IMG/VR virus record: IMGVR_UViG_3300014720_000001
Span: 140,622 to 204,621 of that record
DNA: 64,000 bases
Source of the DNA: a virus
Strand: one strand, 5' to 3'
A program made the translations under genes and the position numbers. This document shows positions 1 to 64,000 of this stretch, piece by piece. A model generated the notes under the pieces. The model was not told the origin of the DNA. It saw only the letters and a list, made by a program, of their open reading frames with translations, and made no database searches. Positions within the stretch are counted from its first letter, which is position 1; every line of letters starts with the position of its first letter.

Positions 1-126
1 CACGTTTGCAAATGTCGTACGCTTGGTGGCCAAATTGTTCGGGTTGGCCGTATCGACAATCGGCAGCATGTCTGTGCTGGCGGGCGCAGACTTGGCCGGA
101 AGTGCGGAAATCTTTTTATTTGACAT
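1..126 (-). CDS. Tail fibre-like structural protein, N-terminal fragment (cut by window edge)
   Basis: An open frame starts at an ATG read from 126 and runs off the left edge, giving 42 residues that begin MSNKKISALPAKSAP and continue TDMLPIVD then TKRTTFANV. Phage fibres, tailspikes and other receptor-binding proteins often begin with this layout: K-I-(S/T)-x-L-P, then D-x-L-P-I-V-D, then a short T-K-K-(I/T)-T segment. The fragment is too short to say which one. A weak ribosome site (GGATGG) precedes the ATG. The preceding 70-base gap (127-196) has a TTGACA hexamer on the minus strand at 168-173 but no well-spaced -10 box. Confidence 0.6.
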   Translation of the reverse strand, partial: MSNKKISALPAKSAPASTDMLPIVDTANPNNLATKRTTFANV

Positions 127-196
127 GTGTTGCCATCCGTGCGCGTCGGGGTATTGCTATTTTAATCTGTCAACACACGACAAAAAACTGCCGCAA

Positions 197-499
197 TTAA
201 AAGTTGTTGTCGTCTTCGTCCTCGCGGCGGGGGCGGTATTTTCGCTTCTTATCGGCTTTTACGCCCTCTAAGTCGTCGGCCGCGCGGTTGAGCCATTTAG
301 CCAGTTTGCGGGCGTCTGCGGGCGACAGCAACGGCAACTGCGACCCAAATACGTCAACCGTGATGCCCGATTCCGTGTGACTACCTGCGTCCCAATCACC
401 AGCCTGAAAACTGACTGTTGGCGAGTCGTCTGGGTTCTTGACGGCGATTACGTTTTTAAATTCTATGTGATCGGGCGTGTTAACAACAACGGTAGCCAC
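197..499 (-). CDS. Hypothetical protein, charged C-terminus
   Basis: A 100-residue product I do not recognise. The first ~75 residues look like a small mixed alpha/beta fold (MATVVVNTPDHIEF, then a DARKLAKWLNRAADDL helix). The tail is strongly charged, first basic (KADKKRKYRPRR) then acidic (EDEDD). It follows the gene at 503-775 with a 3-base gap and so belongs to the same leftward operon, just before the fibre-like gene. Confidence 0.75.
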   Translation of the reverse strand: MATVVVNTPDHIEFKNVIAVKNPDDSPTVSFQAGDWDAGSHTESGITVDVFGSQLPLLSPADARKLAKWLNRAADDLEGVKADKKRKYRPRREDEDDNNF

Positions 500-502
500 G
501 AA

Positions 503-775
503 TTATTCCTCTTGTAGGTCATCAACAATTACGGGCGTCATATTCCCTACGCGCGTGGCTACAAATTTGCACGCGTAATACTCGTCGGCGTCTTCGCGAG
601 AAAACCCGTCGGCAAGTAATTTGGCGTACAGTTTGGAGCGGCTGTAAACAGGCACGGGGCCGTCGCCGCCGATGTAACCCACCCCGATCAGGGCGCAGTC
701 CATGTTGTCGAACAACACGGCTTCCGGGTTCAGGTCAGCTAGCTCGGCGAGAATGTGGTGCGGCGTTAAAGTCAT
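503..775 (-). CDS. Conserved phage/bacterial hypothetical protein (LFDNMDCALIGVG family)
   Basis: A 90-residue protein of a small family found in many phages and bacterial genomes. The pattern is L-F-D-x-M-D-x-A-L-I-G-V-G near residue 20, then P-V-x-V-Y-S-R-x-K-L, an acidic D-A-D-E-Y-Y segment and a closing V-G-N-x-T-P-V-I-V. No activity is known to me for the family. Its start overlaps the stop of the upstream gene by 4 bases (ATGA), suggesting translational coupling. Confidence 0.85.
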   Translation of the reverse strand: MTLTPHHILAELADLNPEAVLFDNMDCALIGVGYIGGDGPVPVYSRSKLYAKLLADGFSREDADEYYACKFVATRVGNMTPVIVDDLQEE

Positions 776-1293
776 CGCTTCATCCCCAGTTGGACATCTT
801 CTAGGAATAAGATAGCAATATCGCTTGCGCGGCGGTAGCCCTCGCGCACACCTTTTTGATATTCGGGGTCGCCGGGTGGGGTTGTTTTCTCCGGCATATC
901 GGCAATTGTGGCTAACGCCGCAATAAACCGATTGCGAAGTTTACGGTACTCCGGCGAGTTAGTTACAACAGCGTTTTCAACAGATCTTGTCGGCGCGCAT
1001 ACGTCGGCTTCCAGCGCCGGATTTAAGCCTAATCGCTGCAGCGCCCGAGTGGCCTGCGTCAGCGCGTCAAAGTCGCGAAATGTCTGCGCTGACCGCGGCG
1101 TGTATTTCTGCGCCAGCTCGTGCAAAATCAGGCACAGGTTTGTTATTTCTAGCTCGGCTACGCCCGGCGCCTTTTTGATATTTGCCCGTTCTTCCCGTCG
1201 GCGCGCCTCGTTGCGCGTCAGCTTTACAAAGCGGTCGCGTTCTACCTTTTTCTGTACGACTTCAAAAGCGGCGACCGTTGGCGTCATGCGCAT
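772..1293 (-). CDS. Hypothetical helical protein
   Basis: A 173-residue product with no family I recognise. It is predicted to be mostly helical: a charged N-terminal segment (KKVERDRFVKLTRNEARRRE), a middle leucine-rich helix pair and a C-terminal EGYRRASDIAILFLEDVQ helix. It overlaps the 3' end of the thymidylate kinase gene by 10 bases and the next gene by 4 bases, so it is part of the same operon. Confidence 0.8.
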   Translation of the reverse strand: MRMTPTVAAFEVVQKKVERDRFVKLTRNEARRREERANIKKAPGVAELEITNLCLILHELAQKYTPRSAQTFRDFDALTQATRALQRLGLNPALEADVCAPTRSVENAVVTNSPEYRKLRNRFIAALATIADMPEKTTPPGDPEYQKGVREGYRRASDIAILFLEDVQLGMKR

Positions 1294-1934
1294 CCTTTCG
1301 CGGCGGGAGTACGAACTGCGGTGGTACGAGAAACAGACGAAAACAGCTTGTAGATTTCTTCGTGCGTCGAATCAACCGGCGAATCAGCGTTGATGTGATG
1401 CACGATGCTGGCGTGCGGCCGGTAAAGCGCGTGCGTCTTGTACGCCGCCCGCATCCGATGCTGGTCTTCGATGCACCGGCGCTCGTAACGATCTGGCCGG
1501 GTATGGCCGACTGGGCGCCGCTGGCGGACGTTCTCAGGCGCTATGTCCATAAGAAAAAGAATGTCCGGGCAGAGATACGACGTCTCTCGGAAGATGTTGA
1601 TGATCAGGTCAGTCGATATGTTATTTATTTCGCCCTGATACACCAGCGTTGATAGCAACCAGCGATCACAGATCACGACATGATCTTCGGCGAGTAGCTG
1701 CTGGATATGCGCGGACAGCTCAGCCCGCGCGGCCGAGAAAAGCAGCATTTGCGCTGCCGGAGAAATAGGCGCGTCATTGTGCAGCAAGATCTGCCGAATG
1801 GCGGTGCCGATGCTCGTCGTGCCCGGGTCAGCCACAATTGTCGCGGTTATACCTTCTTTGTTTAACCGCTGTGACAACATGCGCGCCTGCGTTGTTTTGC
1901 CGGCGCCATCGATTCCTTCGAAGCAGACGAACAC
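1284..1934 (-). CDS. tmk: Thymidylate kinase
   Basis: A 216-residue dTMP kinase that would phosphorylate dTMP to dTDP for phage DNA synthesis. Visible features are the P-loop GIDGAGKTT (residues 7-15), a DPGTTSIG segment where the bacterial family usually has EPG-T, the DRW motif in the middle (VVICDRWLLSTLVYQG), and an arginine-rich lid (RQRRPVGHTRPDRYE) near residue 140. Length is normal for the family. It sits directly after a small unknown gene and the HD hydrolase gene. The change of the EPG glutamate to aspartate is conservative. Identification is firm; which nucleotide is preferred, for example a modified pyrimidine, cannot be told. Confidence 0.92.
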   Translation of the reverse strand: MFVCFEGIDGAGKTTQARMLSQRLNKEGITATIVADPGTTSIGTAIRQILLHNDAPISPAAQMLLFSAARAELSAHIQQLLAEDHVVICDRWLLSTLVYQGEINNISTDLIINIFRETSYLCPDILFLMDIAPENVRQRRPVGHTRPDRYERRCIEDQHRMRAAYKTHALYRPHASIVHHINADSPVDSTHEEIYKLFSSVSRTTAVRTPAAKGCA

Positions 1935-1948
1935 TGGAGTCCTTTCGT

Positions 1949-2266
1949 TTAGCGGCCGGTGATCTGAAAGCTGGGCGCGTCGCCAGTGATCGGCTTGGTG
2001 ATTTTGCTTTGCGTGCCGGTGATGTTGACAGTCTCACCGGGAACAGGAATGACGAGTTCCGCGGGCGGCTCGAACAGCAGCATTTCGCGACCGTCGGCAA
2101 AACGCAGCGCCAGTCCGTTCGGTGTGTGGCCGACGCCGACTACGCCTTTTGTTGCCAGCCATGTTGCCGCGTATTCACAAAACGCGCGCAGCTGATCGGT
2201 AACCAGCTCAGACTTTTTTGCTGTAAAGTCGTCAAGGATGTTATTCAACACTTCGCTTGCGGGCAT
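1949..2266 (-). CDS. Hypothetical protein
   Basis: A 105-residue product with no family I recognise. The start at 2266 is chosen because GAAGGAGG lies 6 bases before that ATG; the frame stays open further upstream but only inside the preceding gene. The first half is helical (MPASEVLNNILDDFTAKKSE) and the second looks beta-rich (GVVGVGHTPNGLALRFADG, then VIPVPGETVNITG). It overlaps the 3' end of the HD-domain gene by 26 bases. Confidence 0.75.
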   Translation of the reverse strand: MPASEVLNNILDDFTAKKSELVTDQLRAFCEYAATWLATKGVVGVGHTPNGLALRFADGREMLLFEPPAELVIPVPGETVNITGTQSKITKPITGDAPSFQITGR

Positions 2267-2993
2267 AACGAACCTCCTTCTTCTTTTTTGTTGGCGCCGA
2301 TTCTTTTTCAGCGGCAGCGGCGCGTTCTCGTATCCCGGTTGTATGTTGCGCCACGAGTTTGTCAAGTTTCGCCTTATGCCGACATTCTTTGATTGCGCGG
2401 CTGACGTCACCCAACAGATTACGGGCAGCGTGCGAGAACAAGCGCAAAACATAAAAGCGCTCGGTGGCGCGCAGCGCGAGTAAATCACCGTCAAGCTGGG
2501 TAAGCAGTTTTTTGGCTTTTGGAATAGCCGTGGTGCCTCTGGCGTTGACCAGCGTCATAATATCGCGGGCCGTGCAAATGATGTCCGCGAGCACAATGAT
2601 CTGCGCGCCTACTGGGCTACCGCTGACACGCCCCCGAAACTCCATATCGCGTTTTGTCTCAACCATGCGGAAATCGCGGCTAATGTCGGCAACCATGGCA
2701 GCGACCTGAACCGTCGAAATTTCGGCAATATTCTCAAACGCGCAGGCGCTCACGTTCAGCACGTCATGGAGCAAAGCGCCCTGAATGATGGCCGAAATGC
2801 TTTCTTTGCTGTCGTCCGGAAGATAATCGGCGCGTACGTCCTGATACAACTTGTGCGCAATCGTCTCCGCCTGCTGGGCCACCTGTTTACTGTGCGCGAT
2901 TAACTCTACGCCAACAGCAGTGTGCAGATCGCGGTAGTGCTGCGCGGCAAATGTCAGTATGTGCTGCAACGGCGACTCAATTGGTTTTTTCAT
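2241..2993 (-). CDS. HD-domain phosphohydrolase resembling the RelA/SpoT hydrolase domain
   Basis: A 250-residue protein with an HD metal site: H34, H76-D77 (ALLHDV) and D137 in QIIVLADIICTARD. The order and spacing, and the L-A-D-x-x-x-x-x-R-D ending, resemble the (p)ppGpp hydrolase domain of SpoT and MESH1, where the matching stretch reads K-L-A-D-R-x-H-N-x-R. The tail from about residue 195 is basic (PTKKKKEVRYARKR). A phage enzyme of this type could remove alarmone or hydrolyse another nucleotide; the fold family is visible but the substrate is not. It lies between a glycosyltransferase gene and thymidylate kinase. Confidence 0.75.
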   Translation of the reverse strand: MKKPIESPLQHILTFAAQHYRDLHTAVGVELIAHSKQVAQQAETIAHKLYQDVRADYLPDDSKESISAIIQGALLHDVLNVSACAFENIAEISTVQVAAMVADISRDFRMVETKRDMEFRGRVSGSPVGAQIIVLADIICTARDIMTLVNARGTTAIPKAKKLLTQLDGDLLALRATERFYVLRLFSHAARNLLGDVSRAIKECRHKAKLDKLVAQHTTGIRERAAAAEKESAPTKKKKEVRYARKRSVE

Positions 2994-3010
2994 TGCATCT
3001 CCATGTGCCC

Positions 3011-4054
3011 CTATACAAGTTTAAGTAGTGTTTGCCAGCCAAGATCAAACGACTTACGCCGCGTCGAGAGGTTGTAATTCACGCGTCGATTTAAGTTATC
3101 AATATGGTTTGGCTCCGCAATCAACGCTTGTAAAGTCGTAATCAACTTTTCGTAGTCCGGGGCGGCGTGCGGAACACCGTTCTCATCGTAGTCTACGCGT
3201 GTTTTGACAAGCACGCCGTTTGCGTCTTGATACACGAAGTCAATTTGCGGCGATAGTGCAAAAGACAAAATAGGTGTACCGCAGCTAATCGAGGTCAAAC
3301 CGCAAAAACCGTAGTTGTCGCATTCGGCCGGAAAAAGCGTAAGGTCGTGCGCGGTGTACATAGCCGGTCGTTTGGCCAGCGGTACGTTGCGCACAACTTT
3401 GACGCGGCCGGCTGTCTTGCGCCCGAGCGTCTGAAAAAACTTAGCGACAGACGGCGCAAACCGGCACGACGTAATCGCAACCGTGAGCTGTGCGTCCGGC
3501 ATGCGCTCCAGCAAATAGCCGAGCAGCCCAAGAAACTGCCCGTTTGCGCAGCGAGCATTTCGGTCAAACCACGGTAAAAATATCTTTACCTGCCGGCTGT
3601 TGACGGTTTTAGTTTTCTTAGTCGCCGGCAAGCCAACGTCAAACGGAATGTAAGTGACGTTTTTAAATTTGTAGACCTTGTTAAACAATTCGCGCGATTC
3701 CGAGTTCATCGCAATCACATGATCGACGCGCTGCATAACTTTGCGAAACGGCCGCGCTAGTTCTTGCCACATCGGCACGATAATCGTGCGCACCCCAAAC
3801 CGGCGCACGTAATTCAACGTGTCAAGCTTCGGCGGCTGCGTCCAAATAATCGTGTGGCAAGTTTTAGCCCACCGCGTAAAGGGGCACTTTTTCTTGTGCA
3901 CAACCGCGCGGTCGTACGCGGTGTGCAGCTTCGCCGGGGCTGCATCTGCGTACAGTGAGCACTCGGCGCCCTGTGCGCGTAAAAAATCGGCCAGACGAAT
4001 TGCAAAGTATGCTTCGTCGCAGTGGGCGTAATGTGTATAGATACCGATACGCAT
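3011..4054 (-). CDS. GT-B fold glycosyltransferase (GT4-like)
   Basis: A 347-residue protein. The N-terminal half has MRIGIYTHYAHCDEAYFAIR and alternating strand/helix segments. The C-terminal half carries the typical GT4 donor-site pattern: F-P-A-E-C-x-N-Y-G-F-C-G-L-T-S-I-S-C-G-T-P-I near residue 240, where the glutamate and S-x-G-T-P match the E-x7-E region of the family. It would transfer a sugar from an activated nucleotide donor. The acceptor may be phage DNA, a virion protein or a host surface polymer. It lies 3 bases after the portal gene. Confidence 0.75.
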   Translation of the reverse strand: MRIGIYTHYAHCDEAYFAIRLADFLRAQGAECSLYADAAPAKLHTAYDRAVVHKKKCPFTRWAKTCHTIIWTQPPKLDTLNYVRRFGVRTIIVPMWQELARPFRKVMQRVDHVIAMNSESRELFNKVYKFKNVTYIPFDVGLPATKKTKTVNSRQVKIFLPWFDRNARCANGQFLGLLGYLLERMPDAQLTVAITSCRFAPSVAKFFQTLGRKTAGRVKVVRNVPLAKRPAMYTAHDLTLFPAECDNYGFCGLTSISCGTPILSFALSPQIDFVYQDANGVLVKTRVDYDENGVPHAAPDYEKLITTLQALIAEPNHIDNLNRRVNYNLSTRRKSFDLGWQTLLKLV

Positions 4055-4057
4055 TTG

Positions 4058-5977
4058 TCACTGCGCCGGGGCGCCTTGGCCGTATTGTTGCGCCATAAGC
4101 ATTGCGCCGCCTTGTGAGCGGGCCTGCTGCCGAATATCGTCGATGATGCTGGTGACGAGCGCGTGCATCGTCGAGTCGGACCGCTTGAGCTTGATTAGCT
4201 CCGAGTCTTTTACAGACTCAGGCATAGACAGCAGCTGGTTAGCAATAAGCTGCGCTTGCTGCTGTAGATCTTCCGGCGTGCGCGGTACGTTCGGCGAGTT
4301 CTGCCGCTGGGCAAGAAACTGATCGACAGGGCTGGGCGCCTGCCCGGGCATGCCGCCGGCCGGAGCTGCCCCGGGTGCGCCACCCTGCGGCATCCCTGTT
4401 GCTCCGGCACCGGTGTCACCAACACCCGCGGCCATATCGGGCGCTTGACTCATGTCTTTCATCTGCTGCGCCTGCTGCATTTCGGCCTGCATGCGCTCCT
4501 GCTCTTCCGCGTAGATCTTCTCTTCTTCGAGCATCTGCTTGATTTCGTCGCGGTAGTCCAGACCCACGCTGGAGAGGCCCGTGCTCTTGCTGATCTGCTG
4601 ACCCTGCATGAGCTGCAGCTTGGCCATCTGACGGTTGAGATCGTCAGCGTGTGTGACGCGCTGTAACTTGGCGCCCACCGGCTCCCACGACATAACGCGC
4701 GAGACAGACGACACTAACTCGCTTAAAAACAGATTGAGATTGTGCGGGAGGTGACTCCAGTTGGCCTCGAACAGCCGCAGCGCTGCCGGAGCAGCCTGTA
4801 GCGTCAGCGTCCCGTTAAATAGCTCGACGGGCATGCCAATGCACTTCAGTAACGTTTCGAGGCCCTGATCCAATAGGTCGCGCGGGGCGAGCTGCGAGGC
4901 GTCGCCGCCAAGAGCCTGATACTGCACAGGAAACGGCAGGATGTTCCAGCGCGCCGGGTCGGTTCGGCGAGCGCGAATCATCGCATTTACGCGCGCCGTA
5001 AAGCTCGACAAGTTAATTGAGTGCACCGGGTCTGACGACTGCGCGTCGCCGCCGCGGGGCATGGGCGTGATCACGCGAAACGGAATCACGTAATCGAGCG
5101 CGACAGCTTCGTTGTAGCGCTTGAGAATCTGGTAGTACCACGCTTCGCGGAAATTCGCGAGTACGCGCGAGATGCCCCAGCCGCGATTTCGCATGCCGGC
5201 CAGCGCGTCTTCTTTCAGGTGAAAGATAATGCCCTTGTCAAATAACAAATTCTGGCCGTTCTTGATCGCTTGGATAACTTCCCAGCTGGCGCGCTCAAGA
5301 TGATGAAGATGACCCTGTTTGATCAGCGTGCGATAGTCTTCAGGAATCTTCCATACGTACGAACACTCGCCGGTATAGGGATCCCACAAGATATCAATTT
5401 CGTGCGGACTCCAACGCTTGACTGTAATGTGGCCTGTGTCTCCGCTGCGTCGGTCAACGTGCTTCCACGGACCGACGTATTTGCAATTTGGGCAGGTAGC
5501 GTGAAACTGAAAGTTCTGCCACGAGAACGCGCAGGCTTCAGAATTCACGACTCGGTCCAGCGGCATTTCAAAGCCGCAGCGGGCGCAGAACAGATAGCGC
5601 CGAAACGGAACGATCAAACTAGTGAAAGAATTACCGTAGGTCATGTAATCCATGCCTACAGTTTTCAATACGTTTTGTATGCTGAGCGTGTCGGCAATGA
5701 ACGTCTGGTATTTATCTTTCTCTTCGCGGCCTGTCTTATTCTCGCCAACGTCGTAAATTTCAACGTCCGTGATGAAGTAAGACACAACGCGATCAATGGC
5801 CTGCCGATACGGGCCATTCGCGTTCATGATGTATTCTGTCCACCGTAGAGCAGTCTGAATGCTCTCCGGCATTGACAGGCTGGCTACGTCACAGAACGGG
5901 TCGGGAAATCGCTCGTCGGCTTGTACGCCGCGGCCGAGCGAGTTGTAACCCATAGAAGCAGCGGGTAAGAGCGTCAC
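4058..5977 (-). CDS. Portal protein (T4 gp20-type, with zinc-ribbon insertion)
   Basis: A 639-residue portal, the ring at the capsid vertex through which DNA enters. Visible are an N-terminal clip/wing region (YIMNANGPYRQAIDRVVSY), an insertion with four cysteines in two C-x2-C pairs (C131/C134 and C162/C165) that looks like a zinc ribbon, long helices in the centre, and a Q/M-rich helix followed by a proline-glycine-alanine-rich tail near residues 530-575. Zinc-ribbon portals occur in some large T4-related phages. No terminase gene is visible beside it; a 49-codon gene and an unknown gene lie upstream. Confidence 0.8.
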   Translation of the reverse strand: MTLLPAASMGYNSLGRGVQADERFPDPFCDVASLSMPESIQTALRWTEYIMNANGPYRQAIDRVVSYFITDVEIYDVGENKTGREEKDKYQTFIADTLSIQNVLKTVGMDYMTYGNSFTSLIVPFRRYLFCARCGFEMPLDRVVNSEACAFSWQNFQFHATCPNCKYVGPWKHVDRRSGDTGHITVKRWSPHEIDILWDPYTGECSYVWKIPEDYRTLIKQGHLHHLERASWEVIQAIKNGQNLLFDKGIIFHLKEDALAGMRNRGWGISRVLANFREAWYYQILKRYNEAVALDYVIPFRVITPMPRGGDAQSSDPVHSINLSSFTARVNAMIRARRTDPARWNILPFPVQYQALGGDASQLAPRDLLDQGLETLLKCIGMPVELFNGTLTLQAAPAALRLFEANWSHLPHNLNLFLSELVSSVSRVMSWEPVGAKLQRVTHADDLNRQMAKLQLMQGQQISKSTGLSSVGLDYRDEIKQMLEEEKIYAEEQERMQAEMQQAQQMKDMSQAPDMAAGVGDTGAGATGMPQGGAPGAAPAGGMPGQAPSPVDQFLAQRQNSPNVPRTPEDLQQQAQLIANQLLSMPESVKDSELIKLKRSDSTMHALVTSIIDDIRQQARSQGGAMLMAQQYGQGAPAQ

Positions 5978-5989
5978 AGGCGCCTCGTG

Positions 5990-6139
5990 CTATTTAGCAG
6001 TATTTTGAACAGTGTCAGCCGCGCGTTTGCGGAAGTCACTATCAAGCGCCTGAACCTGCGCTTTCTTTTCAGCAGGCTGCGGGGCGTCCTCGTGTTCGGG
6101 AGGTGTGACGCCGGCTTTTATAACTCCACACTTTTCCAT
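5990..6139 (-). CDS. Small hypothetical protein beside portal
   Basis: A 49-residue open frame (MEKCGVIKAGVTPPE, ending ADTVQNTAK) fills the gap between the portal gene and the gene at 6143-7066. ATG is at 6137-6139 and the stop at 5990-5992. The MEKCGVIKxGVTPPE beginning has the look of small conserved proteins encoded near packaging genes of large phages, but I cannot name it. It starts 3 bases after the upstream stop. Its acidic-to-basic composition and fit into the operon support it as real. Confidence 0.65.
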   Translation of the reverse strand: MEKCGVIKAGVTPPEHEDAPQPAEKKAQVQALDSDFRKRAADTVQNTAK

Positions 6140-6142
6140 GGT

Positions 6143-7066
6143 TTAAGCCTCGTCGTAATTTGCGCGAATAGCACGCTCAACGAGTAAAACACAGTACTCG
6201 CGGTTATCATAAACATACTGAAATCCCGTCGTATGAACAAGGTATAGTCGGCGGTCGTCACTGATTTGTACAGCCCACGGACGCTGATATGGATCGTTTG
6301 ACGGCGGAAACCAGCGCGCGGCATTTTGTTCAAAACGCAGGTCGTAAATTAACACGATGAAACCGGCCTCCTCGATACTGTCCGGGGAGACCTGCGCAAC
6401 TGACACAATTACGTCGTGAAAAAACGCCGGAACTGTGCCAATTCCCTCTTTTTCAAAGTACAGCAGTTTTTGCGGCGGCCCGGCTTTGTGTGCGGTCGCT
6501 GCGGCTGTCGGTACCGGATTGTTGGACTGCTTTTTTAACCCAAACGCGGCCATCGGACTGTAATTGCGGTCGATCTTTTCAATGGGCGGCATGGCCGGCG
6601 GCGGATCTAACTCAGCCATCATGTCAGCCACCATTTGCTCCTCGTCGTCCTGCGTTTCAAGCGGCAGTGGCGTTGTTGCAGGCACGGGCTTTTTCGCACG
6701 CACAACAGGTACACGCTGCACGCCAGCTTTTTCCATTTTCGACAGCTCTTCAAAAACCATCGCTGCTCTCTCCCTGATGGAATTAATATCATTACCGACT
6801 ATAGCCGCTTGCGCTGTTGCAATGGCCTGTTCGACGGCTGGGCCGGTCATCTGATCCAAGGTAAGCCCGCCGACGTTTGCGCCGTTCGGATCTACAACAT
6901 TGATTTTGATCTTTGTGCGGTCGTGCGGGTTGAAATTAATCGGAATACCGCCGGGCGTCGCGGGGGCTACAATCACGCCCTTAAGCCCCTTGCTGCCGCG
7001 CATGACGTCAAGCATCGTGCGCCCGTTTTCCATGCGCTCACTCGCCGGATCGCGATAGTCAGCCAT
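6143..7066 (-). CDS. Hypothetical protein, possible head-region gene
   Basis: A 307-residue product of unknown family. The first half is helical and alanine-rich (QAIATAQAAIVGNDINSI), the middle is low-complexity with prolines and acids, and the last third looks like a compact beta domain. Start at 7066 is supported by GGAG 5 bases upstream. It is the first gene after the terminator at 7083-7126, with only 17 bases between U-tract and ATG, so it must be read by read-through or by a promoter inside the upstream gene. Confidence 0.8.
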   Translation of the reverse strand: MADYRDPASERMENGRTMLDVMRGSKGLKGVIVAPATPGGIPINFNPHDRTKIKINVVDPNGANVGGLTLDQMTGPAVEQAIATAQAAIVGNDINSIRERAAMVFEELSKMEKAGVQRVPVVRAKKPVPATTPLPLETQDDEEQMVADMMAELDPPPAMPPIEKIDRNYSPMAAFGLKKQSNNPVPTAAATAHKAGPPQKLLYFEKEGIGTVPAFFHDVIVSVAQVSPDSIEEAGFIVLIYDLRFEQNAARWFPPSNDPYQRPWAVQISDDRRLYLVHTTGFQYVYDNREYCVLLVERAIRANYDEA

Positions 7067-7082
7067 AAAAGCTCCAATAGCT

Positions 7083-7126
7083 AAAAAAAGGGGGCAACGA
7101 GAGGCCGAAGCCTAAACGTTGCCCCC
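7083..7126 (-). terminator. Intrinsic terminator after 7112-7399
   Basis: A perfect 10-bp stem (arms 7090-7099 and 7117-7126) is followed, reading leftwards, by seven U (A-run at 7083-7089). The upper arm contains the last codons and the stop of the gene at 7112-7399, so the gene ends inside its own terminator. This is one of the two strongest terminators in the window and separates the middle unknown block from the portal block. Confidence 0.85.
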
Positions 7127-7399
7127 GAAAGATTCTGAACTCAACTCGGGGCATACCGCGTACAGCTGCGTTTTCGGGATATGAAAATACAGCCGGCCAA
7201 GGGGTACCCCGCCGCCGCACACTAGTTTGACGTGCTCTTCTGTGGGCAGTACTTCTGCTAGTACTTTGCCCGAGAGGAGCTGCGCTACCACTAAACCTGT
7301 TGCATTGTCGTCCGGAAAGAACGGCAACGTACACGGCGTGTCGTCGATGTTTAACAACCACGCCAACGCCGAATCTTCAGGTTTAATAAAGTAACGCAT
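7112..7399 (-). CDS. Hypothetical protein
   Basis: A 95-residue product without a family I can name. It begins MRYFIKPEDSALAWLLNIDD and has a glycine-rich turn (VCGGGVPLGRLYF). Its stop codon at 7112-7114 lies within the stem-loop of the following terminator, so it is the last gene of its transcription unit. Confidence 0.75.
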   Translation of the reverse strand: MRYFIKPEDSALAWLLNIDDTPCTLPFFPDDNATGLVVAQLLSGKVLAEVLPTEEHVKLVCGGGVPLGRLYFHIPKTQLYAVCPELSSESFGGNV

Positions 7400-7415
7400 G
7401 TCAACTAGCTACGGC

Positions 7416-8651
7416 TCAATGCGCAATGCGCATACGAACACTTTCCGAGCACTCAACTGCTACCGCCGAATCATCGTGCTCCGCCGGCCGGTAATTCGAC
7501 CGCTTCGGAACAAAGTCGACTGGCGCCAACAGTTCGCCGCGGTAAGGGAACGGCGTGTTTTGCCACTCCTCTACCCAGTTAACCTGAATCGCGCTGAGGC
7601 GACTCAGCACTAAAGGTTTACCCGGGTTTACCGCCGCTGTAAATAGCTCCTCATCGGTCGCTTCGCGCTGCGCCCGCTTTGGAGCCTGCATCCGCAAATA
7701 CGTCGCGGCTGCTGACGGCATCTGATCAATCGCCGTCTTGACATCAATTTTCACTTCCAGCGGCTGCTCCGGTGACAACAGCGCGTCACACATCTCGCTT
7801 TCGGTCGGCTTGATATCGCCAACCTCGGCGTACATTCCGCTGAGAATGTCATCCAGAATCCACTGCGGCATCCCTTCAGCCGTCTCCAGCCCGTGCCGGG
7901 CCAGAATCTTGCCGGCCGGATTGGGTAGCGACACGGTCATATCGCTAACCGAACCAAAGGGATTCCTATCTATCGCGCCCAACACAGGCGAAAAGTCTTC
8001 AATCGCAGCGTCGTGCCTGATTGCCTTGGTTACGTCCTTTGCCGATTCTTTGGCAAGCGCAGCAACGTTAATGTAACTTTTGTTGCCGAACTCCTTAACC
8101 ATGCTGTCGCGCAGCTTTCGGCGATACGTTTCAACCAGCTCGGCCGGGGCGTTCTGGACGGCCAGCGCAGTCAACTTATCTTCGTCGATCTGCATGTGGT
8201 TACGTACCGGAACATAAACCGTCGGCCATCGGCACGGGTCGAACGCCATCGGTTCGCCCCGTCTGTCGCTGTAACCGTAGTTGCAGATGTTGTGCAACAT
8301 GTCACAGCCACGCTTCGCATTGAGCTTGTGCTTGTAGTTACGTTTATTCAGCTGCGGCCCAAAGCCCTCGTACGAAATGGGCGCACGGAAGTCCCACTTG
8401 CCTAGGGTTTCAAGCCACACACGACCAGACCTGTCAGCCAGCGCCATCACTGCAGACAACGTAAGCCCGGCGTGCTGCGTAACTTCGAGCACTAACGCAG
8501 ACGGACGAACACTATCACCAAATCGACGAGTCGGCGAATCGAATTTCTTACCCTCACCGGCTAGCCAGCTGACCGCTACGAGTCCTTCGCAACGGCCGGC
8601 GACGCGATCGAACGCCGCGATAATGTCCATCTGTGTTTTCGCAATATTCAC
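7416..8651 (-). CDS. Hypothetical protein, 411 residues
   Basis: Unknown family. The frame is open from 8699, but a GTG at 8651 is preceded by AAGGAG at 7-8 bases and gives a start VNIAKTQMDIIAAFDRV, so I choose it. The first ~110 residues look alpha/beta, the centre holds helical charged segments, and the product ends in a VNWVEEWQNTPFPYRGELL segment. The 5' end overlaps the preceding gene by 98 bases. Nothing suggests an enzyme motif. Confidence 0.75.
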   Translation of the reverse strand: MNIAKTQMDIIAAFDRVAGRCEGLVAVSWLAGEGKKFDSPTRRFGDSVRPSALVLEVTQHAGLTLSAVMALADRSGRVWLETLGKWDFRAPISYEGFGPQLNKRNYKHKLNAKRGCDMLHNICNYGYSDRRGEPMAFDPCRWPTVYVPVRNHMQIDEDKLTALAVQNAPAELVETYRRKLRDSMVKEFGNKSYINVAALAKESAKDVTKAIRHDAAIEDFSPVLGAIDRNPFGSVSDMTVSLPNPAGKILARHGLETAEGMPQWILDDILSGMYAEVGDIKPTESEMCDALLSPEQPLEVKIDVKTAIDQMPSAAATYLRMQAPKRAQREATDEELFTAAVNPGKPLVLSRLSAIQVNWVEEWQNTPFPYRGELLAPVDFVPKRSNYRPAEHDDSAVAVECSESVRMRIAH

Positions 8652-8859
8652 TGCTAACTCCTTTTCTTGAAATACCATCCCTGTCGGATTGAGTTCCAAA
8701 GTGTTTCGACGAATATAAGGCCCACTCGTTCGGCGTTACGACAATTTCTTCGTAGTCCCCATCGGAAGTCTTGTCATAAAACTGAATAAGTGTGCGAGTT
8801 ACATCTAAAACTTCTTGCCTGCGAACAGGCCGTCCTTGGAATCTCACAACGTTACGCAA
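8554..8859 (-). CDS. Hypothetical protein with TTG start
   Basis: A 101-residue frame starting at a TTG at 8857-8859 that lies 8 bases after AAGGGGG. An ATG three bases nearer the ribosome site gives only a 3-codon frame (M-F-A-stop). The first ~60 residues look like a plausible small domain (VVRFQGRPVRRQEV, then YEEIVVTPNEWAL). The last ~33 residues lie over the next gene in another frame and are very arginine-rich, as expected of an overlapping frame. Upstream, 8860-8965 is 106 bases with no gene; it has a weak -35/-10 pair (TTATCG, 17 bases, TAATAA) and a small GCGCT/AGCGC hairpin. Confidence 0.6.
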   Translation of the reverse strand: MRNVVRFQGRPVRRQEVLDVTRTLIQFYDKTSDGDYEEIVVTPNEWALYSSKHFGTQSDRDGISRKGVSSEYCENTDGHYRGVRSRRRPLRRTRSGQLASR

Positions 8860-8965
8860 ACATCAGTCCCCCTTACAGCGCTATAGCTGCAGTTATTAAT
8901 GCGGTCCGCGCTAAACGATAAAGCGCAGTACAATAAATATGCCAGCTTATGCCGAAAAATTTAGT

Positions 8966-9412
8966 TCAGCTGTCGGGGTCTGGCAGCACGCCGTCGAAGA
9001 CGTTTAAAGAGCCGTCGTCTTCGTCAGAGAAGAAGTCGCCCGAGTTTACAGACGACTTTGACGCGGTTGGCGATTTGATTTCTGGCGGCGCTTCTAGATG
9101 AATCGGATCAAGGCCGAGATAGCCTGTGTCATCTGGCTCTAGCTCGTCCTGCTTGATATCAAAAAGCGGAAGGTTGCCCCACGGCGTAAGAAGGTGTCGA
9201 AACGGCGGTTTAGATATCGCCAGCCGCGTGCCGGCAAAACTGAACACGCTCACATCACGATCGACTAGCTCTTTCAATCGCGCTGTTAGCTTTTCAAGGG
9301 TGTCAAACTCTTCAACCTTAAACTCGCCGTCAGCCGTGAGCATAGCCGCGTAATAACGCTGCGTCTCGATGGGGTTCGGCTTATCGGCTTCGGGCTGCGG
9401 TTGTTCAGTCAT
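8966..9412 (-). CDS. Hypothetical protein, acidic C-terminus
   Basis: A 148-residue product. The start at 9412 follows the upstream stop by one base (TAA-C-ATG), which fits this operon better than the in-frame upstream codons. Residues 20-95 look like a small alpha/beta domain (RYYAAMLTADGEFKVEEFD). The tail is acidic and serine-rich (SVNSGDFFSDEDDGS). No family recognised. Confidence 0.75.
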   Translation of the reverse strand: MTEQPQPEADKPNPIETQRYYAAMLTADGEFKVEEFDTLEKLTARLKELVDRDVSVFSFAGTRLAISKPPFRHLLTPWGNLPLFDIKQDELEPDDTGYLGLDPIHLEAPPEIKSPTASKSSVNSGDFFSDEDDGSLNVFDGVLPDPDS

Positions 9413-9413
9413 G

Positions 9414-10055
9414 TTAATCTCGCATGTCCAGCGGGTCTTTGCCGTTAAAACCACTCATCGCGCCGGCCCGATAAATGCCGCGCGGTAGAGACTGCAATTT
9501 ACTGGCGTCGATCTGCCGAACAACAGCCGGCGCGTTTAGTTGCGTTTCTGCGTACACAACACTCTTATTCGATATAACGCCAACGACATGCACCTCAAGG
9601 ATCTGCCCTGTTTTCGACGTTGGGTCTGGAACTGTGACTGCATGCAAAAACGAGTTAGCAAACCACTGTGCTTTTGGATTCGAGTATGCGATGCCGCCTA
9701 AGAACTCAAAGCATTCTTCCTGCCGCCGCTGATCAATGGCGTAAATCCGCTTATCCCAGTTTACGGGTCTCGACTTGCCGGGCGCGGGCATGACACCAAA
9801 GCCATAAAAGAACCGCTCATGCTCGCGCGTGAGGTCTACGGAAAACGGGCGCAGATCCCGCGACTCCGCCGGGAAGCGCGCGTCAAACTCGATTACTGGG
9901 TCGCGGTCAAAACCGCCGCGTGTAAATAACAGCGCCGGCGTAAACAGCACAAGCGGGTTGTCTCGCTGGTTAAACGCGTCGGCGCAAGAGATGGGCGCTA
10001 ATGAATCAGCGCCGGTTACTTCGTCAACTTGTACAAACGTGTCAGGACGGTCCAT
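9414..10055 (-). CDS. Hypothetical protein, probably beta-rich
   Basis: A 213-residue product not recognised. Alternating hydrophobic residues (VIEFDARFP, ILEVHVVGVISNKSVVYAE) point to a mostly beta fold. It lies between the RuvC-like resolvase gene and a small acidic protein gene, with 9-base and 1-base gaps, as part of the same operon. Confidence 0.8.
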   Translation of the reverse strand: MDRPDTFVQVDEVTGADSLAPISCADAFNQRDNPLVLFTPALLFTRGGFDRDPVIEFDARFPAESRDLRPFSVDLTREHERFFYGFGVMPAPGKSRPVNWDKRIYAIDQRRQEECFEFLGGIAYSNPKAQWFANSFLHAVTVPDPTSKTGQILEVHVVGVISNKSVVYAETQLNAPAVVRQIDASKLQSLPRGIYRAGAMSGFNGKDPLDMRD

Positions 10056-10064
10056 ACCGCAGCG

Positions 10065-10703
10065 TCATTTTTTAGCGTGGGTCAACCCGGCGTTGGTTGT
10101 TTGAATTAACAGCAGCAGCACAAACGCGGCGTCCACCACGTTGTCGATGCCGGTTGATTTGTATTTCGCTGAGTCAAACGCCGCGCCAAGAGATTTGTTA
10201 GCCGCCGAAATCATGTCTTCTTTGCTGGCCTTGCCGTTTCCGGTAGCAAATTTTTTGATCGTACTGATAGCAAAACCAGTAGATATCAGATCCGCTTCTT
10301 CAGCCCACGTCGCTACCGTCACTTTCATACCACCCAAAACTTCAGACGCCGTCGCGACTCTAGACAAAACAGCGGGGATCCCAAACTTCTTGTTTACAAA
10401 GAACTCGCGCGGCGGTGTGTATTTTACATCTTCGTAGCCGATAACGTCAGCCGCAACCGTGTTCAGAAAAGCCCGCAGCCGCACAAATCTAGACGCGCCA
10501 GATTCTAAGCCCTGTACAGACAAATCCCACTGAAACAGCTGCAGCTTTTCCTGCAGCATTTTTTTACCGGGGATGAAGTCGTAAACCGCGACCCCACAGT
10601 TACTGCCTAAGTCGAGCCCAAGGAACCGAATCGCGTCTGCCGGCTTTTTATCCAGCTTTGCCCCAAATTGCTTGGGGTCTTTGTACATCCTGTACTTGGG
10701 CAC
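10065..10703 (-). CDS. RuvC-like Holliday junction resolvase
   Basis: A 212-residue RNase H-fold nuclease. D31 in FLGLDLGSNCGVAVYD is the first catalytic aspartate with its glycine-rich strand, E91 in VIGYEDVKYTPP the second, and D187 or D191 in TGIDNVVDAAFVL the last. A helix with KKFATGNGKASKEDM matches the DNA-facing region of RuvC-type enzymes. It would cut four-way junctions or branched DNA before packaging. Start is GTG at 10703 with AGGAG about 6 bases upstream. No RuvA/RuvB partners are visible, as usual for phages. Confidence 0.85.
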   Translation of the reverse strand: MPKYRMYKDPKQFGAKLDKKPADAIRFLGLDLGSNCGVAVYDFIPGKKMLQEKLQLFQWDLSVQGLESGASRFVRLRAFLNTVAADVIGYEDVKYTPPREFFVNKKFGIPAVLSRVATASEVLGGMKVTVATWAEEADLISTGFAISTIKKFATGNGKASKEDMISAANKSLGAAFDSAKYKSTGIDNVVDAAFVLLLLIQTTNAGLTHAKK

Positions 10704-10716
10704 GCAGCGCTCCTAA

Positions 10717-11391
10717 CTATTTCGGACCGGGGTAGTCAGTTTGCTTACCACACCAAGCAACTAAACGCCGCCACAACGACGGCTTAGTTTGTTTCGCCGC
10801 GGCGATGAGGGCGGCGGCTTCGCTGAGTTTTGCGTGAACGTCCTGTAACTCCTTATACACCACGTTGAGCCGAGTCTGCAATACGTCGTTTTGCATTTTC
10901 AAATGCTCGGCCATGAAGTTGGCGTTGTAAGTCGGCGTACCATTGCGCGCGGCAAACTCAACAACTGTAGCGGCAAAGCGAGCCATACCGCCGGCAGCAG
11001 GCGACTCTTCACCGATTACAGATACCTCGCGCACACCCTTGAACCACGCAGCGCAGAACACTTCGCCGATCGCTGCAAACAACGCAAGCCGAACAGGATA
11101 TCTAAAAGAAAAAAAGTCGCGACGGTTTAGCGCCTGCTCAAACGTTCGCACCGGATCTGCGCCGTTCACGAAGTCGCGCTGCGCTGCAGCCAACGCTTCC
11201 GCGATTTTGACGATCTCGTCCTGCGAAATGTTGTGCTCTTCGTACCATTTCGCGGCGTCGTCTGTGCGGGCTGCCGGGTCAAGGTTTTCAATCGCACGCA
11301 CCATCAGTGTTGGCGTGACATAGGCGTAATCCCGCTCGGGGTTGTACAGCGGGCCGCTATCGCCCTTTTGTCGATAACCAATGCTGCTCAT
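10717..11391 (-). CDS. Hypothetical protein with C-terminal coiled coil
   Basis: A 224-residue product of unknown family. Start at 11391 has AAAGGA upstream. Residues ~150-190 form a likely coiled coil (FMAEHLKMQNDVLQTR, then YKELQDVHAKLSEAAALI), followed by a basic tryptophan-containing tail (KPSLWRRLVAWCGKQ) that might touch a membrane. Placed just upstream of the resolvase gene. Confidence 0.8.
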   Translation of the reverse strand: MSSIGYRQKGDSGPLYNPERDYAYVTPTLMVRAIENLDPAARTDDAAKWYEEHNISQDEIVKIAEALAAAQRDFVNGADPVRTFEQALNRRDFFSFRYPVRLALFAAIGEVFCAAWFKGVREVSVIGEESPAAGGMARFAATVVEFAARNGTPTYNANFMAEHLKMQNDVLQTRLNVVYKELQDVHAKLSEAAALIAAAKQTKPSLWRRLVAWCGKQTDYPGPK

Positions 11392-11403
11392 AAACGTCCT
11401 TTC

Positions 11404-12255
11404 TCAATGAGCGGACTCTGCCGGCCGCGAGGCCGTATGTTTACAACGTACGCAAAGCACGCCGCCGTCTTGTGGGTCAAAAAATGCCTCTGTCTGACAA
11501 CCGTCGCAATGGCGTGTGACATAAGTGCGCGTATGGGTCGCAAAAGCGCACTGATCAGTGCCGAGCCAGCAGTGCACGCACGAATGTTCGTACGCGTCAG
11601 GGCACGGTCTGGCGCGAGTGCGAACTTCGATGAGCGCACGATTGTGCTGAAACATACTGCTGCTGACGCTGACCTTAGAAAACGCTGGCGTCTCGCGGCT
11701 CCGCTCCGCCTCTACATGCGCGAAAAATAGCAGATGCAAAAAGTGCATTGCCGTCGTATACGGGTACGCGCCCCACGGAGCAGAAAACCCCAACGACTGC
11801 GAAATAGCCCGACAACTATTCTGCGAAAAAAACTGATTAAACGTCATCGGACACGGGGAACCGCCGATTGCCCGACATTCCAGCATGTACCCCTGCATCG
11901 TCTTACGTTTATACGGACGAACGCTTTCAACACGGACCGGAACAAGCTCGTCTTCCAGCTGGCGCGTCCACGGTAAAACCGGCATGCCGGCTTTCAGTTT
12001 TTCGAGATTCCCGGCCAGCCGCCAAGCCAGCGCGTACGCGGCTTGTCGAGTCAACCGAGTACCGGCTAACGCGCGAATAGAGTCAAACAGCGCTGGCTGT
12101 GACACCGCCGCTGGTAACTCGGCTAACACGTCGCGACAAACGTCGCGCAACGTGTCGCCGGAAATAACAGCGTCGATATACGGCCGGAGCGATTGTTCTG
12201 CTAACCGGTCACGATATTTGCGAAGCCGCGCATAACTAAACGCTGGGCGTGTCAT
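11404..12255 (-). CDS. Hypothetical protein with C-terminal zinc-binding cysteines
   Basis: A 283-residue product. Start at 12255 is chosen because GAGG lies 5 bases upstream; earlier in-frame codons lie inside the previous gene. The N-terminal ~120 residues are basic and helical (YARLRKYRDRLAEQSLR). The last ~70 residues hold several Cys/His pairs (C-V-H-C, C-D-G-C, C-V-R-C), which suggests a zinc ribbon. Function unknown; the zinc region could bind nucleic acid or protein. Overlaps the preceding gene by 20 bases. Confidence 0.75.
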   Translation of the reverse strand: MTRPAFSYARLRKYRDRLAEQSLRPYIDAVISGDTLRDVCRDVLAELPAAVSQPALFDSIRALAGTRLTRQAAYALAWRLAGNLEKLKAGMPVLPWTRQLEDELVPVRVESVRPYKRKTMQGYMLECRAIGGSPCPMTFNQFFSQNSCRAISQSLGFSAPWGAYPYTTAMHFLHLLFFAHVEAERSRETPAFSKVSVSSSMFQHNRALIEVRTRARPCPDAYEHSCVHCWLGTDQCAFATHTRTYVTRHCDGCQTEAFFDPQDGGVLCVRCKHTASRPAESAH

Positions 12256-12877
12256 TGACGCCTCGCAGCGTGATATCGGCCGGCGTAACAGGCGCGGCGG
12301 ATTCGGCCGGCGCTGTGGTGATCGCGCCAGACTCGCCGCCGCGCGCCACAATCTTGCGATCAGGATTGTTAGCCTCCCACTGCTGCCGCGCCTTGGTGCA
12401 GGTCGTCTCAGCAGAGGTTGCCGTCTCTTTTACCGCCAGCGCTTCCTGCTCCAGCGACAAAATGATCGTACCCAGCTCACTCGACAGCAGGTTTGCAATG
12501 TCGCCGACGCATACCACGTTTTTGATATGAGCGACCACCGGGTCTGCTTCTTTGCCGTCCTTCACGGGGCGAAACGTGATCGCGATGTCTTCGATCTTAA
12601 TGCTGGCAGGGACGGGCTCGCTCATCGACTTACCGTTGAGTTCCGCCCCTAGCTGGCGCAACGCATTGAAGCGCGTATACAGATCTTCCATGCGCGCTGC
12701 CGCTTCTTTGATCAATTCAGATGGGTTAACCCGAATTGTCTGCGGTTGCGAAGCAGCCATTTGCAGCGCCTTCGCGAGAGAGGACGCGTCCATTTTGATC
12801 GGCACGGTTACGTTCGTCGTGCCCAGCGTATTCGGGGTCTCTGACTTGACCGCGTCTACAATCGTCGTTTTTGTCAT
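12236..12877 (-). CDS. Hypothetical protein
   Basis: A 213-residue product. The start at 12877 has AAGGAC 7 bases upstream and lies just after the stop of the preceding gene. It begins MTKTTIVDAVKSETP, has a long central helix (SELIKEAAARMEDLYTRFNA) and a second helix with E-T-A-T-S-A-E-T, and ends in an alanine/proline-rich stretch. No family recognised. Confidence 0.78.
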   Translation of the reverse strand: MTKTTIVDAVKSETPNTLGTTNVTVPIKMDASSLAKALQMAASQPQTIRVNPSELIKEAAARMEDLYTRFNALRQLGAELNGKSMSEPVPASIKIEDIAITFRPVKDGKEADPVVAHIKNVVCVGDIANLLSSELGTIILSLEQEALAVKETATSAETTCTKARQQWEANNPDRKIVARGGESGAITTAPAESAAPVTPADITLRGVNDTPSV

Positions 12878-12887
12878 TGCTTTGTCC

Positions 12888-13292
12888 TTAAAGAAGTTTG
12901 ACTGCGAAACCAAACCAATACCGTAAACCACTGTTCAATCCGGTGTCGGGATCATACAGCAGCTCTACGGGATTACCAGTCGCGATATAAAAATGGCGAA
13001 CGGGGCCGGGAAGATAACCCGCGCAGGCTAGACCGACCTGTAGCATAAACGCCATTGCCAAGTCAGCCCGCGGACTCAAATCGTACGAAAAAAGCGGAAT
13101 GCGTAAATACTCGTCGTGCTCGGAAAATGACCACGTGGGCTGCTCGCCGGGGTTGTACGCGGCATCCAAAATATGCCACCGCGAGCCCCCTACCGCCTCG
13201 ACGGGTTTGACTAGTGCCGGCGCGAACGGGACGCCTTCCGGCCAGTTGTCCCGCGTTTTTTTCATATCTAAACGGTCAACAGAAATTTTCAT
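12888..13292 (-). CDS. Hypothetical protein following glycosyltransferase
   Basis: A 134-residue product beginning MKISVDRLDMKKTRDNWPEG. It overlaps the end of the glycosyltransferase gene by 4 bases, so the two are probably translated together. It contains aromatic and proline-rich loops (RIPLFSYDLSP, GYLPGPVRHFYIATGNP) and might bind a carbohydrate or structural partner, but nothing decisive is visible. Confidence 0.75.
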   Translation of the reverse strand: MKISVDRLDMKKTRDNWPEGVPFAPALVKPVEAVGGSRWHILDAAYNPGEQPTWSFSEHDEYLRIPLFSYDLSPRADLAMAFMLQVGLACAGYLPGPVRHFYIATGNPVELLYDPDTGLNSGLRYWFGFAVKLL

Positions 13293-13987
13293 GCTGTCAT
13301 CGTCCTCGGTTCAGCGGCTTCGACACCCGCTGAATTTACATTGATTTTGACGCCTTCCCGAAAATGACAAAACCGAATGTCCTGATGTTTGAAAGCGGCG
13401 CCGAGAATCCGGTCGCCATGTTTTTGCTTAAAGTCGGGCGGTGGAAAATCAAACCGCTGCAGTAATTCGGTTTTAATAGCCCACCAGCCGCCGATGACAT
13501 ACGGCAGGTACGTTTTTTCAAAAGCCGGGTTAAACCACGGCTGCTGCGTTAACCAGTCAAGCTGCTCGTCGGGAAGTTTGGCGCGCTCTACAGACCCCAC
13601 AAGATTGCAACCGTTCACGTTAGTCGTTACGCGGGCAAACCAGTTGTGTACGTCGTCCATCGGCTCTAGGTACGAGTCGTGATCGAACCACATCGTAATC
13701 GGCGCGCGGATAGGAGGCGCGTAAAACATCCGGCGCATCATCGGATATTTCATCAGGTTTTCGGCGCTGTGAAATACTGTTGCCGTATGAAAGTGGTCGG
13801 CAATCTGCTGCACAAGAAACCGGGTCGTGTCTGGCCCGACGGCATTACAGCCAAACCGAAACTCAACGTTTTGTTTGGCTAACTCGCGCATAGGTTCGTT
13901 AAGAACGCGCTGCGCCAGTTGAAAATGCTGGTCCTCTGCGCCGTAAAACAAAACGCAGATACAGACCGGTGCGGCTCCTTCCGCCAT
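13289..13987 (-). CDS. GT-A fold glycosyltransferase (GT2-like)
   Basis: A 232-residue protein. A DxD-type metal site is seen at D102-H-D104 in TMWFDHDSYL, after a Rossmann-like start (VCICVLFYGAED). The second half has the GT-A pattern G-G-W-W-A-I-K-T-E-L-L near residue 167, then H-G-D-R-I-L-G, which in GT2 enzymes bears the acceptor-side acids. It would transfer a sugar from a nucleotide donor. Together with the GT-B enzyme at 3011-4054 it gives two sugar transferases in the late half of the window. The acceptor is unknown. Confidence 0.75.
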   Translation of the reverse strand: MAEGAAPVCICVLFYGAEDQHFQLAQRVLNEPMRELAKQNVEFRFGCNAVGPDTTRFLVQQIADHFHTATVFHSAENLMKYPMMRRMFYAPPIRAPITMWFDHDSYLEPMDDVHNWFARVTTNVNGCNLVGSVERAKLPDEQLDWLTQQPWFNPAFEKTYLPYVIGGWWAIKTELLQRFDFPPPDFKQKHGDRILGAAFKHQDIRFCHFREGVKINVNSAGVEAAEPRTMTA

Positions 13988-14012
13988 ACACGACTCCGTT
14001 CTATTCCGGTAA

Positions 14013-14561
14013 CTACAGCTTCATCGGCGTCATTGCCGAACGAGCGACGGCTACCGGCATCACTACCGGCGGCACGCGAGAGCGACCAAGAAGCTTCAAC
14101 GCCCGCATTACGTCTTGCGGCGCAGGCGCGACATCCTTCTTGGCGTCTTTGACCATCTTATCGACCAGTTCAAGAAACGTCGTGCGATCTTTCACAGACG
14201 TAAAATTGAACCTGACGGAAAACTGCGTCACGGTTTTGCCGGCGTGTTCATCAGCAACGTCGCACCGCTCCCACGCCGACTTATCATCGCCGCGGGTGTA
14301 GACACAGGCAATCCGACCAAGAAAGTCATAGATAACAATAACCGCCGACTTCTCTACGTCCCCGAGCAACGAGAACACGTGTGGAAACTGGGTCGCCGGG
14401 ATAAACGGCAACTTGGAAACCACCGTCTCGTCGAGCGCAAGGCGCTGGAGCTGAAGCGGAAACGTGCGCTGACCGCGCGTCTCGTCTTTGATGAAGAACT
14501 CAGCCTCCAGCGCGCCTACACCGGGCTCAATCACAATCGGCACATTACGTACAGAAAACAT
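14013..14561 (-). CDS. Hypothetical protein
   Basis: A 182-residue product of unknown family. The N-terminal two thirds look beta-rich (VPIVIEPGVGALEAEFFI, AVIVIYDFLGRIACVY). A helix follows (TTFLELVDKMVKDAKKDV), and the C-terminal end is basic and proline-containing. Nine-base gap to the upstream gene. Confidence 0.8.
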   Translation of the reverse strand: MFSVRNVPIVIEPGVGALEAEFFIKDETRGQRTFPLQLQRLALDETVVSKLPFIPATQFPHVFSLLGDVEKSAVIVIYDFLGRIACVYTRGDDKSAWERCDVADEHAGKTVTQFSVRFNFTSVKDRTTFLELVDKMVKDAKKDVAPAPQDVMRALKLLGRSRVPPVVMPVAVARSAMTPMKL

Positions 14562-14569
14562 AAAACCTC

Positions 14570-15457
14570 CTATCGCGTCATGTCGGAACGGCGACGCGGC
14601 GAGGCTTCCTGCTCTTCCGTATCGTCATCAATCTCTTCGCGCTTGGTCAGTTCTTCCCGAACCTTAGCACACATTGCACGGTGATCAGCCACGAGATCAG
14701 ACATTTTCTCGAAGTTCTCAAGGATCTCCGAAAAATAGCCCTGTAACGTAGCGTCAATCTTGGACGGCGGCGCATTTACGATATCGTCGTAAATGTTGTC
14801 GCGCTTCTCGTTGAGCCACAGAGACTCAGACCGAGAAATCCACCGCCGCTGATGCTGCAGCAGATCGTGCATCTGCTGCTTGAGGCCCTTGGGCGACTGG
14901 TGCGTCCGCCCGCTGCTCTTCTGCTTCCCGCGCATCTCCTGCAGCTCAGTGGCCAGCGATCGAGCTGTGAACGCCTCTTCGGCGCACTTCTCCTCGATGG
15001 CTGCCCGCTGCTTGTCATCCGGAATCTGCGTGAGCAGCTGAACATGAGACGTCGTGAGCCGCCATCGCGGACGATCCGGGCAGCGCATACTCAGCAGGCG
15101 AATCACCTCCGCCTCGCTGGGATACTTCTCGAAGAAGTTCACAGCGCCGCGCATCTGCTCGACCGTGTAGACAGGCGCAAAAATCGACATGAGCAGTGAC
15201 GCTCCGTCGATGTGCTGCGACTGCTGCTCGGCCGTCAGAAACCGCTCAGGGTCTCCCTTAACTTCACAGATCAACTTGCCGATCCGCCAGTAGGCGCGCA
15301 GACTAGCCTCCTGCGCGTCACTGAACAGCCCGTCGATCTCTGATACGACATCCTGAAGCTCAGGTGTCAGATTTTCTGCCGCTACTAAATACGGCGAATT
15401 GCGAGACTCGACCATATCAGCCTGAATCATCGCCGCCGCTTTAGACTTCCTACCCAT
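14570..15457 (-). CDS. DUF1016-N-like helical protein
   Basis: A 295-residue protein. Residues ~35-180 follow the DUF1016 N-terminal (YhcG_N) pattern: RAYWRIGKLICEVKGD, then LLMSIFAPVYTVEQMRGAVNFFEKYP, then R-L-T-T-S-H-V-Q-L-L-T-Q-I-x-D-D-K-x-R-A-A-I, then A-F-T-A-R-S-L-A-T-E-L. In full-length YhcG proteins this precedes a PD-(D/E)xK nuclease; here the C-terminal ~110 residues are charged helices with no nuclease motif I can see. It may be a DNA- or protein-binding relative without nuclease activity. The match is by pattern recognition only. Confidence 0.5.
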   Translation of the reverse strand: MGRKSKAAAMIQADMVESRNSPYLVAAENLTPELQDVVSEIDGLFSDAQEASLRAYWRIGKLICEVKGDPERFLTAEQQSQHIDGASLLMSIFAPVYTVEQMRGAVNFFEKYPSEAEVIRLLSMRCPDRPRWRLTTSHVQLLTQIPDDKQRAAIEEKCAEEAFTARSLATELQEMRGKQKSSGRTHQSPKGLKQQMHDLLQHQRRWISRSESLWLNEKRDNIYDDIVNAPPSKIDATLQGYFSEILENFEKMSDLVADHRAMCAKVREELTKREEIDDDTEEQEASPRRRSDMTR

Positions 15458-15483
15458 TGAATCTCTCCTTAAAAAGGAATCAA

Positions 15484-16638
15484 CTATTTACGCTTTCTGC
15501 TTTTCGGAGCAGGAAGCAGCAATTCAAGCGCTGTTGTTTGCAGTAAATCGCGAAGGGTATGGTAATGCCCACGCGAGCACCGCAACATAGCACAAAATAA
15601 GTCATAGGCGTTGCGCCGCTTCAATGACTCTTTTGTGTATACGTCCATGGCGTCACGCGGCTCAAGGTCCGCGCCCACCATGACCGTGTTTCGAATAATC
15701 TGTTTGGCGTCTTCCCGCGTAATTTTGAACTTCATCAAATACGCGGTCCACTTGTCAGTCGCGGCGTCCATCGTCGTTTTGTCTGGTGAAAACTCCATCG
15801 ACAGCCGCATGAGTGCCGCCACACGCTCCGCCACGACATTCATATCAATAACGCGTTCCGCTACGGTGCCCGCCAGTATGGCTGTCCGCCCTACTAAATC
15901 TGCGCCGGTGTGGTTTAACCGGCCGCCTTTGCCCGGCGATGACAATGCTGCGCCGAACTTTGTGTACAGGCACGTTGAGGCCCGGATCGCATTACCGGTG
16001 TCCTCGCGGTTCGAGAAATACCAGCCCGCCGCGAAAGTATGCCGCGGATCGGTATAGATATCAGTACGCCGCGATTTCGGGTCAATGAAGTACAGCCGAA
16101 GTTCCCGGCCCAGTAACTCCGCCCGAAAAAACTCGGCCTGCGGCTGCTTGTCGCGCAGCTCGTTGCTGACCGTCTCCAGAAAAACGCTGTTGTCCAGCAT
16201 GCGGTGGTCGAGGCCCAAAAAGCCCTCCACAGACTGCTCGCGGTGATTCACGAGCAACGTCCGCTCCCGCAGGGCGTCAAAGCGGACTCGCAGCGTGGTG
16301 TTGTAAATACTCACCGCTGCGGCGATATCAGTAGCCCGCGTGGTGGTCCGAATCTGCCGGACGTTCTCGCCCGACAGCTCGTTAAACAACTGCGCCAGCC
16401 CGACAGACAGCGCACCAGACAGCGCGCGAAAACCGATAGCATTAAACCGGTAGCCGTTTTCAGCAATCCGCCCGTCGGGTCCCATGATTAACTGGGACTC
16501 CTCGACAAGGGGCACAGATTCAGTGCTGGTCGAGCGGGCTTCCAGAAACGCCCGGCACTCCTCTAACTGGCTGGCCGAAAACGAGAACGCCGGCACGGGC
16601 GCAAAGACACTGCGCACAGTTGTTGTTGCCGACGCCAT
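15484..16638 (-). CDS. Hypothetical protein, possibly DUF932-like
   Basis: A 384-residue protein. The order of features recalls DUF932 phage/plasmid proteins: an N-terminal F-N-A-I-G-F-R-A-L-S segment, a strand-rich LLVNHREQSVEGFLGLDHRMLDN region that resembles the sY-x-x-ldN region, then A-G-W-Y-F-S-N-R-E-D-T-G-N-A near residue 210 (compare G-x-x-x-x-N-S-E-x-G) and R-L-N-H-T-G. The C-terminus is basic. Function of the family is not settled. I give the link moderate weight only. Confidence 0.4.
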   Translation of the reverse strand: MASATTTVRSVFAPVPAFSFSASQLEECRAFLEARSTSTESVPLVEESQLIMGPDGRIAENGYRFNAIGFRALSGALSVGLAQLFNELSGENVRQIRTTTRATDIAAAVSIYNTTLRVRFDALRERTLLVNHREQSVEGFLGLDHRMLDNSVFLETVSNELRDKQPQAEFFRAELLGRELRLYFIDPKSRRTDIYTDPRHTFAAGWYFSNREDTGNAIRASTCLYTKFGAALSSPGKGGRLNHTGADLVGRTAILAGTVAERVIDMNVVAERVAALMRLSMEFSPDKTTMDAATDKWTAYLMKFKITREDAKQIIRNTVMVGADLEPRDAMDVYTKESLKRRNAYDLFCAMLRCSRGHYHTLRDLLQTTALELLLPAPKSRKRK

Positions 16639-16656
16639 CCGGGCCTCCGTGCCGCA

Positions 16657-17220
16657 CTAATCGTAATACCAGTCTGCGCCGATCGCGTTAAAGAGCGTAG
16701 CGGTGTGCTCAACTGTAAACATATTCTTGACAGTTGGCGGAAAGCTGCAGATCCACTGAACACGGGGAATGCCGGTGTCGTCCGTTATGTGGTTGTGGGC
16801 GCACAGCATCGTACGAACCACAGGAAAACACATAATGAACCGGCGTTCTGTATTGATTTCCAGTCGGTGCAGGTTTTTGGCCACCGCGGCGAGTAATCTG
16901 TTTTTACCGTCTTTCGGGATTTTGAACAGATCCGCCATCGTCAATTCGTGAAGCCGGGGAATACGCCGGCCACACAGGACTCCGGGGAAGCGGTGAAACT
17001 CGGAGTTAAACCAGCTAAAGTTCAACTTGTTATGCCCGGTCATGTCCCGGCATTCGTTCGCCATCTTACCCCAGCTGGATATCTTAATCCCGCACTCCTT
17101 GAAGACGCGCTTGATAATGCGCTCCTCAAAAGCCAGTTGGCGCTGAAACCGGATGGCCTCAGCGCCATCACTGTCTTGATTGAACAGTTCGTTGAAAAAC
17201 TGGTCGCGTGGGTCGGCCAT
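16657..17220 (-). CDS. Hypothetical protein
   Basis: A 187-residue product not recognised. The first third is helical and charged (QRQLAFEERIIKRVFKECG); the rest has conserved-looking aromatic and cysteine positions (FPVVRTMLCAHNH, PRVQWICSFPP). Two bases separate it from the following small gene. Confidence 0.8.
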   Translation of the reverse strand: MADPRDQFFNELFNQDSDGAEAIRFQRQLAFEERIIKRVFKECGIKISSWGKMANECRDMTGHNKLNFSWFNSEFHRFPGVLCGRRIPRLHELTMADLFKIPKDGKNRLLAAVAKNLHRLEINTERRFIMCFPVVRTMLCAHNHITDDTGIPRVQWICSFPPTVKNMFTVEHTATLFNAIGADWYYD

Positions 17221-17222
17221 GA

Positions 17223-17432
17223 TCAGGGCGCCGTATTGTTATCAAAGTAACTGGCGATAGACTCGCGCGGCGGGAGCGGCATCCACAGAAGCAACTCTGT
17301 CCGCGTTGCCAATTCGCCGCCGGTCACCATGAACTGGTCGTGCGTAATAGGATCAGCGGCGAGTACCTTTTCGTCGCGCCCCGGAAGCCTGTCGTTTACG
17401 TGCGTCCACCTTCCGAACTTTGGTTCTTTCAT
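17223..17432 (-). CDS. DUF551-like small protein
   Basis: A 69-residue protein with the DUF551 layout: W-T-H-V-N-D-R-L-P near the start, V-L-A-A-D in the middle and the closing W-M-P-L-P-P. The family is common in phages and has no known activity. Its 5' end overlaps the upstream gene by 80 bases; AAGGTG lies just before its ATG. Confidence 0.75.
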   Translation of the reverse strand: MKEPKFGRWTHVNDRLPGRDEKVLAADPITHDQFMVTGGELATRTELLLWMPLPPRESIASYFDNNTAP

Positions 17433-17691
17433 GAATCACCTTGTCTACGTTTTGTAGTAACTCTTCAGCGTCGATAATTTTTTCGCACGCCGACTGAAAC
17501 ACCGGATGAATAAACTCTTTCAACGCACGCCGCGTCGCTGCCGTGCCAACACATCCGTCATCCGAAGCGTCGTTTACAACGACATCCAATGCGTCGTTTA
17601 CAACGTCAGCCAACCAGCGCACTTCCTCTCGCGTAAACGAGATCGTGATGCTGGCTGGCTTGAGCATTTCTTTAATTGTTTTCTTGGCCAT
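17353..17691 (-). CDS. Hypothetical protein
   Basis: A 112-residue frame from an ATG at 17691 (MAKKTIKEMLKPASITISFT). The central region is acidic and helical. The last ~25 residues (VRKVDARKRQASGARRKG) are strongly basic and overlie the DUF551-like gene in another frame, so the natural C-terminus may have been extended by loss of an earlier stop. Family unknown. Confidence 0.65.
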   Translation of the reverse strand: MAKKTIKEMLKPASITISFTREEVRWLADVVNDALDVVVNDASDDGCVGTAATRRALKEFIHPVFQSACEKIIDAEELLQNVDKVIHERTKVRKVDARKRQASGARRKGTRR

Positions 17692-17923
17692 CTGCTTCTT
17701 TCTTGTAAGCGCGCGGCGACACATGAAATTCGCCACACCATTCGCCTTGTGTCACGATCGGCCACCACGCCTCTTGCTGGCGTTCGTTCGCGATCTCGGC
17801 GACACGCGGACGCGGCGCGTAACGCCGGCACTCCCCCACCGTATCCAGTTCGGCCGAGGCAACAAAGTATATGCAATTTATGCAGTCTCGGCGTGGCGGC
17901 GTATGTTCAACTTTCAGAGTCAT
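17672..17923 (-). CDS. Small cysteine-containing protein (zinc-binding type)
   Basis: An 83-residue protein. The pattern D-C-I-N-C-I-Y-F, then G-E-C-R-R-Y-A-P-R-P, then W-W-P-I-V, then E-W-C-G-E-F matches a small widespread family with four cysteines that probably hold one zinc ion. No biochemical role known to me. Start at 17923 has GAGGA about 6 bases upstream and overlaps the previous gene by 17 bases. Confidence 0.75.
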   Translation of the reverse strand: MTLKVEHTPPRRDCINCIYFVASAELDTVGECRRYAPRPRVAEIANERQQEAWWPIVTQGEWCGEFHVSPRAYKKEADGQENN

Positions 17924-18275
17924 CGTCTTCCTCGTCGTACTTGTCGGCGTTGTGCTGCTCGTCGTACTCGTCGACGGCTTCCATGAATTCATCAAACGTC
18001 AAATCTGGAGCGTTTTGACACTCCAAAAACTGATAGATGAATTTACTTTCGCCGGTCTCTTTGTCGACGCGTTCCATCAACCGGTAGTGCATCATGTCGC
18101 CGGTTTCGTGGTTGTACCCGCTGATAATCGTGTCAGCTTCGGGCAGCGGGACCGGCAACTTTGAACCGTCTACAGGGCCGCCAAAACATTCGGCGAGCGG
18201 GAACAAGCCTTTTTGCATGCCCATAAATTCATGTTCGATAACCCCGTCGTCTTCGTCTTCTTCTGCCTCGTCCAT
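17907..18275 (-). CDS. Acidic hypothetical protein (GGPVDG type)
   Basis: A 122-residue, strongly acidic protein at both ends (MDEAEEDEDDG and YDEEDDDSES). The centre has a F-G-G-P-V-D-G-S-K motif common in small phage proteins of unknown role, followed by a beta-rich segment (TIISGYNHETGDMMHYRLM). It overlaps the recombinase stop by one base. Confidence 0.75.
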   Translation of the reverse strand: MDEAEEDEDDGVIEHEFMGMQKGLFPLAECFGGPVDGSKLPVPLPEADTIISGYNHETGDMMHYRLMERVDKETGESKFIYQFLECQNAPDLTFDEFMEAVDEYDEQHNADKYDEEDDDSES

Positions 18276-19645
18276 TAGTCCACCTGTCCAAGAGGATCGA
18301 AATCCGCTCCAACAACTTCGCCAACTGTGCTAGACGCAGCCATTAGCTCGGGTACGTCGGTCATCTGGTTTTTCTTCAACTCTTCCATCACCTGCTCGCG
18401 GTACTTGCGCGCCGGATCGCAGACGGTGTAGTCGTTAACACCGAGTAAGCCGTGCAGCATGCCGAGGACCTTTGGGTTGTCTTCGAGCATGATGGACGCC
18501 TCGACTTCCGACACGGCTTCCTGCTTGGAAATACCGAGCGCCTTGGAGAAGACGAGCGGTGTTTCGGCGTTCTTGGTGCCGTGCTTGTACTCCAGATCGC
18601 AGACCTGCTTGAGCAAGCCCGGCAGCTTGGGGTCCATGCCCGGAACCGGCTTACCGTCGCCCGCCTGTAGCTCCATAAGGAGCCGGATGGACGCAGTGTG
18701 CCAGTCCCAGAAATGGAACTGCTGGTTCTTGTAGGTCTCGTTGCCGTTCTTATCGACGGCCGGTACGATCTCGTTGTACCAGAGCAGATTAACAACGATC
18801 TTGCGCCCGGGAGCGCCGAGATTGTTCTTAGTCGCTGCTATACGAATCGACGCACCCTCATAACGCGGCGGGATGTTCTTCTGCGACGCCTTCGACATGT
18901 CGAGGATCAACGTCGGATAGTAATCCAGACTGGCGCCGCCGGGAGCGTACTTCTTGGGCGGACCAAATCCCATGGAGTTAATTTCCTCCTTGAGATGGTT
19001 CGTCGCAACAAGCGCAATCGGGTAATGCCGCAGCGTAGGCACCAGCGCCGTCCGCATGAAGTCCGACAGATTGCGGGCGAGATACGGGTGACCGGCCGCG
19101 GCGTGACCCTCGTCGGCTACCTTCTCGACGCGCCTATCAACCTCGACAGCCGAGATAGAGTCGATGCCGATACAGATAGGAATAACCCTGTCCGGGGCGT
19201 TAGCGGCGTCAACTTGCTTGTGAATAGCCTGACAGAATTCCATGTAGTGCTTTTGCCATTCTTCCACGCTCGCTGCCGTCTTGATCCGGGTGCGCGAGAT
19301 GTACTGCTGGTTGTGACTGAACAAGCCCGACATCATCGTCGGCGAGCCCTTGTTTTCCGTGTCGATCATGATGGCGCCGCCGCCATACATGTGAAACCAG
19401 CGCATGATCTCGATGAGCAACGCGGACTTACCGGCGCTGAACTCGCCGCGAAGCTGCGTGAAGCGCGACAGCGGGAAAATGTTAGCCTGCAGCAGATAGC
19501 GGGCTGCAAGCGTGGGAAGCGGCAAGCCGATCAGCGGGTCTTGATCTTCCGCCGTCGCCTTGAGCACTTCCGTGATAACCGGATGCTCGCCGTTGCGGGC
19601 GAACACATCAACTTCGTCGTGATCTTCTTTGCGTTTCCTGCCCAT
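18275..19645 (-). CDS. RecA/UvsX-like recombinase
   Basis: A 456-residue strand-exchange ATPase. Walker A is GEFSAGKS (residues 67-74), followed by a strand ending in M-I-D-T-E-N-K; Walker B is the PICIGIDSISAV stretch near residue 160; and a V-A-T-N-H-L-K region near 210 fits the L1/L2 side of the fold. It would coat single-stranded DNA made by the Mre11/Rad50-like complex and drive recombination-dependent replication. The start at 19645 is supported by AAGGGA upstream; the frame is open further but lacks a ribosome site. The C-terminal ~130 residues beyond the core are specific to this phage type. Confidence 0.85.
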   Translation of the reverse strand: MGRKRKEDHDEVDVFARNGEHPVITEVLKATAEDQDPLIGLPLPTLAARYLLQANIFPLSRFTQLRGEFSAGKSALLIEIMRWFHMYGGGAIMIDTENKGSPTMMSGLFSHNQQYISRTRIKTAASVEEWQKHYMEFCQAIHKQVDAANAPDRVIPICIGIDSISAVEVDRRVEKVADEGHAAAGHPYLARNLSDFMRTALVPTLRHYPIALVATNHLKEEINSMGFGPPKKYAPGGASLDYYPTLILDMSKASQKNIPPRYEGASIRIAATKNNLGAPGRKIVVNLLWYNEIVPAVDKNGNETYKNQQFHFWDWHTASIRLLMELQAGDGKPVPGMDPKLPGLLKQVCDLEYKHGTKNAETPLVFSKALGISKQEAVSEVEASIMLEDNPKVLGMLHGLLGVNDYTVCDPARKYREQVMEELKKNQMTDVPELMAASSTVGEVVGADFDPLGQVD

Positions 19646-19728
19646 AAATTCCCTTCTGATATGAAAGCCCCAGCTCCGGCGCACACGCACCCAGAGAACA
19701 ACGTGGCGCCGGAGCTGAAGCGAAAAGA

Positions 19729-21108
19729 TTACTTCTGCGCTGCGCGAGCACGAGCCCGCGCCAGAATATCAGCAGAGTCGCGCTTTGCGGGCCCAGCCTG
19801 CGCCATTGACGGCGGAGCGGGCGGCGCTGGCGGAGCCGAAGCAAAGATATCAGCAACGCTGGCATCTACCTCCGGCGAAACTTCAGCCTCCGGCTGCGGG
19901 TCCCACGGAGCCGGCGGATCAGCCTTTGGCGCCGATCGCTGCCCGTTCGTCGTCAGCGGGCGCTGACGCGGCGCGGGAGGAGGAGGAGTCTCCAGATCCT
20001 CTACCGGCGTCTCTACGCCCTGAAACGTCGACGTGCCCTTCGGCAGTGCCCGGAGGTACTGCGGGAAGTCACGCCACGCGTAATCCAGCGCTTCACGCGG
20101 AAACACGGGAGCCAGCATCTCAGCCTGCTCCTCGTAGGTCGGCAGCCGCAGGTAATCTTCCCACGTGCCGGCCTCCGACACAATCCGATCCGCGTACGGC
20201 TCCAGCGAAAGCTCCTGACCGTTAAACGTGTCATGGAGAATACCAAAGTGTGTGTACTCGCTGCGCGAGTGCGGATACCCAACGATGTACTGCGTGCCCT
20301 GCGGTCCGCGAGCAAACTTCGGGCACTGGAACGTCGTCGGACCTTCCAGACCTGTCGCGATCAAGTTAGCGCTGCCGCTCTTGAACGCTTCGGGCAGAAT
20401 CGTAAACAGCTTCGCCGGCCCAAGGGACAGCATATCGCCGCTCAGGTACTCACCGGTGCTTTCGTCGCGGACATTCAACGCCGCGTGCAGCGCCTCTGCC
20501 GCGCTGGTCTTCAGCCCGATGATCCGCGCGTTACGCTTGGAATCGTCGGAGAAAGCGCCCAGCACGATCTTTCCGTGCTCGTCAACATAGACCGCTGTGG
20601 CTGAAATAAACAGCGTCTTTTCCGGCTTCTTAAGCGAGCCGACGTGAGAGCTGCGGACAAACTCCTTCGACAGCAGGTCCGAAAACAGTCGCCCCAGTGT
20701 CGGGTGCGGGTTGTCCTTAGAGCTGTCATAGGCAACCTTGCGCAGAACGTGCAGCGGGCTCTCGTACAGATTCACGTCGGGGTTACCGTCGTGAATGATG
20801 TAGCAGATGCCCGGATTGCCGACCCAGTGCGCGCACGTCAGCAAACGACTCCAGTCGCCCATGGCAACGTTGTCGTGCCCTTCGCGGAAGCTGGCAAACG
20901 TTTCACCGTTTTTGCCCTCCTCGTAGATGGGAAGCAGCCGAAGGCAAAGGCCGTTTCCGAGGAGTTCACCGCCTGCCGCAATCAGAACGTTATTCTGCTT
21001 GCCGTAGGCGTATCGGCTCTTGTTATTCGAGCCGCCGGTACCGATGTTGTTAGCTTTACGGTACTCAGGATCAATCGCCGCAAAATTAGCCGCGTTATAG
21101 CGTGGCAT
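19729..21108 (-). CDS. Unknown replication-region protein (possible ssDNA-binding protein)
   Basis: A 459-residue protein. Residues 1-340 are a globular region without motifs I know; residues ~355-445 are low-complexity, proline- and alanine-rich with acids. The very end is basic and alanine-rich (SADILARARARAAQK). It sits between the polymerase and recombinase genes and has its own candidate promoter (21161-21188) and a clear ribosome site (AAAGG), as expected for an abundant protein. By position it could be the single-stranded DNA-binding protein, otherwise missing from the window, but no OB-fold signature is readable. That role is inference. Confidence 0.8.
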   Translation of the reverse strand: MPRYNAANFAAIDPEYRKANNIGTGGSNNKSRYAYGKQNNVLIAAGGELLGNGLCLRLLPIYEEGKNGETFASFREGHDNVAMGDWSRLLTCAHWVGNPGICYIIHDGNPDVNLYESPLHVLRKVAYDSSKDNPHPTLGRLFSDLLSKEFVRSSHVGSLKKPEKTLFISATAVYVDEHGKIVLGAFSDDSKRNARIIGLKTSAAEALHAALNVRDESTGEYLSGDMLSLGPAKLFTILPEAFKSGSANLIATGLEGPTTFQCPKFARGPQGTQYIVGYPHSRSEYTHFGILHDTFNGQELSLEPYADRIVSEAGTWEDYLRLPTYEEQAEMLAPVFPREALDYAWRDFPQYLRALPKGTSTFQGVETPVEDLETPPPPAPRQRPLTTNGQRSAPKADPPAPWDPQPEAEVSPEVDASVADIFASAPPAPPAPPSMAQAGPAKRDSADILARARARAAQK

Positions 21109-21160
21109 ACAAACCTTTCTATGTAATTGAGGGCCCTATTGCCCTTTGTGGATGTCTGCA

Positions 21161-21188
21161 ACTATAGCAGACAAAACCAGTCTGTCTA
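21161..21188 (-). promoter_or_regulatory. Candidate sigma70-type promoter
   Basis: On the minus strand TAGACA (21183-21188) and TATAGT (21161-21166) are separated by 16 bases, each one or two changes from consensus. The -35 overlaps the stop codon of the polymerase gene. A 7-bp hairpin (21153-21159 with 21167-21173) spans the -10 region. It would drive the gene at 19729-21108 and the recombinase. Confidence 0.4.
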
Positions 21189-24100
21189 GCCCTTCTCATC
21201 GCAAAACCAATCGATCCCCAAACCCCTAGATTTCGCGGGTTTTAGGTTCTCTCCCCAGTGGAAAAACACGTCGCGACTCATGCCGAAATGGTATGGCCCG
21301 GCGTTCTCAATCTTGGTGCCGTCCAACCTATGCGGCCAGAACGGTACCCCAGTTACCATGCACTCTGGAATAACTTCTTTGTAAACGCGCTCGGCGTGCT
21401 CTAGCGGCACAATTAACACAATCGCGTCATGGATCTGCAGCGCGATTTTGTAATCAATATCCGAGTGCTCTTCGCGATACTTGTAGAAGTTGTAAAGCGC
21501 AATCGACACGGCGTCAGCTACTCCGCCTTGAATTGGGAAGTTCTGCGCCTGTCGCTCCTGCTCGCCACGTACAGCGCGGTCCTTGGTGGGCATGAACCGG
21601 CGGAAGCGGCCGTACGGACCAACTAACCAGCCCGGGTCTTGAGACCGCATACGGCACTCTGCCAGAAATGACTTCGTGCCGGGATAAGACTGAAAGTAGG
21701 CGTCAATCATCGCTTGGCACTGATCGGCCGTGACGTCGTGACCTTCCTCTTTGCACTGGCGCGCAAGAGCTTCTGAGCCGCGGCCGTACGGAATGCCGAA
21801 GTTCACGTTTTTGGCTGCAACCCGAAGACCCTTTACACCAGCGTCGGCCATACCCTGTTTTGTGGGCGTGACGCCGCTGAGCCGGAAGGTCTTAACCGCC
21901 TGCTGACTGTGGATGTCGTAGTGATCCGGGTGATCCTCTGGCAGAAGATTACGCCGGACGTGCTCGATCATATTTTTATCTTGGCTCAACCACGCGAGGA
22001 CCGCCAGTTCCGCACCAGTGAGGTCGGTTTCGATACCAACGCAGCCCTTGGGTACACGAAGGATCGAGCGCACGGGATGCTGGTATCGGTCCTTTCCGAG
22101 AATGCGCTTGTAGTCGTCTTCTCGGCGGGAACTGAGGTTCTGCAAAGGAGGTCGGCTGCTGCTGGCTCGGCCTGTTTCCTTCGTCTGAAACATGTGAGTA
22201 CGGACCTTACCGTCGGTGTGGACACAGCCGACAAGACCTTTCTCATACGTGTAATTACCGTTCTCATCGAGTTCGTATTCTCCGTCGTCTGTTTCAGAAG
22301 GTTTACGCAACACGGACTGCAGCACCTGACTGATAAATTTGTAGTCACGGATTTTCGCTGCGGTCGAGTTAATGTGGCCAAGGATGCCCAGACTTTCTTT
22401 GTCCGTGCTGGGTGTCACGGTGTCAGCGTTCAGCCCGCGGTACGTCAACTCGTTCCACAGCACGGGGCGCTTGCCGGTTGTTTTAACCGGCCGCAGATCA
22501 AGCGTCTGCGCCGCCTCTGGGATCGTCGGCGAGTTTGTATACCGGTCAGCGAAATCCCGGCCAAACAGCGCAATGGCGAGCTGCGGCTGCGACTTGGGAT
22601 TAAACTCTGGCCACTGCAGTTCTTCGCGAATCTCGGCCAGTAGTTGCTCCTGCGTGTTCATAAACAGCGTGGTCAACTCGTCCGCGCGATTGCGGTCGAT
22701 TTCAAGGCCAGTCATTTCCATCTCTAGAAACGCCAGCGACGCGTTATGGGCGGTCCAGTACGGCAGCCAGCAGTCGTGGCCTGTGCCGGACCGCGCGATA
22801 ATTCCGTCTTTGCCGTTGGTGCCGTAAAAACGCATCATGATGCGGCGCGTAACGTCGACGTCATACGAGGCGTACGGATGGAGCACGTGCGCCGGACACT
22901 CGCCGTACCCGCCGACTTCACTGGCTTTCAATTTGTTATCAGTACGATACTTTTTCTTCCAGTGGTCGAGCGGTTCCCAATAGGTCGGCGCCGCCGTAAA
23001 CCGCATAGAGCATTCGTCGAGCCCGTAGCGCGCGCACTCGTTCACGGCGTGATACATCAGGCTCGTGTCCCAGCCGCCGTGCGTGCGGTCGTCCGGGTCT
23101 TCGGCGGGCGCATACTCCGGCCGAACGTCCACACCGAAATCAACGAGCCACGGCAAGTCAGCGCGGAAGAAGTGCCCGCCAACGCGGACATGACGATCAG
23201 GCGTGCTTTTCAGCAGACGAATCATTTGCTGGCGAGCCGCGTTCAGATTTGGCTGGAACGCTTCCGCGCCGCCTTGGTGCCGCAGAACTATTGTTCGGGC
23301 CCACTTGTCTTTATTTGATATCTGAACCGTCCGCAGATACGCGCCGTCTTCCGTCGGATAGTCGCCGTGCCACTCACAATCGATGGCGATGATATTGGCG
23401 TTCGGGTCCGGGTCGGCGAGCATGGCGTCCACGACTTCCGCTAGCGCCTCTTCGGTATAGATATCAGCGTGGTCAACCGCTTCTTCGTCCAGCAGTTCGT
23501 CGTGAATAAGCGCTTTGAACCGCCGGATCTGCCCGACAAAATCTTCTGTTGCTTCAGGCTTGCGCACGACAAATGCCGGGTGCATCACCGACATGGCTTT
23601 CATAGTGCGAGTGTTGCCGTCCGCGTCGGGCGCTGAGATATCTAAAATCCGCCCGGCTAATCCCGTCACCGCGGCGTTGGTACGCATCACCGCTTTTATG
23701 GCCTCGTTGCCGAGACACAAAATAAACTCGGGCTGGACGATGCGGATTTCCTGCTCCAGCAAAATCGCGCAGTTCTTGATCCACGCGGCCGGTACAGCCG
23801 TGATTTCAAACGGCGCGGCAAACTTACACGCAAACGTGACGTACCAGCTTTCGTACATCTCGGGCGGAATACCGCACTCTTCGAAGATCTCGGCCAGCGC
23901 GGTCATGGCTGGACCGGCCGTGGCGTTCAAGCTTTCCATCTCGTAGTAGCCGGGCAGTTTGCCGACGACCATCACCCGCGCTTTGTGCCACGGGCCGTAT
24001 GTCTCGACGGCGGCTGATTTTTTGCCCCAGATATGGCCGGGCAAAAACGAAACCGGAATCAGCTCTTTTGACGACTTGTGCGAGATTGGCAGGTGAAAGT

Positions 24101-24353
24101 CCGGCCGGTAAAGCGCATTGCGATACAAGTTCGTCAAGTGCGTCCCAACCGGCACGCTCTTCTTTTTCTTCGCGCTCGCTTCATCAATTTCATCGCCCAG
24201 CACCACTGCGTGCGCAATGAAGTCTGGGCCGGCTGGCGGCATACCCGGATCCGTAAGCGGAATGAACGGGTATGCCGCAGCCGTAAAGTCTTCTGTATTC
24301 GGATCGTACAGCGTCTGCGTCAGACGGTGCGTAAGCGAAATACCCTGTGCCAT
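21186..24353 (-). CDS. Family A DNA polymerase with N-terminal uracil-DNA-glycosylase-like domain
   Basis: A 1055-residue replicative polymerase. Residues ~120-290 resemble family 4/5 uracil-DNA glycosylases: GKLPGYYEMESLNATAG (131-147), YVTFACK, a W-x-x-N-C helix and S-V-M-H-P-A (255-260). The 3'-5' exonuclease follows, with D325 and E327, D399 in GHFFRADLPWL and D500 in YASYDVD. The polymerase domain has motif A E-T-D-L-T-G-A-E-L (775-783), motif B RVAAKNVNFGIPYG (844-857) and motif C Q-I-H-D-A (973-977). Phage SPO1 is a known case of glycosylase-polymerase fusion. The first glycosylase motif has K where the active GEAPG form has E, and motif C has A instead of the usual E after H-D. Confidence 0.93.
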   Translation of the reverse strand: MAQGISLTHRLTQTLYDPNTEDFTAAAYPFIPLTDPGMPPAGPDFIAHAVVLGDEIDEASAKKKKSVPVGTHLTNLYRNALYRPDFHLPISHKSSKELIPVSFLPGHIWGKKSAAVETYGPWHKARVMVVGKLPGYYEMESLNATAGPAMTALAEIFEECGIPPEMYESWYVTFACKFAAPFEITAVPAAWIKNCAILLEQEIRIVQPEFILCLGNEAIKAVMRTNAAVTGLAGRILDISAPDADGNTRTMKAMSVMHPAFVVRKPEATEDFVGQIRRFKALIHDELLDEEAVDHADIYTEEALAEVVDAMLADPDPNANIIAIDCEWHGDYPTEDGAYLRTVQISNKDKWARTIVLRHQGGAEAFQPNLNAARQQMIRLLKSTPDRHVRVGGHFFRADLPWLVDFGVDVRPEYAPAEDPDDRTHGGWDTSLMYHAVNECARYGLDECSMRFTAAPTYWEPLDHWKKKYRTDNKLKASEVGGYGECPAHVLHPYASYDVDVTRRIMMRFYGTNGKDGIIARSGTGHDCWLPYWTAHNASLAFLEMEMTGLEIDRNRADELTTLFMNTQEQLLAEIREELQWPEFNPKSQPQLAIALFGRDFADRYTNSPTIPEAAQTLDLRPVKTTGKRPVLWNELTYRGLNADTVTPSTDKESLGILGHINSTAAKIRDYKFISQVLQSVLRKPSETDDGEYELDENGNYTYEKGLVGCVHTDGKVRTHMFQTKETGRASSSRPPLQNLSSRREDDYKRILGKDRYQHPVRSILRVPKGCVGIETDLTGAELAVLAWLSQDKNMIEHVRRNLLPEDHPDHYDIHSQQAVKTFRLSGVTPTKQGMADAGVKGLRVAAKNVNFGIPYGRGSEALARQCKEEGHDVTADQCQAMIDAYFQSYPGTKSFLAECRMRSQDPGWLVGPYGRFRRFMPTKDRAVRGEQERQAQNFPIQGGVADAVSIALYNFYKYREEHSDIDYKIALQIHDAIVLIVPLEHAERVYKEVIPECMVTGVPFWPHRLDGTKIENAGPYHFGMSRDVFFHWGENLKPAKSRGLGIDWFCDEKG

Positions 24354-24359
24354 AACGCC

Positions 24360-25427
24360 TCACAACAAAAACGAAAGATCTGCCGAAACATCCACAGCAT
24401 CTGCGGACGCCGACAACATTTCAAATAACTCAGACCGGGAGTAGTCAGCTGGATCACGATCATCGGGCAAGATGACCGGCACAACATTAACGTTCCGCTG
24501 GCAAAGAGCCGACACGACCTGCTCTAGCTCTGTCTGCGCGTCGTGGTCGAGCACAACGAACACAGGCTTATTTGCCCATGTCGTTGCGATCGTGTTGCAC
24601 TGCCACGCTGACAACGTCTTACCAAAAATGCAGACGCCGGCAACCCCTAGCCGCCAAACGCTCGGCACGCCCTCGACCACGACGGCAACCGGCTGCGTAG
24701 CCGCGTTGTCGTAGTTGTAAAGAACCTGACTTTTGCGCATGCCGTTGTAGTACTTGACGGTCATCTTGCTGTTGCCAACAACGCGACCCTGCCAGCCGAC
24801 CAACTGCCCGTGAAAATGAACCGGAATGTAAATACGGCCGTGCATAATCCGATGCTTGTCCAGCCGCGGATTTACGCACACGCCGATTTGAAACATTTCG
24901 GCTAGCTCGGCGGGGTCAAAACCGCGGCCGGTCAAATAATCAATCGCCGGGTGGTACGCAGGCAACGTAGCAAGCGGAAGTATCTCTCCCGGCGGTTCAA
25001 TCGTCTCGTGCGCCGTGTCGAGCGGCACGGAGCGAATTGGTGTCCGCAGCATGAGTCGCCGGCCGGCGCCGAAAACCATGTCTTCAAACTGCTCAAGCCG
25101 GCCGGGCTTATCGAGACAGTTTTCGTTGTAGCACACCACCAGATGCGTGTTTGCCCGACGACCGTTGCGAATGTCTGCTCCGTACCGGTGATTTACCCAC
25201 AGACGACTTCGCTGGTCGCGACAAAACGGACAACACACGCAGTAATACTCACCCCAGTTTCCGCGATACGTAACCTTACCGCGGCGGAGTGGATCATCAA
25301 ATTGTTCGACCTGCGCGGGCACACCTTCGTTTGCGATAGTTACCTCGCCGAACTTGTGCGCGAGCAGACCGTACAGTACGGGATTCAGGGGATTTGAACT
25401 TGGCGTCTTTGAAACCGCCATTTTCAT
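24360..25427 (-). CDS. DNA primase (zinc plus Toprim)
   Basis: A 355-residue primase of DnaG type that makes RNA primers for the lagging strand. The N-terminal zinc region has C-V-C-C-P-F-C (63-69) and V-V-C-Y-N-E-N-C (97-104). The Toprim half has V-V-V-E-G-V-P-S-V near residue 245 and V-V-L-D-H-D-A near 285, supplying the catalytic glutamate and the DxD pair. Start at 25427 is chosen for GAGAGGAG upstream. It lies directly after the DnaB-like helicase gene, with a 12-base overlap of the alternative upstream frame only. Confidence 0.88.
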   Translation of the reverse strand: MKMAVSKTPSSNPLNPVLYGLLAHKFGEVTIANEGVPAQVEQFDDPLRRGKVTYRGNWGEYYCVCCPFCRDQRSRLWVNHRYGADIRNGRRANTHLVVCYNENCLDKPGRLEQFEDMVFGAGRRLMLRTPIRSVPLDTAHETIEPPGEILPLATLPAYHPAIDYLTGRGFDPAELAEMFQIGVCVNPRLDKHRIMHGRIYIPVHFHGQLVGWQGRVVGNSKMTVKYYNGMRKSQVLYNYDNAATQPVAVVVEGVPSVWRLGVAGVCIFGKTLSAWQCNTIATTWANKPVFVVLDHDAQTELEQVVSALCQRNVNVVPVILPDDRDPADYSRSELFEMLSASADAVDVSADLSFLL

Positions 25428-25438
25428 ACTGACTCCTC

Positions 25439-27115
25439 TCACGACATCATGTCTTCAGCAAATGTGTCTACCGGAATAATACGCCGAACAGCCGAACGCG
25501 GACGGGTGAGTGCCGCCGCTTCTTCTGGACTAACCGGCGCGATGTCGCCGCGCTGAATGATGCGCTTGGCGGCTTCAGACGCGGTGTACTCGTCGTTTAC
25601 AAGACGAATCTCGGCAACTTTGTCATCAATCTTGATCAAACCTTTGAGGTTATCTGCCCGAAGGTAACGCAACTTCGACCAGTAGATCGTCGAAACATGG
25701 CACGCCTCATCGCGCGCATTTACGCAAAGGCACGCGTGCAGATTCTCCGCGAACGACTTTGAACCGGACGCGTCAGCATGCGAAACGTACCGATACGGGG
25801 GGATGTTTTTAACTTCACCCTGCGCGAGCTGATGCGCCAGCATAATTACAGCGCCCGACGGCACCGCAATCCTCGCCCGTAACTGGTCAACTGCGTTTTT
25901 GATTGGCCGCGCCATCGACTCTGAATACTTCGTCTTGACGTTGGCGTTCATTTCACGCTCAACCATGACGCCGCAATAGTCGATGGCCACAAACCCAATT
26001 TCCATTCCACGCTCGCGGGCCAGTTGCTCCAGCGCCACGACAATCTCCGCCACGCCGCCAGCGCCGCGATTACCGGTCTTCTCGTTCTGCGAAAAGTCCA
26101 GATACATAAAGTTATGATTAAACCACGAAATAGCGGCGACCCAACGCTCGCGTTCACCGAACATGACTTCGCCGTTTCGATTGACCGGCAACTCGCGATC
26201 GTAGTCTTTAAGGTTGTCAGCGGTCGACAGCTCATTCCAAAAGTCACGCCCGACGGCAAACAACGAACGATCAATTTGCGCAGCAGCAGACCAGAACGTC
26301 GGATTCATCTTTTCGGCCGGATCTTCGTAGCCGATAAATACCGACAGTTTATTGGGCGAGTTTGCGGCATACTGCTGTGCCATACGGACAGCCGTAACGG
26401 CCAGAAGTGTCGTCTTACCGCCGCCATAGGGCCCTAAGACGCCAATAATGTCACCTGCCCGAAAACCTTGCAGGTACTCGTCAATAAACGGCAGCGTCGT
26501 TGGGACCGCGACCGGCGGGAGCGCAATGGGCGATCCGGGCTCAGGCATCATGGCCGCGTTCTCAAACCGCTTGCCCAGTGCCTCGACCGATTGTGCTTTT
26601 CTCGTCCACTGCGCTAACTGCGACTCTAGGTTCTCCGGCGCGCCGCCCAAAGTATTCAGTACGGCCTGCGCCTCGCCTTTGACCATGCGCTCGCGAATAA
26701 ACCGGCGAGTGATGTCCTCGATGTAGGACTTCTCGGCGCGAGCTTCGGTTTCGGCCAGCGGAGTAACGCTAAAAGACGCGTCGACAAAACGGACCAACTC
26801 CTCGACCGCGTCGTTACTTAACGGAAGGGCAGAGGTACCGGCGACGGCGCTGTCACGCCACGCCAGTAATCGCGTGTTGATCATTTCGGCCGTGAGCGCG
26901 CCGAACTGTTCGTACAGTTCTTTCATCGCCGCAAACAGATAGTAAAACGGCAACTCGTCCAGCGTCTGACCGAAATGGCCGTGTGTAAGCCCAACGCGCA
27001 ACGAATCACGCAGCAGGGAGGAGTGCTGTAGAAACCCCGAGATCATCGTGCCAATCTCGGACGTTGTCACCGCGTCGACTGTCTTTAATTTTTCGTCTAT
27101 GAACTCACTAGGCAT
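25439..27115 (-). CDS. DnaB-like replicative helicase
   Basis: A 558-residue ring helicase. The N-terminal ~170 residues are helical, as in DnaB. The RecA-like core has Walker A GPYGGGKTT (228-236), Walker B in IGFVAIDYCGVMV near 380, and the L-A-H-Q-L-A-Q-G motif near 425 with its DNA-contacting glutamine. It would unwind DNA at the fork with the primase encoded next to it. It overlaps the upstream gene by 8 bases. Confidence 0.88.
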   Translation of the reverse strand: MPSEFIDEKLKTVDAVTTSEIGTMISGFLQHSSLLRDSLRVGLTHGHFGQTLDELPFYYLFAAMKELYEQFGALTAEMINTRLLAWRDSAVAGTSALPLSNDAVEELVRFVDASFSVTPLAETEARAEKSYIEDITRRFIRERMVKGEAQAVLNTLGGAPENLESQLAQWTRKAQSVEALGKRFENAAMMPEPGSPIALPPVAVPTTLPFIDEYLQGFRAGDIIGVLGPYGGGKTTLLAVTAVRMAQQYAANSPNKLSVFIGYEDPAEKMNPTFWSAAAQIDRSLFAVGRDFWNELSTADNLKDYDRELPVNRNGEVMFGERERWVAAISWFNHNFMYLDFSQNEKTGNRGAGGVAEIVVALEQLARERGMEIGFVAIDYCGVMVEREMNANVKTKYSESMARPIKNAVDQLRARIAVPSGAVIMLAHQLAQGEVKNIPPYRYVSHADASGSKSFAENLHACLCVNARDEACHVSTIYWSKLRYLRADNLKGLIKIDDKVAEIRLVNDEYTASEAAKRIIQRGDIAPVSPEEAAALTRPRSAVRRIIPVDTFAEDMMS

Positions 27116-27875
27116 CGTAATTTCTCCAATACTGCCTTATCTCGACAACGCCGAGTTTAATTTCGTTTTCTATCCACCATGCGTATTCTGGATGCGTCGC
27201 GATTACGGCGTCATATGACCGCTGCTGCGCTTCGTAATCCAGCGCGGCTTTCCATAAATAACGCTCGACGGCTTTTTCGCAGTTACGGCGAGAGGCAAAC
27301 GCGTTTCGAAAAAACGGAGTCGCTGTGACGTAACTTTCGTCGCAGAGTACGTATAGTTCCTGCGTGGCCTCCGGCATTTTGTATATCGCGGTTGTTGACA
27401 TTCGTAACTTCAACGTCTCTGCCGCCACGTGAAAACGATCTTTAAGTATCCGCGGCATATGAGTCATGTAGTCGCGGTAAATCTCGGCTGACTTGGCGCT
27501 GTACAAAATCGCTGGGCGCATTTCCGTCAAACGCTGATTGCCGGTCGCAATGCGTTCGGTCGCAATGGCCGAAAAATGCGCGTATACCCAGCCGCCAAGA
27601 TCCGCGTCGACACGTTCTGCGGCGCGAAGAATTTTGCCCCAGACAGGCGTGTGTTTTACGCCGTAGGAGTCTTTACCGCCGTCCCATGACGGCCTACGCC
27701 GAGTATGCGTATTTGCGTCCCAGTCGTGGACGCGTTCATTTAGATATATGTACTGGTACCGGATGTAAGCAAGTTTTTGCTCCGGCGTCAGAAACCTGTA
27801 CCAGTCAGCTGATAATAGATCTACATCATTCCCCGCTATCTGCTCCGCGGGTTCGCCAAGAGCGCTGCGCGTCAT
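27108..27875 (-). CDS. Hypothetical protein between two helicase genes
   Basis: A 255-residue product of unknown family. Start at 27875 is preceded by GGGAGCAG; it overlaps the UvsW-like gene by 50 bases. The sequence is rich in tyrosine, tryptophan and arginine and mostly helical (YIRYQYIYLNERVHDWD, then ERYLWKAALDYEAQQ). Its place between two helicase genes makes a helicase-loading or fork role conceivable, but no motif shows it. Confidence 0.75.
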   Translation of the reverse strand: MTRSALGEPAEQIAGNDVDLLSADWYRFLTPEQKLAYIRYQYIYLNERVHDWDANTHTRRRPSWDGGKDSYGVKHTPVWGKILRAAERVDADLGGWVYAHFSAIATERIATGNQRLTEMRPAILYSAKSAEIYRDYMTHMPRILKDRFHVAAETLKLRMSTTAIYKMPEATQELYVLCDESYVTATPFFRNAFASRRNCEKAVERYLWKAALDYEAQQRSYDAVIATHPEYAWWIENEIKLGVVEIRQYWRNYDA

Positions 27876-29364
27876 GCCAATTCTGCTCCCATCCGAGGAG
27901 TTTATAGCTGTTTCGTCGCCCCAGACTCTTCCGATAGAAGGTCGGGTCGAACGTGTCCATGCAATCCAATACTTCGCCAAACTCTTTTCGCGTGCCGTCT
28001 GGAGCTGTGTAAATTCGACTTACACGCCCCGGACCCTGCACGTCCACAATATCGCTATCGCGGTCATCGGCGCGGACAAGAACATTTAGTTGTTCAAAGT
28101 CGACACCGGTGGCCCATACGTCCGTGGCGATTACGCGCTTGAGTTGTCCAGCCTCGAACTGAGAACGCATGTCGTACTTTTGAATGTCTGTGAGCGGCTT
28201 GTAGTCGGCGGGCAAAAGGCCCTTTTTCCGATAGCCGGCACAGTCATAAGGCGACATGTTTCCATATACGAGACTGAAATCAGGCAATTGCGCGCCGAGA
28301 TGAACAGCGTGTTCAATCGTCTCTACGAGGATCAGAATTTGGTGAGATTCTGGATATCCCCGCACGGCTTCGGCGATGATACGGTTCCGCTCATGGTTTG
28401 TCCAGATGCCGTATCGCTTTCGCGCCACACGGTTGTTGTAGCGCTCGGCAGGGTTCGCACGCAGCCGCATGGGAAGCCAATTGACTCGCACCGGCACAAC
28501 CAGCCCAAGCTCGACAGCGTTCTGGTAGGTCAACTCGAATACCATCGGGCCGAACATGGGCTCAAGCACCGCATGAGCGTTGTCCATTCGGGCGTATGGC
28601 GTCGCGCTCAAACCAAAGTTGCGGCTTGTGCGATAGCGGGCGGCTAGCGCCGTAGAGAAATTGATCGTAGCGAGCTGGTGAACCTCGTCGGCAAACAGGA
28701 AGTCTGCATCGCCATCCGAGTGCGCCAAGCTGCCAGCCGTGATCACCGTGACGCGCTCCCACTGTTTCCAGCCGTCGCCTACGCGGCCCACTTTCGGCAA
28801 AAGCCGTTTCAGGCTGCGCACGATACGGTCGGCTACGTCCACGGACTTTGTAACGACGTGGATCTTGGCGGTAGGAAACAACAGTGCGGCAGCGCCGATC
28901 AGGGTCGTTTTGCCGAACCCGGTGACCGCCTTGATAATTCCGCACGGCACACGAGAGATCGTGCGTAAACATTCTTCCTGTCGGGCGCGAAACGTAATCC
29001 GACCGTCCAGATTCTCCCACTGCGGCGTAAAGCAGTCTGGCCGCTTTCGCTGGCCGGACCGATCTACAAGCAACGTGGGACAACCAAGCTTTTTCAGGCG
29101 GTTGACCATGCGCGCCAGATATCCGCTCAGCACAACAACATGGCCGTGCTCGACGCGGTATAGCTTGTATTCTTTTGTCTGAAAGAACATGCGCTGTCCA
29201 GTAATCGGATCCCGGCGCGCTTGTCCGTGAACCTGCTCGACGTGAGAGTATCGCAGGTCGTGTGTGAGCCGCTTGATCAGCTCTTCGTTTAATGGCGCAT
29301 TGTCTGCGCCGGTCAGCGTTAAAACGTTGCCAACGCGTGTAATTGTTACCGGTTGTGCAAGCAT
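27826..29364 (-). CDS. SF2 helicase, UvsW-like
   Basis: A 512-residue superfamily 2 helicase. Motifs seen: I AVTGFGKTTL (146-155), II D-E-V-H (226-229), III S-A-T-P (253-256), and VI Q-G-P-G-R-V-S-R-I near residue 440. The N-terminal ~115 residues form an extra domain as in T4 UvsW. It would migrate branches and convert R-loops or stalled forks, working with the recombinase. The ATG at 29364 follows the upstream stop by one base (TAG-C-ATG). Confidence 0.85.
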   Translation of the reverse strand: MLAQPVTITRVGNVLTLTGADNAPLNEELIKRLTHDLRYSHVEQVHGQARRDPITGQRMFFQTKEYKLYRVEHGHVVVLSGYLARMVNRLKKLGCPTLLVDRSGQRKRPDCFTPQWENLDGRITFRARQEECLRTISRVPCGIIKAVTGFGKTTLIGAAALLFPTAKIHVVTKSVDVADRIVRSLKRLLPKVGRVGDGWKQWERVTVITAGSLAHSDGDADFLFADEVHQLATINFSTALAARYRTSRNFGLSATPYARMDNAHAVLEPMFGPMVFELTYQNAVELGLVVPVRVNWLPMRLRANPAERYNNRVARKRYGIWTNHERNRIIAEAVRGYPESHQILILVETIEHAVHLGAQLPDFSLVYGNMSPYDCAGYRKKGLLPADYKPLTDIQKYDMRSQFEAGQLKRVIATDVWATGVDFEQLNVLVRADDRDSDIVDVQGPGRVSRIYTAPDGTRKEFGEVLDCMDTFDPTFYRKSLGRRNSYKLLGWEQNWHDAQRSWRTRGADSGE

Positions 29365-29365
29365 G

Positions 29366-29863
29366 CTATCCGTCGCTTCCCGGCCCTGAGACGGGTTCGA
29401 CGGAAAGGACTTCAAATGTCCCATATTTTTCCTGTGCGTTGTTGAACGGGGAAAACCCCCGATACTTCCCGACCAAGGTGAGTAAATGCACAAAGTCTCC
29501 CAGTGAAATCTCCTCCGGAAGCACCGCCGACAATATCACAATGTCGCCGGGGCGAAAAGCCTCGTGCAGCGCGTAGTGGCTGCGCATCTGATTATCGGCC
29601 TGTTGCGTCAAAATCGTGCGGCGCCAGTCGTTTCTGGGCTCGCCCATGACGATTGGGCACCAATCAATTTTTTTGACGTCGCTGTGGTGCCGGTTGGCGA
29701 TCTTGGCCGCATACCGCATACACGACAGCCACGCCGACGGCAGAAACATGACACGCTGGCTGGGGTCACGGTCGAAGCAGAAAATAATCTGTCCGTGCCG
29801 CCGCTTTTTGGCGGCTCCGAGGCACACGCGGTTGAACCGGATTTTGATAGTTATTTCCTGCAT
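29366..29863 (-). CDS. Conserved phage hypothetical protein beside helicase
   Basis: A 165-residue protein of a family I have seen in large phages beside replication genes but cannot name. Pattern: K-I-R-F-N-x-x-C-L-G near the start, K-I-D-W-C-P-I-V-M-G, H-Y-A-L-H-E-A-F-R-P-G-D in the middle, and L-L-T-L-V-G-K-Y-R-G-F-S-P-F-N then Y-G-x-F-E-V near the end. No catalytic motif is evident. Confidence 0.8.
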   Translation of the reverse strand: MQEITIKIRFNRVCLGAAKKRRHGQIIFCFDRDPSQRVMFLPSAWLSCMRYAAKIANRHHSDVKKIDWCPIVMGEPRNDWRRTILTQQADNQMRSHYALHEAFRPGDIVILSAVLPEEISLGDFVHLLTLVGKYRGFSPFNNAQEKYGTFEVLSVEPVSGPGSDG

Positions 29864-29864
29864 G

Positions 29865-30800
29865 TTATTTCTTGCTCATATGCTCCGCGTACGCCGCCCG
29901 TTCTGCCGGTGTCTTGAAAAACAAGTTTGGCGCGAACAGCCCGTCTTTTGTGCCGCGTCGATTTTCAATCCCGTCTAGCCAGTTGTAACGCAGATAGCGC
30001 ACAAACGCCTGCGACGCTCGAAGATCGCCCTTCGGGCCGCCCTTGGCCGCTTTGTAAATGCGATACAAAAAGTTAGCGGGATCTTGTAAATCAATTGCGT
30101 CTGGTTCCACGGTCTTCCACGTCCGCAAAACATTTGCGCAACGCAGCTCGCGGCCTTTGTGCAGCAAGCGCTTCGGCGTTGACACGCTTGTTTGTACCTG
30201 CGGAGTCAGACCCAGAAACAGCTCCAGCTTAGCCGCACGATCCGGTGACTTACGGTCCACGTACCAGCGCGGATCTACAATCGTGGCCAGCAGCTGCGCG
30301 GCCACTTCCGCGTCCAACGTCGGAATAAACGTCAGCGCTTTATGTGCCGGGTGCATCCGAAAGTACGCCTGCGCCGCGTCGTCAAACACAAAGTTTGTCC
30401 GCTGCATGCGCCCGAGAATCGCGTACGTCGGGTAATCGTGGACCGAAAGCGCATGCCAGCCGCCCGCAGCCGGCGCTACGTCGACACTGCGCATGCGACG
30501 CAAAACAATCTGCGGGTCGTCAATATCTTCGGCAGTGTGCAAGACGTTCGGTCCGGCGATCTCAACGCGGTTAATCTCGTTTTTATGGCGGCGTAAATAC
30601 AGCGCCGAAATTAACTCGGCGTTTTGCGGCAGCCCAAGTACGCGCACCTGTACGCCAATGCCGTTTAGCACGGGAGACAGCAGAAACGAATCCAGCAGCT
30701 GCTCGGAGTTGGTTGCCGGGCCGATTCCGGTTGAAAACCAAACCCGACCATCCGTATGCGTGTGCAGTTTAATTACTGTTTCATCAGTTACGCTGTACAT
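29865..30800 (-). CDS. Hypothetical protein downstream of Rad50-like gene
   Basis: A 311-residue product of unknown family. Start at 30800 is preceded by GGAG at 7 bases, and the gene overlaps the Rad50-like stop by 17 bases. The first half is alpha/beta; the second contains a basic stretch (TSVSTPKRLLHKGRELR) and a C-terminal basic helix (AERAAYAEHMSKK). Location suggests a recombination or repair accessory, but that is inference. Confidence 0.78.
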   Translation of the reverse strand: MYSVTDETVIKLHTHTDGRVWFSTGIGPATNSEQLLDSFLLSPVLNGIGVQVRVLGLPQNAELISALYLRRHKNEINRVEIAGPNVLHTAEDIDDPQIVLRRMRSVDVAPAAGGWHALSVHDYPTYAILGRMQRTNFVFDDAAQAYFRMHPAHKALTFIPTLDAEVAAQLLATIVDPRWYVDRKSPDRAAKLELFLGLTPQVQTSVSTPKRLLHKGRELRCANVLRTWKTVEPDAIDLQDPANFLYRIYKAAKGGPKGDLRASQAFVRYLRYNWLDGIENRRGTKDGLFAPNLFFKTPAERAAYAEHMSKK

Positions 30801-32937
30801 GCCGCAGCTCCGGAGCTTCGAGTTCAATAGCCGATTCAAACAAGTGAGACAGATTAACCGCGTGGGTTACCAGTAAGCACTGCAACCCCTTGGCCGTTGA
30901 CAGCTCGCGCAGCTTTTCTAGCACCGGGGCCAGCGCTTGAATACGCGGCTGATCCAGTGACGCAGTCGGCTCGTCCAGCGCAAGCAAGCCGATTTCTTCG
31001 GCAAACATCGCGTTGACGGCGACGCGAAACGCAAGTGCCAAGACCGTTTTCTGCCCGACAGATAGTCGTTGAGCGACTTGTCGTCGTCCGTCAAAGAACT
31101 CGGCGATAAATGTTGGTGTTCCATCCGTGGCCACCTTGATAACAAAGTTTACACGAAACACCTGCAGCAACTCATTAATCGCCGCTTCAAGCCGCTGCAG
31201 GTTACGCTGTGCTACGAGCCGCGGCGCATTCTTCAAAGCCTCTCGCGCTGTTTCTGCCAGTCCAGACCAGCGCCGCAGCTTACCAGCCCGAACTTCCTGC
31301 GCTCGCACTTCTGCGCACTGCTCGTCAAACCGCTTCTTCTCGAACAGGATTTGCGCGCGCTGATCCGCCAGCCCCGTGCGCGTTTTCAGCTGCTCCTGTA
31401 ACTGCTGCAACTGCGTCTGCGCCAGATGCGCGTCAGCATGTGTGACAGATATCTCAGCCAACTCTTCTTCGAGCTGCTTCTTGCGGGCCTTGAGCGCTTC
31501 GATTGCGCCATTGACCTGCGCCCGTTCTTCCCGAGCTTTCTGAGCCAGCGGTTCAATCTCTTTCTTGACGCGCTGAAACTCTTCGTAATCCACGACCGCC
31601 TGCTGCAGCTCATCCTCGCTCGATTCTGGCGGCTTTACAGCGAGTAAGTCTTTTTCAGCTGCGTCAAGCTGCTGTTCTTTCGCTTCGCGCGCTTTCTGTC
31701 GCTTTTCCCAATCCTGCCACACGGCCTCTTTGAGTGTCTGACGACTGGCAGCGTTTTTCCACTCCACTAGGTCTTCTTCCATTTTCACAAGGTCAAGCTT
31801 GTACTGCTCAACCTGCGCCGCCAACTGCGACGACGGTGTGTGGCATGTGGGGCATTCGGCGCAACCGTCAGCCGAAAACATATCAATAAATCGTTTGGCG
31901 TCTTTGATACGCTGCTCACGCGAGTGCTGATCGCGGCGCATTTCTTCAGCAGTCGGCAAACCCGGCTTTTCAGGCTGCTGATCTTTCTCGCATTCGGCGG
32001 CTAGTTGCGCGCGCGTGGCCTGAAAGTTTTCCTTGGCTTTCGCGACGCTCTTGTAGCTCGCCCAATGCCCGAGCGCGACCCGGGCGGCGGCGTGCGCTGA
32101 TTCCTGCCCGTCAGCCGCCTGCGTCAACGCCAGCAGGTCTGCGTCGTACTGCGCAGAGGAGTTTACAAGCGCTTCCAGTGCTTGCTGTTGCTGCTCAAGT
32201 TGCTTTTCCAGCTTGGACAGCTCCGCCGCGCCACGCTCTCTGGCGTCCCACTGCTGAATTGTCGTCTGGTCGGCCCGCATGAGCGCCAGAATGTTATCTG
32301 GGTTCGGCAGTTGCGCGATCTGCTCCGCCAGCGCCTGCGCCCGCTTTGCCGCATCATTTGCCTGCGCCTCCAGCTCGTCAGCGGTATGCACGATCTCTGG
32401 AATGCTCAGCTTAGATAGCGACTTGCCAATTACGTCTTGGCACTTGTCAGCCCGCGACGTGTTAAACAGCCGCTGAAAAAACTTATCAGTGTCAGTTTGG
32501 TTGTCGTCAATGAACGAAAAGATCTCAGTCTGCGAGACAATGATAAACCGACTGATAAACTTGGCGTCGACACCCAACAGCTTCTCGATGCCGGCGGTTA
32601 CGCTCTTGTCGCCGCGGCCTATTTCTTTGCCATCCACGAGTAGGGTGGACTGCTCTTTCTCCGGCAGTAGGTGCCGTGTCACAACAGCGATATGCCCGTT
32701 ATGTTCGAACTCTAGCGTGGCGTACGCAGGTTCACCTTCGCGAGCATATTGCGAAATGTTGTCGGACTTTACGCCAAAATTTGGATTCTCGCCGGTGAGC
32801 AGCCATCGAATCGCGCCAAACAAGCTGCTCTTGCCAGAACCGTTTTCGCCGAGAATCGCGACTAACCCGCGGGTAAACTCACACACTCGATAGCGGTGGT
32901 GTACCCAATTCTTCACTTCCAGTCGCAAGAGCTGCAT
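30784..32937 (-). CDS. Rad50/SbcC-like ATPase (T4 gp46 type)
   Basis: A 717-residue SMC-like ATPase. Walker A is G-E-N-G-S-G-K-S-S (30-38). Two long coiled-coil stretches (about 185-320 and 375-560) flank a zinc hook C362-P-T-C365. The ABC signature L-S-V-G-Q-K and Walker B L-L-A-L-D-E-P-T-A-S-L-D lie near residues 620 and 655. With the Mre11-like subunit it resects DNA ends to start recombination-dependent replication. The gene overlaps the 3' end of the Mre11-like gene by 59 bases. Confidence 0.9.
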   Translation of the reverse strand: MQLLRLEVKNWVHHRYRVCEFTRGLVAILGENGSGKSSLFGAIRWLLTGENPNFGVKSDNISQYAREGEPAYATLEFEHNGHIAVVTRHLLPEKEQSTLLVDGKEIGRGDKSVTAGIEKLLGVDAKFISRFIIVSQTEIFSFIDDNQTDTDKFFQRLFNTSRADKCQDVIGKSLSKLSIPEIVHTADELEAQANDAAKRAQALAEQIAQLPNPDNILALMRADQTTIQQWDARERGAAELSKLEKQLEQQQQALEALVNSSAQYDADLLALTQAADGQESAHAAARVALGHWASYKSVAKAKENFQATRAQLAAECEKDQQPEKPGLPTAEEMRRDQHSREQRIKDAKRFIDMFSADGCAECPTCHTPSSQLAAQVEQYKLDLVKMEEDLVEWKNAASRQTLKEAVWQDWEKRQKAREAKEQQLDAAEKDLLAVKPPESSEDELQQAVVDYEEFQRVKKEIEPLAQKAREERAQVNGAIEALKARKKQLEEELAEISVTHADAHLAQTQLQQLQEQLKTRTGLADQRAQILFEKKRFDEQCAEVRAQEVRAGKLRRWSGLAETAREALKNAPRLVAQRNLQRLEAAINELLQVFRVNFVIKVATDGTPTFIAEFFDGRRQVAQRLSVGQKTVLALAFRVAVNAMFAEEIGLLALDEPTASLDQPRIQALAPVLEKLRELSTAKGLQCLLVTHAVNLSHLFESAIELEAPELRHVQRN

Positions 32938-34060
32938 CGTTAGGTTCTCCCGTCATGTATTTTGAAAACTGTACATCAAGCTCTTTGGTTGCATCTTCGG
33001 CCGCCAACAGTGACGCCGCTAGTTTGTAAGCATCTGTGCCGTCGCCGAGCAGGTCGGCCAGCGCAGACAATAAATCGTTCTTGGCGCCGTCACGTGTACC
33101 AGCGCGCTTGTCGGCGTCGTACTTGTTCGTCAGCGCCTCGCAGAACACGTGCGCCGAATCACCAACTGCCGTGACCAACCGGATATACGCGTCGGGCAAC
33201 CGCTTGTCGAATTTCATGCGCACAATTGGCTTCATGATTTCCAGCGGATGACCAGCCTGCATAGCCTCCGAACGCGCCGCGCTAATATCTCGAACCAGCC
33301 ACTCAGCGCAGAGATTGTCGAGCAATTCTTGATCCTCGACGCGGTAGTCGAGAAACCGGCGGGTCTTCAGCGGCACAGGGCGGAACTCAAAATTGCCCTG
33401 CCCGTCGTCATAGATAACAAAAAAGAACTTTGACGGATCTTCGCCGCAGTCCTGCATGCAAATCGAACCCGGCGACAGCATCTGAATCGGCTGGCCTTGC
33501 GCGTTTGCGGCGGTCACTATCTTGGTCACATGAAAGTCGCCGGCCAGCACGGTCCGGACATGATGCACGTCAAACAGGTCGCACTCGGTGCGGCCTACGT
33601 TGCCCATGAAATCTTTCCAGACCTGATGCACAATCAAGATATCAGTATCTTCCGGCACTTCTTTGAACGCCGTCTGAATCTCGCCGCGCGGTAACCAGTC
33701 AAGGCCGTACACGCGCACACCGTTGATCGTTACGGTTTGCTTATGGATGTGCCGCGACCACTTATGCACGCTCAACCACGGCGCATTGCGGTCGTACTCG
33801 TGATTACCCTGAATGTAGTTCACGTCGAGGTTCGCGGCCTGCATGCGGCTCAGCCCGTTACACAACTGCGCAATCGGTCGAGCTGCGTTGCTTTTCTTCT
33901 CCAGCACGTCGCCGCCCAGAATTAACTGCAAGCCGTGATTGATGCAGTAGTCGATGATCTGATTAAAACTGTAATACGCGTCGCCGTAGATTCCGGGCCG
34001 CGTTGACCATGCACCATCTTCAAGGTGCAGGTCAGCGGTAAACACAAAAAGAGGTCTCAC
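32879..34060 (-). CDS. Mre11/SbcD-like nuclease (T4 gp47 type)
   Basis: A 393-residue calcineurin-like phosphoesterase. Metal ligands are visible as D10 and H12 (T-A-D-L-H-L), D51 (L-G-G-D), N86-H87 (Q-G-N-H-E), a V-H-Q helix near residue 150 and G-D-F-H-V near 175. The C-terminal ~150 residues would cap the enzyme and bind the Rad50-like partner encoded next. Together they process double-strand breaks and genome ends. Confidence 0.9.
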   Translation of the reverse strand: MRPLFVFTADLHLEDGAWSTRPGIYGDAYYSFNQIIDYCINHGLQLILGGDVLEKKSNAARPIAQLCNGLSRMQAANLDVNYIQGNHEYDRNAPWLSVHKWSRHIHKQTVTINGVRVYGLDWLPRGEIQTAFKEVPEDTDILIVHQVWKDFMGNVGRTECDLFDVHHVRTVLAGDFHVTKIVTAANAQGQPIQMLSPGSICMQDCGEDPSKFFFVIYDDGQGNFEFRPVPLKTRRFLDYRVEDQELLDNLCAEWLVRDISAARSEAMQAGHPLEIMKPIVRMKFDKRLPDAYIRLVTAVGDSAHVFCEALTNKYDADKRAGTRDGAKNDLLSALADLLGDGTDAYKLAASLLAAEDATKELDVQFSKYMTGEPNDAALATGSEELGTPPLSSV

Positions 34061-34069
34061 GCCCCGCTC

Positions 34070-34693
34070 CTAGTCTTTGTCGTCCTCGTCGTCGTACTCG
34101 CTGTCGTCTTCTTCATCTTCGAAATACTCTTGTTCGTCATACTGCTTGCTGTTGTTCTTCTGGCCGTACGGAAGTTGCCAGTATGGATTTACCGGCGCAT
34201 CCGGTACGCCGTAGCCGTAGTCGAACGGTTTAAATAGCTTTATCAACGTGGCGATGTACGAACCGGCAATCTTAGGTAATTTGTTTACATCAATAGATTG
34301 AATCGTGTGCGCCATTTCCTTCCACGATTCGGGTTCGCCGCTGAACCACCCGTCGTCTTTCTTTTTGCCTTTCGGCGTGGTGGTGACCACCTTGAAAAAC
34401 GACAGCGTGAACAGCTCAGCTAGCTCCTCCATCGTCGGCGGCGGCGGCGCGATCGCTTTGTGCTTGAGTCTGTGCTTTTTCTGCAGCGCCATCAACTCGC
34501 CGTCGAATTCGGCCTGCAGCGTCCGCAATTCACGGGCTAGCCGGGCTGTCGGCACGATCTCTTTGGCGCCGAGGTTCGTGGGGTTCATCAGATCGAGAAC
34601 CGACCACAGCAGCAGATAGTCACGCCTCATGGCCGCGACATACGTGCGAATAAACTGGCGCTCTGCTTTAGAGATGTTGTTCAAATTGAACAT
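34070..34693 (-). CDS. Hypothetical protein with acidic tail
   Basis: A 207-residue product not recognised. The N-terminal half is helical (AERQFIRTYVAAMRRDYLLL). A proline stretch (IAPPPPTMEEL) follows. The last ~25 residues are almost all aspartate, glutamate and tyrosine, a type of tail often seen in phage DNA-mimic or chaperone-like proteins. Nine bases upstream of the Mre11-like gene. Confidence 0.78.
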   Translation of the reverse strand: MFNLNNISKAERQFIRTYVAAMRRDYLLLWSVLDLMNPTNLGAKEIVPTARLARELRTLQAEFDGELMALQKKHRLKHKAIAPPPPTMEELAELFTLSFFKVVTTTPKGKKKDDGWFSGEPESWKEMAHTIQSIDVNKLPKIAGSYIATLIKLFKPFDYGYGVPDAPVNPYWQLPYGQKNNSKQYDEQEYFEDEEDDSEYDDEDDKD

Positions 34694-34727
34694 GCGGCAG
34701 CCTTGATTACACGCACGTTGTTAACAA

Positions 34728-34970
34728 TTACTCAGCCGGCGGTTCTTCCGTATCTGCGGCGCCTGCGCGCTGGATTATACCGTCGCGTTCAAGATCCTCC
34801 AGAAGCGGTTGCAGGCGGCGCAAGAACGAGCAAGTCATGTTTAACCAGCTCACCAACTCTTCTGGCGACCGCGTTAAAAACTTCGCCTTTAGCTCCTCTT
34901 CTGTAAGATGCTCAACTTCTATATTGTGCCATTCACCGTCGCGCTCAACGCGCAAATAAGCCCCTGTCAT
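34728..34970 (-). CDS. Conserved small phage protein (MTGAYLRVERDG type)
   Basis: An 80-residue protein starting MTGAYLRVERDGEWHNIE, followed by V-E-H-L-T-E-E-E-L and an E-E-L-V-S-W-L-N-M helix. Similar small proteins occur in many phages of Gram-negative bacteria with no known role. The ATG at 34970 lies 5 bases after GGAG; an in-frame GTG 6 bases upstream overlaps that site and is less likely. Confidence 0.75.
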   Translation of the reverse strand: MTGAYLRVERDGEWHNIEVEHLTEEELKAKFLTRSPEELVSWLNMTCSFLRRLQPLLEDLERDGIIQRAGAADTEEPPAE

Positions 34971-35001
34971 AAACACTCCGTAGCTAGCGTCAGCCTCCGA
35001 A

Positions 35002-35077
35002 TAGCCGGGGTGAGATTCGAACTCACGGTCCCTAGCTTATGAGGCTAGTGAGGACGACCAGACTCCTCTACCCGGCG
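35002..35077 (-). tRNA. tRNA with anticodon CAT (Met or Ile2)
   Basis: A 76-nucleotide cloverleaf. Acceptor 5' strand CGCCGGG pairs with CCCGGCT except at position 1-72 (C opposite T). The D-stem is GAGG/CCTC, the anticodon stem CTAGC/GCTAG with loop CTCATAA (anticodon CAT), and the T-stem GTGAG/CTCAC with loop TTCGAAT. Discriminator A; CCA is not encoded. The anticodon stem lacks the three G-C pairs of initiator tRNA, so it is an elongator Met or a lysidine-modified Ile tRNA. The 5' acceptor strand is also half of a 10-bp inverted repeat. Confidence 0.92.
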
Positions 35078-35100
35078 GCAGCTCTTATTGTGCCGCCGGG
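35071..35100. repeat. 10-bp inverted repeat overlapping tRNA 5' end
   Basis: CCCGGCGGCA at 35071-35080 is repeated perfectly inverted at 35091-35100, with a 10-base loop. The lower arm is the 5' acceptor strand of the CAT tRNA, so the leader can pair with it and compete with the acceptor stem. No U-tract follows on either strand. Confidence 0.85.
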
Positions 35101-35111
35101 TGAGAAAATAG

Positions 35112-35468
35112 TCAATCGTAAACAGTGTCGTTGATCAGAACGACATGCGCCGTGTATCGCCCGCAGTACGTAGCGAACACAGACCACCCGCGATACTCAG
35201 GGAACCGAATAAACGTCCACTGATCTTTTTTATCGTGGTTTGTATCAAGCGTCCGTTCGTTTGCCGACACCATAATTCCCGGCAGAGGGTTGCCGGGATG
35301 TTCAGGGTCGTTGTCGCTCATCAATCCGTCGATCTCGGCGTACTTGGAGTCAAACCCAAGTTCGAGTGCGACTACGGTATCGGACTCGGCAACAATGCCG
35401 GCTTCGCGACAGCCGGCTTTGACTTCGCCTTCTTGTATGTCAAGCGGTGTAGTTTTGAATTGACGCAT
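35112..35468 (-). CDS. Hypothetical protein
   Basis: A 118-residue product beginning MRQFKTTPLDIQEGEVKAG. It looks beta-rich with an acidic central loop (SDNDPEHPGNPLPG). No family recognised. It is the last protein gene before the CAT tRNA. Confidence 0.75.
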   Translation of the reverse strand: MRQFKTTPLDIQEGEVKAGCREAGIVAESDTVVALELGFDSKYAEIDGLMSDNDPEHPGNPLPGIMVSANERTLDTNHDKKDQWTFIRFPEYRGWSVFATYCGRYTAHVVLINDTVYD

Positions 35469-35477
35469 TGGTCTCCT

Positions 35478-35741
35478 TCAGTCGTAAACGCCGTGTTCTA
35501 CGCGCGTAGTCGTGTCGTCGTCCACTTTTTGCTTGAATTCGTCAAGCTTAAGCGTCGCCTTAAAGCTATCAAAAGCCTTATCGACACGCAGTTTGGTCAT
35601 TGTCGAAATGCCGAGCAACGCATTAGCGACATCATCCGTATCCATGTCGCGCTCTAAGATCGCCTCTACCACCAGATCAATGTCGTCGGCGATGTTGTAG
35701 AGGTTTGTGATATCCGTCTCAAGTTGAAAGCGATCAGCCAT
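35478..35741 (-). CDS. Hypothetical small helical protein
   Basis: An 87-residue product, mostly helical and acidic (MADRFQLETDITNLYNIADD, then DVANALLGISTMTKLRVDK). No family recognised. Nine-base gap to the next gene in the operon between the two tRNA genes. Confidence 0.75.
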   Translation of the reverse strand: MADRFQLETDITNLYNIADDIDLVVEAILERDMDTDDVANALLGISTMTKLRVDKAFDSFKATLKLDEFKQKVDDDTTTRVEHGVYD

Positions 35742-35759
35742 GTTTTTCCTTTTTACACG

Positions 35760-36110
35760 TTATCGATTAATAGTTTTATTCTGTTTTGGCAGACGAGAAA
35801 GTTGACTATACCACCAACGCGACCGCGCGTATTCGCAAAAATCGCGTAGTTCGACATCAAGACCGGGCCAAGAAGCGAGCGCGTCGTACAGATAATACCA
35901 ATCCGTAATTGCGTCTAATTTCCAAGCACGAATAGCCTTCATATCAGCTGCGATTTCTTTCAAATCAACACCGACGAGCGGCGCGTAATCAATCATTATG
36001 CGGCAAATGTTTTTAATTAGGTGTTTACGCAGCGGCCAACCGACTAACCGCCGTTCCGTTTTTTGCTTGGCTGTCCGGTAAGCCTGATAAACCAAATTAC
36101 GCTTACGCAT
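35760..36110 (-). CDS. Hypothetical basic protein
   Basis: A 116-residue basic product. The ATG at 36110 is chosen for GGAGA 6 bases upstream; an in-frame TTG 12 bases before it overlaps that site. Composition is unusual for the window: rich in R, K, W and Y (RKRNLVYQAYRTAKQKTERR at the start, then WKLDAITDWYYLYDALASW). The DNA here is more AT-rich than its neighbours, so it may be a recent arrival. No family recognised. Confidence 0.72.
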   Translation of the reverse strand: MRKRNLVYQAYRTAKQKTERRLVGWPLRKHLIKNICRIMIDYAPLVGVDLKEIAADMKAIRAWKLDAITDWYYLYDALASWPGLDVELRDFCEYARSRWWYSQLSRLPKQNKTINR

Positions 36111-36143
36111 ATTATTCTCCAAAAGTAAAGTAAAACAAAACCA

Positions 36144-36214
36144 ATGCCCGACTAGGATTCGAACCTAGACAAAAAGAATCAAAATCTCTTGTGCTACCGT
36201 TACACCATCGGGCA
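36144..36214 (-). tRNA. tRNA-Gln (anticodon TTG)
   Basis: A 71-nucleotide cloverleaf. The acceptor stem TGCCCGA/TCGGGCA is perfect (7 bp). The D-stem is GTGT/GCAC, the anticodon stem AGAGA/TCTTT with loop TTTTGAT (anticodon TTG, reading CAA), and the T-stem CTAGG/CCTAG with loop TTCGAAT. The short variable region is normal. Position 73 reads T, where Gln tRNAs normally have G; CCA is not encoded. Confidence 0.9.
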
Positions 36215-36232
36215 ACCGCGCATTGATTCCGT

Positions 36233-36334
36233 TCATTTACGCTCTTCTGGCGCCCACCTTGAGTACCGTCTTGTTGAGCGTCGCCAGCTCGTGGTTATGA
36301 CCCACTCACGGTTTGGGTGCCGGGCCGTCGACAT
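36233..36334 (-). CDS. Possible small basic protein
   Basis: A 33-codon frame (MSTARHPNREWVITT, ending RRYSRWAPEERK) in the 171-base space between the TTG tRNA and the gene at 36386. It is rich in arginine and tryptophan. The ribosome site is weak (GAAGCCGTG before the ATG). It overlaps a second small frame (36306-36389). One of the two may be real; I cannot decide from sequence alone. Confidence 0.3.
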   Translation of the reverse strand: MSTARHPNREWVITTSWRRSTRRYSRWAPEERK

Positions 36335-36389
36335 ACGTCACGGCTTCAGGGATTTCAACCGGGGCGCCGGCACGCCCGCCGAGTGTCAT
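36306..36389 (-). CDS. Possible 27-residue peptide
   Basis: A 27-codon frame (MTLGGRAGAPVEIPE, ending DGPAPKP) whose ATG overlaps the stop of the upstream gene as ATGA and is preceded by an AGAAGAAG purine tract. That coupling favours translation, but the peptide has no family I know. Confidence 0.35.
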   Translation of the reverse strand: MTLGGRAGAPVEIPEAVTYVDGPAPKP

Positions 36390-36664
36390 TCTTCTTCTGC
36401 CACGACGTCGTTGAAGCTGACGAACTCGCCGCCCTCGTCGTTAAACAACAGGCCGGGTTCGCCGCCGTCGCCGGCTGCTTTTGCGGCCCGAGTGGCGTAC
36501 TTCTTCAGTAGCTTGTAGATCGCTGCGCCCCGTTTGTCGCCAAACTTGATGCACAGTAGCGCCTCTACCGTTAGGTACTCCTCGTAGCCTTCTTCAACGT
36601 TGTCCTCTTCGTACGGATTCTCGTCGTCGATAAACCCGCCGAAATCAAAATTTTCGTTATACAT
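36386..36664 (-). CDS. Acidic hypothetical protein
   Basis: A 92-residue acidic protein. The first 30 residues are nearly all acids and aromatics (NENFDFGGFIDDENPYEEDN). A helical centre follows (VEALLCIKFGDKRGAAIYKL), and the tail is acidic. No family recognised. Confidence 0.75.
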   Translation of the reverse strand: MYNENFDFGGFIDDENPYEEDNVEEGYEEYLTVEALLCIKFGDKRGAAIYKLLKKYATRAAKAAGDGGEPGLLFNDEGGEFVSFNDVVAEEE

Positions 36665-36673
36665 AGTGCTGCC

Positions 36674-37819
36674 TTAATAAATCACGGTCAATGAAACAGC
36701 GCAATCGGTGAGCGGAAACAAGTACACACCGCGCGCAGAAAATTGCCTTGGACGATCCAGCCGCATAACAACGCGGCCAGAATGCAGAAGTGTCGCCACG
36801 ACGTAAGGCCCGGTTGACGAAACCGAGGCGTCGAGCGAGATAACATAATCCGTACCCGGCACAGGGACTTGGATCGCCGCGCCTTGCGGGCCTGTGGCGC
36901 CAGTAATTCCAAGCCTAACCGCTTCTTTGCCGCCGTCAATAACGCGTTCCAACGACGCTACGTCCTCACGCGGTACAAACGCCCAGTGCACCGGCTTTGT
37001 AAATTCGCCAAGGTACCCGGGCCGCTCAATCTGCTTGCGCTGCGCTTCGCTGATGACCGCGGCGATCTCAAGATGCCGCGCAGCAATGTTTACGTAGGCA
37101 AGCAGCGCCGGACAGATAGACGCGTAGTCTTCAGCCGTGTTTGTGCCGGTAACCGACGGCGCTGAACGCGGGTTGACCGGGAAAAACTCGCCGGTCTCAA
37201 GTAGCAGGCAATGCGTGTTGGTGCCGTTGTCGAATGAAATACCGCGGTAAGCCGGGCCAAGTTCGCCGCTGGGAAGCTTATCGCGAAAATTCACAAGACT
37301 GGCCGACAGCGCAGACGCCATCGTGTCTGTGAACTGCGCGGGCGAGAACACACGCGCCAGCATGCGCTCGTTGTAAATCTCAGGCGCAGACGGGTTCACT
37401 GTTAACGGATTTTTTGGGGACTCCGCGACCTCTGCGATCACGGCGTCAAAGATATCTTGGGCAGGAACTTCAGCGCCCGCCAATCCGTTCTCGATCAGGT
37501 CCGAGAACAACACAAGCGCCGCAGTCACAATCGCGGGCGCTGTTTCTTTGGTCGCGCCGTACTGCATCGCGACGTCCAGCCCGCGATTGAGCGACGCGTG
37601 TGTAATCGAAAACGGCACGGCGCCCCAGTTGATGTCGCCAGCTTTCTGTGCCAACGTAGCCAGCGCCTTGATGAACGCCGGATCTTTCTTCGGCGTGCAC
37701 GACTGGCGAAACAGTTCGAGCGTGCAGGCCAGCAGCCGTAGCTGCCCCAGATCGTCCGATGCTCGAAACTTTCCTATGAACTCCCTAAGTAGAACCGACG
37801 GTTTTGGTGATTTGTCCAC
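36674..37819 (-). CDS. Hypothetical protein with collagen-like turn
   Basis: A 381-residue product. I choose GTG at 37819 because GGAG lies 6 bases upstream; an ATG at 37831 lacks a ribosome site. The N-terminal ~130 residues are helical, the middle mixed, and the C-terminal ~90 beta-rich after a short Gly-x-x segment (G-I-T-G-A-T-G-P-Q-G-A). That layout occurs in phage structural and surface-binding proteins, but the gene lies among regulatory genes. It overlaps the HTH/DHS-like gene by about 35 bases. Confidence 0.7.
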   Translation of the reverse strand: MDKSPKPSVLLREFIGKFRASDDLGQLRLLACTLELFRQSCTPKKDPAFIKALATLAQKAGDINWGAVPFSITHASLNRGLDVAMQYGATKETAPAIVTAALVLFSDLIENGLAGAEVPAQDIFDAVIAEVAESPKNPLTVNPSAPEIYNERMLARVFSPAQFTDTMASALSASLVNFRDKLPSGELGPAYRGISFDNGTNTHCLLLETGEFFPVNPRSAPSVTGTNTAEDYASICPALLAYVNIAARHLEIAAVISEAQRKQIERPGYLGEFTKPVHWAFVPREDVASLERVIDGGKEAVRLGITGATGPQGAAIQVPVPGTDYVISLDASVSSTGPYVVATLLHSGRVVMRLDRPRQFSARGVYLFPLTDCAVSLTVIY

Positions 37820-38987
37820 TGAATACTCCATCACAAGCGTGTAAAAGTGTCATCACGTTCGATTTAAAAGTGCCAGAAAGATTGTGTGCTGTGCCGCTGT
37901 GGCTATTCACATAAGGGGCAAAGTCAGGTTGAACGTGACGGTCGATAAGAACTGCGTGAAAATCTGCCGCGCGCTCCTTGTCGGACAACGCGCACCGAGC
38001 TTGAATAAACAACTGCAATCCGCGCATAGCGTCGCCTATAAACAACACTACGCCGTTTTGCGTTTGACATATCTGACGCACTTGCTCGGCAAACACCAGC
38101 AAGTCTACGTACGTCGCGGCGCCAAAAGCCGCGCCAATTTCTGCGCCGGGCCCGTCAGGATAAATGTGCCCAGCCATCTCGCCCAGTTCGACATGAATAG
38201 TCGCCGGGACACCCATTGCGTACGCGGACCGCAGCAGGCTGCGCTCTGTCGCGGCGCTAGCTGAATACGCCCACCGACCAGCCGCCTCGCCGTAACCTAG
38301 CCCCTGATTGGCCGCCATACGCGCCACGTAATTCAGGTCGTGCGTGAGTCCCGTTTCGGCCATCCGGATGTCAGCCACGAGGCCGGCGCCTGTAGTCGCG
38401 ACGGCGGTCACGTACTTTTTGCGCAGTAGTTCAACGGCAGCGATGCCAGCGCCGGAGTTAATCGCCGGCGCCGAAATAAATAACAATACCGGCTGGTCAG
38501 CGCCGCGAGCGTTATAGATTGCGCGCGCAACGTCTACGTGCTCGTCGCTAACGGGACAGGGGACCTCAGCGGTTACAGGCGGCATGGCGTCACACGGCGG
38601 AGTCGTGGCCCGAAGGGTGTCGAAAAGCGCAAAGGAACTATTAAGCTGCTTCGGCAGCGCAAGCGCGCTGGGGTCGTCGCCGGCTGTGGCGCGCAGCATA
38701 GCGCCGTTACCCCAAATGAGCCAATTGGCGCTGACGTGTGTGCGGCTGAGCACCTGCGCCAGCAGCGCCGGCGTCACGCGCAGCCGTCCTGCCAGCACCT
38801 GACTCAAGTGCGACGGGTCGAGTGCCAGCGCCCGGGCAAACGCCGGCACATTGTTATCAAAAAGCGTGGCGCAGATGTAATCAAGTCTCTGCAGCCACGG
38901 TTGGTCGCCGTGTTCCAGTTTGCGCTTGTGCTCTTCGAACTTCTTCTGCTGGTGCGGGCTGCGCTGCCCGTTTTTGGGTCTCGGCAT
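37785..38987 (-). CDS. Helix-turn-helix protein fused to a deoxyhypusine-synthase-like domain
   Basis: A 400-residue fusion. Residues 1-30 are basic. Residues ~33-95 are a Cro/CI-type helix-turn-helix (FARALALDPSHLSQVLAG, then V-T-P-A-L-L). Residues ~165-385 follow the bacterial deoxyhypusine-synthase-like (DHS-like) pattern: Y-V-T-A-V-A-T-T-G-A-G-L-V-A-D (192-206), G-L-G-Y-G-E-A-A-G (229-237), S-L-L-R-S-A-Y-A-M-G-V-P-A-T-I-H-V (250-266), H-I-Y-P-D-G-P-G-A-E-I-G-A-A (274-287) and G-V-V-L-F-I-G-D-A (312-320). DHS enzymes bind NAD and spermidine. I cannot place the catalytic lysine with certainty, so the domain may sense rather than catalyse. Confidence 0.6.
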   Translation of the reverse strand: MPRPKNGQRSPHQQKKFEEHKRKLEHGDQPWLQRLDYICATLFDNNVPAFARALALDPSHLSQVLAGRLRVTPALLAQVLSRTHVSANWLIWGNGAMLRATAGDDPSALALPKQLNSSFALFDTLRATTPPCDAMPPVTAEVPCPVSDEHVDVARAIYNARGADQPVLLFISAPAINSGAGIAAVELLRKKYVTAVATTGAGLVADIRMAETGLTHDLNYVARMAANQGLGYGEAAGRWAYSASAATERSLLRSAYAMGVPATIHVELGEMAGHIYPDGPGAEIGAAFGAATYVDLLVFAEQVRQICQTQNGVVLFIGDAMRGLQLFIQARCALSDKERAADFHAVLIDRHVQPDFAPYVNSHSGTAHNLSGTFKSNVMTLLHACDGVFSGQITKTVGST

Positions 38988-39978
38988 GGTCGACCTTTCG
39001 TTTCTGCTGTGTCACCAAGCTACGCCCGGCTGACCGCAAGATACCAGTCCCCGCTAGTAAACGCATCCGATGCACTGCGCGCAAGTAGGCGGCTACCAGT
39101 TCGTCGTAACCGACGAGCAGCTGTTGCGGGTACCGCGTAAACTCACCAAAGATATGAAAGAAGTCAGACGCCGGTTCGTTATAGCAGTCCGAGACTTTGA
39201 TCGACTTTATGTACGTCACGCGGCTACCCCGCACCCGCACTGCCGGCAGCTTTGTCTTTGCCGCGTGCAGAAAAAACTGGCGTGCTTCAATCAACCAGCC
39301 GCCGTCTTGCGGAACTACGGCCAGCCGCCACATCGATCCAAGCACGTGCCTGTTTAATGTCTTAACGCATTTGCTGTAGGCATCGCGCTCACGCTGAAGC
39401 TCGCCCCACAACAACCGCGCGTACACACGCACTTTCTCGGGGCCGCACCCGACGCGCGGATCCCAGTCAGGCGCCGCAACAAATCGCGCTGCCACCCGGC
39501 ACGTCGCGACTAGTTTGGTGTCTTTGTTGTGCCGACCGACAGCCCGCAACTTGTGCTTGACGTCACGATACTGAGCCGCGCTGATGCGGGCATAACAAAA
39601 CGGGCAGATGTGCGCCCGGTTGCACGGACGATATACAGCTTTTCGGCGCCAACGAAAGTACATGTACGTCGGCCGGCAAAACATGCACCGTTGAAACGAC
39701 AGCCGAAACTTATCAAAGTCAAAGTCAGGTGCGTTCGAGTCGGCATTTGTACCGGTCGGAAACCAGAGCGCCCGAATGGCCAGCTCTTTTAGTTTCGACA
39801 CCCACTGCTGCCGAATCGTGTTCGTGCGGCCAGTCACCGTGTTGTGGGTCTTGGCGCCGGTCAGCCCCAGTACAAACTGCTGCACAAAAATATGCGCAGT
39901 CCGCACGCTAATCCGCCGCACTCGCCACGTCGGTATTCTGTACCGGCGAATGAACTCAGCAAACTCAATTAGTGCCAT
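38881..39978 (-). CDS. Zinc-binding protein, faintly Rep-like
   Basis: A 365-residue basic protein. The start at 39978 is used because earlier in-frame codons run into the next gene. Residues ~95-135 hold five cysteines as C-x2-C-x18-C-x5-C-x2-C; the closing H-I-C-P-F-C-Y-A-R-I recalls the zinc motif of plasmid rolling-circle Rep proteins (C-x5-C-P-x-C-A-x-x-I). No HUH pair or catalytic tyrosine context is visible, so a replication role is doubtful. The last ~35 residues overlie the HTH/DHS-like gene (107-base overlap). Confidence 0.6.
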   Translation of the reverse strand: MALIEFAEFIRRYRIPTWRVRRISVRTAHIFVQQFVLGLTGAKTHNTVTGRTNTIRQQWVSKLKELAIRALWFPTGTNADSNAPDFDFDKFRLSFQRCMFCRPTYMYFRWRRKAVYRPCNRAHICPFCYARISAAQYRDVKHKLRAVGRHNKDTKLVATCRVAARFVAAPDWDPRVGCGPEKVRVYARLLWGELQRERDAYSKCVKTLNRHVLGSMWRLAVVPQDGGWLIEARQFFLHAAKTKLPAVRVRGSRVTYIKSIKVSDCYNEPASDFFHIFGEFTRYPQQLLVGYDELVAAYLRAVHRMRLLAGTGILRSAGRSLVTQQKRKVDHAETQKRAAQPAPAEEVRRAQAQTGTRRPTVAAET

Positions 39979-40186
39979 GCGTAGTGAGCGTCTTGGGCCG
40001 CGGCGGAATCTTACCAAACCATACCGAGCAGCCTAGCACGATAATACGCATAGCCGGCGCGCTGTGCATGCCAATTGACAAGACGTGTCCCAGCCCGACC
40101 CAATCAAACCGCACACCCCAGTACCGTTTATCAGTAACGGACAACGTAACCGTCCACGATTCATAGTTGTTAACACTGTGACTCAT
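39965..40186 (-). CDS. Small hypothetical protein
   Basis: A 73-residue product starting MSHSVNNYESWTVTLSVTD, likely beta-rich. ATG overlaps the stop of the preceding 55-codon gene (ATGA), and its end overlaps the zinc-protein gene by 14 bases. No family recognised. Confidence 0.7.
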   Translation of the reverse strand: MSHSVNNYESWTVTLSVTDKRYWGVRFDWVGLGHVLSIGMHSAPAMRIIVLGCSVWFGKIPPRPKTLTTHGTN

Positions 40187-40350
40187 TTCTTCGCTTTCTT
40201 GCGGCGCTTTGGTTTAGTGGCGTTTTCCAGTTCAGTCCACAACTCTTCAACCGTAAATTGATCGCAGTCAACGGCGCGCAGAGGGACGTATCGAATCTCA
40301 TGTAGAAACTGCCGCACGAGCTTTTTCAGTTTTTTCAGTTCGGCGCTCAT
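40183..40350 (-). CDS. Small basic hypothetical protein
   Basis: A 55-residue frame starting MSAELKKLKKLVRQFLHEIR and ending in a lysine/arginine tail (KPKRRKKAKK). It overlaps the following gene by 4 bases (ATGA) and the previous gene by 53 bases. The tail could bind nucleic acid. It fills what would otherwise be a gap. Confidence 0.65.
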   Translation of the reverse strand: MSAELKKLKKLVRQFLHEIRYVPLRAVDCDQFTVEELWTELENATKPKRRKKAKK

Positions 40351-40597
40351 CGTTTTCCTCTGTTTCGTTTACCAATCTGTCCAGCGCGGCCATATACGAA
40401 CACTCCCACTCGTGCGGCGGTTTTGCAGGATATCGCGCGTTCACGTTGTTAAGCAAATCGCTAATGGCGCCACGCAAACGCATTACCTCAGCGCGAAGTA
40501 GTACAACTTCATCTTGCGCCGCGGCTAATGCAACACCGTCAGCAAGCCATTCGCCTCTCATGCACAAATAGATGTCACCACCAAGCTCACCGCTCAT
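40298..40597 (-). CDS. Hypothetical protein with coiled-coil segment
   Basis: A 99-residue product. AAAGGAGA precedes the ATG at 6 bases, and the ATG overlaps the upstream stop (ATGA). A coiled-coil-like stretch (AAAQDEVVLLRAEVMRLRGA) is followed by Y-P-A-K-P-P-H-E-W-E-C and an acidic-basic tail. No family recognised. Confidence 0.75.
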   Translation of the reverse strand: MSGELGGDIYLCMRGEWLADGVALAAAQDEVVLLRAEVMRLRGAISDLLNNVNARYPAKPPHEWECSYMAALDRLVNETEENDERRTEKTEKARAAVST

Positions 40598-40830
40598 CGC
40601 GCATCTCCTTTTTTATTTATCCAGTTGCGCACGTCAACCGGCGGCGGATCAATAGCGTCACGCATTTTGGCGGCAAACGCGTCACACGCAGATAAAAAAT
40701 CACGAACGTGCGCGTTTACATACGGCAACGGCACGTCGATGTGATGCTCTAATTTGATTGTGCAGCGATAACCACCGACGAGCGGCAAAGATGACATCGC
40801 GATAGTTTCAAATTTTGATTCGGTGGTCAT
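40594..40830 (-). CDS. Small hypothetical protein
   Basis: A 78-residue product (MTTESKFETIAMSSLPLVGG at the start). It overlaps both neighbours by 4 bases. The central region looks beta-rich (YRCTIKLEHHIDVPLP), followed by a helix. No family recognised. Confidence 0.75.
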   Translation of the reverse strand: MTTESKFETIAMSSLPLVGGYRCTIKLEHHIDVPLPYVNAHVRDFLSACDAFAAKMRDAIDPPPVDVRNWINKKGDAR

Positions 40831-41141
40831 TGTTCATTACCTGTTTGATCTAACGCCCACCACGCACCCATCAGCGCCAAACAAATCGCGAGATATACGC
40901 TCGCAATCACCGCGCCCAGCGTGCGTGATTTTGCGCCTGCAACTGAACAGGCCACGCCGTAGGCTACCGGGTACAGCAAAGACAGCCGCAAGAACGATCC
41001 GGCCACCGCAGTTTTTAGCCACGGTGTATTTGGATTTGGCGGCGCGGCCAACCCCATAATGCCCGCCATAAAAATACCGGGATAAATGCACAACGGTAGC
41101 GCGCACAAAACCAAAACAATACCAGCAATTCGGGTACTCAC
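40827..41141 (-). CDS. Small membrane protein
   Basis: A 104-residue protein with three hydrophobic segments: residues 5-32 (IAGIVLVLCALPLCIYPGIF), about 43-65 (TAVAGSFLRLSLLYPVAYGV) and about 73-95 (LGAVIASVYLAICLALMGAW). It is probably an inner-membrane protein of three helices. No family name. Four-base overlaps on both sides put it in an operon of small accessory genes. Confidence 0.75.
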   Translation of the reverse strand: MSTRIAGIVLVLCALPLCIYPGIFMAGIMGLAAPPNPNTPWLKTAVAGSFLRLSLLYPVAYGVACSVAGAKSRTLGAVIASVYLAICLALMGAWWALDQTGNEQ

Positions 41142-41464
41142 TCATAACCTCCCGCGTGCCGCTTCAGCAGTTCATCGAGCGCTTGCGCGTCGGCCGTATT
41201 GCCAACGCGTTCAGTCAGTCGCCTTGCTCGCGCAATGACGTCCCGCTCCGCGTCGGTGAGCGCGGGCTGCGGCCTCTCGTACAGCGGCACAACCGCCATC
41301 GCATGGGCCGCAATACTTTCTGCCTCATCCCTGTTGGCCGTCACCCGATATGTAGCGCCGCCGTTCATTGAGATTGCCTCTATGGCGTTCAGCACAACCG
41401 CCCACGCCACTGGTTCGTCCACAGAACCAGTCGATGCAACAGACCGCTCATTCGTATCGCTCAT
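41138..41464 (-). CDS. Hypothetical protein, phage accessory type
   Basis: A 108-residue product. The A-W-A-V-V-L-N-A-I ... V-V-P-L-Y-E-R-P-Q-P pattern recurs in small phage proteins whose role is unknown. The second half is a helical L-T-D-A-E-R-D-V-I-A-R-A-R-R-L segment that is repeated with variation in the two following genes (L-T-R-G-E-R-R-A-L and L-T-D-A-E-R-A-A-V), pointing to a shared small domain. Confidence 0.75.
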   Translation of the reverse strand: MSDTNERSVASTGSVDEPVAWAVVLNAIEAISMNGGATYRVTANRDEAESIAAHAMAVVPLYERPQPALTDAERDVIARARRLTERVGNTADAQALDELLKRHAGGYE

Positions 41465-41512
41465 GTTTGCCGCCTCCTTCGTTCGCGGCTGTTGATCTTT
41501 CGTGTTCTGTGG

Positions 41513-41749
41513 TCACTTCAGCCGCTCCAGTAGGCCGCGAAGGGTGGCAGGAATGGAGTCATCAAGCGGATACACGCCGATAGCAAACTCCAATGCCCGA
41601 CGCTCCCCGCGAGTGAGTCTCCCAAACTGCCGCAGGCGTTCAATCTCCTCGCGTGCTTCCTGCAAAATATTCTGCACGTCCGCTCTTGCGGCAACGCTGC
41701 TCAGCGGCATCGTTTCGGTATCGCGGATGCGGTCGATGATGTCACTCAT
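41513..41749 (-). CDS. Hypothetical protein with repeated accessory domain
   Basis: A 78-residue helical product with an L-T-R-G-E-R-R-A-L-E segment and a closing L-R-G-L-L-E-R-L-K. Both pieces resemble the C-terminal parts of the neighbouring genes at 41138 and 41746, so these three genes probably share a duplicated helical module. ATG overlaps the upstream stop. Confidence 0.75.
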   Translation of the reverse strand: MSDIIDRIRDTETMPLSSVAARADVQNILQEAREEIERLRQFGRLTRGERRALEFAIGVYPLDDSIPATLRGLLERLK

Positions 41750-42525
41750 TCGCCACCTCCTTTGGTTCTCTCCAGCAGGGCGCGAAGAGTGTCTGCGTCT
41801 TGCTCTGTTTGTGTTTTCCCGTAGTCCGCCTGCAAGTAGCGAAGCGTCTCCGAAGCCCGATCAACCGCCGCACGCTCCGCGTCAGTGAGACGCAAGCGGG
41901 CAACCTCAGCCCGCAGTGATTCCACTTCTGCGATAACAGCGGGGGCCATATTTAGCACGATATGGTCGTCAGATTGCGCGACATATTTGCGAAACGTTTG
42001 CCGGTGCCACAATTCTTGCAACGCCTTTGCCGACTGAACAAACGGCGTTGACGCAGCTATGTTACCGCTGGCCTGCAATTGACCGGCGCGTTCGTACAGC
42101 AGGTCATATGCTCGCGACACCGCCTTTCGCTCCTCGTCGGTGAACTTAAGCGGCCCGGGCACAAGCATGACAGCACGCTTTTTGTCGCGCTCAATTGCCG
42201 CGGCCAATACTGCACGTTGCTCTTCGGTAAGTTCAAGTTTTAATTCGGTTGAGCAGTCGATTGTCACGTTGCCGTTGCAGACCGACAGCGTGGCATCCTG
42301 ATCGGCTAGACGGCGAATAGCCTCGCGCATCATGTAGATTTCTGGTTCAGCCGCGCGCATCCCGTGAATAAACCCAGTCGTCCAATACCATTGCGCTTGC
42401 GCTGGGCCGGCGCTATCAGCGTTTTCATACGCGCCGTCAGCAACTAGCTCGGCCCATTTGTCGTCAGCCATCTTCAATCGAACGGCGTGCTGCGCCCGTT
42501 CTTCTGGTGTTGCTGGCTTGCTCAT
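41746..42525 (-). CDS. Hypothetical helical protein with repeated accessory domain
   Basis: A 259-residue product. ATG at 42525 lies 6 bases after CGGAGG. Three similar helical modules are visible: L-T-E-E-Q-R-A-V-L-A-A-A-I near 115, F-T-D-E-E-R-K-A-V-S-R-A near 140 and L-T-D-A-E-R-A-A-V-D-R-A near 220, the last followed by L-R-A-L-L-E-R. The neighbouring genes carry one copy each. Function unknown. Confidence 0.75.
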   Translation of the reverse strand: MSKPATPEERAQHAVRLKMADDKWAELVADGAYENADSAGPAQAQWYWTTGFIHGMRAAEPEIYMMREAIRRLADQDATLSVCNGNVTIDCSTELKLELTEEQRAVLAAAIERDKKRAVMLVPGPLKFTDEERKAVSRAYDLLYERAGQLQASGNIAASTPFVQSAKALQELWHRQTFRKYVAQSDDHIVLNMAPAVIAEVESLRAEVARLRLTDAERAAVDRASETLRYLQADYGKTQTEQDADTLRALLERTKGGGE

Positions 42526-42605
42526 TCGTACCTCCGAAAGAAAAAGTACATGAACGCAATAGCAATCACTGCGCCACAAACTTCGCCTACCCACGCACAA
42601 TTCAC
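42522..42605 (-). CDS. Predicted 27-residue membrane peptide
   Basis: A 27-codon frame with a GTG start at 42605 that overlaps the MazG-like stop (GTGA) and has AAGGAG 6 bases upstream. It ends by overlapping the next ATG (ATGA). The peptide (VNCAWVGEVCGAVIAIAFMY then FFFRRYE) is one hydrophobic helix with a positive C-terminal end, so it may sit in the inner membrane. The tight coupling on both sides is the main support. Confidence 0.5.
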   Translation of the reverse strand: MNCAWVGEVCGAVIAIAFMYFFFRRYE

Positions 42606-42946
42606 GTTGTCTCCTTCACAAAAATACCTTCGGGCGTCAGTGTGCCCTTGCGGTCTTTGATGGTGTTGTACGCCTCATCAAGGCAGTACGTCAGATCCAG
42701 CTGCGCGTTGTACAGCTTGACGTACAGAATCAGCGTTACGAGAACGTCGCCGATTCCGTCGATGATTCCTTCGCGATCGTTTTTGAGCGTCGCGTCAGCT
42801 AGCTCCCCTAGCTCCGACATGGTCTTGAGCAACTGCGCCATCGGGTTGCTGTTCGGGATGATCTGGCGCGCTTGGGCCCACTGAACCACGAGGCTCTGTA
42901 ATTCCGCAAACGTCCGATCCTTTTCCTCCGGCGATTCCTGCGTCAT
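42602..42946 (-). CDS. MazG-like nucleotide pyrophosphohydrolase
   Basis: A 114-residue all-helical protein. The MazG metal site is seen as E45 and E48 in S-E-L-G-E-L-A-D-A and D63 and D67 in I-I-D-G-I-G-D-V-L-V. It ends with a C-L-D-E-A-Y-N-T-I-K-D-R-K-G segment typical of phage MazG. It would split a (d)NTP or alarmone to the monophosphate. GAGGAG precedes the ATG at a long 10 bases. The gene overlaps the previous one by 152 bases. Confidence 0.8.
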   Translation of the reverse strand: MTQESPEEKDRTFAELQSLVVQWAQARQIIPNSNPMAQLLKTMSELGELADATLKNDREGIIDGIGDVLVTLILYVKLYNAQLDLTYCLDEAYNTIKDRKGTLTPEGIFVKETT

Positions 42947-43391
42947 TGCGCTTCAACTCCTCGATTTCTTTCGTTAAGGCTTCGATATCCACACCGCCCT
43001 TGATCATCATGTCAATCACCGGCTGCTGCGGAAGCTGCCGGCGTTTCTTGCTGACCCAAATAACAGGACCCCATTCAGGGTTCTTCTCAAAGTGCATATA
43101 CACATCTTTGAGTTCGTCGTACGTGATATCCTCGGCGTCAGCGCAGCCCCACGCAAACATGTCATTCATGTTCAGGAAGATGCAAAACTGCTCGCGTGCT
43201 TTCTCGGGCCAGTCTTTCTCCCACCAGTGCTTGTTCATGCCGATCCAGCCATTTGCTATCAAAACGGCCAACATGCCCGGCTCTTCGTACATCTCTTCCT
43301 TGTACGGTTTGCCGGGACAACCCGTACCTTCCCAGTCCATCGTCCAGTGCGCGTCTGTTGGGTCGATGGTGTAGTTAATTTCCTTCGGCAT
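42795..43391 (-). CDS. Conserved phage hypothetical protein with extended C-terminus
   Basis: A 198-residue frame. Residues 1-145 resemble a phage family of unknown role: D-W-E-G-T-G, K-P-Y-K-E-E-M-Y-E-E-P-G, L-N-M-N-D-M-F-A-W-G-C-A-D-A-E and W-G-P-V-I-W-V-S-K-K-R, ending E-I-E-E-L-K-R. The remaining ~50 residues overlie the MazG gene in another frame and are rich in G, P and A, which suggests that an original stop near 42950 has been lost. Confidence 0.75.
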   Translation of the reverse strand: MPKEINYTIDPTDAHWTMDWEGTGCPGKPYKEEMYEEPGMLAVLIANGWIGMNKHWWEKDWPEKAREQFCIFLNMNDMFAWGCADAEDITYDELKDVYMHFEKNPEWGPVIWVSKKRRQLPQQPVIDMMIKGGVDIEALTKEIEELKRNDAGIAGGKGSDVCGITEPRGSVGPSAPDHPEQQPDGAVAQDHVGARGAS

Positions 43392-43626
43392 TGCTGCGCC
43401 CTTTCTGCCGATCGTATGCTTCCATATCGTTCAACAGTTGTTCTTCGTGTATCGAAAAAAGTTCGAGCGCATACGCGCGCAGCTTCTTCTTCATCTCTTC
43501 GCGCTCGGGGCGCAGCAGATTAAGCAGGGCGAGAATGTTCCGCATCTCTTGCGGCGTCATCTCGCCCATTGCCAGCCTGATAGACTGCTTGTCGCCGGCC
43601 CAGATGGCTTCAAAGTCTGTAGGCAC
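43375..43626 (-). CDS. Small helical hypothetical protein
   Basis: An 83-residue charged helical product (MPTDFEAIWAGDKQSIRLAM, then LRPEREEMKKKLRAYALELF). No family recognised. It overlaps the next gene by 17 bases. Confidence 0.75.
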   Translation of the reverse strand: MPTDFEAIWAGDKQSIRLAMGEMTPQEMRNILALLNLLRPEREEMKKKLRAYALELFSIHEEQLLNDMEAYDRQKGRSNAEGN

Positions 43627-43629
43627 GGC

Positions 43630-43818
43630 TCACCACGTTGGCGTCCACGTTGGCGACCACGGACCTGCCGGCCAGCTCGGCGCGTCTGGCTTGTGCGGCT
43701 GCGGGTACGGATACGACATCGGGATACGAGTGACAGCAGTCTTTACTTCGGATAGTTGCTGCTGCAGTATTTCAATCTGTACCCGCAGATGCGCTATCTC
43801 CAGCGCTAGCTGCGTCAT
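43630..43818 (-). CDS. Small proline-rich hypothetical protein
   Basis: A 62-residue product from the ATG at 43818: an N-terminal coiled-coil-like helix (LALEIAHLRVQIEILQQQL) and a proline/tryptophan tail (PAGPWSPTWTPTW). The start is uncertain; the frame is open to 43896 but lies inside the upstream gene there and would add a lysine-rich stretch. No ribosome site is clear. Confidence 0.6.
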   Translation of the reverse strand: MTQLALEIAHLRVQIEILQQQLSEVKTAVTRIPMSYPYPQPHKPDAPSWPAGPWSPTWTPTW

Positions 43819-44311
43819 TGGTGACGGCTTGCGGGCTTTCTTCTTCTTTGCTTTCTTGGCTTTCTTGGCCACTGATTTGCTCCTGCATCTTGGCAATCCG
43901 AGCGCGCACTAACTCGACGGCGCGCTCAACACTCTCTACTTCAACAAACGGCAGCTTGGCCTGTAGGTGCTCCCACTTGGTCGGGCCTACGCCGGCTACG
44001 TTGATCTCGCCGGGCTCTTGGCTGCCGAACTCGTCCAGCAGCGCCACGGCGGTTGCAATCTCGCGCGACGGAAACACTAGAATCTTGTTGTCGACGTCGG
44101 AGAAAAACTTCACGCCAGTACGATCGCAGATTACATAGCGCACAGCCGACTCACCAGTATCGATGTACTGCATGGCTCGCGCCTGAGTAGCGTACTGGCT
44201 TGCGTGGTTATGCGGGGCGGTTGGGCTGTGGCACGATTTAAACTTTTTGCCGCTGCCGCAAGGACACCGGTCGTTGCGCTTGATAATGCTATCTTTGCGA
44301 ATCGTGCTCAC
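43772..44311 (-). CDS. SEC-C zinc-motif protein
   Basis: A 179-residue protein. Residues 12-28 form a SEC-C motif, R-N-D-x-C-P-C-G-S-G-K-K-F-K-S-C-H (C16, C18, C27, H28), the zinc finger found at the end of SecA and in many accessory proteins. A globular middle follows, then an acidic serine/alanine-rich tail. Function unknown; the motif suggests binding to a protein or nucleotide-linked partner. Confidence 0.8.
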   Translation of the reverse strand: MSTIRKDSIIKRNDRCPCGSGKKFKSCHSPTAPHNHASQYATQARAMQYIDTGESAVRYVICDRTGVKFFSDVDNKILVFPSREIATAVALLDEFGSQEPGEINVAGVGPTKWEHLQAKLPFVEVESVERAVELVRARIAKMQEQISGQESQESKEEESPQAVTNDAASAGDSASAGTD

Positions 44312-44597
44312 GAAAAACCTCCGTGTTGCCGTTGAGCTGGATTAATCTCCGGCCAGTTGGACCGGGTTGGGCTATTGTCTCTTTTTCTCTCGCCTGTGCA
44401 ATACGTAGCCAGTTCAGGCGAAACTCTTCAATCGTGACCCCTTCCCGCGGCAGCAGCAGTTCAAGCGACATGCGGCACGTATTGCGCTCGTCGTCGGCCT
44501 GCATTGTGATACCGATGAGCTGCGCGTTAAACAACAGCGCAATGCCCTCCTGCAGCTGCTCTAGCGGGTCGGGGTTCGATTCAAACGGCGCCCTCAT
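44289..44597 (-). CDS. Hypothetical protein
   Basis: A 102-residue product: MRAPFESNPDPLEQLQEGIA, an alpha/beta centre (IGITMQADDERNTCRMSLEL) and a C-terminal charged region. It overlaps neighbours by 4 and 23 bases. No family recognised. Confidence 0.75.
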   Translation of the reverse strand: MRAPFESNPDPLEQLQEGIALLFNAQLIGITMQADDERNTCRMSLELLLPREGVTIEEFRLNWLRIAQAREKETIAQPGPTGRRLIQLNGNTEVFREHDSQR

Positions 44598-44842
44598 GGT
44601 TCGACCGTTACCTGCGCCGTCGTCATGATCAAGCCGGCGCGCATGGTTGAGATCCCGTGAATGGTGATCCGGTCTCCCACCACGATCGTGTCGCGAAACT
44701 GGACACTGAGCCGTTCAGGCGCCGTCGGGTCGGGGTAGATCAGCTTGGGGGCTCCCTCCGCAAGCACAGTCGGACCCACAGGCGGGCTGCTGGGCGGCAG
44801 CTGTGGCTCGCGCGGAATCGTCACTACTCCGGGTGTTGTCAT
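44594..44842 (-). CDS. Hypothetical small beta-rich protein
   Basis: An 82-residue product from the ATG at 44842 (GAGGT upstream). The first 30 residues are proline-rich; the rest looks like beta strands (LSVQFRDTIVVGDRITIHG). The frame is open further upstream but only inside the previous gene. No family recognised. Confidence 0.7.
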   Translation of the reverse strand: MTTPGVVTIPREPQLPPSSPPVGPTVLAEGAPKLIYPDPTAPERLSVQFRDTIVVGDRITIHGISTMRAGLIMTTAQVTVEP

Positions 44843-44978
44843 TTTCGAGACCTCGGTTAAAAAAGACGTGGAAGCACAACTTACCTGTCGGGCCGCGAAG
44901 CACAATGCTGTCGAGAAACGAACGGGTCTCGTTGGCGGCAGATTCATCAGCGGAAGATGCACTCGAATCGTTTTGCAT
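44715..44978 (-). CDS. Hypothetical protein, first gene after the structured gap
   Basis: An 87-residue frame. GAGGTG lies 4 bases before the ATG. It starts MQNDSSASSADESAANETRS and has a hydrophobic core (LCFHVFFNRGLE). The C-terminal ~42 residues overlie the next gene (128 bases) and are cysteine/glycine/alanine-rich, as expected of an out-of-frame extension. It heads the operon that follows the non-coding region. Confidence 0.6.
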   Translation of the reverse strand: MQNDSSASSADESAANETRSFLDSIVLRGPTGKLCFHVFFNRGLENDNTRSSDDSARATAAAQQPACGSDCACGGSPQADLPRPDGA

Positions 44979-45083
44979 GGTCAGGTCACCTCAGCTCGCG
45001 GATTATGTTGTCATAATCAGTGGCGAGACGTTTGTAGGGGGGTAAATTGGTCAAAAAACGCAACGCAAATGCTTGTGCCAGTT

Positions 45084-45157
45084 GGACTTACAACACGCGG
45101 TTTGCGCAAATTTTGTCCGTTTTATGTGGACCTAGAGTAAGTCCTTCGGACTTACAA
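45084..45157. repeat. Direct decamer repeat with one inverted octamer
   Basis: GGACTTACAA at 45084-45093 and again at 45148-45157. The inverse octamer GTAAGTCC at 45137-45144 pairs with the second copy to make a hairpin. The arrangement could be a binding site for a DNA-binding protein such as the ParB-like product encoded next to it; that link is inference. Confidence 0.7.
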
Positions 45158-45272
45158 GGAGAAAGGCATTTTTCGAGACATGCAGGCATTGTTTGAATGC
45201 CTACTGCATGATCGGGGGGTTGTCCAATTCACGTTGGGCAAACTGGGTAGTTTGCACTCAACGTTTGGATAG

Positions 45273-45324
45273 CAAAAAAAGAGATGGCGTAGGGGCGGGG
45301 AAATCCCGCCCCTACGCCATCTCT
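45273..45324 (-). terminator. Strong intrinsic terminator with 20-bp stem
   Basis: Arms 45280-45299 and 45305-45324 are perfect inverted copies (20 bp) around a 5-base loop, with an A-run at 45274-45280 giving the U-tract for leftward transcription. It ends the ParB-like operon. The stem is unusually long and perfect for an intrinsic terminator. Confidence 0.9.
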
Positions 45325-45330
45325 TTGCCA

Positions 45331-46623
45331 TTAACGGGTCAATCCGTTGTTTTTCTTTTGCCACCAATAGTCTGGCATGCCTTTGTTACTGCAGAATTTA
45401 CGGTGCCCCGTAATGTGCTCTGCGCGGGTATTCGCGTCGGCATAAAACAGCTCAAACAAGGATTTGAACCTCGGCAGATAATCCGTTTTCGGCTTGTTGC
45501 GATCTTTGAACAGCTCGGCTACCTGTTTTACAAGCGCCGTGCATGTTTTGACTGCTCGTCCGTCCTCGGAACCCAGATCTTTTGCTGCTGGGCACATTAC
45601 GCGGTTGAACACCTCGCTGGCAATCGGTTTGGTGATTGGTGCAGCTAGGTTTTCAATCAACGTTGGCGTTGTGTTGTGCAGCATGTGCGCCGTCATATTG
45701 CTGTGAATGAAACCGGGGCGCTCAAACTCTTCAATATAAAGCGCTAAACCCGCAATCATGTCGGCGCGCAATGAAGACGCGTTGCCGTGCCAGTGCGTAA
45801 ACTGTTCGTCTCCAAGTAGCTCAAAGACACGCTGCAGTACTTCTACGCCGTATCGCCGCACAATGCGTTCCAGCGTAGGCACCGCGCCAATTTCCGGCCA
45901 CGGCTTGATGCCTACGCGCAGCGCCAGAGAAAACCCGTGCGCTTCTACAAGTTCTTTGAGCGCCAGAAGCCGTTCTTCTTCAGACGTCAAGCGATTCTTG
46001 AGGATGTCAGAGATTGAGTGTGATCGTCGGCCGTAATTGCAATCGCTTGAAATCTCGGCTTCTTCTCGCACATTTTCCACAATCTGCACGCTGGCTTTGA
46101 TGTGCGTATAACCTAGTTCTTGCGCGGCAACTGTGCGGTGTACGCCGTCCGGCAGTGAGAAAATGATATCAATCAGTTCCTGCCGCTGGTCGTAAATACA
46201 CCGCACTGACACGCTCGGCAGCGACATCGATTTTGGGTGGAAATCCATGGCAATGTCAGCCACGTGATTCCAGTCCACAAGGCGATTGCGCGCCCACGCG
46301 TCATCAACCGTAAGCATGTTAATAGGAATCATGTGCGTCGGAATATCGAGCAGCTTGATTCCCTGCTGCTGCATACGGGCAACGTCCCGCTGCGAGTCTT
46401 CATGCAGCATTAGGATTTCGTCGTACAGCTCTCGTTTTTCGGCGAGCGTTGCTTCAGTGGTTTGAAACAGCAGCTTTCCTTGTCGCGCTGAGTCAAAGTT
46501 TTTGAACGTATACTTCTTGTGCGGGTTGCGCTTGCCGTGCACCGTAAATGCGCGCTGTTTTACTCCGCCAATAATGTCATCGTTGCTAGCGTTGTCGGCG
46601 TCGTCGGCATTGTTTGTTGCCAT
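45331..46623 (-). CDS. ParB-like (ParB/Srx fold) protein
   Basis: A 430-residue protein. GGGAGAAAA precedes the ATG. Residues ~95-190 carry the ParB-type fold: I-P-I-N-M-L-T-V-D-D-A-W-A-R-N, then L-P-D-G-V-H-R-T-V-A-A-Q-E-L-G-Y, matching the D-G-x-H-R-x-x-A-A-x-x-L-G box that binds CTP or acts as a nuclease in relatives. The C-terminal ~230 residues are helical with unknown role. The N-terminus is acidic and asparagine-rich. It may bind DNA sites, regulate transcription or cut nucleic acid. It is the last gene before the terminator and repeat-containing gap. Confidence 0.75.
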   Translation of the reverse strand: MATNNADDADNASNDDIIGGVKQRAFTVHGKRNPHKKYTFKNFDSARQGKLLFQTTEATLAEKRELYDEILMLHEDSQRDVARMQQQGIKLLDIPTHMIPINMLTVDDAWARNRLVDWNHVADIAMDFHPKSMSLPSVSVRCIYDQRQELIDIIFSLPDGVHRTVAAQELGYTHIKASVQIVENVREEAEISSDCNYGRRSHSISDILKNRLTSEEERLLALKELVEAHGFSLALRVGIKPWPEIGAVPTLERIVRRYGVEVLQRVFELLGDEQFTHWHGNASSLRADMIAGLALYIEEFERPGFIHSNMTAHMLHNTTPTLIENLAAPITKPIASEVFNRVMCPAAKDLGSEDGRAVKTCTALVKQVAELFKDRNKPKTDYLPRFKSLFELFYADANTRAEHITGHRKFCSNKGMPDYWWQKKNNGLTR

Positions 46624-46641
46624 AATTTTCTCCCTAAAAAT

Positions 46642-46980
46642 TTAGCTTTGCGTAGCTACTTCCGGTTCGCCGCGCTCTACCTCTGCCGGCACCTCAATAT
46701 CCGGCAGCATTTCGTACATCCCCATTTCCATGTCGAGAATCAGGGGATTTTGTACGTCTGGGCCGCCGTAGATCAGGCAGCGCATATGCGGGTCTGCCGG
46801 TTTGCCCGCAATATGTTCGTGGATCATAGCCCACGTAATGATATAAAAGCGCTCGGCCGGCAGTCGGTCGACAAGGCTCTGCGGCAGGCTGCGGTTGTAG
46901 TGCAGCACGTCGCGAGAGATAAAGTTAATCTTGTCGAGCAGTTCTTTATCGAGGTACTTGTACTTACGGGGCTCAGCCAC
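46642..46980 (-). CDS. Hypothetical protein
   Basis: A 112-residue product from a GTG start with AGGAG upstream. It begins with lysine/tyrosine (PRKYKYLDKELLDKINF), has an R-F-Y-I-I-T-W-A-M-I-H-E-H helix in the middle and an acidic tail. No family recognised. Confidence 0.75.
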   Translation of the reverse strand: MAEPRKYKYLDKELLDKINFISRDVLHYNRSLPQSLVDRLPAERFYIITWAMIHEHIAGKPADPHMRCLIYGGPDVQNPLILDMEMGMYEMLPDIEVPAEVERGEPEVATQS

Positions 46981-46989
46981 CGTTGTCTC

Positions 46990-47244
46990 CTAGCGTTTCC
47001 GCGCTTCTTGCGCGTTGTGAAATTTTATGATTGCTGCGGCGGCTTCGGCCGACTCTTTGTCTGAATAGCCTTCGAGCTTGACGCGCTCTTTGACGTAGCG
47101 GTACTCGCGCGAAGATGTATCGGGCTCAAAAGACTGAGTGGTGCTGGTTGTTGAGCCGGAAAATGACCCGGCAAGTAAACACCCAAGAACGAGCAGCACA
47201 ATGAAAACCGGCCACATGGATGCGTTGTTATTCTGATTGCTCAT
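46990..47244 (-). CDS. Small single-pass membrane protein or lipoprotein
   Basis: An 84-residue protein with one hydrophobic segment (residues 10-27, MWPVFIVLLVLGCLLAGSF) and a serine/threonine-rich then charged exterior domain with a helical end (SAEAAAAIIKFHNAQEARKR). V-L-G-C could act as a weak lipobox. No family recognised. Confidence 0.72.
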   Translation of the reverse strand: MSNQNNNASMWPVFIVLLVLGCLLAGSFSGSTTSTTQSFEPDTSSREYRYVKERVKLEGYSDKESAEAAAAIIKFHNAQEARKR

Positions 47245-47572
47245 GTTTTTTCCTGTTGGTGCACCATTCGTCGATAGCTTTTATGGCGTTGGTGAGTTCG
47301 GGAATCCGTTCGTCTTCGTCAAAAATACCGTCGCCACGCGTATTGGTCGTGTAGACAGTCTCGCCGCCGCAGTACGGTACGTCGGCTCTAAAGTACCCGT
47401 GTCGCAAGCGCAGGTAGCCAACAAGTTCAATAACGCCCGGTTTAGTTTGCGTAAACACGTCGTACTGTTCTGGGCAGGCCGGGCACGTGCACTTGAGGAT
47501 GTAGTCCCCGATTTCGTAGTTGCGACCGTAGTACTCGTCGTCGCCGTAATCGTCTTCAGCTGGTTGGCTCAT
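47228..47572 (-). CDS. Hypothetical protein with C-x-C-x2-C motif
   Basis: A 114-residue product. C-T-C-P-A-C near residue 29 and a later C in V-P-Y-C-G-G may bind zinc. N-terminus acidic with tyrosines (EDDYGDDEYYGRNYE). It overlaps both neighbours by 17 bases. No family recognised. Confidence 0.75.
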   Translation of the reverse strand: MSQPAEDDYGDDEYYGRNYEIGDYILKCTCPACPEQYDVFTQTKPGVIELVGYLRLRHGYFRADVPYCGGETVYTTNTRGDGIFDEDERIPELTNAIKAIDEWCTNRKKHEQSE

Positions 47573-47810
47573 CTGGCATCCGTTGAATATTTGGGAAGTG
47601 CTGATGAAATTGCTCTCGCGTCCAGAACAGCTCTGGCGCTTTCTCAGCTGCTAGTTCCATTTCGCTTTCCATGGGGTAATGCCTGAGAACTCGGCGCGCC
47701 CAGCCCCGGATATCTTTTGGAACGCGTGGTGTCTTCTTGGGGTCCAGCAGCGCGTACATGAATTCGCGCGCATAGTTTACGGCGCGCAACCGTTCGTCAG
47801 GCATTGTCAT
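47556..47810 (-). CDS. BPSL0761-like small protein
   Basis: An 84-residue protein that matches the BPSL0761 pattern seen in Proteobacteria: M-P-D-E-R-x-R-A-V near the start, R-E-F-M-Y-A-L-L, R-V-P-K-D-I-R-x-x-A-R-R-V-L-R-H-Y-P and a closing F-W segment. No activity known to me. It is one of the few host-range hints pointing to Gram-negative bacteria in general. Confidence 0.75.
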   Translation of the reverse strand: MTMPDERLRAVNYAREFMYALLDPKKTPRVPKDIRGWARRVLRHYPMESEMELAAEKAPELFWTREQFHQHFPNIQRMPDEPTS

Positions 47811-47814
47811 TTGA

Positions 47815-48045
47815 TTAACCTCTTGTGTTACTACCTACGTACGCCCGCAGCCGCACAATTTCGGCTGCGGTAATAAGCCCGCCGCCCCATTCAACGAGTT
47901 TGTCAATTTGATCGTGTGTCCATTCGTCGTGGCCTGATTTGATGGAATCCCAGTCAATGACTTCCCATTCAACGCCTTTATCCATTTTGGCGTCGGCTAG
48001 GCCGCCTTCGACGACCACTAGTACGCGTTTTACTTTTTTAGCCAT
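47815..48045 (-). CDS. Small conserved hypothetical protein (VVVEGGLAD type)
   Basis: A 76-residue protein: basic start MAKKVKRVLVVVEGGLADAK, then G-V-E-W-E-V-I-D-W-D. Small proteins of this outline, a strand-glycine turn followed by a D-x-D, occur in phages and plasmids with unknown role. It overlaps its upstream gene by 8 bases. Confidence 0.72.
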   Translation of the reverse strand: MAKKVKRVLVVVEGGLADAKMDKGVEWEVIDWDSIKSGHDEWTHDQIDKLVEWGGGLITAAEIVRLRAYVGSNTRG

Positions 48046-48259
48046 TGTCTATGTACTCATTAAAATCAAATCCAACTGCGTCGCCTAGCTTTTTCATATC
48101 TTCGCGAAAAGATTCGTCGTTGAGGTCCATTTCCGTCAGAATACGATCGGTTTCTTCGATGTAGTACGTGGACGCTACTCGGACAAACTCTAACGCCGTG
48201 ATTAGCTCGCTCTCGATACTACTGATTGGCTGGCGGGTTTTCTTTTTCTGGCTCGCCAC
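48038..48259 (-). CDS. Small hypothetical protein
   Basis: A 73-residue product: basic N-terminus (ASQKKKTRQPISS), then two acidic helices (LITALEFVRVASTYYIEETD, and DDESFRED-type segment). No family recognised. Confidence 0.72.
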   Translation of the reverse strand: MASQKKKTRQPISSIESELITALEFVRVASTYYIEETDRILTEMDLNDESFREDMKKLGDAVGFDFNEYIDNG

Positions 48260-48275
48260 TGTCGTGTGGTGTCCT

Positions 48276-48614
48276 TTACTCTAATGAAAACGAATTATTT
48301 CTGACGTCGTAATGATATGTAGGCACGGCCCACTCTTGCCGTCCTCGATCTGCGACGTAGCGCGCTTCTGCTTCTTTTTCTGTCCAGCGGCTGCGGGTTT
48401 CAAGCAGCAGTTGTTCCATTTCTTCCGGAGTGGGGTCAACGCCGCGCGACTTACCAGCGCCTCCGCGGCGTCTTCGCGGCAGCTTGTGTGCTTTGACAAG
48501 CCGCCGCAATTGCGAGTCGCTGATGCCCAGTTGCAGGCACATGTCCGCAAGCGGCACTTCGTTGTGCCATAGTTCAAACAGCTTCGGTATGTCCGCCTTC
48601 GGTCGCGGCGCCAT
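48276..48614 (-). CDS. Helix-turn-helix protein
   Basis: A 112-residue protein. ATG at 48614 has AAGGA about 8 bases upstream. Residues 10-45 look like a resolvase/GcrA-type helix-turn-helix (I-P-K-L-F-E-L-W-H-N-E, then M-C-L-Q-L-G-I-S-D-S-Q-L-R-R-L-V), followed by a basic arginine/glycine stretch (LPRRRRGGAGKSRG). It probably binds DNA, perhaps as a phage regulator. The frame is open upstream only inside the previous gene (41-base overlap). Confidence 0.7.
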   Translation of the reverse strand: MAPRPKADIPKLFELWHNEVPLADMCLQLGISDSQLRRLVKAHKLPRRRRGGAGKSRGVDPTPEEMEQLLLETRSRWTEKEAEARYVADRGRQEWAVPTYHYDVRNNSFSLE

Positions 48615-49041
48615 TGTCGTCATCCTTGTCGTCGTCTTGGCGATACGGTACGTAGTTGTTTTTCTCGGCTTCAGTTGGGGATAGGGTGCGCATCCATGTA
48701 CCAGCGTGACACAGTTGCCCGCGTTCGCCGGTAACTTCGCACACAACGTATGACATGAGTTCCGCCATGTTGCACACACCCGACACGTATTCGTCACCGC
48801 CTTGGTAGTACAACCGCAGCCCACCGAACTTTTCTTTGATCTGCACAAACTCAACCGGCGGACATTCGGGTCGGTACTTCATGTGACTGGTGATGAGGTT
48901 GCACGCGCGGTTGATAATTTCAAACCACCCGTCGCCACACTCACAGCCAAAACACATCAGCGATTCCGTCGGGGGTTTGTCTTTGCCCTGAAACAGCTCT
49001 GGGTAGTCTTTGACGAGTTTCTGTTCAAGTTCGTCTCTCAT
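48574..49041 (-). CDS. Conserved phage hypothetical protein (ECGDGW family)
   Basis: A 155-residue protein of a family common in phages: R-D-E-L at the start, Y-P-E-L-F, M-C-F-G-C-E-C-G-D-G-W-F, a V-Q-I-K-E-K-F-G-G-L-R-L-Y-Y segment and cysteines near residue 90-110. No known activity. The C-terminal ~30 residues are acidic and overlie the next gene. Confidence 0.78.
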   Translation of the reverse strand: MRDELEQKLVKDYPELFQGKDKPPTESLMCFGCECGDGWFEIINRACNLITSHMKYRPECPPVEFVQIKEKFGGLRLYYQGGDEYVSGVCNMAELMSYVVCEVTGERGQLCHAGTWMRTLSPTEAEKNNYVPYRQDDDKDDDNGAATEGGHTEAV

Positions 49042-49312
49042 TTTTGCCGTCCTTTGGCGGTTTGCGTTTCTTCTTTGGCGCCGGTTCGTTTAAAGCTTTT
49101 TCCAGCTTACGGAGCAGATTACACAACGCATCTTGTACGTCAAATGCCTTGTCTAACTCGGTGTATTTTGGCTCTGGTACGTACGGATCGTCCTGTGTTT
49201 TGCGGCTCTCGTTGTACTCTCGAATTAGGTCAATCTTGTGCTTCACCAGCGCTGCGTTTACGACGCGCAGCGCTTCATACGCTAACTGCGCTTCTTGCGC
49301 TGTGAGTTTCAT
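49025..49312 (-). CDS. Helical hypothetical protein with basic tail
   Basis: A 95-residue helical product (MKLTAQEAQLAYEALRVVNA) that ends in a lysine/arginine/proline tail (PAPKKKRKPPKDGKNERR). No family recognised. Confidence 0.75.
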   Translation of the reverse strand: MKLTAQEAQLAYEALRVVNAALVKHKIDLIREYNESRKTQDDPYVPEPKYTELDKAFDVQDALCNLLRKLEKALNEPAPKKKRKPPKDGKNERRT

Positions 49313-49313
49313 G

Positions 49314-49841
49314 TCACTCTGCCGCGGCCATTACGCGCCGGCGGCCTTTCTTTTCGACGCTGTTAACAGGCTGAATGTGCGCCAGTTTGTCGATAGGAAT
49401 AATACCGGCCATGTGCCGGATAAACGACTGCTCAAACTGTTGCTTGGTCATCGTTTTGTTGCATTCCAATCCTTCGGTAATCTCGACAAGGTCGCCTAGG
49501 TATTTGACCTGTCCATCTTTAGCGAGCCGGCATTTCCACGTGGCTTCGCCGCCACCTCGTCGGCGCATTTTGATGCCCACGATTGCTTCGCCGCAGCGAA
49601 CATAGCTGCCAAAACGCGCCAGCGGTATGTGTAACTCGTCGCGTTCAGGAAGAAAGTGCGGCACGTCTAGATCGAGCTTTTTGATATTTTCCCAAAGGTC
49701 CGGAAGGCACGTCTCTAAGAACGCTTGCTGCCGGCGGGCTATTCGGTCTTCTTCTTTCTTCTCTTGCGCACGCAGCTTGTCGCAAACTGCTCGCTGCTGC
49801 GCCACGATTAAACCTAGTAGCTCATGGTTTTGCTGTTCCAT
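49314..49841 (-). CDS. Hypothetical protein
   Basis: A 175-residue product. The N-terminal third is a charged helix (LRAQEKKEEDRIARRQQAFL), the rest alpha/beta with a V-G-I-K-M-R-R-R-G-G-G turn. No family recognised. One base from the next gene. Confidence 0.75.
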   Translation of the reverse strand: MEQQNHELLGLIVAQQRAVCDKLRAQEKKEEDRIARRQQAFLETCLPDLWENIKKLDLDVPHFLPERDELHIPLARFGSYVRCGEAIVGIKMRRRGGGEATWKCRLAKDGQVKYLGDLVEITEGLECNKTMTKQQFEQSFIRHMAGIIPIDKLAHIQPVNSVEKKGRRRVMAAAE

Positions 49842-50091
49842 TGTCGTTCTCCACGACCTCCCAGCCGATGTGTTGAAAGACGCGCTGTGTCGCGCGGAAA
49901 TCGTCTCCGTCGTCTAAACCCGGGATAACCAGCACGAGCGTTTTGTTTTTCTTATCAATACGAAACGTCGTGCCGGATCTCGGGATGCCCCACACTGCGT
50001 CCTGCGCTGCCGCAGCTACAAGGCTGCGGCACCAATCCAGCACAGACTCAGACGGATTGTCCAGCTCAAAGTTATCATTGAGCGCTACCAT
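49822..50091 (-). CDS. Small hypothetical protein
   Basis: An 89-residue product. The ATG at 50091 overlaps the upstream gene by 17 bases. The centre reads V-W-G-I-P-R-S-G-T-T-F and K-T-L-V-L-V-I-P-G-L-D-D-G-D-D, like a small alpha/beta domain. No family recognised. Confidence 0.72.
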   Translation of the reverse strand: MVALNDNFELDNPSESVLDWCRSLVAAAAQDAVWGIPRSGTTFRIDKKNKTLVLVIPGLDDGDDFRATQRVFQHIGWEVVENDNGTAKP

Positions 50092-50602
50092 CAGTTTGCT
50101 CTGCTCCGGAGGACAAGGGTTCCGTTTTAAAGTAATTGTTAGCGACCGCGGCCCGGATATAGTCGCCCACCAATAGATCGTGCCCAACTTCGAGCTTGGC
50201 AAACTCTCGCAGAAGGTCGCTGGGGTACGTGGTTTTGTAGTTCAGCACGTCCGGCCAGCTGGCGGCTTCTTCGGCGTAATGCTGGTCAAACCCGGCGGCT
50301 TTGTACAGGTTTACTACGGCCGCGTGGTAGAAATTCTCAGCGTTCTCGCCCTGAAACGACACCGGGCCCGCTGGCTGCGGCTGCCCGTCTTCTAGTTCGT
50401 CGCACGCGGCTTGGTGATCAAGTTCTGCCAGATCGACGAGTGCTCGCGATAAGGCAGACACAACGATCTCCGCCTGTTCAATTTTGTCGTCGTCACAGAA
50501 GCTGGCAGCAAACGCACGCAGCGCTAGTTCCCGCAGACTGTCCGCGGTTGCCAGCTCTTTATTGGCCACGATATAGCGCAGCCGCAGATCGTCTTTGCTC
50601 AT
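50075..50602 (-). CDS. Hypothetical helical protein
   Basis: A 175-residue acidic, mostly helical product (SLRELALRAFAASFCDDDKI, then IVVSALSRALVDLAELDHQA). No family recognised. Overlaps the upstream gene by 4 bases. Confidence 0.77.
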   Translation of the reverse strand: MSKDDLRLRYIVANKELATADSLRELALRAFAASFCDDDKIEQAEIVVSALSRALVDLAELDHQAACDELEDGQPQPAGPVSFQGENAENFYHAAVVNLYKAAGFDQHYAEEAASWPDVLNYKTTYPSDLLREFAKLEVGHDLLVGDYIRAAVANNYFKTEPLSSGAEQTDGSAQ

Positions 50603-50976
50603 ACCGAACTGGTCTCCGTTTGCGTTTCAAAGTATTTTTTTATCTCGTCGCGCCAGACATATGCCTGTGACCCGCGCCCGAATTTAGCCGGCGCAATAAT
50701 CCCAAAGTCTCGAATCATGCTGGACAGTGCGTCGAGCCCGTAGACCCCCCGCATTTGGTTTACAGGTTTACCGTCGGGACCAGAGATTGTGTATTTGGGG
50801 TTGCTGAAGTCGCTTTCGTAGATCGACGTACACCGGCTCACCATGGCCGGCGGGACACCAATTTCTTCAAACGCTTTTGGGTCCATGATCGTATGGCCGT
50901 CACAAAGTTCCGCCGCGGCTAGCACAATGTCTTTGGGAATGTCTGTCCAGCGAATTGTCGTGTCGTCAAGCGTCAT
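50599..50976 (-). CDS. Hypothetical protein
   Basis: A 125-residue product. The C-terminal half (VYGLDALSSMIRDFGIIAPA, then A-Y-V-W-R-D-E-I-K-K-Y-F) has the look of a small winged-helix-type end that could bind DNA, but this is weak. No family recognised. Confidence 0.75.
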   Translation of the reverse strand: MTLDDTTIRWTDIPKDIVLAAAELCDGHTIMDPKAFEEIGVPPAMVSRCTSIYESDFSNPKYTISGPDGKPVNQMRGVYGLDALSSMIRDFGIIAPAKFGRGSQAYVWRDEIKKYFETQTETSSV

Positions 50977-51208
50977 CGATTTGCTCCTCGTATACGCTGT
51001 CGTAGTTGTCCTCGTTGTCTGCGGTCAGACCTTCGTACTCGGCAAGGCACTCAGAACAAACAAGCCGGTTAACCCAGCGCTGCGCGTCCGAGACTTCAAT
51101 CTCTTTGTCGCACGCGGCGCACGGAATGATGGTGTCGTTCAGGTAGGCCAGCAGCTGCTCTTCGTCCAGCTCGGCCATGTCTTCGACTGTGGAATGGATG
51201 GACTGCAT
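50966..51208 (-). CDS. Small zinc-binding-type protein
   Basis: An 80-residue acidic protein with two cysteine pairs, C-A-A-C-D-K-E-I and V-C-S-E-C-L, probably holding one zinc ion. ATG at 51208 is preceded by GGAG at 6 bases; the ATG at 51220 has no ribosome site. Tail acidic (DNEDNYDSVYEEQ). No family name. Confidence 0.75.
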   Translation of the reverse strand: MQSIHSTVEDMAELDEEQLLAYLNDTIIPCAACDKEIEVSDAQRWVNRLVCSECLAEYEGLTADNEDNYDSVYEEQIDDA

Positions 51209-51227
51209 GGGCGTCTCCATATGAGAT

Positions 51228-51260
51228 GCCCGGGCGGTAGTTTTTGCCTACCGCCCGGGC
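51228..51260. terminator. 13-bp perfect hairpin, terminator-like without U-tract
   Basis: GCCCGGGCGGTAG at 51228-51240 is perfectly inverted at 51248-51260, with a 7-base loop. It lies between 51280-51921 and the next gene. No run of U follows on either strand, so it may stabilise or process mRNA rather than end it. Confidence 0.6.
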
Positions 51261-51279
51261 GAGGGGATTCTTTTAGATA

Positions 51280-51921
51280 TCAGTCAAGCACGCGGGCCAC
51301 AGTGTTGTCCCGGGCAATGGTGCGCTGGTACGTGATCCGATACGTTCCGGGCGGCAGCAGCCAGTCGCCATGCTCGGGATGCGTGACAGTGTTGGGCTTT
51401 TCCAGCCGGAAGATCGGGCCGGCAAACTCCAGCAAGGCGCGGGCGTCCTGACTGAACACGATACCTGTGCTGTTTGATGTGGCGGCGTTGAAGTTGCTGC
51501 GCCGGCGGATCTCCCACTCGGCGTTGTTCAGCTTGGTACGCCAGTCAGCGTCAGCCGACGTCAAGCCGTGCTGCTTCGCCAGATGCTGCCGCATGGTGTC
51601 GCTATCGCGGCCGACCGGCTGGTACACCGTCACGCCGTCGCCGTGTGCAAGGCAGTGTCGGCTGCCCTTGGTGTTACCCTCAGCAAGCTGCATGGGAAAG
51701 CTGGGCGTAGCCGGCTCGTACAGCATGGGCGCCTTGTCGACGTCGGGGATCAGCTGAATGTAAATATCGCCCTGCCGAACGGCGTCGCCAACGCTGGCGG
51801 CTTCCGGAAACTGCTGGGGCTGGTCGTTTTTGATCTGCTCGACAATATGCTGCGCAAGGCGTAGCGCCGCAACGGTCGGGTGCGTGGGGAGAGAAGGGGC
51901 GTCAAGAACTGCAGTGCTCAT
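51280..51921 (-). CDS. DUF6745-partner family protein
   Basis: A 213-residue protein. The pattern G-D-I-Y-I-Q-L-I-P, L-A-E-G-N-T-K-G-S-R-H-C-L, then H-P-E-H-G-D-W-L-L-P-P-G-T-Y-R-I-T-Y-Q-R matches a small beta-rich family that I associate with DUF6745 genes in bacterial chromosomes (the usual form is LAEGExTGHAH then HxEHxPIxLPPGxYRVxxQRE). Here it again stands next to the DUF6745-like gene, 9 bases downstream of it. Activity is unknown. Confidence 0.65.
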   Translation of the reverse strand: MSTAVLDAPSLPTHPTVAALRLAQHIVEQIKNDQPQQFPEAASVGDAVRQGDIYIQLIPDVDKAPMLYEPATPSFPMQLAEGNTKGSRHCLAHGDGVTVYQPVGRDSDTMRQHLAKQHGLTSADADWRTKLNNAEWEIRRRSNFNAATSNSTGIVFSQDARALLEFAGPIFRLEKPNTVTHPEHGDWLLPPGTYRITYQRTIARDNTVARVLD

Positions 51922-51930
51922 GTAAACCTT

Positions 51931-53370
51931 TCAGGAAGCGCCGACAACGCGAATAGGCGATGCGGCATAGGAAAGCGCAAGACTAGAACCAGAGTTAGCC
52001 ATCCAAGCCTGTGCTTCTGCGCATGAAGTAACGTCGCGCGGAACGCTCAGGAAATACTGCCGACCAGTAGACCGGCAGAACAACACCATACGATTAGGTC
52101 CAATCATGGCAGAGCTGTCATTAGCTTGCCGCGGCGGACCAACCAGCATCTCGACCGTGTTGTCGACGTCGTTACGCCGCTGATCGAGTACCGGGCAGTC
52201 TGCCTCTGCAATAAACTTTTCCCAGCCGTACTTTTCAATGGCCAGTCGCCGGGTTTCTTCGTTGCGGATCTGGAGAATCTGCGACGTGGTTAATTTGTGG
52301 GGCTCCATGACGATGCGCTTACCGCACTCGTCCATCTGGTGCCCGTCGTTAAACCACAGCCGCGTGCCGTCAGCCCACGACACAGCTGGGCCAGAAGCGT
52401 TATGCAGGTTGTCTTCGTCGTTCAGGCAAACCGTTGGCCGATCCGCGAGCACGATGCAAGACTTCTGGAACGTGACAAACGCCGTGCAGTGGTGAAACAC
52501 TTCGTGCTCCCACGTCATCTCCGGGTCGTCGATCTTCAGGATGCGACACAGAATCTCGGCGTCGGCGGCCTTTGGAATCATACCCAGAAACACAGAGCCG
52601 TTGTCTTCTTCCTGCGTTTGCATCAAGTCATTGATATCAATAGCCCGGCGCAGGCTGTTGCTGGCGTGCAGCGTCGTGTTGCTGTCCCAGATAATCTGCC
52701 CCACCACCGGACGCAGTGCAAGCTCTGCCTTTTGCGTTACGCTGGTTACGGGCCGACCATCCCAGCCGCGCGACGTTTGAGACACGCCTTCAATACCGTA
52801 GTGGTCGTACAGCATGGACCGAAGGATCGGTACAACGAGCGACGTGTCGTTAGACCGGTAGGCCAGCTCTACAGCGTTGCTCTGATTAAACACGCGACTG
52901 CGCCACCAGCGCCGGTTCAGGCCGGTCGTACTTGCCGCGCTGTGCTCACGCGTCAGATACTCTTCGTGAATGGCGCGCAGCCACGTACGGATAAATTCGT
53001 TTTTGTTGGCGTGCCACCACTTGTTGGTGTCGGAGTTCCACTTGGAGAGATTGTCTCTGCGCAACGCGGACAGAAAGCCGTCGTCAATATCCAGCGTCTT
53101 GCACAGTTCCGCGGCGTCCTTTTTGTTCATACGCCCGCGGACAACCGTCGTTGCAATCGCCAGCGCAGCGGGCGATTTGACGACATGAAACGTCACGTCT
53201 TGATGCTTGTTGCGGTCGTAGCGAACTGCGCCAATGCCGTTTTTGTAGCCGGCGCGCAGATACTCCTTGGCTTTCTCAATATTGGGCGTGCCCTCGGTAA
53301 GCGTGTGCACCCAGCGTTCAAGCGTATTGCGGACAATCGTGCGATTTGCTTTTGAGATTTTGGACTTCAT
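51931..53370 (-). CDS. DUF6745-like protein
   Basis: A 479-residue protein. The N-terminal ~250 residues are helical. The C-terminal ~200 follow the DUF6745 pattern: C-I-V-L-A-D-R-P, L-H-N-A-S-G-P-A-V-S-W-A-D-G near residue 345, L-T-T-S-Q-I-L-Q-I-R-N-E-E-T-R-R-L-A-I-E-K-Y-G-W near 390, and R-Q-Y-F-L-S-V-P-R-D-V-T-S-C-A-E-A-Q-A-W near 445. Known DUF6745 proteins are chromosomal with no known biochemical role. The gene overlaps the DUF3085-like stop by 4 bases and is followed by its usual partner, so the pair appears to have moved together. Confidence 0.7.
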   Translation of the reverse strand: MKSKISKANRTIVRNTLERWVHTLTEGTPNIEKAKEYLRAGYKNGIGAVRYDRNKHQDVTFHVVKSPAALAIATTVVRGRMNKKDAAELCKTLDIDDGFLSALRRDNLSKWNSDTNKWWHANKNEFIRTWLRAIHEEYLTREHSAASTTGLNRRWWRSRVFNQSNAVELAYRSNDTSLVVPILRSMLYDHYGIEGVSQTSRGWDGRPVTSVTQKAELALRPVVGQIIWDSNTTLHASNSLRRAIDINDLMQTQEEDNGSVFLGMIPKAADAEILCRILKIDDPEMTWEHEVFHHCTAFVTFQKSCIVLADRPTVCLNDEDNLHNASGPAVSWADGTRLWFNDGHQMDECGKRIVMEPHKLTTSQILQIRNEETRRLAIEKYGWEKFIAEADCPVLDQRRNDVDNTVEMLVGPPRQANDSSAMIGPNRMVLFCRSTGRQYFLSVPRDVTSCAEAQAWMANSGSSLALSYAASPIRVVGAS

Positions 53371-53825
53371 GTCAGGTTTACGTGGACGATCGGGTCAACA
53401 AAGCCACAGTCGATCATGTTGTTATTGATAACAATTTCGAACGTCTCGAACTGGTCGCAGGCGTCTTCCCAGCTTTTGGGAATTCGAATCACTTCTGCAA
53501 AATCGTCGCCGCCTACTAACTCGCGGCTATTGTCGTACCACTCGTCGTCTTCGTTCGGATTGCAGTACTGCGCGTAGACGACGTGCGAACCAGACTGCGC
53601 GGCGTCCAGATCTCGCGGAATGCCGTTGCTCATCAGGTAAATACCGCGGTCGTGCACGAACAGCAGACCCGGGCCGACTGGCGTGCGCTCGGTCGGCGGC
53701 GTCAGTCCGAGCTGTTCAAACTCGGCGTCCGTCATGTTTTCGTGCCCCATGTCAAACTCAGTGGCGGCACGGGCATGCACGATAATCCGCTTTAAATCAG
53801 CTGCTTTGAACCGGCAGATCGGCAT
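53367..53825 (-). CDS. DUF3085-like protein
   Basis: A 152-residue protein with the DUF3085 pattern: R-F-K-A-A-D-L-K-R-I-I-V-H-A-R-A, then H-D-R-G-I-Y-L-M-S-N-G-I-P, V-V-Y-A-Q-Y-C-N-P and V-G-G-D-D-F-A-E-V-I. Role unknown. It is immediately upstream of the DUF6745-like gene. Overlap with the upstream gene is 29 bases. Confidence 0.75.
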   Translation of the reverse strand: MPICRFKAADLKRIIVHARAATEFDMGHENMTDAEFEQLGLTPPTERTPVGPGLLFVHDRGIYLMSNGIPRDLDAAQSGSHVVYAQYCNPNEDDEWYDNSRELVGGDDFAEVIRIPKSWEDACDQFETFEIVINNNMIDCGFVDPIVHVNLT

Positions 53826-54024
53826 CTTTTAACTCCAGTACTACAAAACCGACGGGGTTGTATTTGGTCAGCCGGGCCGCGTCGGTTTCGGCTTCGGTTT
53901 TATCGGTGTATACCTGCCCGGGTGTTACCCCGGCGGCGGCACACGTCGGCCCGCGGTATGCCCACGGGGCTGTGGCGCCTTCAAACGCCCGCGACGACTT
54001 CATGATGATGTACTTGGTCGGCAT
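53797..54024 (-). CDS. Small hypothetical protein
   Basis: A 75-residue product (MPTKYIIMKSSRAFEGATAP) with a central T-D-K-T-E-A-E-T-D-A-A-R-L helix and an F-V-V-L-E-L strand. It resembles the small proteins that adjust to a target by a strand-helix-strand fold, but no family is recognised. Confidence 0.72.
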   Translation of the reverse strand: MPTKYIIMKSSRAFEGATAPWAYRGPTCAAAGVTPGQVYTDKTEAETDAARLTKYNPVGFVVLELKDADLPVQSS

Positions 54025-54379
54025 CAGCCAGCTCCTTCTCTAGGTTTTTACCGCGCCCAAACATCCACGCGTCGTTGTCGTTGGGCTTGATGCAGCGGAG
54101 CCAGTCAGCGAGGGTGGGTATGCGCCCAAGATCTTCGTTGACGTGCTGTTCGCCGATGTAGCGGACTGGCACAACGCGGCCGTCGCTGTTTGTGATCGTT
54201 TTGCCAAAGATCCTTTCTGATAAGAAAATACCTTCGGAGTGGTGCCGCAGCGCGCGGTGGCGAAAGTCGGCCATGTGCGCCTTGGATTCATCAAACCAGT
54301 CATGAATCGGCTGGTAGTCTTCTACGCAGCCGCCCCACTTGCGCACTGACGATAGCGCGTGGTGATAGGGATGGGCCAT
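53981..54379 (-). CDS. DUF6915-like protein
   Basis: A 132-residue protein with a strong pattern: M-A-H-P-Y-H-H-A-L-S-S-V-R-K-W-G-G, D-Y-Q-P-I-H-D-W-F-D-E-S-K-A-H, D-x-R-H-R-A-L-R-H-H, F-G-K-T-I-T-N-S-D-G-R-V-V-P-V-R and I-G-E-Q-H-V-x-E-D-L-G. This is the DUF6915 layout, common in phages and bacteria, with many histidines that could bind metal. Function unknown. Confidence 0.78.
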   Translation of the reverse strand: MAHPYHHALSSVRKWGGCVEDYQPIHDWFDESKAHMADFRHRALRHHSEGIFLSERIFGKTITNSDGRVVPVRYIGEQHVNEDLGRIPTLADWLRCIKPNDNDAWMFGRGKNLEKELADADQVHHHEVVAGV

Positions 54380-54380
54380 G

Positions 54381-54590
54381 TTACTCGTTTGTGTACATGT
54401 CTAAAGTCATTTGCAGGTCTTCGTGCGTAGCAGACCAATCGTGTTTGTCTTCAACTACAGACGCTGCATGCTCCCACGCGTCGTCGTCTTGTCGGCTAAA
54501 CTGCAGCGCGTCCCACCACGCCAAAATAATGCTTTTTACGCCGCGGCTTTTTGCGTCTTTGAGGTTTTCAATTGCATCGTCAATAGTCAT
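54381..54590 (-). CDS. Small conserved hypothetical protein
   Basis: A 69-residue protein: MTIDDAIENLKDAKSRGVKS, then I-I-L-A-W-W-D-A, D-D-D-A-W-E and V-E-D-K-H-D-W-S. Similar short proteins accompany the DUF6878/DUF6915 genes in bacteria. The ATG follows the upstream stop by one base (TGA-C-ATG); the ribosome site is weak. Confidence 0.7.
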   Translation of the reverse strand: MTIDDAIENLKDAKSRGVKSIILAWWDALQFSRQDDDAWEHAASVVEDKHDWSATHEDLQMTLDMYTNE

Positions 54591-54591
54591 G

Positions 54592-55038
54592 TCACCACTC
54601 TTGCCGGCTTGTGTTGGTTTCGACAATGCGCTCGTTGTGCACAAGCTTGACTTTGCTTTTGAGTACGTCGATTTCAATGTCGCCGTAACTGCCTTCGTTA
54701 ATCTCCCAGCCGCCGGGCAGCAGTTCAAAAAGCAGCTCGTAGAGCGCGTCGAGCTGTTCGGCCGTGATCAGCGGGTTAGGGTTGGCCCCTGTTGGAACAG
54801 CGTACATGCCTTTAAACTGCTCAAAGTACATGTAACGGCCGTTCGTATTTGAATCTATTGCGTCGCTATCGTGCGTTGTATACCTGTCTGCGAAACAGAA
54901 CCGGGTGTCAGACAGGTCGCCGGAATCGCCGCTATTGTCGTACGTTGTTAAAACGCGCGTGACGCCGATCGCTGCAAGCAGCGGGCAAAACTCTTTAATC
55001 TTTTCGGCCGGGGGAAGGATTTTTTTGGTCTTAGCCAT
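54592..55038 (-). CDS. DUF6878-like protein
   Basis: A 148-residue protein with the DUF6878 pattern: L-A-A-I-G-V-T-R-V-x-T-T-Y-D-x-S-G-D-S-G, L-Y-E-L-L-F-E-L-L-P-G-G-W-E-I-N-E-G-S-Y-G-D-I and V-K-L-V-H-N-E-R. No activity known. Three-base gap to the preceding gene. Confidence 0.72.
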   Translation of the reverse strand: MAKTKKILPPAEKIKEFCPLLAAIGVTRVLTTYDNSGDSGDLSDTRFCFADRYTTHDSDAIDSNTNGRYMYFEQFKGMYAVPTGANPNPLITAEQLDALYELLFELLPGGWEINEGSYGDIEIDVLKSKVKLVHNERIVETNTSRQEW

Positions 55039-55041
55039 ATG

Positions 55042-55545
55042 TCAGTAGGAGGCGTAAACGGTGCAGGGCTTTCCGGTTTGTCGTTCTTTCTCTTCTGCGA
55101 GCGCGACAAAATCTCTAAACGACTTGACCACGCGTTCGACGTGTTCGCTGTCTTCGCCGTATAGCCTACGCTGGCGTTCGCGCACTGCTTCTTCTACGGT
55201 CATAGGGCGCGTGTTGTCGCTCTGGATGCCGCCGCCGGATACGATTTCGGCGCCGGTGTCTTGAATCATACCGACGAGCATTTGCGCAAGCTGGTGACCT
55301 TCGCCAGTCATTGCGGGCTCAGTGACGTGCGTTAGCCGCTCGCGCATAATTTCAGCCGGGATCTGCGCGCGGCAGTCCTCAGCCTCGAATGCTTCGCGGA
55401 CAAGGATGCGGGTGGCGTACGGCCCGCCGTGATAGGCTTCGCGCAGGTAACCCACGTTGCCCGACGTGATGGAGAAACCAGTTGCCTGCGCGCTTTTCTC
55501 CTCTTCTTCCATTCCGTCCCATTCCAGATAGATATCAATACCCAT
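55042..55545 (-). CDS. Conserved hypothetical protein (GIDIYLEWDGM family)
   Basis: A 167-residue protein: M-G-I-D-I-Y-L-E-W-D-G-M, T-S-G-N-V-G-Y-L-R-E-A-Y-H-G-G-P-Y-A-T and a C-terminal R-D-F-V-A-L-A-E-E-K-E-R-Q-T-G-K-P-C. The conserved HGGPYAT motif recurs in related phage and chromosomal proteins. Role unknown. Confidence 0.77.
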   Translation of the reverse strand: MGIDIYLEWDGMEEEEKSAQATGFSITSGNVGYLREAYHGGPYATRILVREAFEAEDCRAQIPAEIMRERLTHVTEPAMTGEGHQLAQMLVGMIQDTGAEIVSGGGIQSDNTRPMTVEEAVRERQRRLYGEDSEHVERVVKSFRDFVALAEEKERQTGKPCTVYASY

Positions 55546-55775
55546 TACTTGCGTGCCTTTTGCTGCTTGAGTGCGGCGGTCCAGCCAGCTTTGTCGGTCT
55601 CGGCGGCCGCGATTGACGAGTTACTGCTTGTACCCAGCTTGACAATCTTTTTGTTGTCGCACTTACCGAGTCCGTCCGCAGTTAGCGCAATGCTCTCTGC
55701 CGTCTCGCGGTCCGGGGCCATAACTACGTATTGCGTGCTAGCACTCTGCGAAATGTCGATGTGGAAATAAGGCAT
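55545..55775 (-). CDS. Small hypothetical protein
   Basis: A 76-residue product from the ATG at 55775 (GGAG 6 bases upstream). MPYFHIDISQSASTQYVVMA at the start, then a helix (DRETAESIALTADGL) and a basic alanine/lysine tail. It is the first gene downstream of the hairpin at 55795-55828. No family recognised. Confidence 0.72.
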   Translation of the reverse strand: MPYFHIDISQSASTQYVVMAPDRETAESIALTADGLGKCDNKKIVKLGTSSNSSIAAAETDKAGWTAALKQQKARK

Positions 55776-55794
55776 GGTTGCTCCAGTTAAATGA

Positions 55795-55828
55795 GGAGGG
55801 CGCCGGGGCCGAAACCCCGACGCCCTCC
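55795..55828 (-). terminator. Terminator-like hairpin after the secreted protein gene
   Basis: Arms 55795-55808 and 55815-55828 pair over 13 of 14 bases, with one C-A mismatch and a 6-base loop. Reading leftwards it is followed by TCATTTAAC, a poor U-tract. It closes the one-gene unit of the cysteine-rich secreted protein. Confidence 0.55.
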
Positions 55829-55862
55829 ATGGCGTCAAAAGTCGTTACCTAGGACCGGTAGT

Positions 55863-56192
55863 TCACCGGCAGCCGCAGCTGCCGCGGCAGGCACGGCCGG
55901 CACGGACAACCCGCACCGGAGCCGCCACGACGCGCACGGGCACTTCGACCACAGCGCGAGTGACGGTACGCGTCCGCTCAACCGTGCGGCCGAACAGACC
56001 AGCGCGGCACGAGCTGCGGGACGAGCTTTCCGTGCAGCAGGTGCCTTCGGCGCAGGCCGTGGCGGGCTCCGCAGCGATAGCCGGCGCAGCCGGTACAGGC
56101 TGCTTTAGCACGCTCTGCGGCTCACCGGCATCGCCAGCGAAAGCAACGGACGAAACGAACGCCAGAACCACCGCAACAAAACAAGACTTCAT
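55863..56192 (-). CDS. Secreted cysteine-rich protein
   Basis: A 109-residue protein with a clear signal peptide (MKSCFVAVVLAFVSSVAFA, likely cut after AFA). The mature part is alanine/proline-rich, then T-C-C-T-E-S-S-S-R-S-S-C-R-A-G-L-F-G-R, a valine/arginine stretch (RTRTVTRAVVEVPVRVVAAP) and a C-terminal A-C-R-G-S-C-G-C-R. It is probably exported to the periplasm or outside. AAGGAG precedes the ATG. The gene stands alone between its own promoter and a terminator-like hairpin. Short secreted proteins of this style are common in planctomycete genomes. No enzymatic function is visible. Confidence 0.75.
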   Translation of the reverse strand: MKSCFVAVVLAFVSSVAFAGDAGEPQSVLKQPVPAAPAIAAEPATACAEGTCCTESSSRSSCRAGLFGRTVERTRTVTRAVVEVPVRVVAAPVRVVRAGRACRGSCGCR

Positions 56193-56221
56193 GTCAGTCT
56201 CCTTGAACTACCGAACGAATA

Positions 56222-56239
56222 CCGCGACACGCGTCGCGG
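56222..56239. repeat. 7-bp hairpin in the leader of the secreted protein gene
   Basis: CCGCGAC at 56222-56228 pairs with GTCGCGG at 56233-56239 around a 4-base loop. It lies between the promoter and the ribosome site and might stabilise or control the leader RNA. Confidence 0.6.
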
Positions 56240-56261
56240 CAACCCACTCGGCTACACTACT

Positions 56262-56289
56262 TGTATAACCGCGTAGGATTTGATTGCAA
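56262..56289 (-). promoter_or_regulatory. Candidate promoter of the secreted protein gene
   Basis: On the minus strand TTGCAA (56284-56289) and TATACA (56262-56267) are 16 bases apart. Both are fair sigma70-type hexamers and lie in a 146-base gap that carries no gene. It would make the gene at 55863-56192 an independent unit. Confidence 0.5.
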
Positions 56290-56316
56290 CCCCAAAAATC
56301 CACGTGGATTATGGGG
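56290..56316 (-). promoter_or_regulatory. Palindrome abutting the -35 box: operator or terminator
   Basis: AATCCACGTGGATT (56297-56310) is a perfect 14-base palindrome inside a larger CCCC/GGGG-flanked element. Reading leftwards its stem is followed by TTT and ends next to the -35 hexamer at 56289. It could be an operator for the promoter or a weak terminator of the upstream operon; sequence cannot decide. Confidence 0.45.
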
Positions 56317-56338
56317 AGTTTTGGCAAAATACGTAGCG

Positions 56339-56605
56339 CTATTCGCGAACTACGTGCACGTTGTACCAGCGCATTTTGTCGTTTAACCATTTCGCCTCGG
56401 CGGCGAGGGCGTCGGCTCGCGACTTAAACCCGTTGAACAGCGGACCGCCGACAGGCGCAAGATCCGCGATCCATTCGCCGGGTTTGGTCGCATCTGGTTC
56501 AACGTGGCTCGCGCGTTTGATATCCAATACGCCGAGCGCTTTCAAATCAATCTCTTCGCCGTAAAGGCACTGGGCTGCGCCGTTAGGCCGCACATAGATT
56601 TGCAT
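56339..56605 (-). CDS. Conserved hypothetical protein (RASHVEPD family)
   Basis: An 88-residue protein with a pattern found in phages and bacteria: L-Y-G-E-E-I-D-L-K-A-L-G, then R-A-S-H-V-E-P-D-A, E-W-I-A-D-L-A-P-V-G-G-P-L-F-N-G-F and R-A-D-A-L-A-A-E-A-K-W-L. No known activity. It ends the operon before the palindrome at 56290-56316. Confidence 0.8.
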   Translation of the reverse strand: MQIYVRPNGAAQCLYGEEIDLKALGVLDIKRASHVEPDATKPGEWIADLAPVGGPLFNGFKSRADALAAEAKWLNDKMRWYNVHVVRE

Positions 56606-56612
56606 GGGCGCC

Positions 56613-57611
56613 TCACATCGATATTAGACGGCGGGTCGGGACCAGTTCATTCATGTTTACAGGCGGCCGGGCGTTTGCGGCGGCTGGGGGTCGGTACAGG
56701 TTCTGCTGCCGCTGGTCTGCGCGCGACACATTAAACGCGTTGAACTGGTCGATCCGGTCGATAAACGTGTTGGCAAACAACGCCTGCTCATGTGTGTCAA
56801 GGCGCACGTATCGCCCGAGCGAGGAGTCGTGCTGCGGACGGAAAATGATATGACCACCAGCAACAACGCTGTGCCCGCAGAACGCGATGAGTGCGTTGAT
56901 CTGGTCTGAGTTTGCGATGATCGCGTAGTCAACGACTTTGAGTCGCGACAACTCAACAGTTGGGTCATCGTCATGACGCGAGTAGATTGACACTTGCATT
57001 AGCTTGCTGCCAATCACCTGTGCTTTTCCGGCTACTGTTATGAAACCGCGCAACGACGAACTACTTACCTGCGCCTCGCCGCCAATGTAGGACATGCCCT
57101 CTATCGCCACTTGAATCGCGATTGCTCGACCCGCAATTCCGCTCTGTCCGCGAACGGTGCAACTGACAACGCGCGCCGAGTCACGAACAAACGTTTCGTC
57201 GTAAAGATTGGTAGATCCTGACACCGAGCCGCCGTACACGCGCGCGTTGCTCCACAGCTGGGAATCTTCGCTGACGAGGCCGCGGCCGCTAACGATAGCG
57301 TTATTTCGCACCCGCACGTTGTCGCGCACGACAGCGTTTCCGCATACATGCGAGCGGTCCATGACGCTGACTCGGCCCTCTACGGTGGCGTTGTGGTACA
57401 CCTGCGCCCACTTAGTAACTAATACAGAATCAGCCACTTTTGCTGTGTCGGCTACCCAGCCGTTACCGTTTACATGTCGGTGCGCAAACACGCGACCGCG
57501 CCCGTCTTTGAAATCATGTTTGGACGCCCGCTTCTTTCTTGGTTTGACAGCGGGCGCCACGGCCGCCGGCGCGTCTAATACGCCGACGGCTTCGTCTTTC
57601 TGTTCCTCCAT
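56613..57611 (-). CDS. Left-handed beta-helix protein
   Basis: A 332-residue protein. ATG at 57611 lies 5 bases after GGAG and overlaps the previous stop. Residues ~60-220 are hexapeptide-like repeats (A-x-V-x-D-S-V-L-V, A-x-V-Y-H-N-A-T-V, S-x-V-C-G-N-A-V-V, V-R-N-N-A-I-V, L-W-S-N-A-R-V) that build a left-handed beta-helix as in YdcK-type phage and bacterial proteins. The N-terminus is basic with a KPRKKRASKHD stretch; the C-terminus is proline/arginine-rich. Acyltransferase catalysis is not indicated; a structural or binding role is more likely. Confidence 0.75.
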   Translation of the reverse strand: MEEQKDEAVGVLDAPAAVAPAVKPRKKRASKHDFKDGRGRVFAHRHVNGNGWVADTAKVADSVLVTKWAQVYHNATVEGRVSVMDRSHVCGNAVVRDNVRVRNNAIVSGRGLVSEDSQLWSNARVYGGSVSGSTNLYDETFVRDSARVVSCTVRGQSGIAGRAIAIQVAIEGMSYIGGEAQVSSSSLRGFITVAGKAQVIGSKLMQVSIYSRHDDDPTVELSRLKVVDYAIIANSDQINALIAFCGHSVVAGGHIIFRPQHDSSLGRYVRLDTHEQALFANTFIDRIDQFNAFNVSRADQRQQNLYRPPAAANARPPVNMNELVPTRRLISM

Positions 57612-58558
57612 CACGACTCCATAGGAAGGACACGACGCCGCGGGGCGTTCGTGATCAGGTTGTCCAGCGCGGTCTTGACCTCACCCATCTGGTGGGTCAG
57701 ATTCTGCCGCAAGTTGGTGTTTTTGCGCAGATCTTTCACGTCGACACCCGAAACAATGTCAGTCGCGCGCTGGATTAAGTTATCAAGCTGCGCATTGGAT
57801 CGAACGTTCATGCTGCGGAAGTTATCGTAGAACTCTTTGAAGTTCTCGATAGCCGACGCCTTGAACGTCTTCTTGGTACCATCCGGCTCATCTGTCAGTC
57901 GCTCGATCAGGTGCGAGATCATGTCTTGCAGCTGCTCGGCAAACGCGTTCTCGGCCATGACCACAGCGGTCTCGAACCGGTGCTGTACGCGCTGCTGCTC
58001 CTGCTGGTACAGCTCGGGATTGAACGTCATGAGATAGTTTGGCGGGTCAACCGGCGGGTACTCCCACCGCAGGTCAAACACGCCCTCCAGCGACGCCGGG
58101 TAGTCGCTCGGGTTGTATAAATCGCCCAGCTTTTCGCGGGCGGCGACCTTGATTGCTTCGTACTCCAGCTGCAGGTTTGCAGCAGCAGCCACTAGCTGTT
58201 CTTTGTATTCGCGCATCCGTTCCTCAAACGCGCCGATGTCGGACTGTTTGATGAGGCGAACGCCTTCCTGCGGATACGGCAGCGTCATGGAACGCCAGTA
58301 CGCCGAAGCCTGACTCTTGAGCGTGGTCAGTACGCGATAGGTCGTATTTTTTGTATCAATCAGGCGCTTAGACGCGGTGACCAGATCGGTAGCGGCGTGA
58401 AACGTGTCAGCTGCCTGCTTGGTCTGCGCGTCCGAAAGCTTGCGCTGCGTCCCTAGCCACGAGAACGACAGCTTGACCGCGCCCATCGTCTGGCGCAGCT
58501 CGCTAGCTGTCTGTTCAACTGTCGTGTTTTCTTCGGGCGTTGTGTCGGCTGTAGACAT
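57611..58558 (-). CDS. DUF3150-like protein
   Basis: A 315-residue mainly helical protein. A DUF3150-like core is visible: S-M-T-L-P-Y-P-Q-E-G-V-R-L-I near residue 90, a coiled helix of E-R-M-R-E-Y-K-E-Q-L, L-G-D-L-Y-N-P-S-D-Y-P near 145 and F-D-L-R-W-E-Y-P-P-V near 160. The family occurs in phages and in bacterial genomes near MoxR-type ATPases. Here the nearest AAA+ gene is the Ycf46-like one at 59223. Function unknown. Confidence 0.55.
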   Translation of the reverse strand: MSTADTTPEENTTVEQTASELRQTMGAVKLSFSWLGTQRKLSDAQTKQAADTFHAATDLVTASKRLIDTKNTTYRVLTTLKSQASAYWRSMTLPYPQEGVRLIKQSDIGAFEERMREYKEQLVAAAANLQLEYEAIKVAAREKLGDLYNPSDYPASLEGVFDLRWEYPPVDPPNYLMTFNPELYQQEQQRVQHRFETAVVMAENAFAEQLQDMISHLIERLTDEPDGTKKTFKASAIENFKEFYDNFRSMNVRSNAQLDNLIQRATDIVSGVDVKDLRKNTNLRQNLTHQMGEVKTALDNLITNAPRRRVLPMES

Positions 58559-59158
58559 TCAGTCTCCTTCTTCGTCTGTGTCGAGTTCGTCTTCAATTGT
58601 TTGTTCCACCCACTCGTTAATTGCAAACGCTTTAATGAGATCTGGCGGTAATTTTGCCAGCTCATCAAAATTGCTTGGCACGCTAAACTCTGTAACTTTT
58701 CCGTTTTGGTAAATACCACAAAACCCTACGCCCGGCTCAAAGCAGTAGGCTGTGATATCAAAACCTTCAACGGTCCGCAGGTGGTTATAGAACTCAATTG
58801 GGGGCGACCACGCAGAATCAAATACCAGCGTGAGTCTTTTGGCTTGTGCCGGGAGCCGCCGCAACGGATGATCCTTCTCGCGCCCGACGTCCCACTTTGT
58901 TCCCCAATTACCGATCTGCCATTCGTACCAGTTTCTAGCTCCGTACAACTCAACGTTTTGTCGCTCTTGCGTTTCTAGTGCAAGCTGCGCCGCTGAGCCA
59001 TCAGCTCCTGCGCGGCCGGCGACCGTTGCTTTTAACTCTTCTGGGCACGGCAGAAACGTGCCCATTAGACAACCACTGTTCCATGCACGCACTAACTTGT
59101 GCAATTGCTGCGGGTCGGTGTGTTTAAACGTAACTTTGTTGGCGCACCAGTTAGGCAT
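58559..59158 (-). CDS. DUF1281-like (YubB ferredoxin-like) protein
   Basis: A 199-residue protein with the DUF1281 pattern: M-P-N-W-C-A-N-K-V-T-F at the start, F-L-P-C-P-E-E-L in the middle and N-W-Y-E-W-Q-I-G-N-W-G-T-K-W-D-V near residue 80. The family is common in phages and plasmids and its role is not known. The ATG at 59158 is used; the upstream TTG at 59173 is less likely. The C-terminus is acidic. Confidence 0.78.
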   Translation of the reverse strand: MPNWCANKVTFKHTDPQQLHKLVRAWNSGCLMGTFLPCPEELKATVAGRAGADGSAAQLALETQERQNVELYGARNWYEWQIGNWGTKWDVGREKDHPLRRLPAQAKRLTLVFDSAWSPPIEFYNHLRTVEGFDITAYCFEPGVGFCGIYQNGKVTEFSVPSNFDELAKLPPDLIKAFAINEWVEQTIEDELDTDEEGD

Positions 59159-59179
59159 TGTGTTGGCCCGCAATCCGCA

Positions 59180-59205
59180 GCTGCGGGGCAGTGACGCCCC
59201 GCAGC
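59180..59205. terminator. 10-bp perfect hairpin after the Ycf46-like gene
   Basis: GCTGCGGGGC at 59180-59189 pairs with 59196-59205 around a 6-base loop; the stem extends a few more bases with a mismatch. No U-tract follows leftwards. The next ATG is about 20 bases on. It may be an mRNA-stability element or a weak terminator. Confidence 0.55.
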
Positions 59206-59222
59206 CGCAGTATTGCTAGCAC

Positions 59223-60707
59223 TTAGCCCTTTGCCGGCGCGGCGACGCGACGGGGACGCTGACCGACGACGGCCGGCTTGCCAACACGCGTATAAATACC
59301 GCGGTTGTCAGCCGACAGGCAACGACCTTCGGCCCAGCCACGCAGACGCTCGATCTGCTCGGCAGACGTCACCGAAATCGGCACGACATTCTGCGCAGCT
59401 TCTACCAGCGGGATATCAAGCAGCGCAGCGAGCCTGCAGCACGACTTGATCTCGGCGCCGGTCCAGTTGGCGTCATCCGGCTTTTCCTGCGACTCATCCA
59501 CGCCGAAGTGCTTCAGGTAAATATCCCAGATCGCGGCGCGCTGTTCAGCGCCGGGCAGATCCACGAAGAAGATACCGTCGAAGCGCTCGGCACGGGCGAA
59601 CGGCGCCGGCAGTTGGCTGGCGTCGTTGCAGGTGCCGATGAAGAACACGTCGGACGTGTGGTCGTTGAGCCACGTCAGCAGCGTACCGAACAGGCGCGCC
59701 GAGACACCAGAGTCCGTCTGGCCAGAGCTTCCGACGCCGGCAAGACCCTTCTCGATCTCGTCGACGAACAGCACGCACGGGGCCATGGCGTCGACCTGCT
59801 TGAGCGCGCGCCGCATGTTACCCTCGGACTCGCCCACGAACTTGCCCATGAGCGAACCGAAATCCAGCATTACGGTCGGACGGCCGACCTCGTTGCCAAG
59901 TGCTTTGGCAAACTGCGACTTGCCGCAACCCGGAGGCGACAGCAGTAGCACGCCCTTGGGGCGCTTTTCTACGTTGGTCTCACCCTGACGCCGCATGGCG
60001 CGCAGGCAGAAACTCTTTAAGTTTTCGAGACCACCAAGGTTCTCGAAGTTAGCGTCGCCGCGGTACAGCGTCATAGTACCGCTCTTTTCGAGCGTCTGGG
60101 CCTTGATACCCCAGATCGTGTCCGGCGACAGTTTGTTATTGCGTACCAGCGACAGCGCAAAGGCGTTCTCCGCCTCCTGCCGCGTCAAGCCGCGCGAGGC
60201 GTCTACAACGGCGGCAACGTCCTGCTCCGTCGGTTTGGCGAACGGCGAGCCGTCCGGGAACAGCTCGTTGCAGACCGTGGTCAGCTGCGGGAGATCCGGC
60301 AGCTCGTGATGCACTACCGTGAACAGCTTCTCAACCTCGGGCTGCAGCTGCAGCACCGGCGCCACGATAATGATATGTTTGCCCTCGCCCTTGCCCTGCA
60401 CCACGCGGTTGGCCAGAGCCTGCAGCACCTCGGGGTTGCCAAGGAAGCGGTGGAAGTTCTTCAGGACGAGCAGCATCGGCTGCTTGGGCTGCGGCTGGTC
60501 AAGAAACCGCAGCGCCTGAAGCGGGCCGGGAGCCGGAGCGGCACCCGAATACAGCTGGCGGTCGATGTCCCACACATCGAAACCCCATTCCTTCTCTTCA
60601 GTTACGCGGCGAATCGACGCAATCGCGTCATCGCACTCCTGTGATTCAACCCAGATGCCGGAGAAGCCGGCGCAAACCAGCTCCTTGATTTCTTTTTCGA
60701 GCGACAC
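59223..60707 (-). CDS. Ycf46-like AAA+ ATPase
   Basis: A 494-residue AAA+ protein. The start is GTG with AAGGG upstream. The N-terminal ~200 residues have the Ycf46 outline (I-W-V-E-S-Q-E, L-V-L-K-N-F-H-R-F-L, an R-G-L-T-R-Q-E-A-E-N segment). The ATPase has L-G-G-L-E-N-L-K (224-231), Walker A S-P-P-G-C-G-K-S-Q (257-265), V-G-E-S-E-G-N-M (291-298), Walker B C-V-L-F-V-D-E-I-E-K (311-320), a G-T-C-N-D sensor near 358 and R-A-E-R-F-D-G (372-378). Ycf46 proteins occur in cyanobacteria, plastids and other bacteria and are thought to remodel protein partners. Two small genes immediately upstream encode DUF2997 and DUF1257 proteins. Confidence 0.85.
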   Translation of the reverse strand: MSLEKEIKELVCAGFSGIWVESQECDDAIASIRRVTEEKEWGFDVWDIDRQLYSGAAPAPGPLQALRFLDQPQPKQPMLLVLKNFHRFLGNPEVLQALANRVVQGKGEGKHIIIVAPVLQLQPEVEKLFTVVHHELPDLPQLTTVCNELFPDGSPFAKPTEQDVAAVVDASRGLTRQEAENAFALSLVRNNKLSPDTIWGIKAQTLEKSGTMTLYRGDANFENLGGLENLKSFCLRAMRRQGETNVEKRPKGVLLLSPPGCGKSQFAKALGNEVGRPTVMLDFGSLMGKFVGESEGNMRRALKQVDAMAPCVLFVDEIEKGLAGVGSSGQTDSGVSARLFGTLLTWLNDHTSDVFFIGTCNDASQLPAPFARAERFDGIFFVDLPGAEQRAAIWDIYLKHFGVDESQEKPDDANWTGAEIKSCCRLAALLDIPLVEAAQNVVPISVTSAEQIERLRGWAEGRCLSADNRGIYTRVGKPAVVGQRPRRVAAPAKG

Positions 60708-60746
60708 GTGTGACCCTTGGTTTTGTTTGGAAAAGACCCGCTATTG

Positions 60747-60938
60747 TCAGTTGCTTTCAGCGATCTGCTCATCATTTCTGGCGGCGTAAAACTCGCCTGT
60801 CAGCTGCTCATCAACCTTCGCGCCCAGCGCCTGCTCCAGCGCGCGGGTCGCATCCTGACAAGAGCTGCCCGTAAAGCCGCTCGTTTCGATCTTGGTGCCG
60901 CCCTTGGGGTCAACGATAATTTCGATGGTCTTCGACAT
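60747..60938 (-). CDS. DUF2997-like protein
   Basis: A 63-residue protein with the DUF2997 pattern: I-E-I-I-V-D-P-K-G-G-T-K-I-E-T-S-G-F-T-G, then S-S-C-Q-D-A-T-R-A-L-E-Q-A-L-G-A. DUF2997 proteins are short and tend to be encoded next to DUF1257 and Ycf46-like genes. Here the gene lies 2 bases after the DUF1257-like stop and 39 bases before the ATPase. GGAGG precedes its ATG. Role unknown; it may be a substrate or adaptor of the ATPase. Confidence 0.8.
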   Translation of the reverse strand: MSKTIEIIVDPKGGTKIETSGFTGSSCQDATRALEQALGAKVDEQLTGEFYAARNDEQIAESN

Positions 60939-60940
60939 GT

Positions 60941-61306
60941 TTAGAAACCTCCCGTCAGGCTGAGTTTGACCGAACCGTCCGGCAGCATCTCCTCGAACAC
61001 CGAGTAGCCGCCCTTCTGCGCCTCATAGATCGCCTTCTCGACCGCGTACGCCTGCAGGAAATGATCCAGCTCTTCCTGCTTGCCCCACGCACCGTTGTAG
61101 TTGTCGTACGCCGCGGCGCCCGTCTCCGTGTTGAACACGGCCGGGAACTGCCACCCGGGAAGCTTTACGGCGAGACCGTCAGCCGACTGACCGGCAAACA
61201 GCACGTGATGCCCGGCCTTCGGGGCCTCAAGCCCGAGACGCTTGCAGGCCGCTTCAATCGCGGCGGCGTCTTTTACTTCCGTCTTGATCTGAACAATGTG
61301 AGACAT
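60941..61306 (-). CDS. DUF1257 (Ycf35-like) protein
   Basis: A 121-residue protein with the DUF1257 layout: M-S-H-I-V-Q-I-K-T-E-V-K-D, A-A-C-K-R-L-G-L-E-A-P, a central strand region ending V-K-L-P-G-W-Q-F-P, then L-D-H-F-L-Q-A-Y-A-V-E-K-A and S-L-T-G-G-F. Ycf35 is the plastid and cyanobacterial relative. No activity is known. It is the first gene of the trio with DUF2997 and the Ycf46-like ATPase. Confidence 0.8.
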   Translation of the reverse strand: MSHIVQIKTEVKDAAAIEAACKRLGLEAPKAGHHVLFAGQSADGLAVKLPGWQFPAVFNTETGAAAYDNYNGAWGKQEELDHFLQAYAVEKAIYEAQKGGYSVFEEMLPDGSVKLSLTGGF

Positions 61307-61333
61307 GCTTAGCCTCTTCTGTCCTTTGTTTGG

Positions 61334-61633
61334 TTAGGGTAGTTCTTGAAGTGCACACACAATTGTGTTTTCGAATTGTTCCGGCAGGATGTAATCATTG
61401 CCGGCAAAGTATTCCAATACGGTGACCGCTGTTTTGCGGTCATATACATCTTTAAATGCGCGCGGACCACGGGGCGTGTCCAACCGGTAATCAGTGATGT
61501 CGTGAAGCGTCACGACTTCCGGTATAGCTAGTACGTCTTTGTATTTCGTACGTAGCGCATCCAGCTCATCAAGCGCCGTTAAGATCCGCTCGCGATCGTC
61601 AGAGTAAGAACTATCGCTCGCGTAAATATTCAT
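61334..61633 (-). CDS. Hypothetical protein
   Basis: A 99-residue acidic product (MNIYASDSSYSDDRERILTA, then LDELDALRTKYKDVLAIPEV). It overlaps the upstream gene by 4 bases and lies 27 bases upstream of the DUF1257-like gene. No family recognised. Confidence 0.75.
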   Translation of the reverse strand: MNIYASDSSYSDDRERILTALDELDALRTKYKDVLAIPEVVTLHDITDYRLDTPRGPRAFKDVYDRKTAVTVLEYFAGNDYILPEQFENTIVCALQELP

Positions 61634-61938
61634 CTGTAAGCAACAACCTCTGCTTTGGTCTCAACCCAGACATGAGCGCCACAAGAGAGCGGGGCATCTG
61701 GGGAGTAAACAACTTGCGACGCGCCGCGTATGTCGACGCTTTTCGCCGCGTATGTTTTATTTCGCCACTTGATTGTCAGCGGCGGGACGCGCAGGTTCTG
61801 ACTTTTGTTGCTGCGAATTATGTGCTGGTTGACGTGTATACGTTTAATCGTCCCAGCCGGCATTGTCATTTCATCGGCGTCCCCCGGAAAACGCAGCGGA
61901 ATGCGGGGTTCCAACAGGCAGACGTCTTCTGTCGCCAT
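61630..61938 (-). CDS. Hypothetical protein, beta-rich
   Basis: A 102-residue product: MATEDVCLLEPRIPLRFPGD, then M-P-A-G-T-I-K-R-I-H-V and a strand-rich second half. The ATG at 61938 has no clear ribosome site and lies next to a small GATAAA/TTTATC hairpin (61941-61956). No family recognised. Confidence 0.7.
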   Translation of the reverse strand: MATEDVCLLEPRIPLRFPGDADEMTMPAGTIKRIHVNQHIIRSNKSQNLRVPPLTIKWRNKTYAAKSVDIRGASQVVYSPDAPLSCGAHVWVETKAEVVAYR

Positions 61939-62006
61939 GGATAAAGATATTTATCTGCGTCGGTGCGGTCGTCCATGACCATCACCGGACGCGGATAAAA
62001 ACAGGC

Positions 62007-62852
62007 TTACGCCACGACCGAGCGCAGCTTCTTGTGCTCAGTCAGGATCTCGTCGGCTTTGTCGTAGCAACCGTCGCAGGCCGCCAGAAACGCCGTCGCG
62101 GCCTTGAGCTGGTCCATCGGCAGCGTCGTCGAACCAGACAGGCTCTTGGCGACAGGGCGCTTCGGCGCCGCCTTCGCCGGCTCGTCCTTCCGCTTGTGCC
62201 GGGCAGCGTCCCGGGTGCGCTCTTCGCCGACCGCCACCGGGGTCCGCTTACCAGACGCAACGCCAGCCTTCTTCAGCAGCTGGCTGACCTGCGCCGGGCT
62301 AACCGTCACGCGCTTCTTGGCGAGCGCCGCCACGATGTCTACGCCGCGGAGCGAATCACCAGACTCCTGCCGACGCTCGATCTCCTCGCGGATGTGATCG
62401 GCGCCGCTCTTCTTCTCGGCCATATCCTTCACCTTCCCTTTTTGGGTCTTGGTCGCTTTGGGCGCCTCGACCGGGTCATCGTCTTCGTCGGTCTCCACAG
62501 TGGAGTCGACAGCCTCGTCAGAAACGTCGTCATCGCCCTCTTCGGGTTCGTACTCGGTTTCGTCGTCGTCATCGCCAGCAGCTTCTTCATCCGTCAGCTC
62601 TGCCGCTGTCTCGCGAACATCGTCGCCGCTTTCGTCTTCGTAGTCGTCGCCGGCATAAGCAGCCTCGTCGTCGACTACGTCTTCTTCAAGCTCGGCGTCG
62701 ACATCAGCGTCAACATCTTCGTCGTCGTACTCGTCGGTCCGCATCCGTGTGACCTTCTCTTCCTTCTTTTCTTTGGGTGCCTTGCTGGTTGCGCCCGGCA
62801 GCGGTTTCCCCCACAGATTCGCCGGACTCACAAACTCTTCAGCCTTGGCCAT
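62007..62852 (-). CDS. Acidic protein with histone-like C-terminal segment
   Basis: A 281-residue protein. GGAGAGGA precedes the ATG. Residues ~35-135 are extremely acidic (long D/E runs). Residues ~150-200 form a helix-turn-helix-like segment, D-H-I-R-E-E-I-E-R-R then V-D-I-V-A-A-L-A-K-K-R-V-T-V-S-P-A-Q-V-S-Q-L-L-K-K, a type I have seen in planctomycete proteins. The rest is basic and ends in a C-D-G-C-Y-D-K-A helix. The charge layout (acidic, then DNA-binding-like, then basic) suggests a DNA-associated regulator, not proven. Confidence 0.75.
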   Translation of the reverse strand: MAKAEEFVSPANLWGKPLPGATSKAPKEKKEEKVTRMRTDEYDDEDVDADVDAELEEDVVDDEAAYAGDDYEDESGDDVRETAAELTDEEAAGDDDDETEYEPEEGDDDVSDEAVDSTVETDEDDDPVEAPKATKTQKGKVKDMAEKKSGADHIREEIERRQESGDSLRGVDIVAALAKKRVTVSPAQVSQLLKKAGVASGKRTPVAVGEERTRDAARHKRKDEPAKAAPKRPVAKSLSGSTTLPMDQLKAATAFLAACDGCYDKADEILTEHKKLRSVVA

Positions 62853-62875
62853 GTTGTCCTCTCCTATAGCGCCGC

Positions 62876-62893
62876 GATCGAAACATATCGATC
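62876..62893. repeat. GATCGA/TCGATC inverted repeat downstream of promoter
   Basis: GATCGA (62876-62881) and TCGATC (62888-62893) are inverted around a 6-base centre. They lie between the candidate promoter at 62912-62939 and the ribosome site of the gene at 62007-62852, a usual operator position. Confidence 0.6.
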
Positions 62894-62911
62894 TCCCGTG
62901 CGGCTAAATGA

Positions 62912-62939
62912 AAAATACACTGCCGAAAACAAAAAGCAA
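62912..62939 (-). promoter_or_regulatory. Candidate promoter upstream of the acidic protein gene
   Basis: On the minus strand TTGCTT (62934-62939) and TATTTT (62912-62917) are 16 bases apart in an AT-rich 106-base gap (62853-62958). A GATCGA/TCGATC inverted repeat lies just downstream. It is the most likely promoter for the acidic protein gene and perhaps for the DUF1257-DUF2997-Ycf46 genes that follow. Confidence 0.35.
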
Positions 62940-62958
62940 CTAACGTGCAAAATAGCCG

Positions 62959-63321
62959 TTATTTGCTGCTTTTGTATTTGGCCGGCACGTTGCCGTCTTT
63001 ATCGCGCAGCATATCGGCGTTTAGCTCGGGCCATTTCTCTAACGAGTGAATAGCCCCGATGACATTCCACGCAGCGTGCCCGAGATGGTCTTCGCTGCGA
63101 TCGCCGTTCAAGAAGTTGTAGATGTGCGCAATGGCGTGATTCAGCAGGTCCGCTACGGGCATGCCGTTCTCCCAGTTGTACGGACCAAATTTTTCGGCGC
63201 CTTCGTGATAGGTTTGAGCTAGCGCGCGCAAACCAATCGGCGAGATTAGATCGTAGCGCACGGCGTCGCAATCGGCACTGCGCACGGCGCCTGTGTTGTA
63301 CTCGTGCCGTTCGTTGCTCAT
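62959..63321 (-). CDS. dATP/dGTP diphosphohydrolase-type (MazZ-like) protein
   Basis: A 120-residue all-helical protein that follows the phage dATP/dGTP diphosphohydrolase pattern: N-T-G-A-V-R, V-R-Y-D-L-I-S-P-I-G-L-R-A-L-A, E-G-A-E-K-F-G-x-Y-N-W-E-N-G, L-L-N-H-A-I-A-H-I-Y-N-F-L-N-G-D-R-S-E-D-H-L and A-A-W-N-V. MazZ of cyanophage S-2L belongs to this group and helps replace adenine by 2-aminoadenine. No PurZ gene is visible in the window, so general nucleotide-pool control is the safer reading. Confidence 0.7.
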   Translation of the reverse strand: MSNERHEYNTGAVRSADCDAVRYDLISPIGLRALAQTYHEGAEKFGPYNWENGMPVADLLNHAIAHIYNFLNGDRSEDHLGHAAWNVIGAIHSLEKWPELNADMLRDKDGNVPAKYKSSK

Positions 63322-63626
63322 TTGCAGGGTCCTTCCGGTCTAAATGCAAAGTAGAATCGCGGATCATCGTTGAAGGCTACAGTTCCGCGCGCCCCGTCTG
63401 ACTTGCGAATCACGTGGACGTATGGCGGATCAAAATGCGACACCTCAAACGTGTCCATGAGTTGTTCGCTATTCCAGACCTGCTCGTTGCACTGTCCTTC
63501 AAGAACTGCGCGTATCTCGTCTGGGCCCCGTAGCTCTAATTGTTCTTTGATAACATTGCGCAGCATTACGTGCCCAAGGTCATCTAACGGAACATCGGTT
63601 ACGAGATCTTTAACTTTGTTGGGCAT
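63318..63626 (-). CDS. Hypothetical protein
   Basis: A 102-residue product from the ATG at 63626 (MPNKVKDLVTDVPLDDLGHV). A conserved-looking H-F-D-P-P-Y-V-H-V-I and F-N-D-D-P-R-F-Y-F-A-F end the chain. It overlaps the upstream gene by 17 bases and the next by 4. No family recognised. Confidence 0.72.
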   Translation of the reverse strand: MPNKVKDLVTDVPLDDLGHVMLRNVIKEQLELRGPDEIRAVLEGQCNEQVWNSEQLMDTFEVSHFDPPYVHVIRKSDGARGTVAFNDDPRFYFAFRPEGPCK

Positions 63627-64000
63627 TGGTGTCGTCGGGTACAAGCTTGTCCAGTTCTTCTTTCTGTTGTCTGATTTGTTCTGCCACGTGTGCAGCATAC
63701 TGGTCAAGCATTCGCAACTGGCCGACAAGATCCTTGTGCACGTCGACGCTAAACATCGACAAGCGCCGAAGCAGCATGAGCAGGCTGGCGGTAAACGGCG
63801 GTTCTTTGCTGCGCAGACTAAGTAAACCGGGCGGAGCATTTTCTGGCTGCGACGACCAGAGTGGCACCAGCGCAATGCCGTGCAGCTCCGGTACGGCGGC
63901 GAGCACCGTGTTGCAGAACTCTTCGCCGCGTCGCATGAACTCGACGTCAAATGGTAGGCGGTCAGATTGAATTTCAGTTTGCTGATCAGTTTGCTGCGGC
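63610..64000 (-). CDS. Conserved hypothetical protein, 5' end beyond window
   Basis: The frame is open to the right edge, with 21 codons before the first internal ATG (63936): P-Q-Q-T-D-Q-Q-T-E-I-Q-S-D-R-L-P-F-D-V-E-F. The visible part has G-I-A-L-V-P-L-W, P-P-G-L-L-S-L-R and a helical M-L-L-R-R-L-S-M-F-S-V-D-V-H-K-D-L segment. The true start may lie outside. No family name. Confidence 0.7.
   Translation of the reverse strand, partial: PQQTDQQTEIQSDRLPFDVEFMRRGEEFCNTVLAAVPELHGIALVPLWSSQPENAPPGLLSLRSKEPPFTASLLMLLRRLSMFSVDVHKDLVGQLRMLDQYAAHVAEQIRQQKEELDKLVPDDTNAQQS

Follow-up and report, generated by a model that had tools for sequence, protein, structure and literature searches.

A phage gene module built around a Ycf46-type tandem AAA ATPase with DUF1257 and DUF2997 proteins and shared with Planctomycetes

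Introduction

Why should a phage carry three genes whose families are chiefly familiar from plastids and cyanobacteria? The genes in question encode a Ycf46-type AAA+ ATPase, a DUF2997 protein and a DUF1257 (Ycf35-type) protein, and they reside in the 64,000-nucleotide stretch of DNA analysed here (the window), which is the final 64 kb of a 204,621-base IMG/VR virus contig. A role in CO2/photosynthesis regulation has been suggested for Ycf46 in cyanobacteria. The initial annotation, made from the sequence alone, knew of no function described for such a trio in phages, and the literature searched likewise yielded no established role. Here, we determined computationally the families, fold and gene order of this set, a fusion of two of its genes, an exchange of histidine and cysteine between their products and an exchange of the genes with Planctomycetes.

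Results

The three open reading frames were confirmed as adjacent genes on the minus strand with compact intergenic gaps of 39 and 2 bases, and each of them has a PHROG family (8638 for the ATPase, together with 23133 and 20456):

59223..60707, minus strand: Ycf46-type tandem AAA+ ATPase, 494 residues, GTG start (PF00004, 1.7e-27; phrog_8638, 6e-82; modelled with two AAA modules)
60747..60938, minus strand: DUF2997 protein, 63 residues, invariant Cys27 (PF11211, 2.4e-16, above cut-off; G13 and C27 are the sole invariant columns in 23 homologues)
60941..61306, minus strand: DUF1257 (Ycf35-type) protein, 121 residues, N-terminus MSH (PF06868 below threshold on its own, matched by relatives; model pLDDT 82.8)

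When the products were compared with family profiles, as the initial annotation had proposed, the ATPase found its match and the DUF2997 protein, which contains the core GxxC, clearly exceeded the PF11211 cut-off (59.7 versus 24.1 bits), whereas the DUF1257 member taken alone stayed below that of PF06868 (0.0042, 17.7 bits; gathering cut-off 22.2). Searching the whole contig with PF06868 at 1e-3 gave no match. Homology of the DUF1257 gene is established via intermediates and a common MSH..IKT N-terminus: 19 of its 23 phage relatives match PF06868 (best 4.4e-15), a profile derived from the phage DUF1257 proteins recovers cyanobacterial Ycf35-type MSHFSQIKTQIR proteins, and phage-derived profiles retrieve Ycf35-type proteins (MSHFSQIKTQIRN...) of cyanobacteria plus the adjoining DUF2997 gene. 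The cyanobacterial pairs have the MSH..QIKT N-terminus and the GxxC cysteine in common with the phage proteins. Given the PF06868 matches of the relatives and the recovery of the cyanobacterial proteins, the three family names originally assigned are correct.

The ATPase comprises the following elements, all on the minus strand:

60081..60707: degenerate first AAA module (D1), residues ~1-209, without Walker A or catalytic Walker B (model secondary structure, alignment, match to p97 D1-D2)
59367..60074: second AAA module (D2), residues ~212-447, predicted active (Pfam, alignment, model)
59916..59939: Walker A, SPPGCGKS (G260, G262 and K263 invariant in 27 homologues)
59757..59774: Walker B, VLFVDE in VLFVDEIE (alignment of 27 homologues)
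59583..59594: putative arginine-finger region, RAER in RAERFD (R375 invariant and R372 present in at least 90% of alignment A1)

Both Walker motifs are intact, as had been noticed at the outset, and, like the putative arginine fingers, conserved across the 27 phage homologues. An AlphaFold2 model of the monomer (pLDDT 85.9) consists of two tandem AAA modules, the first of which keeps its fold without a Walker A motif. In Foldseek searches the whole chain aligns over ~550 columns with D1-D2 of p97, Cdc48 and Rix7 (E down to 3.5e-21), TM scores reaching 0.60 (Rix7/Cdc48) and the global TM score to p97 being moderate (0.4-0.6). The tandem architecture, the arginine fingers and the whole-length fold match are thus common to the phage protein and p97/Cdc48 or Rix7, while the former is devoid of an N-domain and of Walker A in D1 and has other partners. 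Judged by the model, the ATPase is a Cdc48/p97-like tandem AAA protein with a dead first and a predicted active second domain. By analogy, the RAER arginines would act as fingers, and the protein may assemble into a hexamer that threads its substrate. The pore-loop aromatic residue (KFVG in the window ATPase) is Leu in many relatives.

Two peculiarities of related ATPase genes were recorded along the way. In six relatives (L037, L038, L040, L041, L042 and L051) the gene is split at Walker B by an insert of ~0.8 kb, which was a group I intron in all four relatives tested (RF00028, 69-73 bits); in L037 the intron (L037:5949-6757) has the canonical T|...G| ends and separates the Walker B codons for Asp and Glu exactly; once joined, the exons form an uninterrupted frame of 494 residues. 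In other relatives (L057, L059 with L060, L063 and L152-L154, and L070) the AAA+ domain appears to be segment-permuted such that the Walker B strand and the next helix precede Walker A; at least three distinct sequences seem to have this arrangement, among them that of the isolated phage Tunturi_3 (L070).

The distribution of the ATPase was followed in viruses and cells. IMG/VR yielded 64 loci with the window protein as query and 80 with a broader alignment, three viral scans with single proteins recovered mostly self-copies, and the cellular genomes were scanned with an alignment (A4) narrower than A1. Of 82 non-redundant phage loci whose flanks were available, 60 have the two small genes next to the ATPase, as do 21 of 32 such cellular loci; these fractions describe ATPase-bearing loci only, the loci having been found through the ATPase. 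Clustering of DUF1257, DUF2997 and ATPase genes is far beyond chance, which bears out the earlier remark that the three are often neighbours. The trio is therefore widely present in phages, and the survey of other phage genomes that had been suggested revealed neither a fixed gene order nor an established function: the order differs between lineages and the set stays together. In the remaining 22 phage loci (Corndog-type phages and kin) DUF1257 or DUF2997 is not recognisable. All three genes are present in L338C, Pseudomonas phage SM1 and Acidobacterial phage Tunturi_3, and in Rhizobium phage RHph_I4 DUF1257 and DUF2997 are already annotated next to the ATPase. On contig IMGVR_UViG_3300035034_002798 (170,948 bases) an ATPase locus lies in opposite orientation near both ends (L192 and L193), pointing to either a long terminal duplication in inverted orientation or a palindrome created by assembly.

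The trio had been regarded as known mainly from cyanobacteria and plastids, a view that proved too narrow, since in addition to many phages the cellular carriers of the ATPase include Planctomycetes, Clostridia, Spirochaetes, Omnitrophota, Elusimicrobia, Micromonospora, Archaeoglobi and an Asgard archaeon. Of 59 genomes sampled from the cyanobacterial phylum, 39 contain full-length ATPase matches, mostly at 360-440 bits, with the next AAA class at ~150 bits. The match to these Ycf46-type proteins (SpoVK/Ycf46 class) includes the dead D1 along with the active D2, and the two score classes separate them from other AAA proteins. DUF1257 adjoins the ATPase in most cyanobacterial loci fetched and occurs in 16 of 16 ATPase-bearing genomes of the phylum, mostly in two copies. 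In cells, an HHH protein is a neighbour of the ATPase in 22 of 80 loci. Other neighbourhoods were noted in passing: five spirochaete loci (L093, L097, L107, L108 and L112) have a phage-tail hub-like (GPD) gene nearby and some of them pentapeptide-repeat proteins, and in loci of Hydrogenedens and Verrucomicrobia (L117 and L136) the module is accompanied by a second, larger AAA protein, with a kinase-like start in L136, and by proteins with a repeated IPEGEFLAGG-type motif, all named by eye.

The unit is not limited to the trio, as had been assumed initially. A tblastn comparison of the window ORFs with the cellular loci revealed two additional shared genes downstream, separated from the ATPase and from each other by one interposed gene each:

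58559..59173, minus strand: interposed gene between ATPase and DUF3150 gene, weak DUF1281_C/Api92-like similarity (0.0043, below cut-off), in the closest relatives only (11 loci and the window)
57611..58558, minus strand: DUF3150-family helical protein, 315 residues, fourth module gene (linked by profile; ~43% identical in Planctomycetes)
56613..57614, minus strand: beta-solenoid/hexapeptide-like protein between the DUF3150 and 88-residue genes (conserved in phages of the ~200 kb group, missing in the copies of Planctomycetes)
56339..56605, minus strand: small RASHVEP-motif protein, 88 residues, fifth module gene (~50% identical and directly after DUF3150 in Planctomycetes)

On its own, the 315-residue protein gave no match in Pfam and did not reach the gathering score of PF11348. 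A profile built up from it recruits members scoring above this cut-off of 24.9 bits (L055, 2e-13; L058, 4e-9; L062, 3e-17), and these profile-linked relatives establish its homology to DUF3150. Its gene adjoins the ATPase in 52 of 82 phage loci, distant phages included. For the 88-residue RASHVEP family neither a Pfam nor a PHROG family was found; its genes follow DUF2997 in Rhizobium phages and SM1. The order DUF1257-DUF2997-ATPase-315-residue protein-88-residue protein is repeated in seven Planctomycete loci (L071, L074, L075, L079, L082, L083 and L085). ATPase, DUF1257, DUF2997, DUF3150 and the 88-residue protein hence form a five-gene module. In the cyanobacterial Ycf46 loci fetched, DUF3150 and the 88-residue gene were not found, whereas the phage copies have both. 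L338C, RHph_I4, SM1 and Tunturi_3 resemble the window in holding ATPase, DUF1257, DUF2997 and a small RASHVEP-type gene together; they differ in gene order, DUF3150 was found in Tunturi_3 only, and it is the Tunturi_3 ATPase that appears permuted. SM1_028 and L338C_051, which stand beside the ATPase in these named phages, were considered as DUF3150 candidates and are not detectable as such by profile.

Several observations tie DUF1257 to DUF2997. The two are fused in a single ORF on two related viral contigs (L207:8193-8918 and L212:8196-8915). Residues 1-8 with the N-terminal MSH, the most conserved part of DUF1257, are disordered in the model of the lone protein, as expected of a strand that binds a partner. 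Where DUF1257 starts with MSH or MSC, the core cysteine of DUF2997 is retained (96/96), and where it starts with MPC that cysteine is lost (17/17; the automatic count was 15/17, the apparent exceptions L166 and L209 having a cysteine elsewhere in the sequence). The same column is occupied by histidine in 12 of these 17, and in others a His-rich tail accompanies the loss. Fisher's test is not valid for this association, as the sequences are related. On a tree, each trait, MPC start and cysteine loss, changed four times and all changes coincide; only two of these pairs are on branches with good support, a number too small for significance. The simplest reading is that DUF1257 and DUF2997 form a predicted joint His/Cys site, which probably binds metal. 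The DUF1257 model matched no fold in the PDB, so that function cannot be derived from fold, and neither DUF1257 nor DUF2997 had a significant hit in sequence searches of the PDB.

Two further arrangements of these genes deserve mention. In L062 two DUF1257 paralogues (6557-6949 and 7439-7834) flank a single DUF2997 gene. In the Corndog-type phage Firecracker, gp97 (L068:7438-7779) is encoded near the ATPase gene, starts with MPC and has a histidine-containing or His-rich tail; profiles lent no support to Corndog gp97 as a far relative of MPC-type DUF1257, and we treat it as a lead only.

In an ATPase tree of 107 rows, the window protein clusters with sequences from Planctomycetes (support 98, starred) in a mixed clade of Planctomycetes and phages. 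The window DUF1257 protein also has a middle segment, LPGWQFPAV..DNYNGAWG, in common with Planctomycetes; in phage proteins of this lineage such a segment (LPGWqyPvv..DNYNGxWG) takes the place of the yDIGF-type middle. The tree grouping and the common segment indicate that Planctomycetes and the phages of this group have exchanged the module, in either direction, and the phage host is probably a planctomycete, as judged from sequence relationships. A DUF6915 protein encoded at 53981-54379 on the minus strand of the window (PF21866, 1.3e-48) is 64-68% identical to products of genes directly after DUF2997 in the Planctomycete loci L077 and L084, and its gene appears to be another one exchanged with Planctomycetes.

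Discussion

We tentatively favour, with confidence somewhat below even, a remodelling ATPase that works with a DUF1257-DUF2997 adaptor. In this machine D1 of the ATPase would be a dead scaffold and D2 the active motor. DUF1257 and DUF2997 would form one subcomplex that serves as the adaptor, the N-terminus of the former and a loop of the latter jointly building the His/Cys site, which would most likely bind metal. The helical DUF3150 protein and the 88-residue protein may complete the machine in phages and Planctomycetes. As an ATP-driven hexamer, it could dismantle or restructure, in the course of infection, a complex of host or phage proteins. The initial annotation had already proposed a remodelling ATPase assisted by two small proteins; the Cdc48/p97/Rix7-like fold and the natural DUF1257-DUF2997 fusion fit this idea, and we infer the partner role, as we do the hexamer, the metal and the nature of the substrate.

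The likely metal site leads to a somewhat different possibility, namely a metallocofactor machine comparable to MoxR/NorQ or chelatase AAA proteins that inserts, extracts or repairs the metal or Fe-S centre of a target enzyme, with DUF1257-DUF2997 as metal carrier. The His/Cys exchange and the His-rich tails are in line with it, and two neighbours in cells fit a metal theme, here as in the favoured machine: ferredoxin fed7 occurs with DUF2997 and ycf35 in cyanobacteria (PMC4284462), and 32 of 80 cellular loci encode a radical-SAM protein (Fer4_12) close to the ATPase. Such a function nevertheless seems rather unlikely to us, since the phage copies showed neither a radical-SAM nor a ferredoxin partner, the His/Cys site could be purely structural and the closest fold is p97/Rix7 and not MoxR/NorQ. 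An origin as a host-derived auxiliary metabolic gene set linked to photosynthesis, which the prominence of Ycf46 and Ycf35 in plastids and cyanobacteria might suggest, has next to no probability and was rejected on distribution and on the ATPase tree: phages of Rhizobium, Pseudomonas and Acidobacteria harbour relatives, and so do non-photosynthetic bacteria and archaea, and the window ATPase stands with strong support among Planctomycete sequences.

The defence or counter-defence role that the initial annotation had also considered would mean either that the phage ATPase neutralises a system of its host or that the copies in Planctomycetes serve as defences borne by mobile elements. PADLOC indeed reports weak matches to IetA, and Planctomycete copies adjoin TniB/TniQ-like genes (L074 and L075) or a recombinase (L071), as read by eye. 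The IetA matches are generic and limited to the AAA core, which is the part that the phage ATPase has in common with the AAA antitoxins of IetAS and SGI1 SgiAT (PMC10954446). Those systems pair the AAA protein with a subtilisin-like protease; a neighbour scan in the window found no protease beside the ATPase, which has a degenerate D1 ahead of its AAA core and other small partners. A specific defence unit was rejected on these grounds, and with no recurring defence-linked neighbour and an ATPase so common in the cyanobacterial phylum that it looks housekeeping, we judge a defence function in the wider sense to be quite improbable. Little probability is likewise assigned to an accessory of replication or recombination acting on the phage replisome. 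The module shares its strand with genes for DNA polymerase, DnaB, UvsX-like and SbcC proteins in the window, albeit at a distance of ~30 kb, and while it adjoins the replicative helicase in Rhizobium phages, its neighbours are different in SM1 and Corndog phages and cellular copies are not located with replication genes.

The remodelling machine with its adaptor can be extended to a more speculative proposal, which we consider unlikely as it stands: a phage-wide Ycf46-type motor with a DUF1257-DUF2997 metal adaptor, in which histidine and cysteine have been swapped between the subunits in several lineages, with DUF3150 and with the fifth protein may allow unrelated phages to remodel a conserved metalloprotein complex of the host.

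The families themselves are known; a description of the five-gene phage module, the fusion or the His/Cys exchange was not found. Ycf46, Ycf35 and DUF2997 have long remained orphans in the genomes of plastids and bacteria. That they recur in unrelated phages as a compact module, together with two partners, the fusion and the His/Cys exchange, makes them the subject of testable claims on which proteins touch each other and where. Cultivable carriers such as Rhizobium phages RHph_I4 or L338C, Pseudomonas phage SM1 and Tunturi_3 would permit knock-outs and pull-downs that are hard to perform in plastids.
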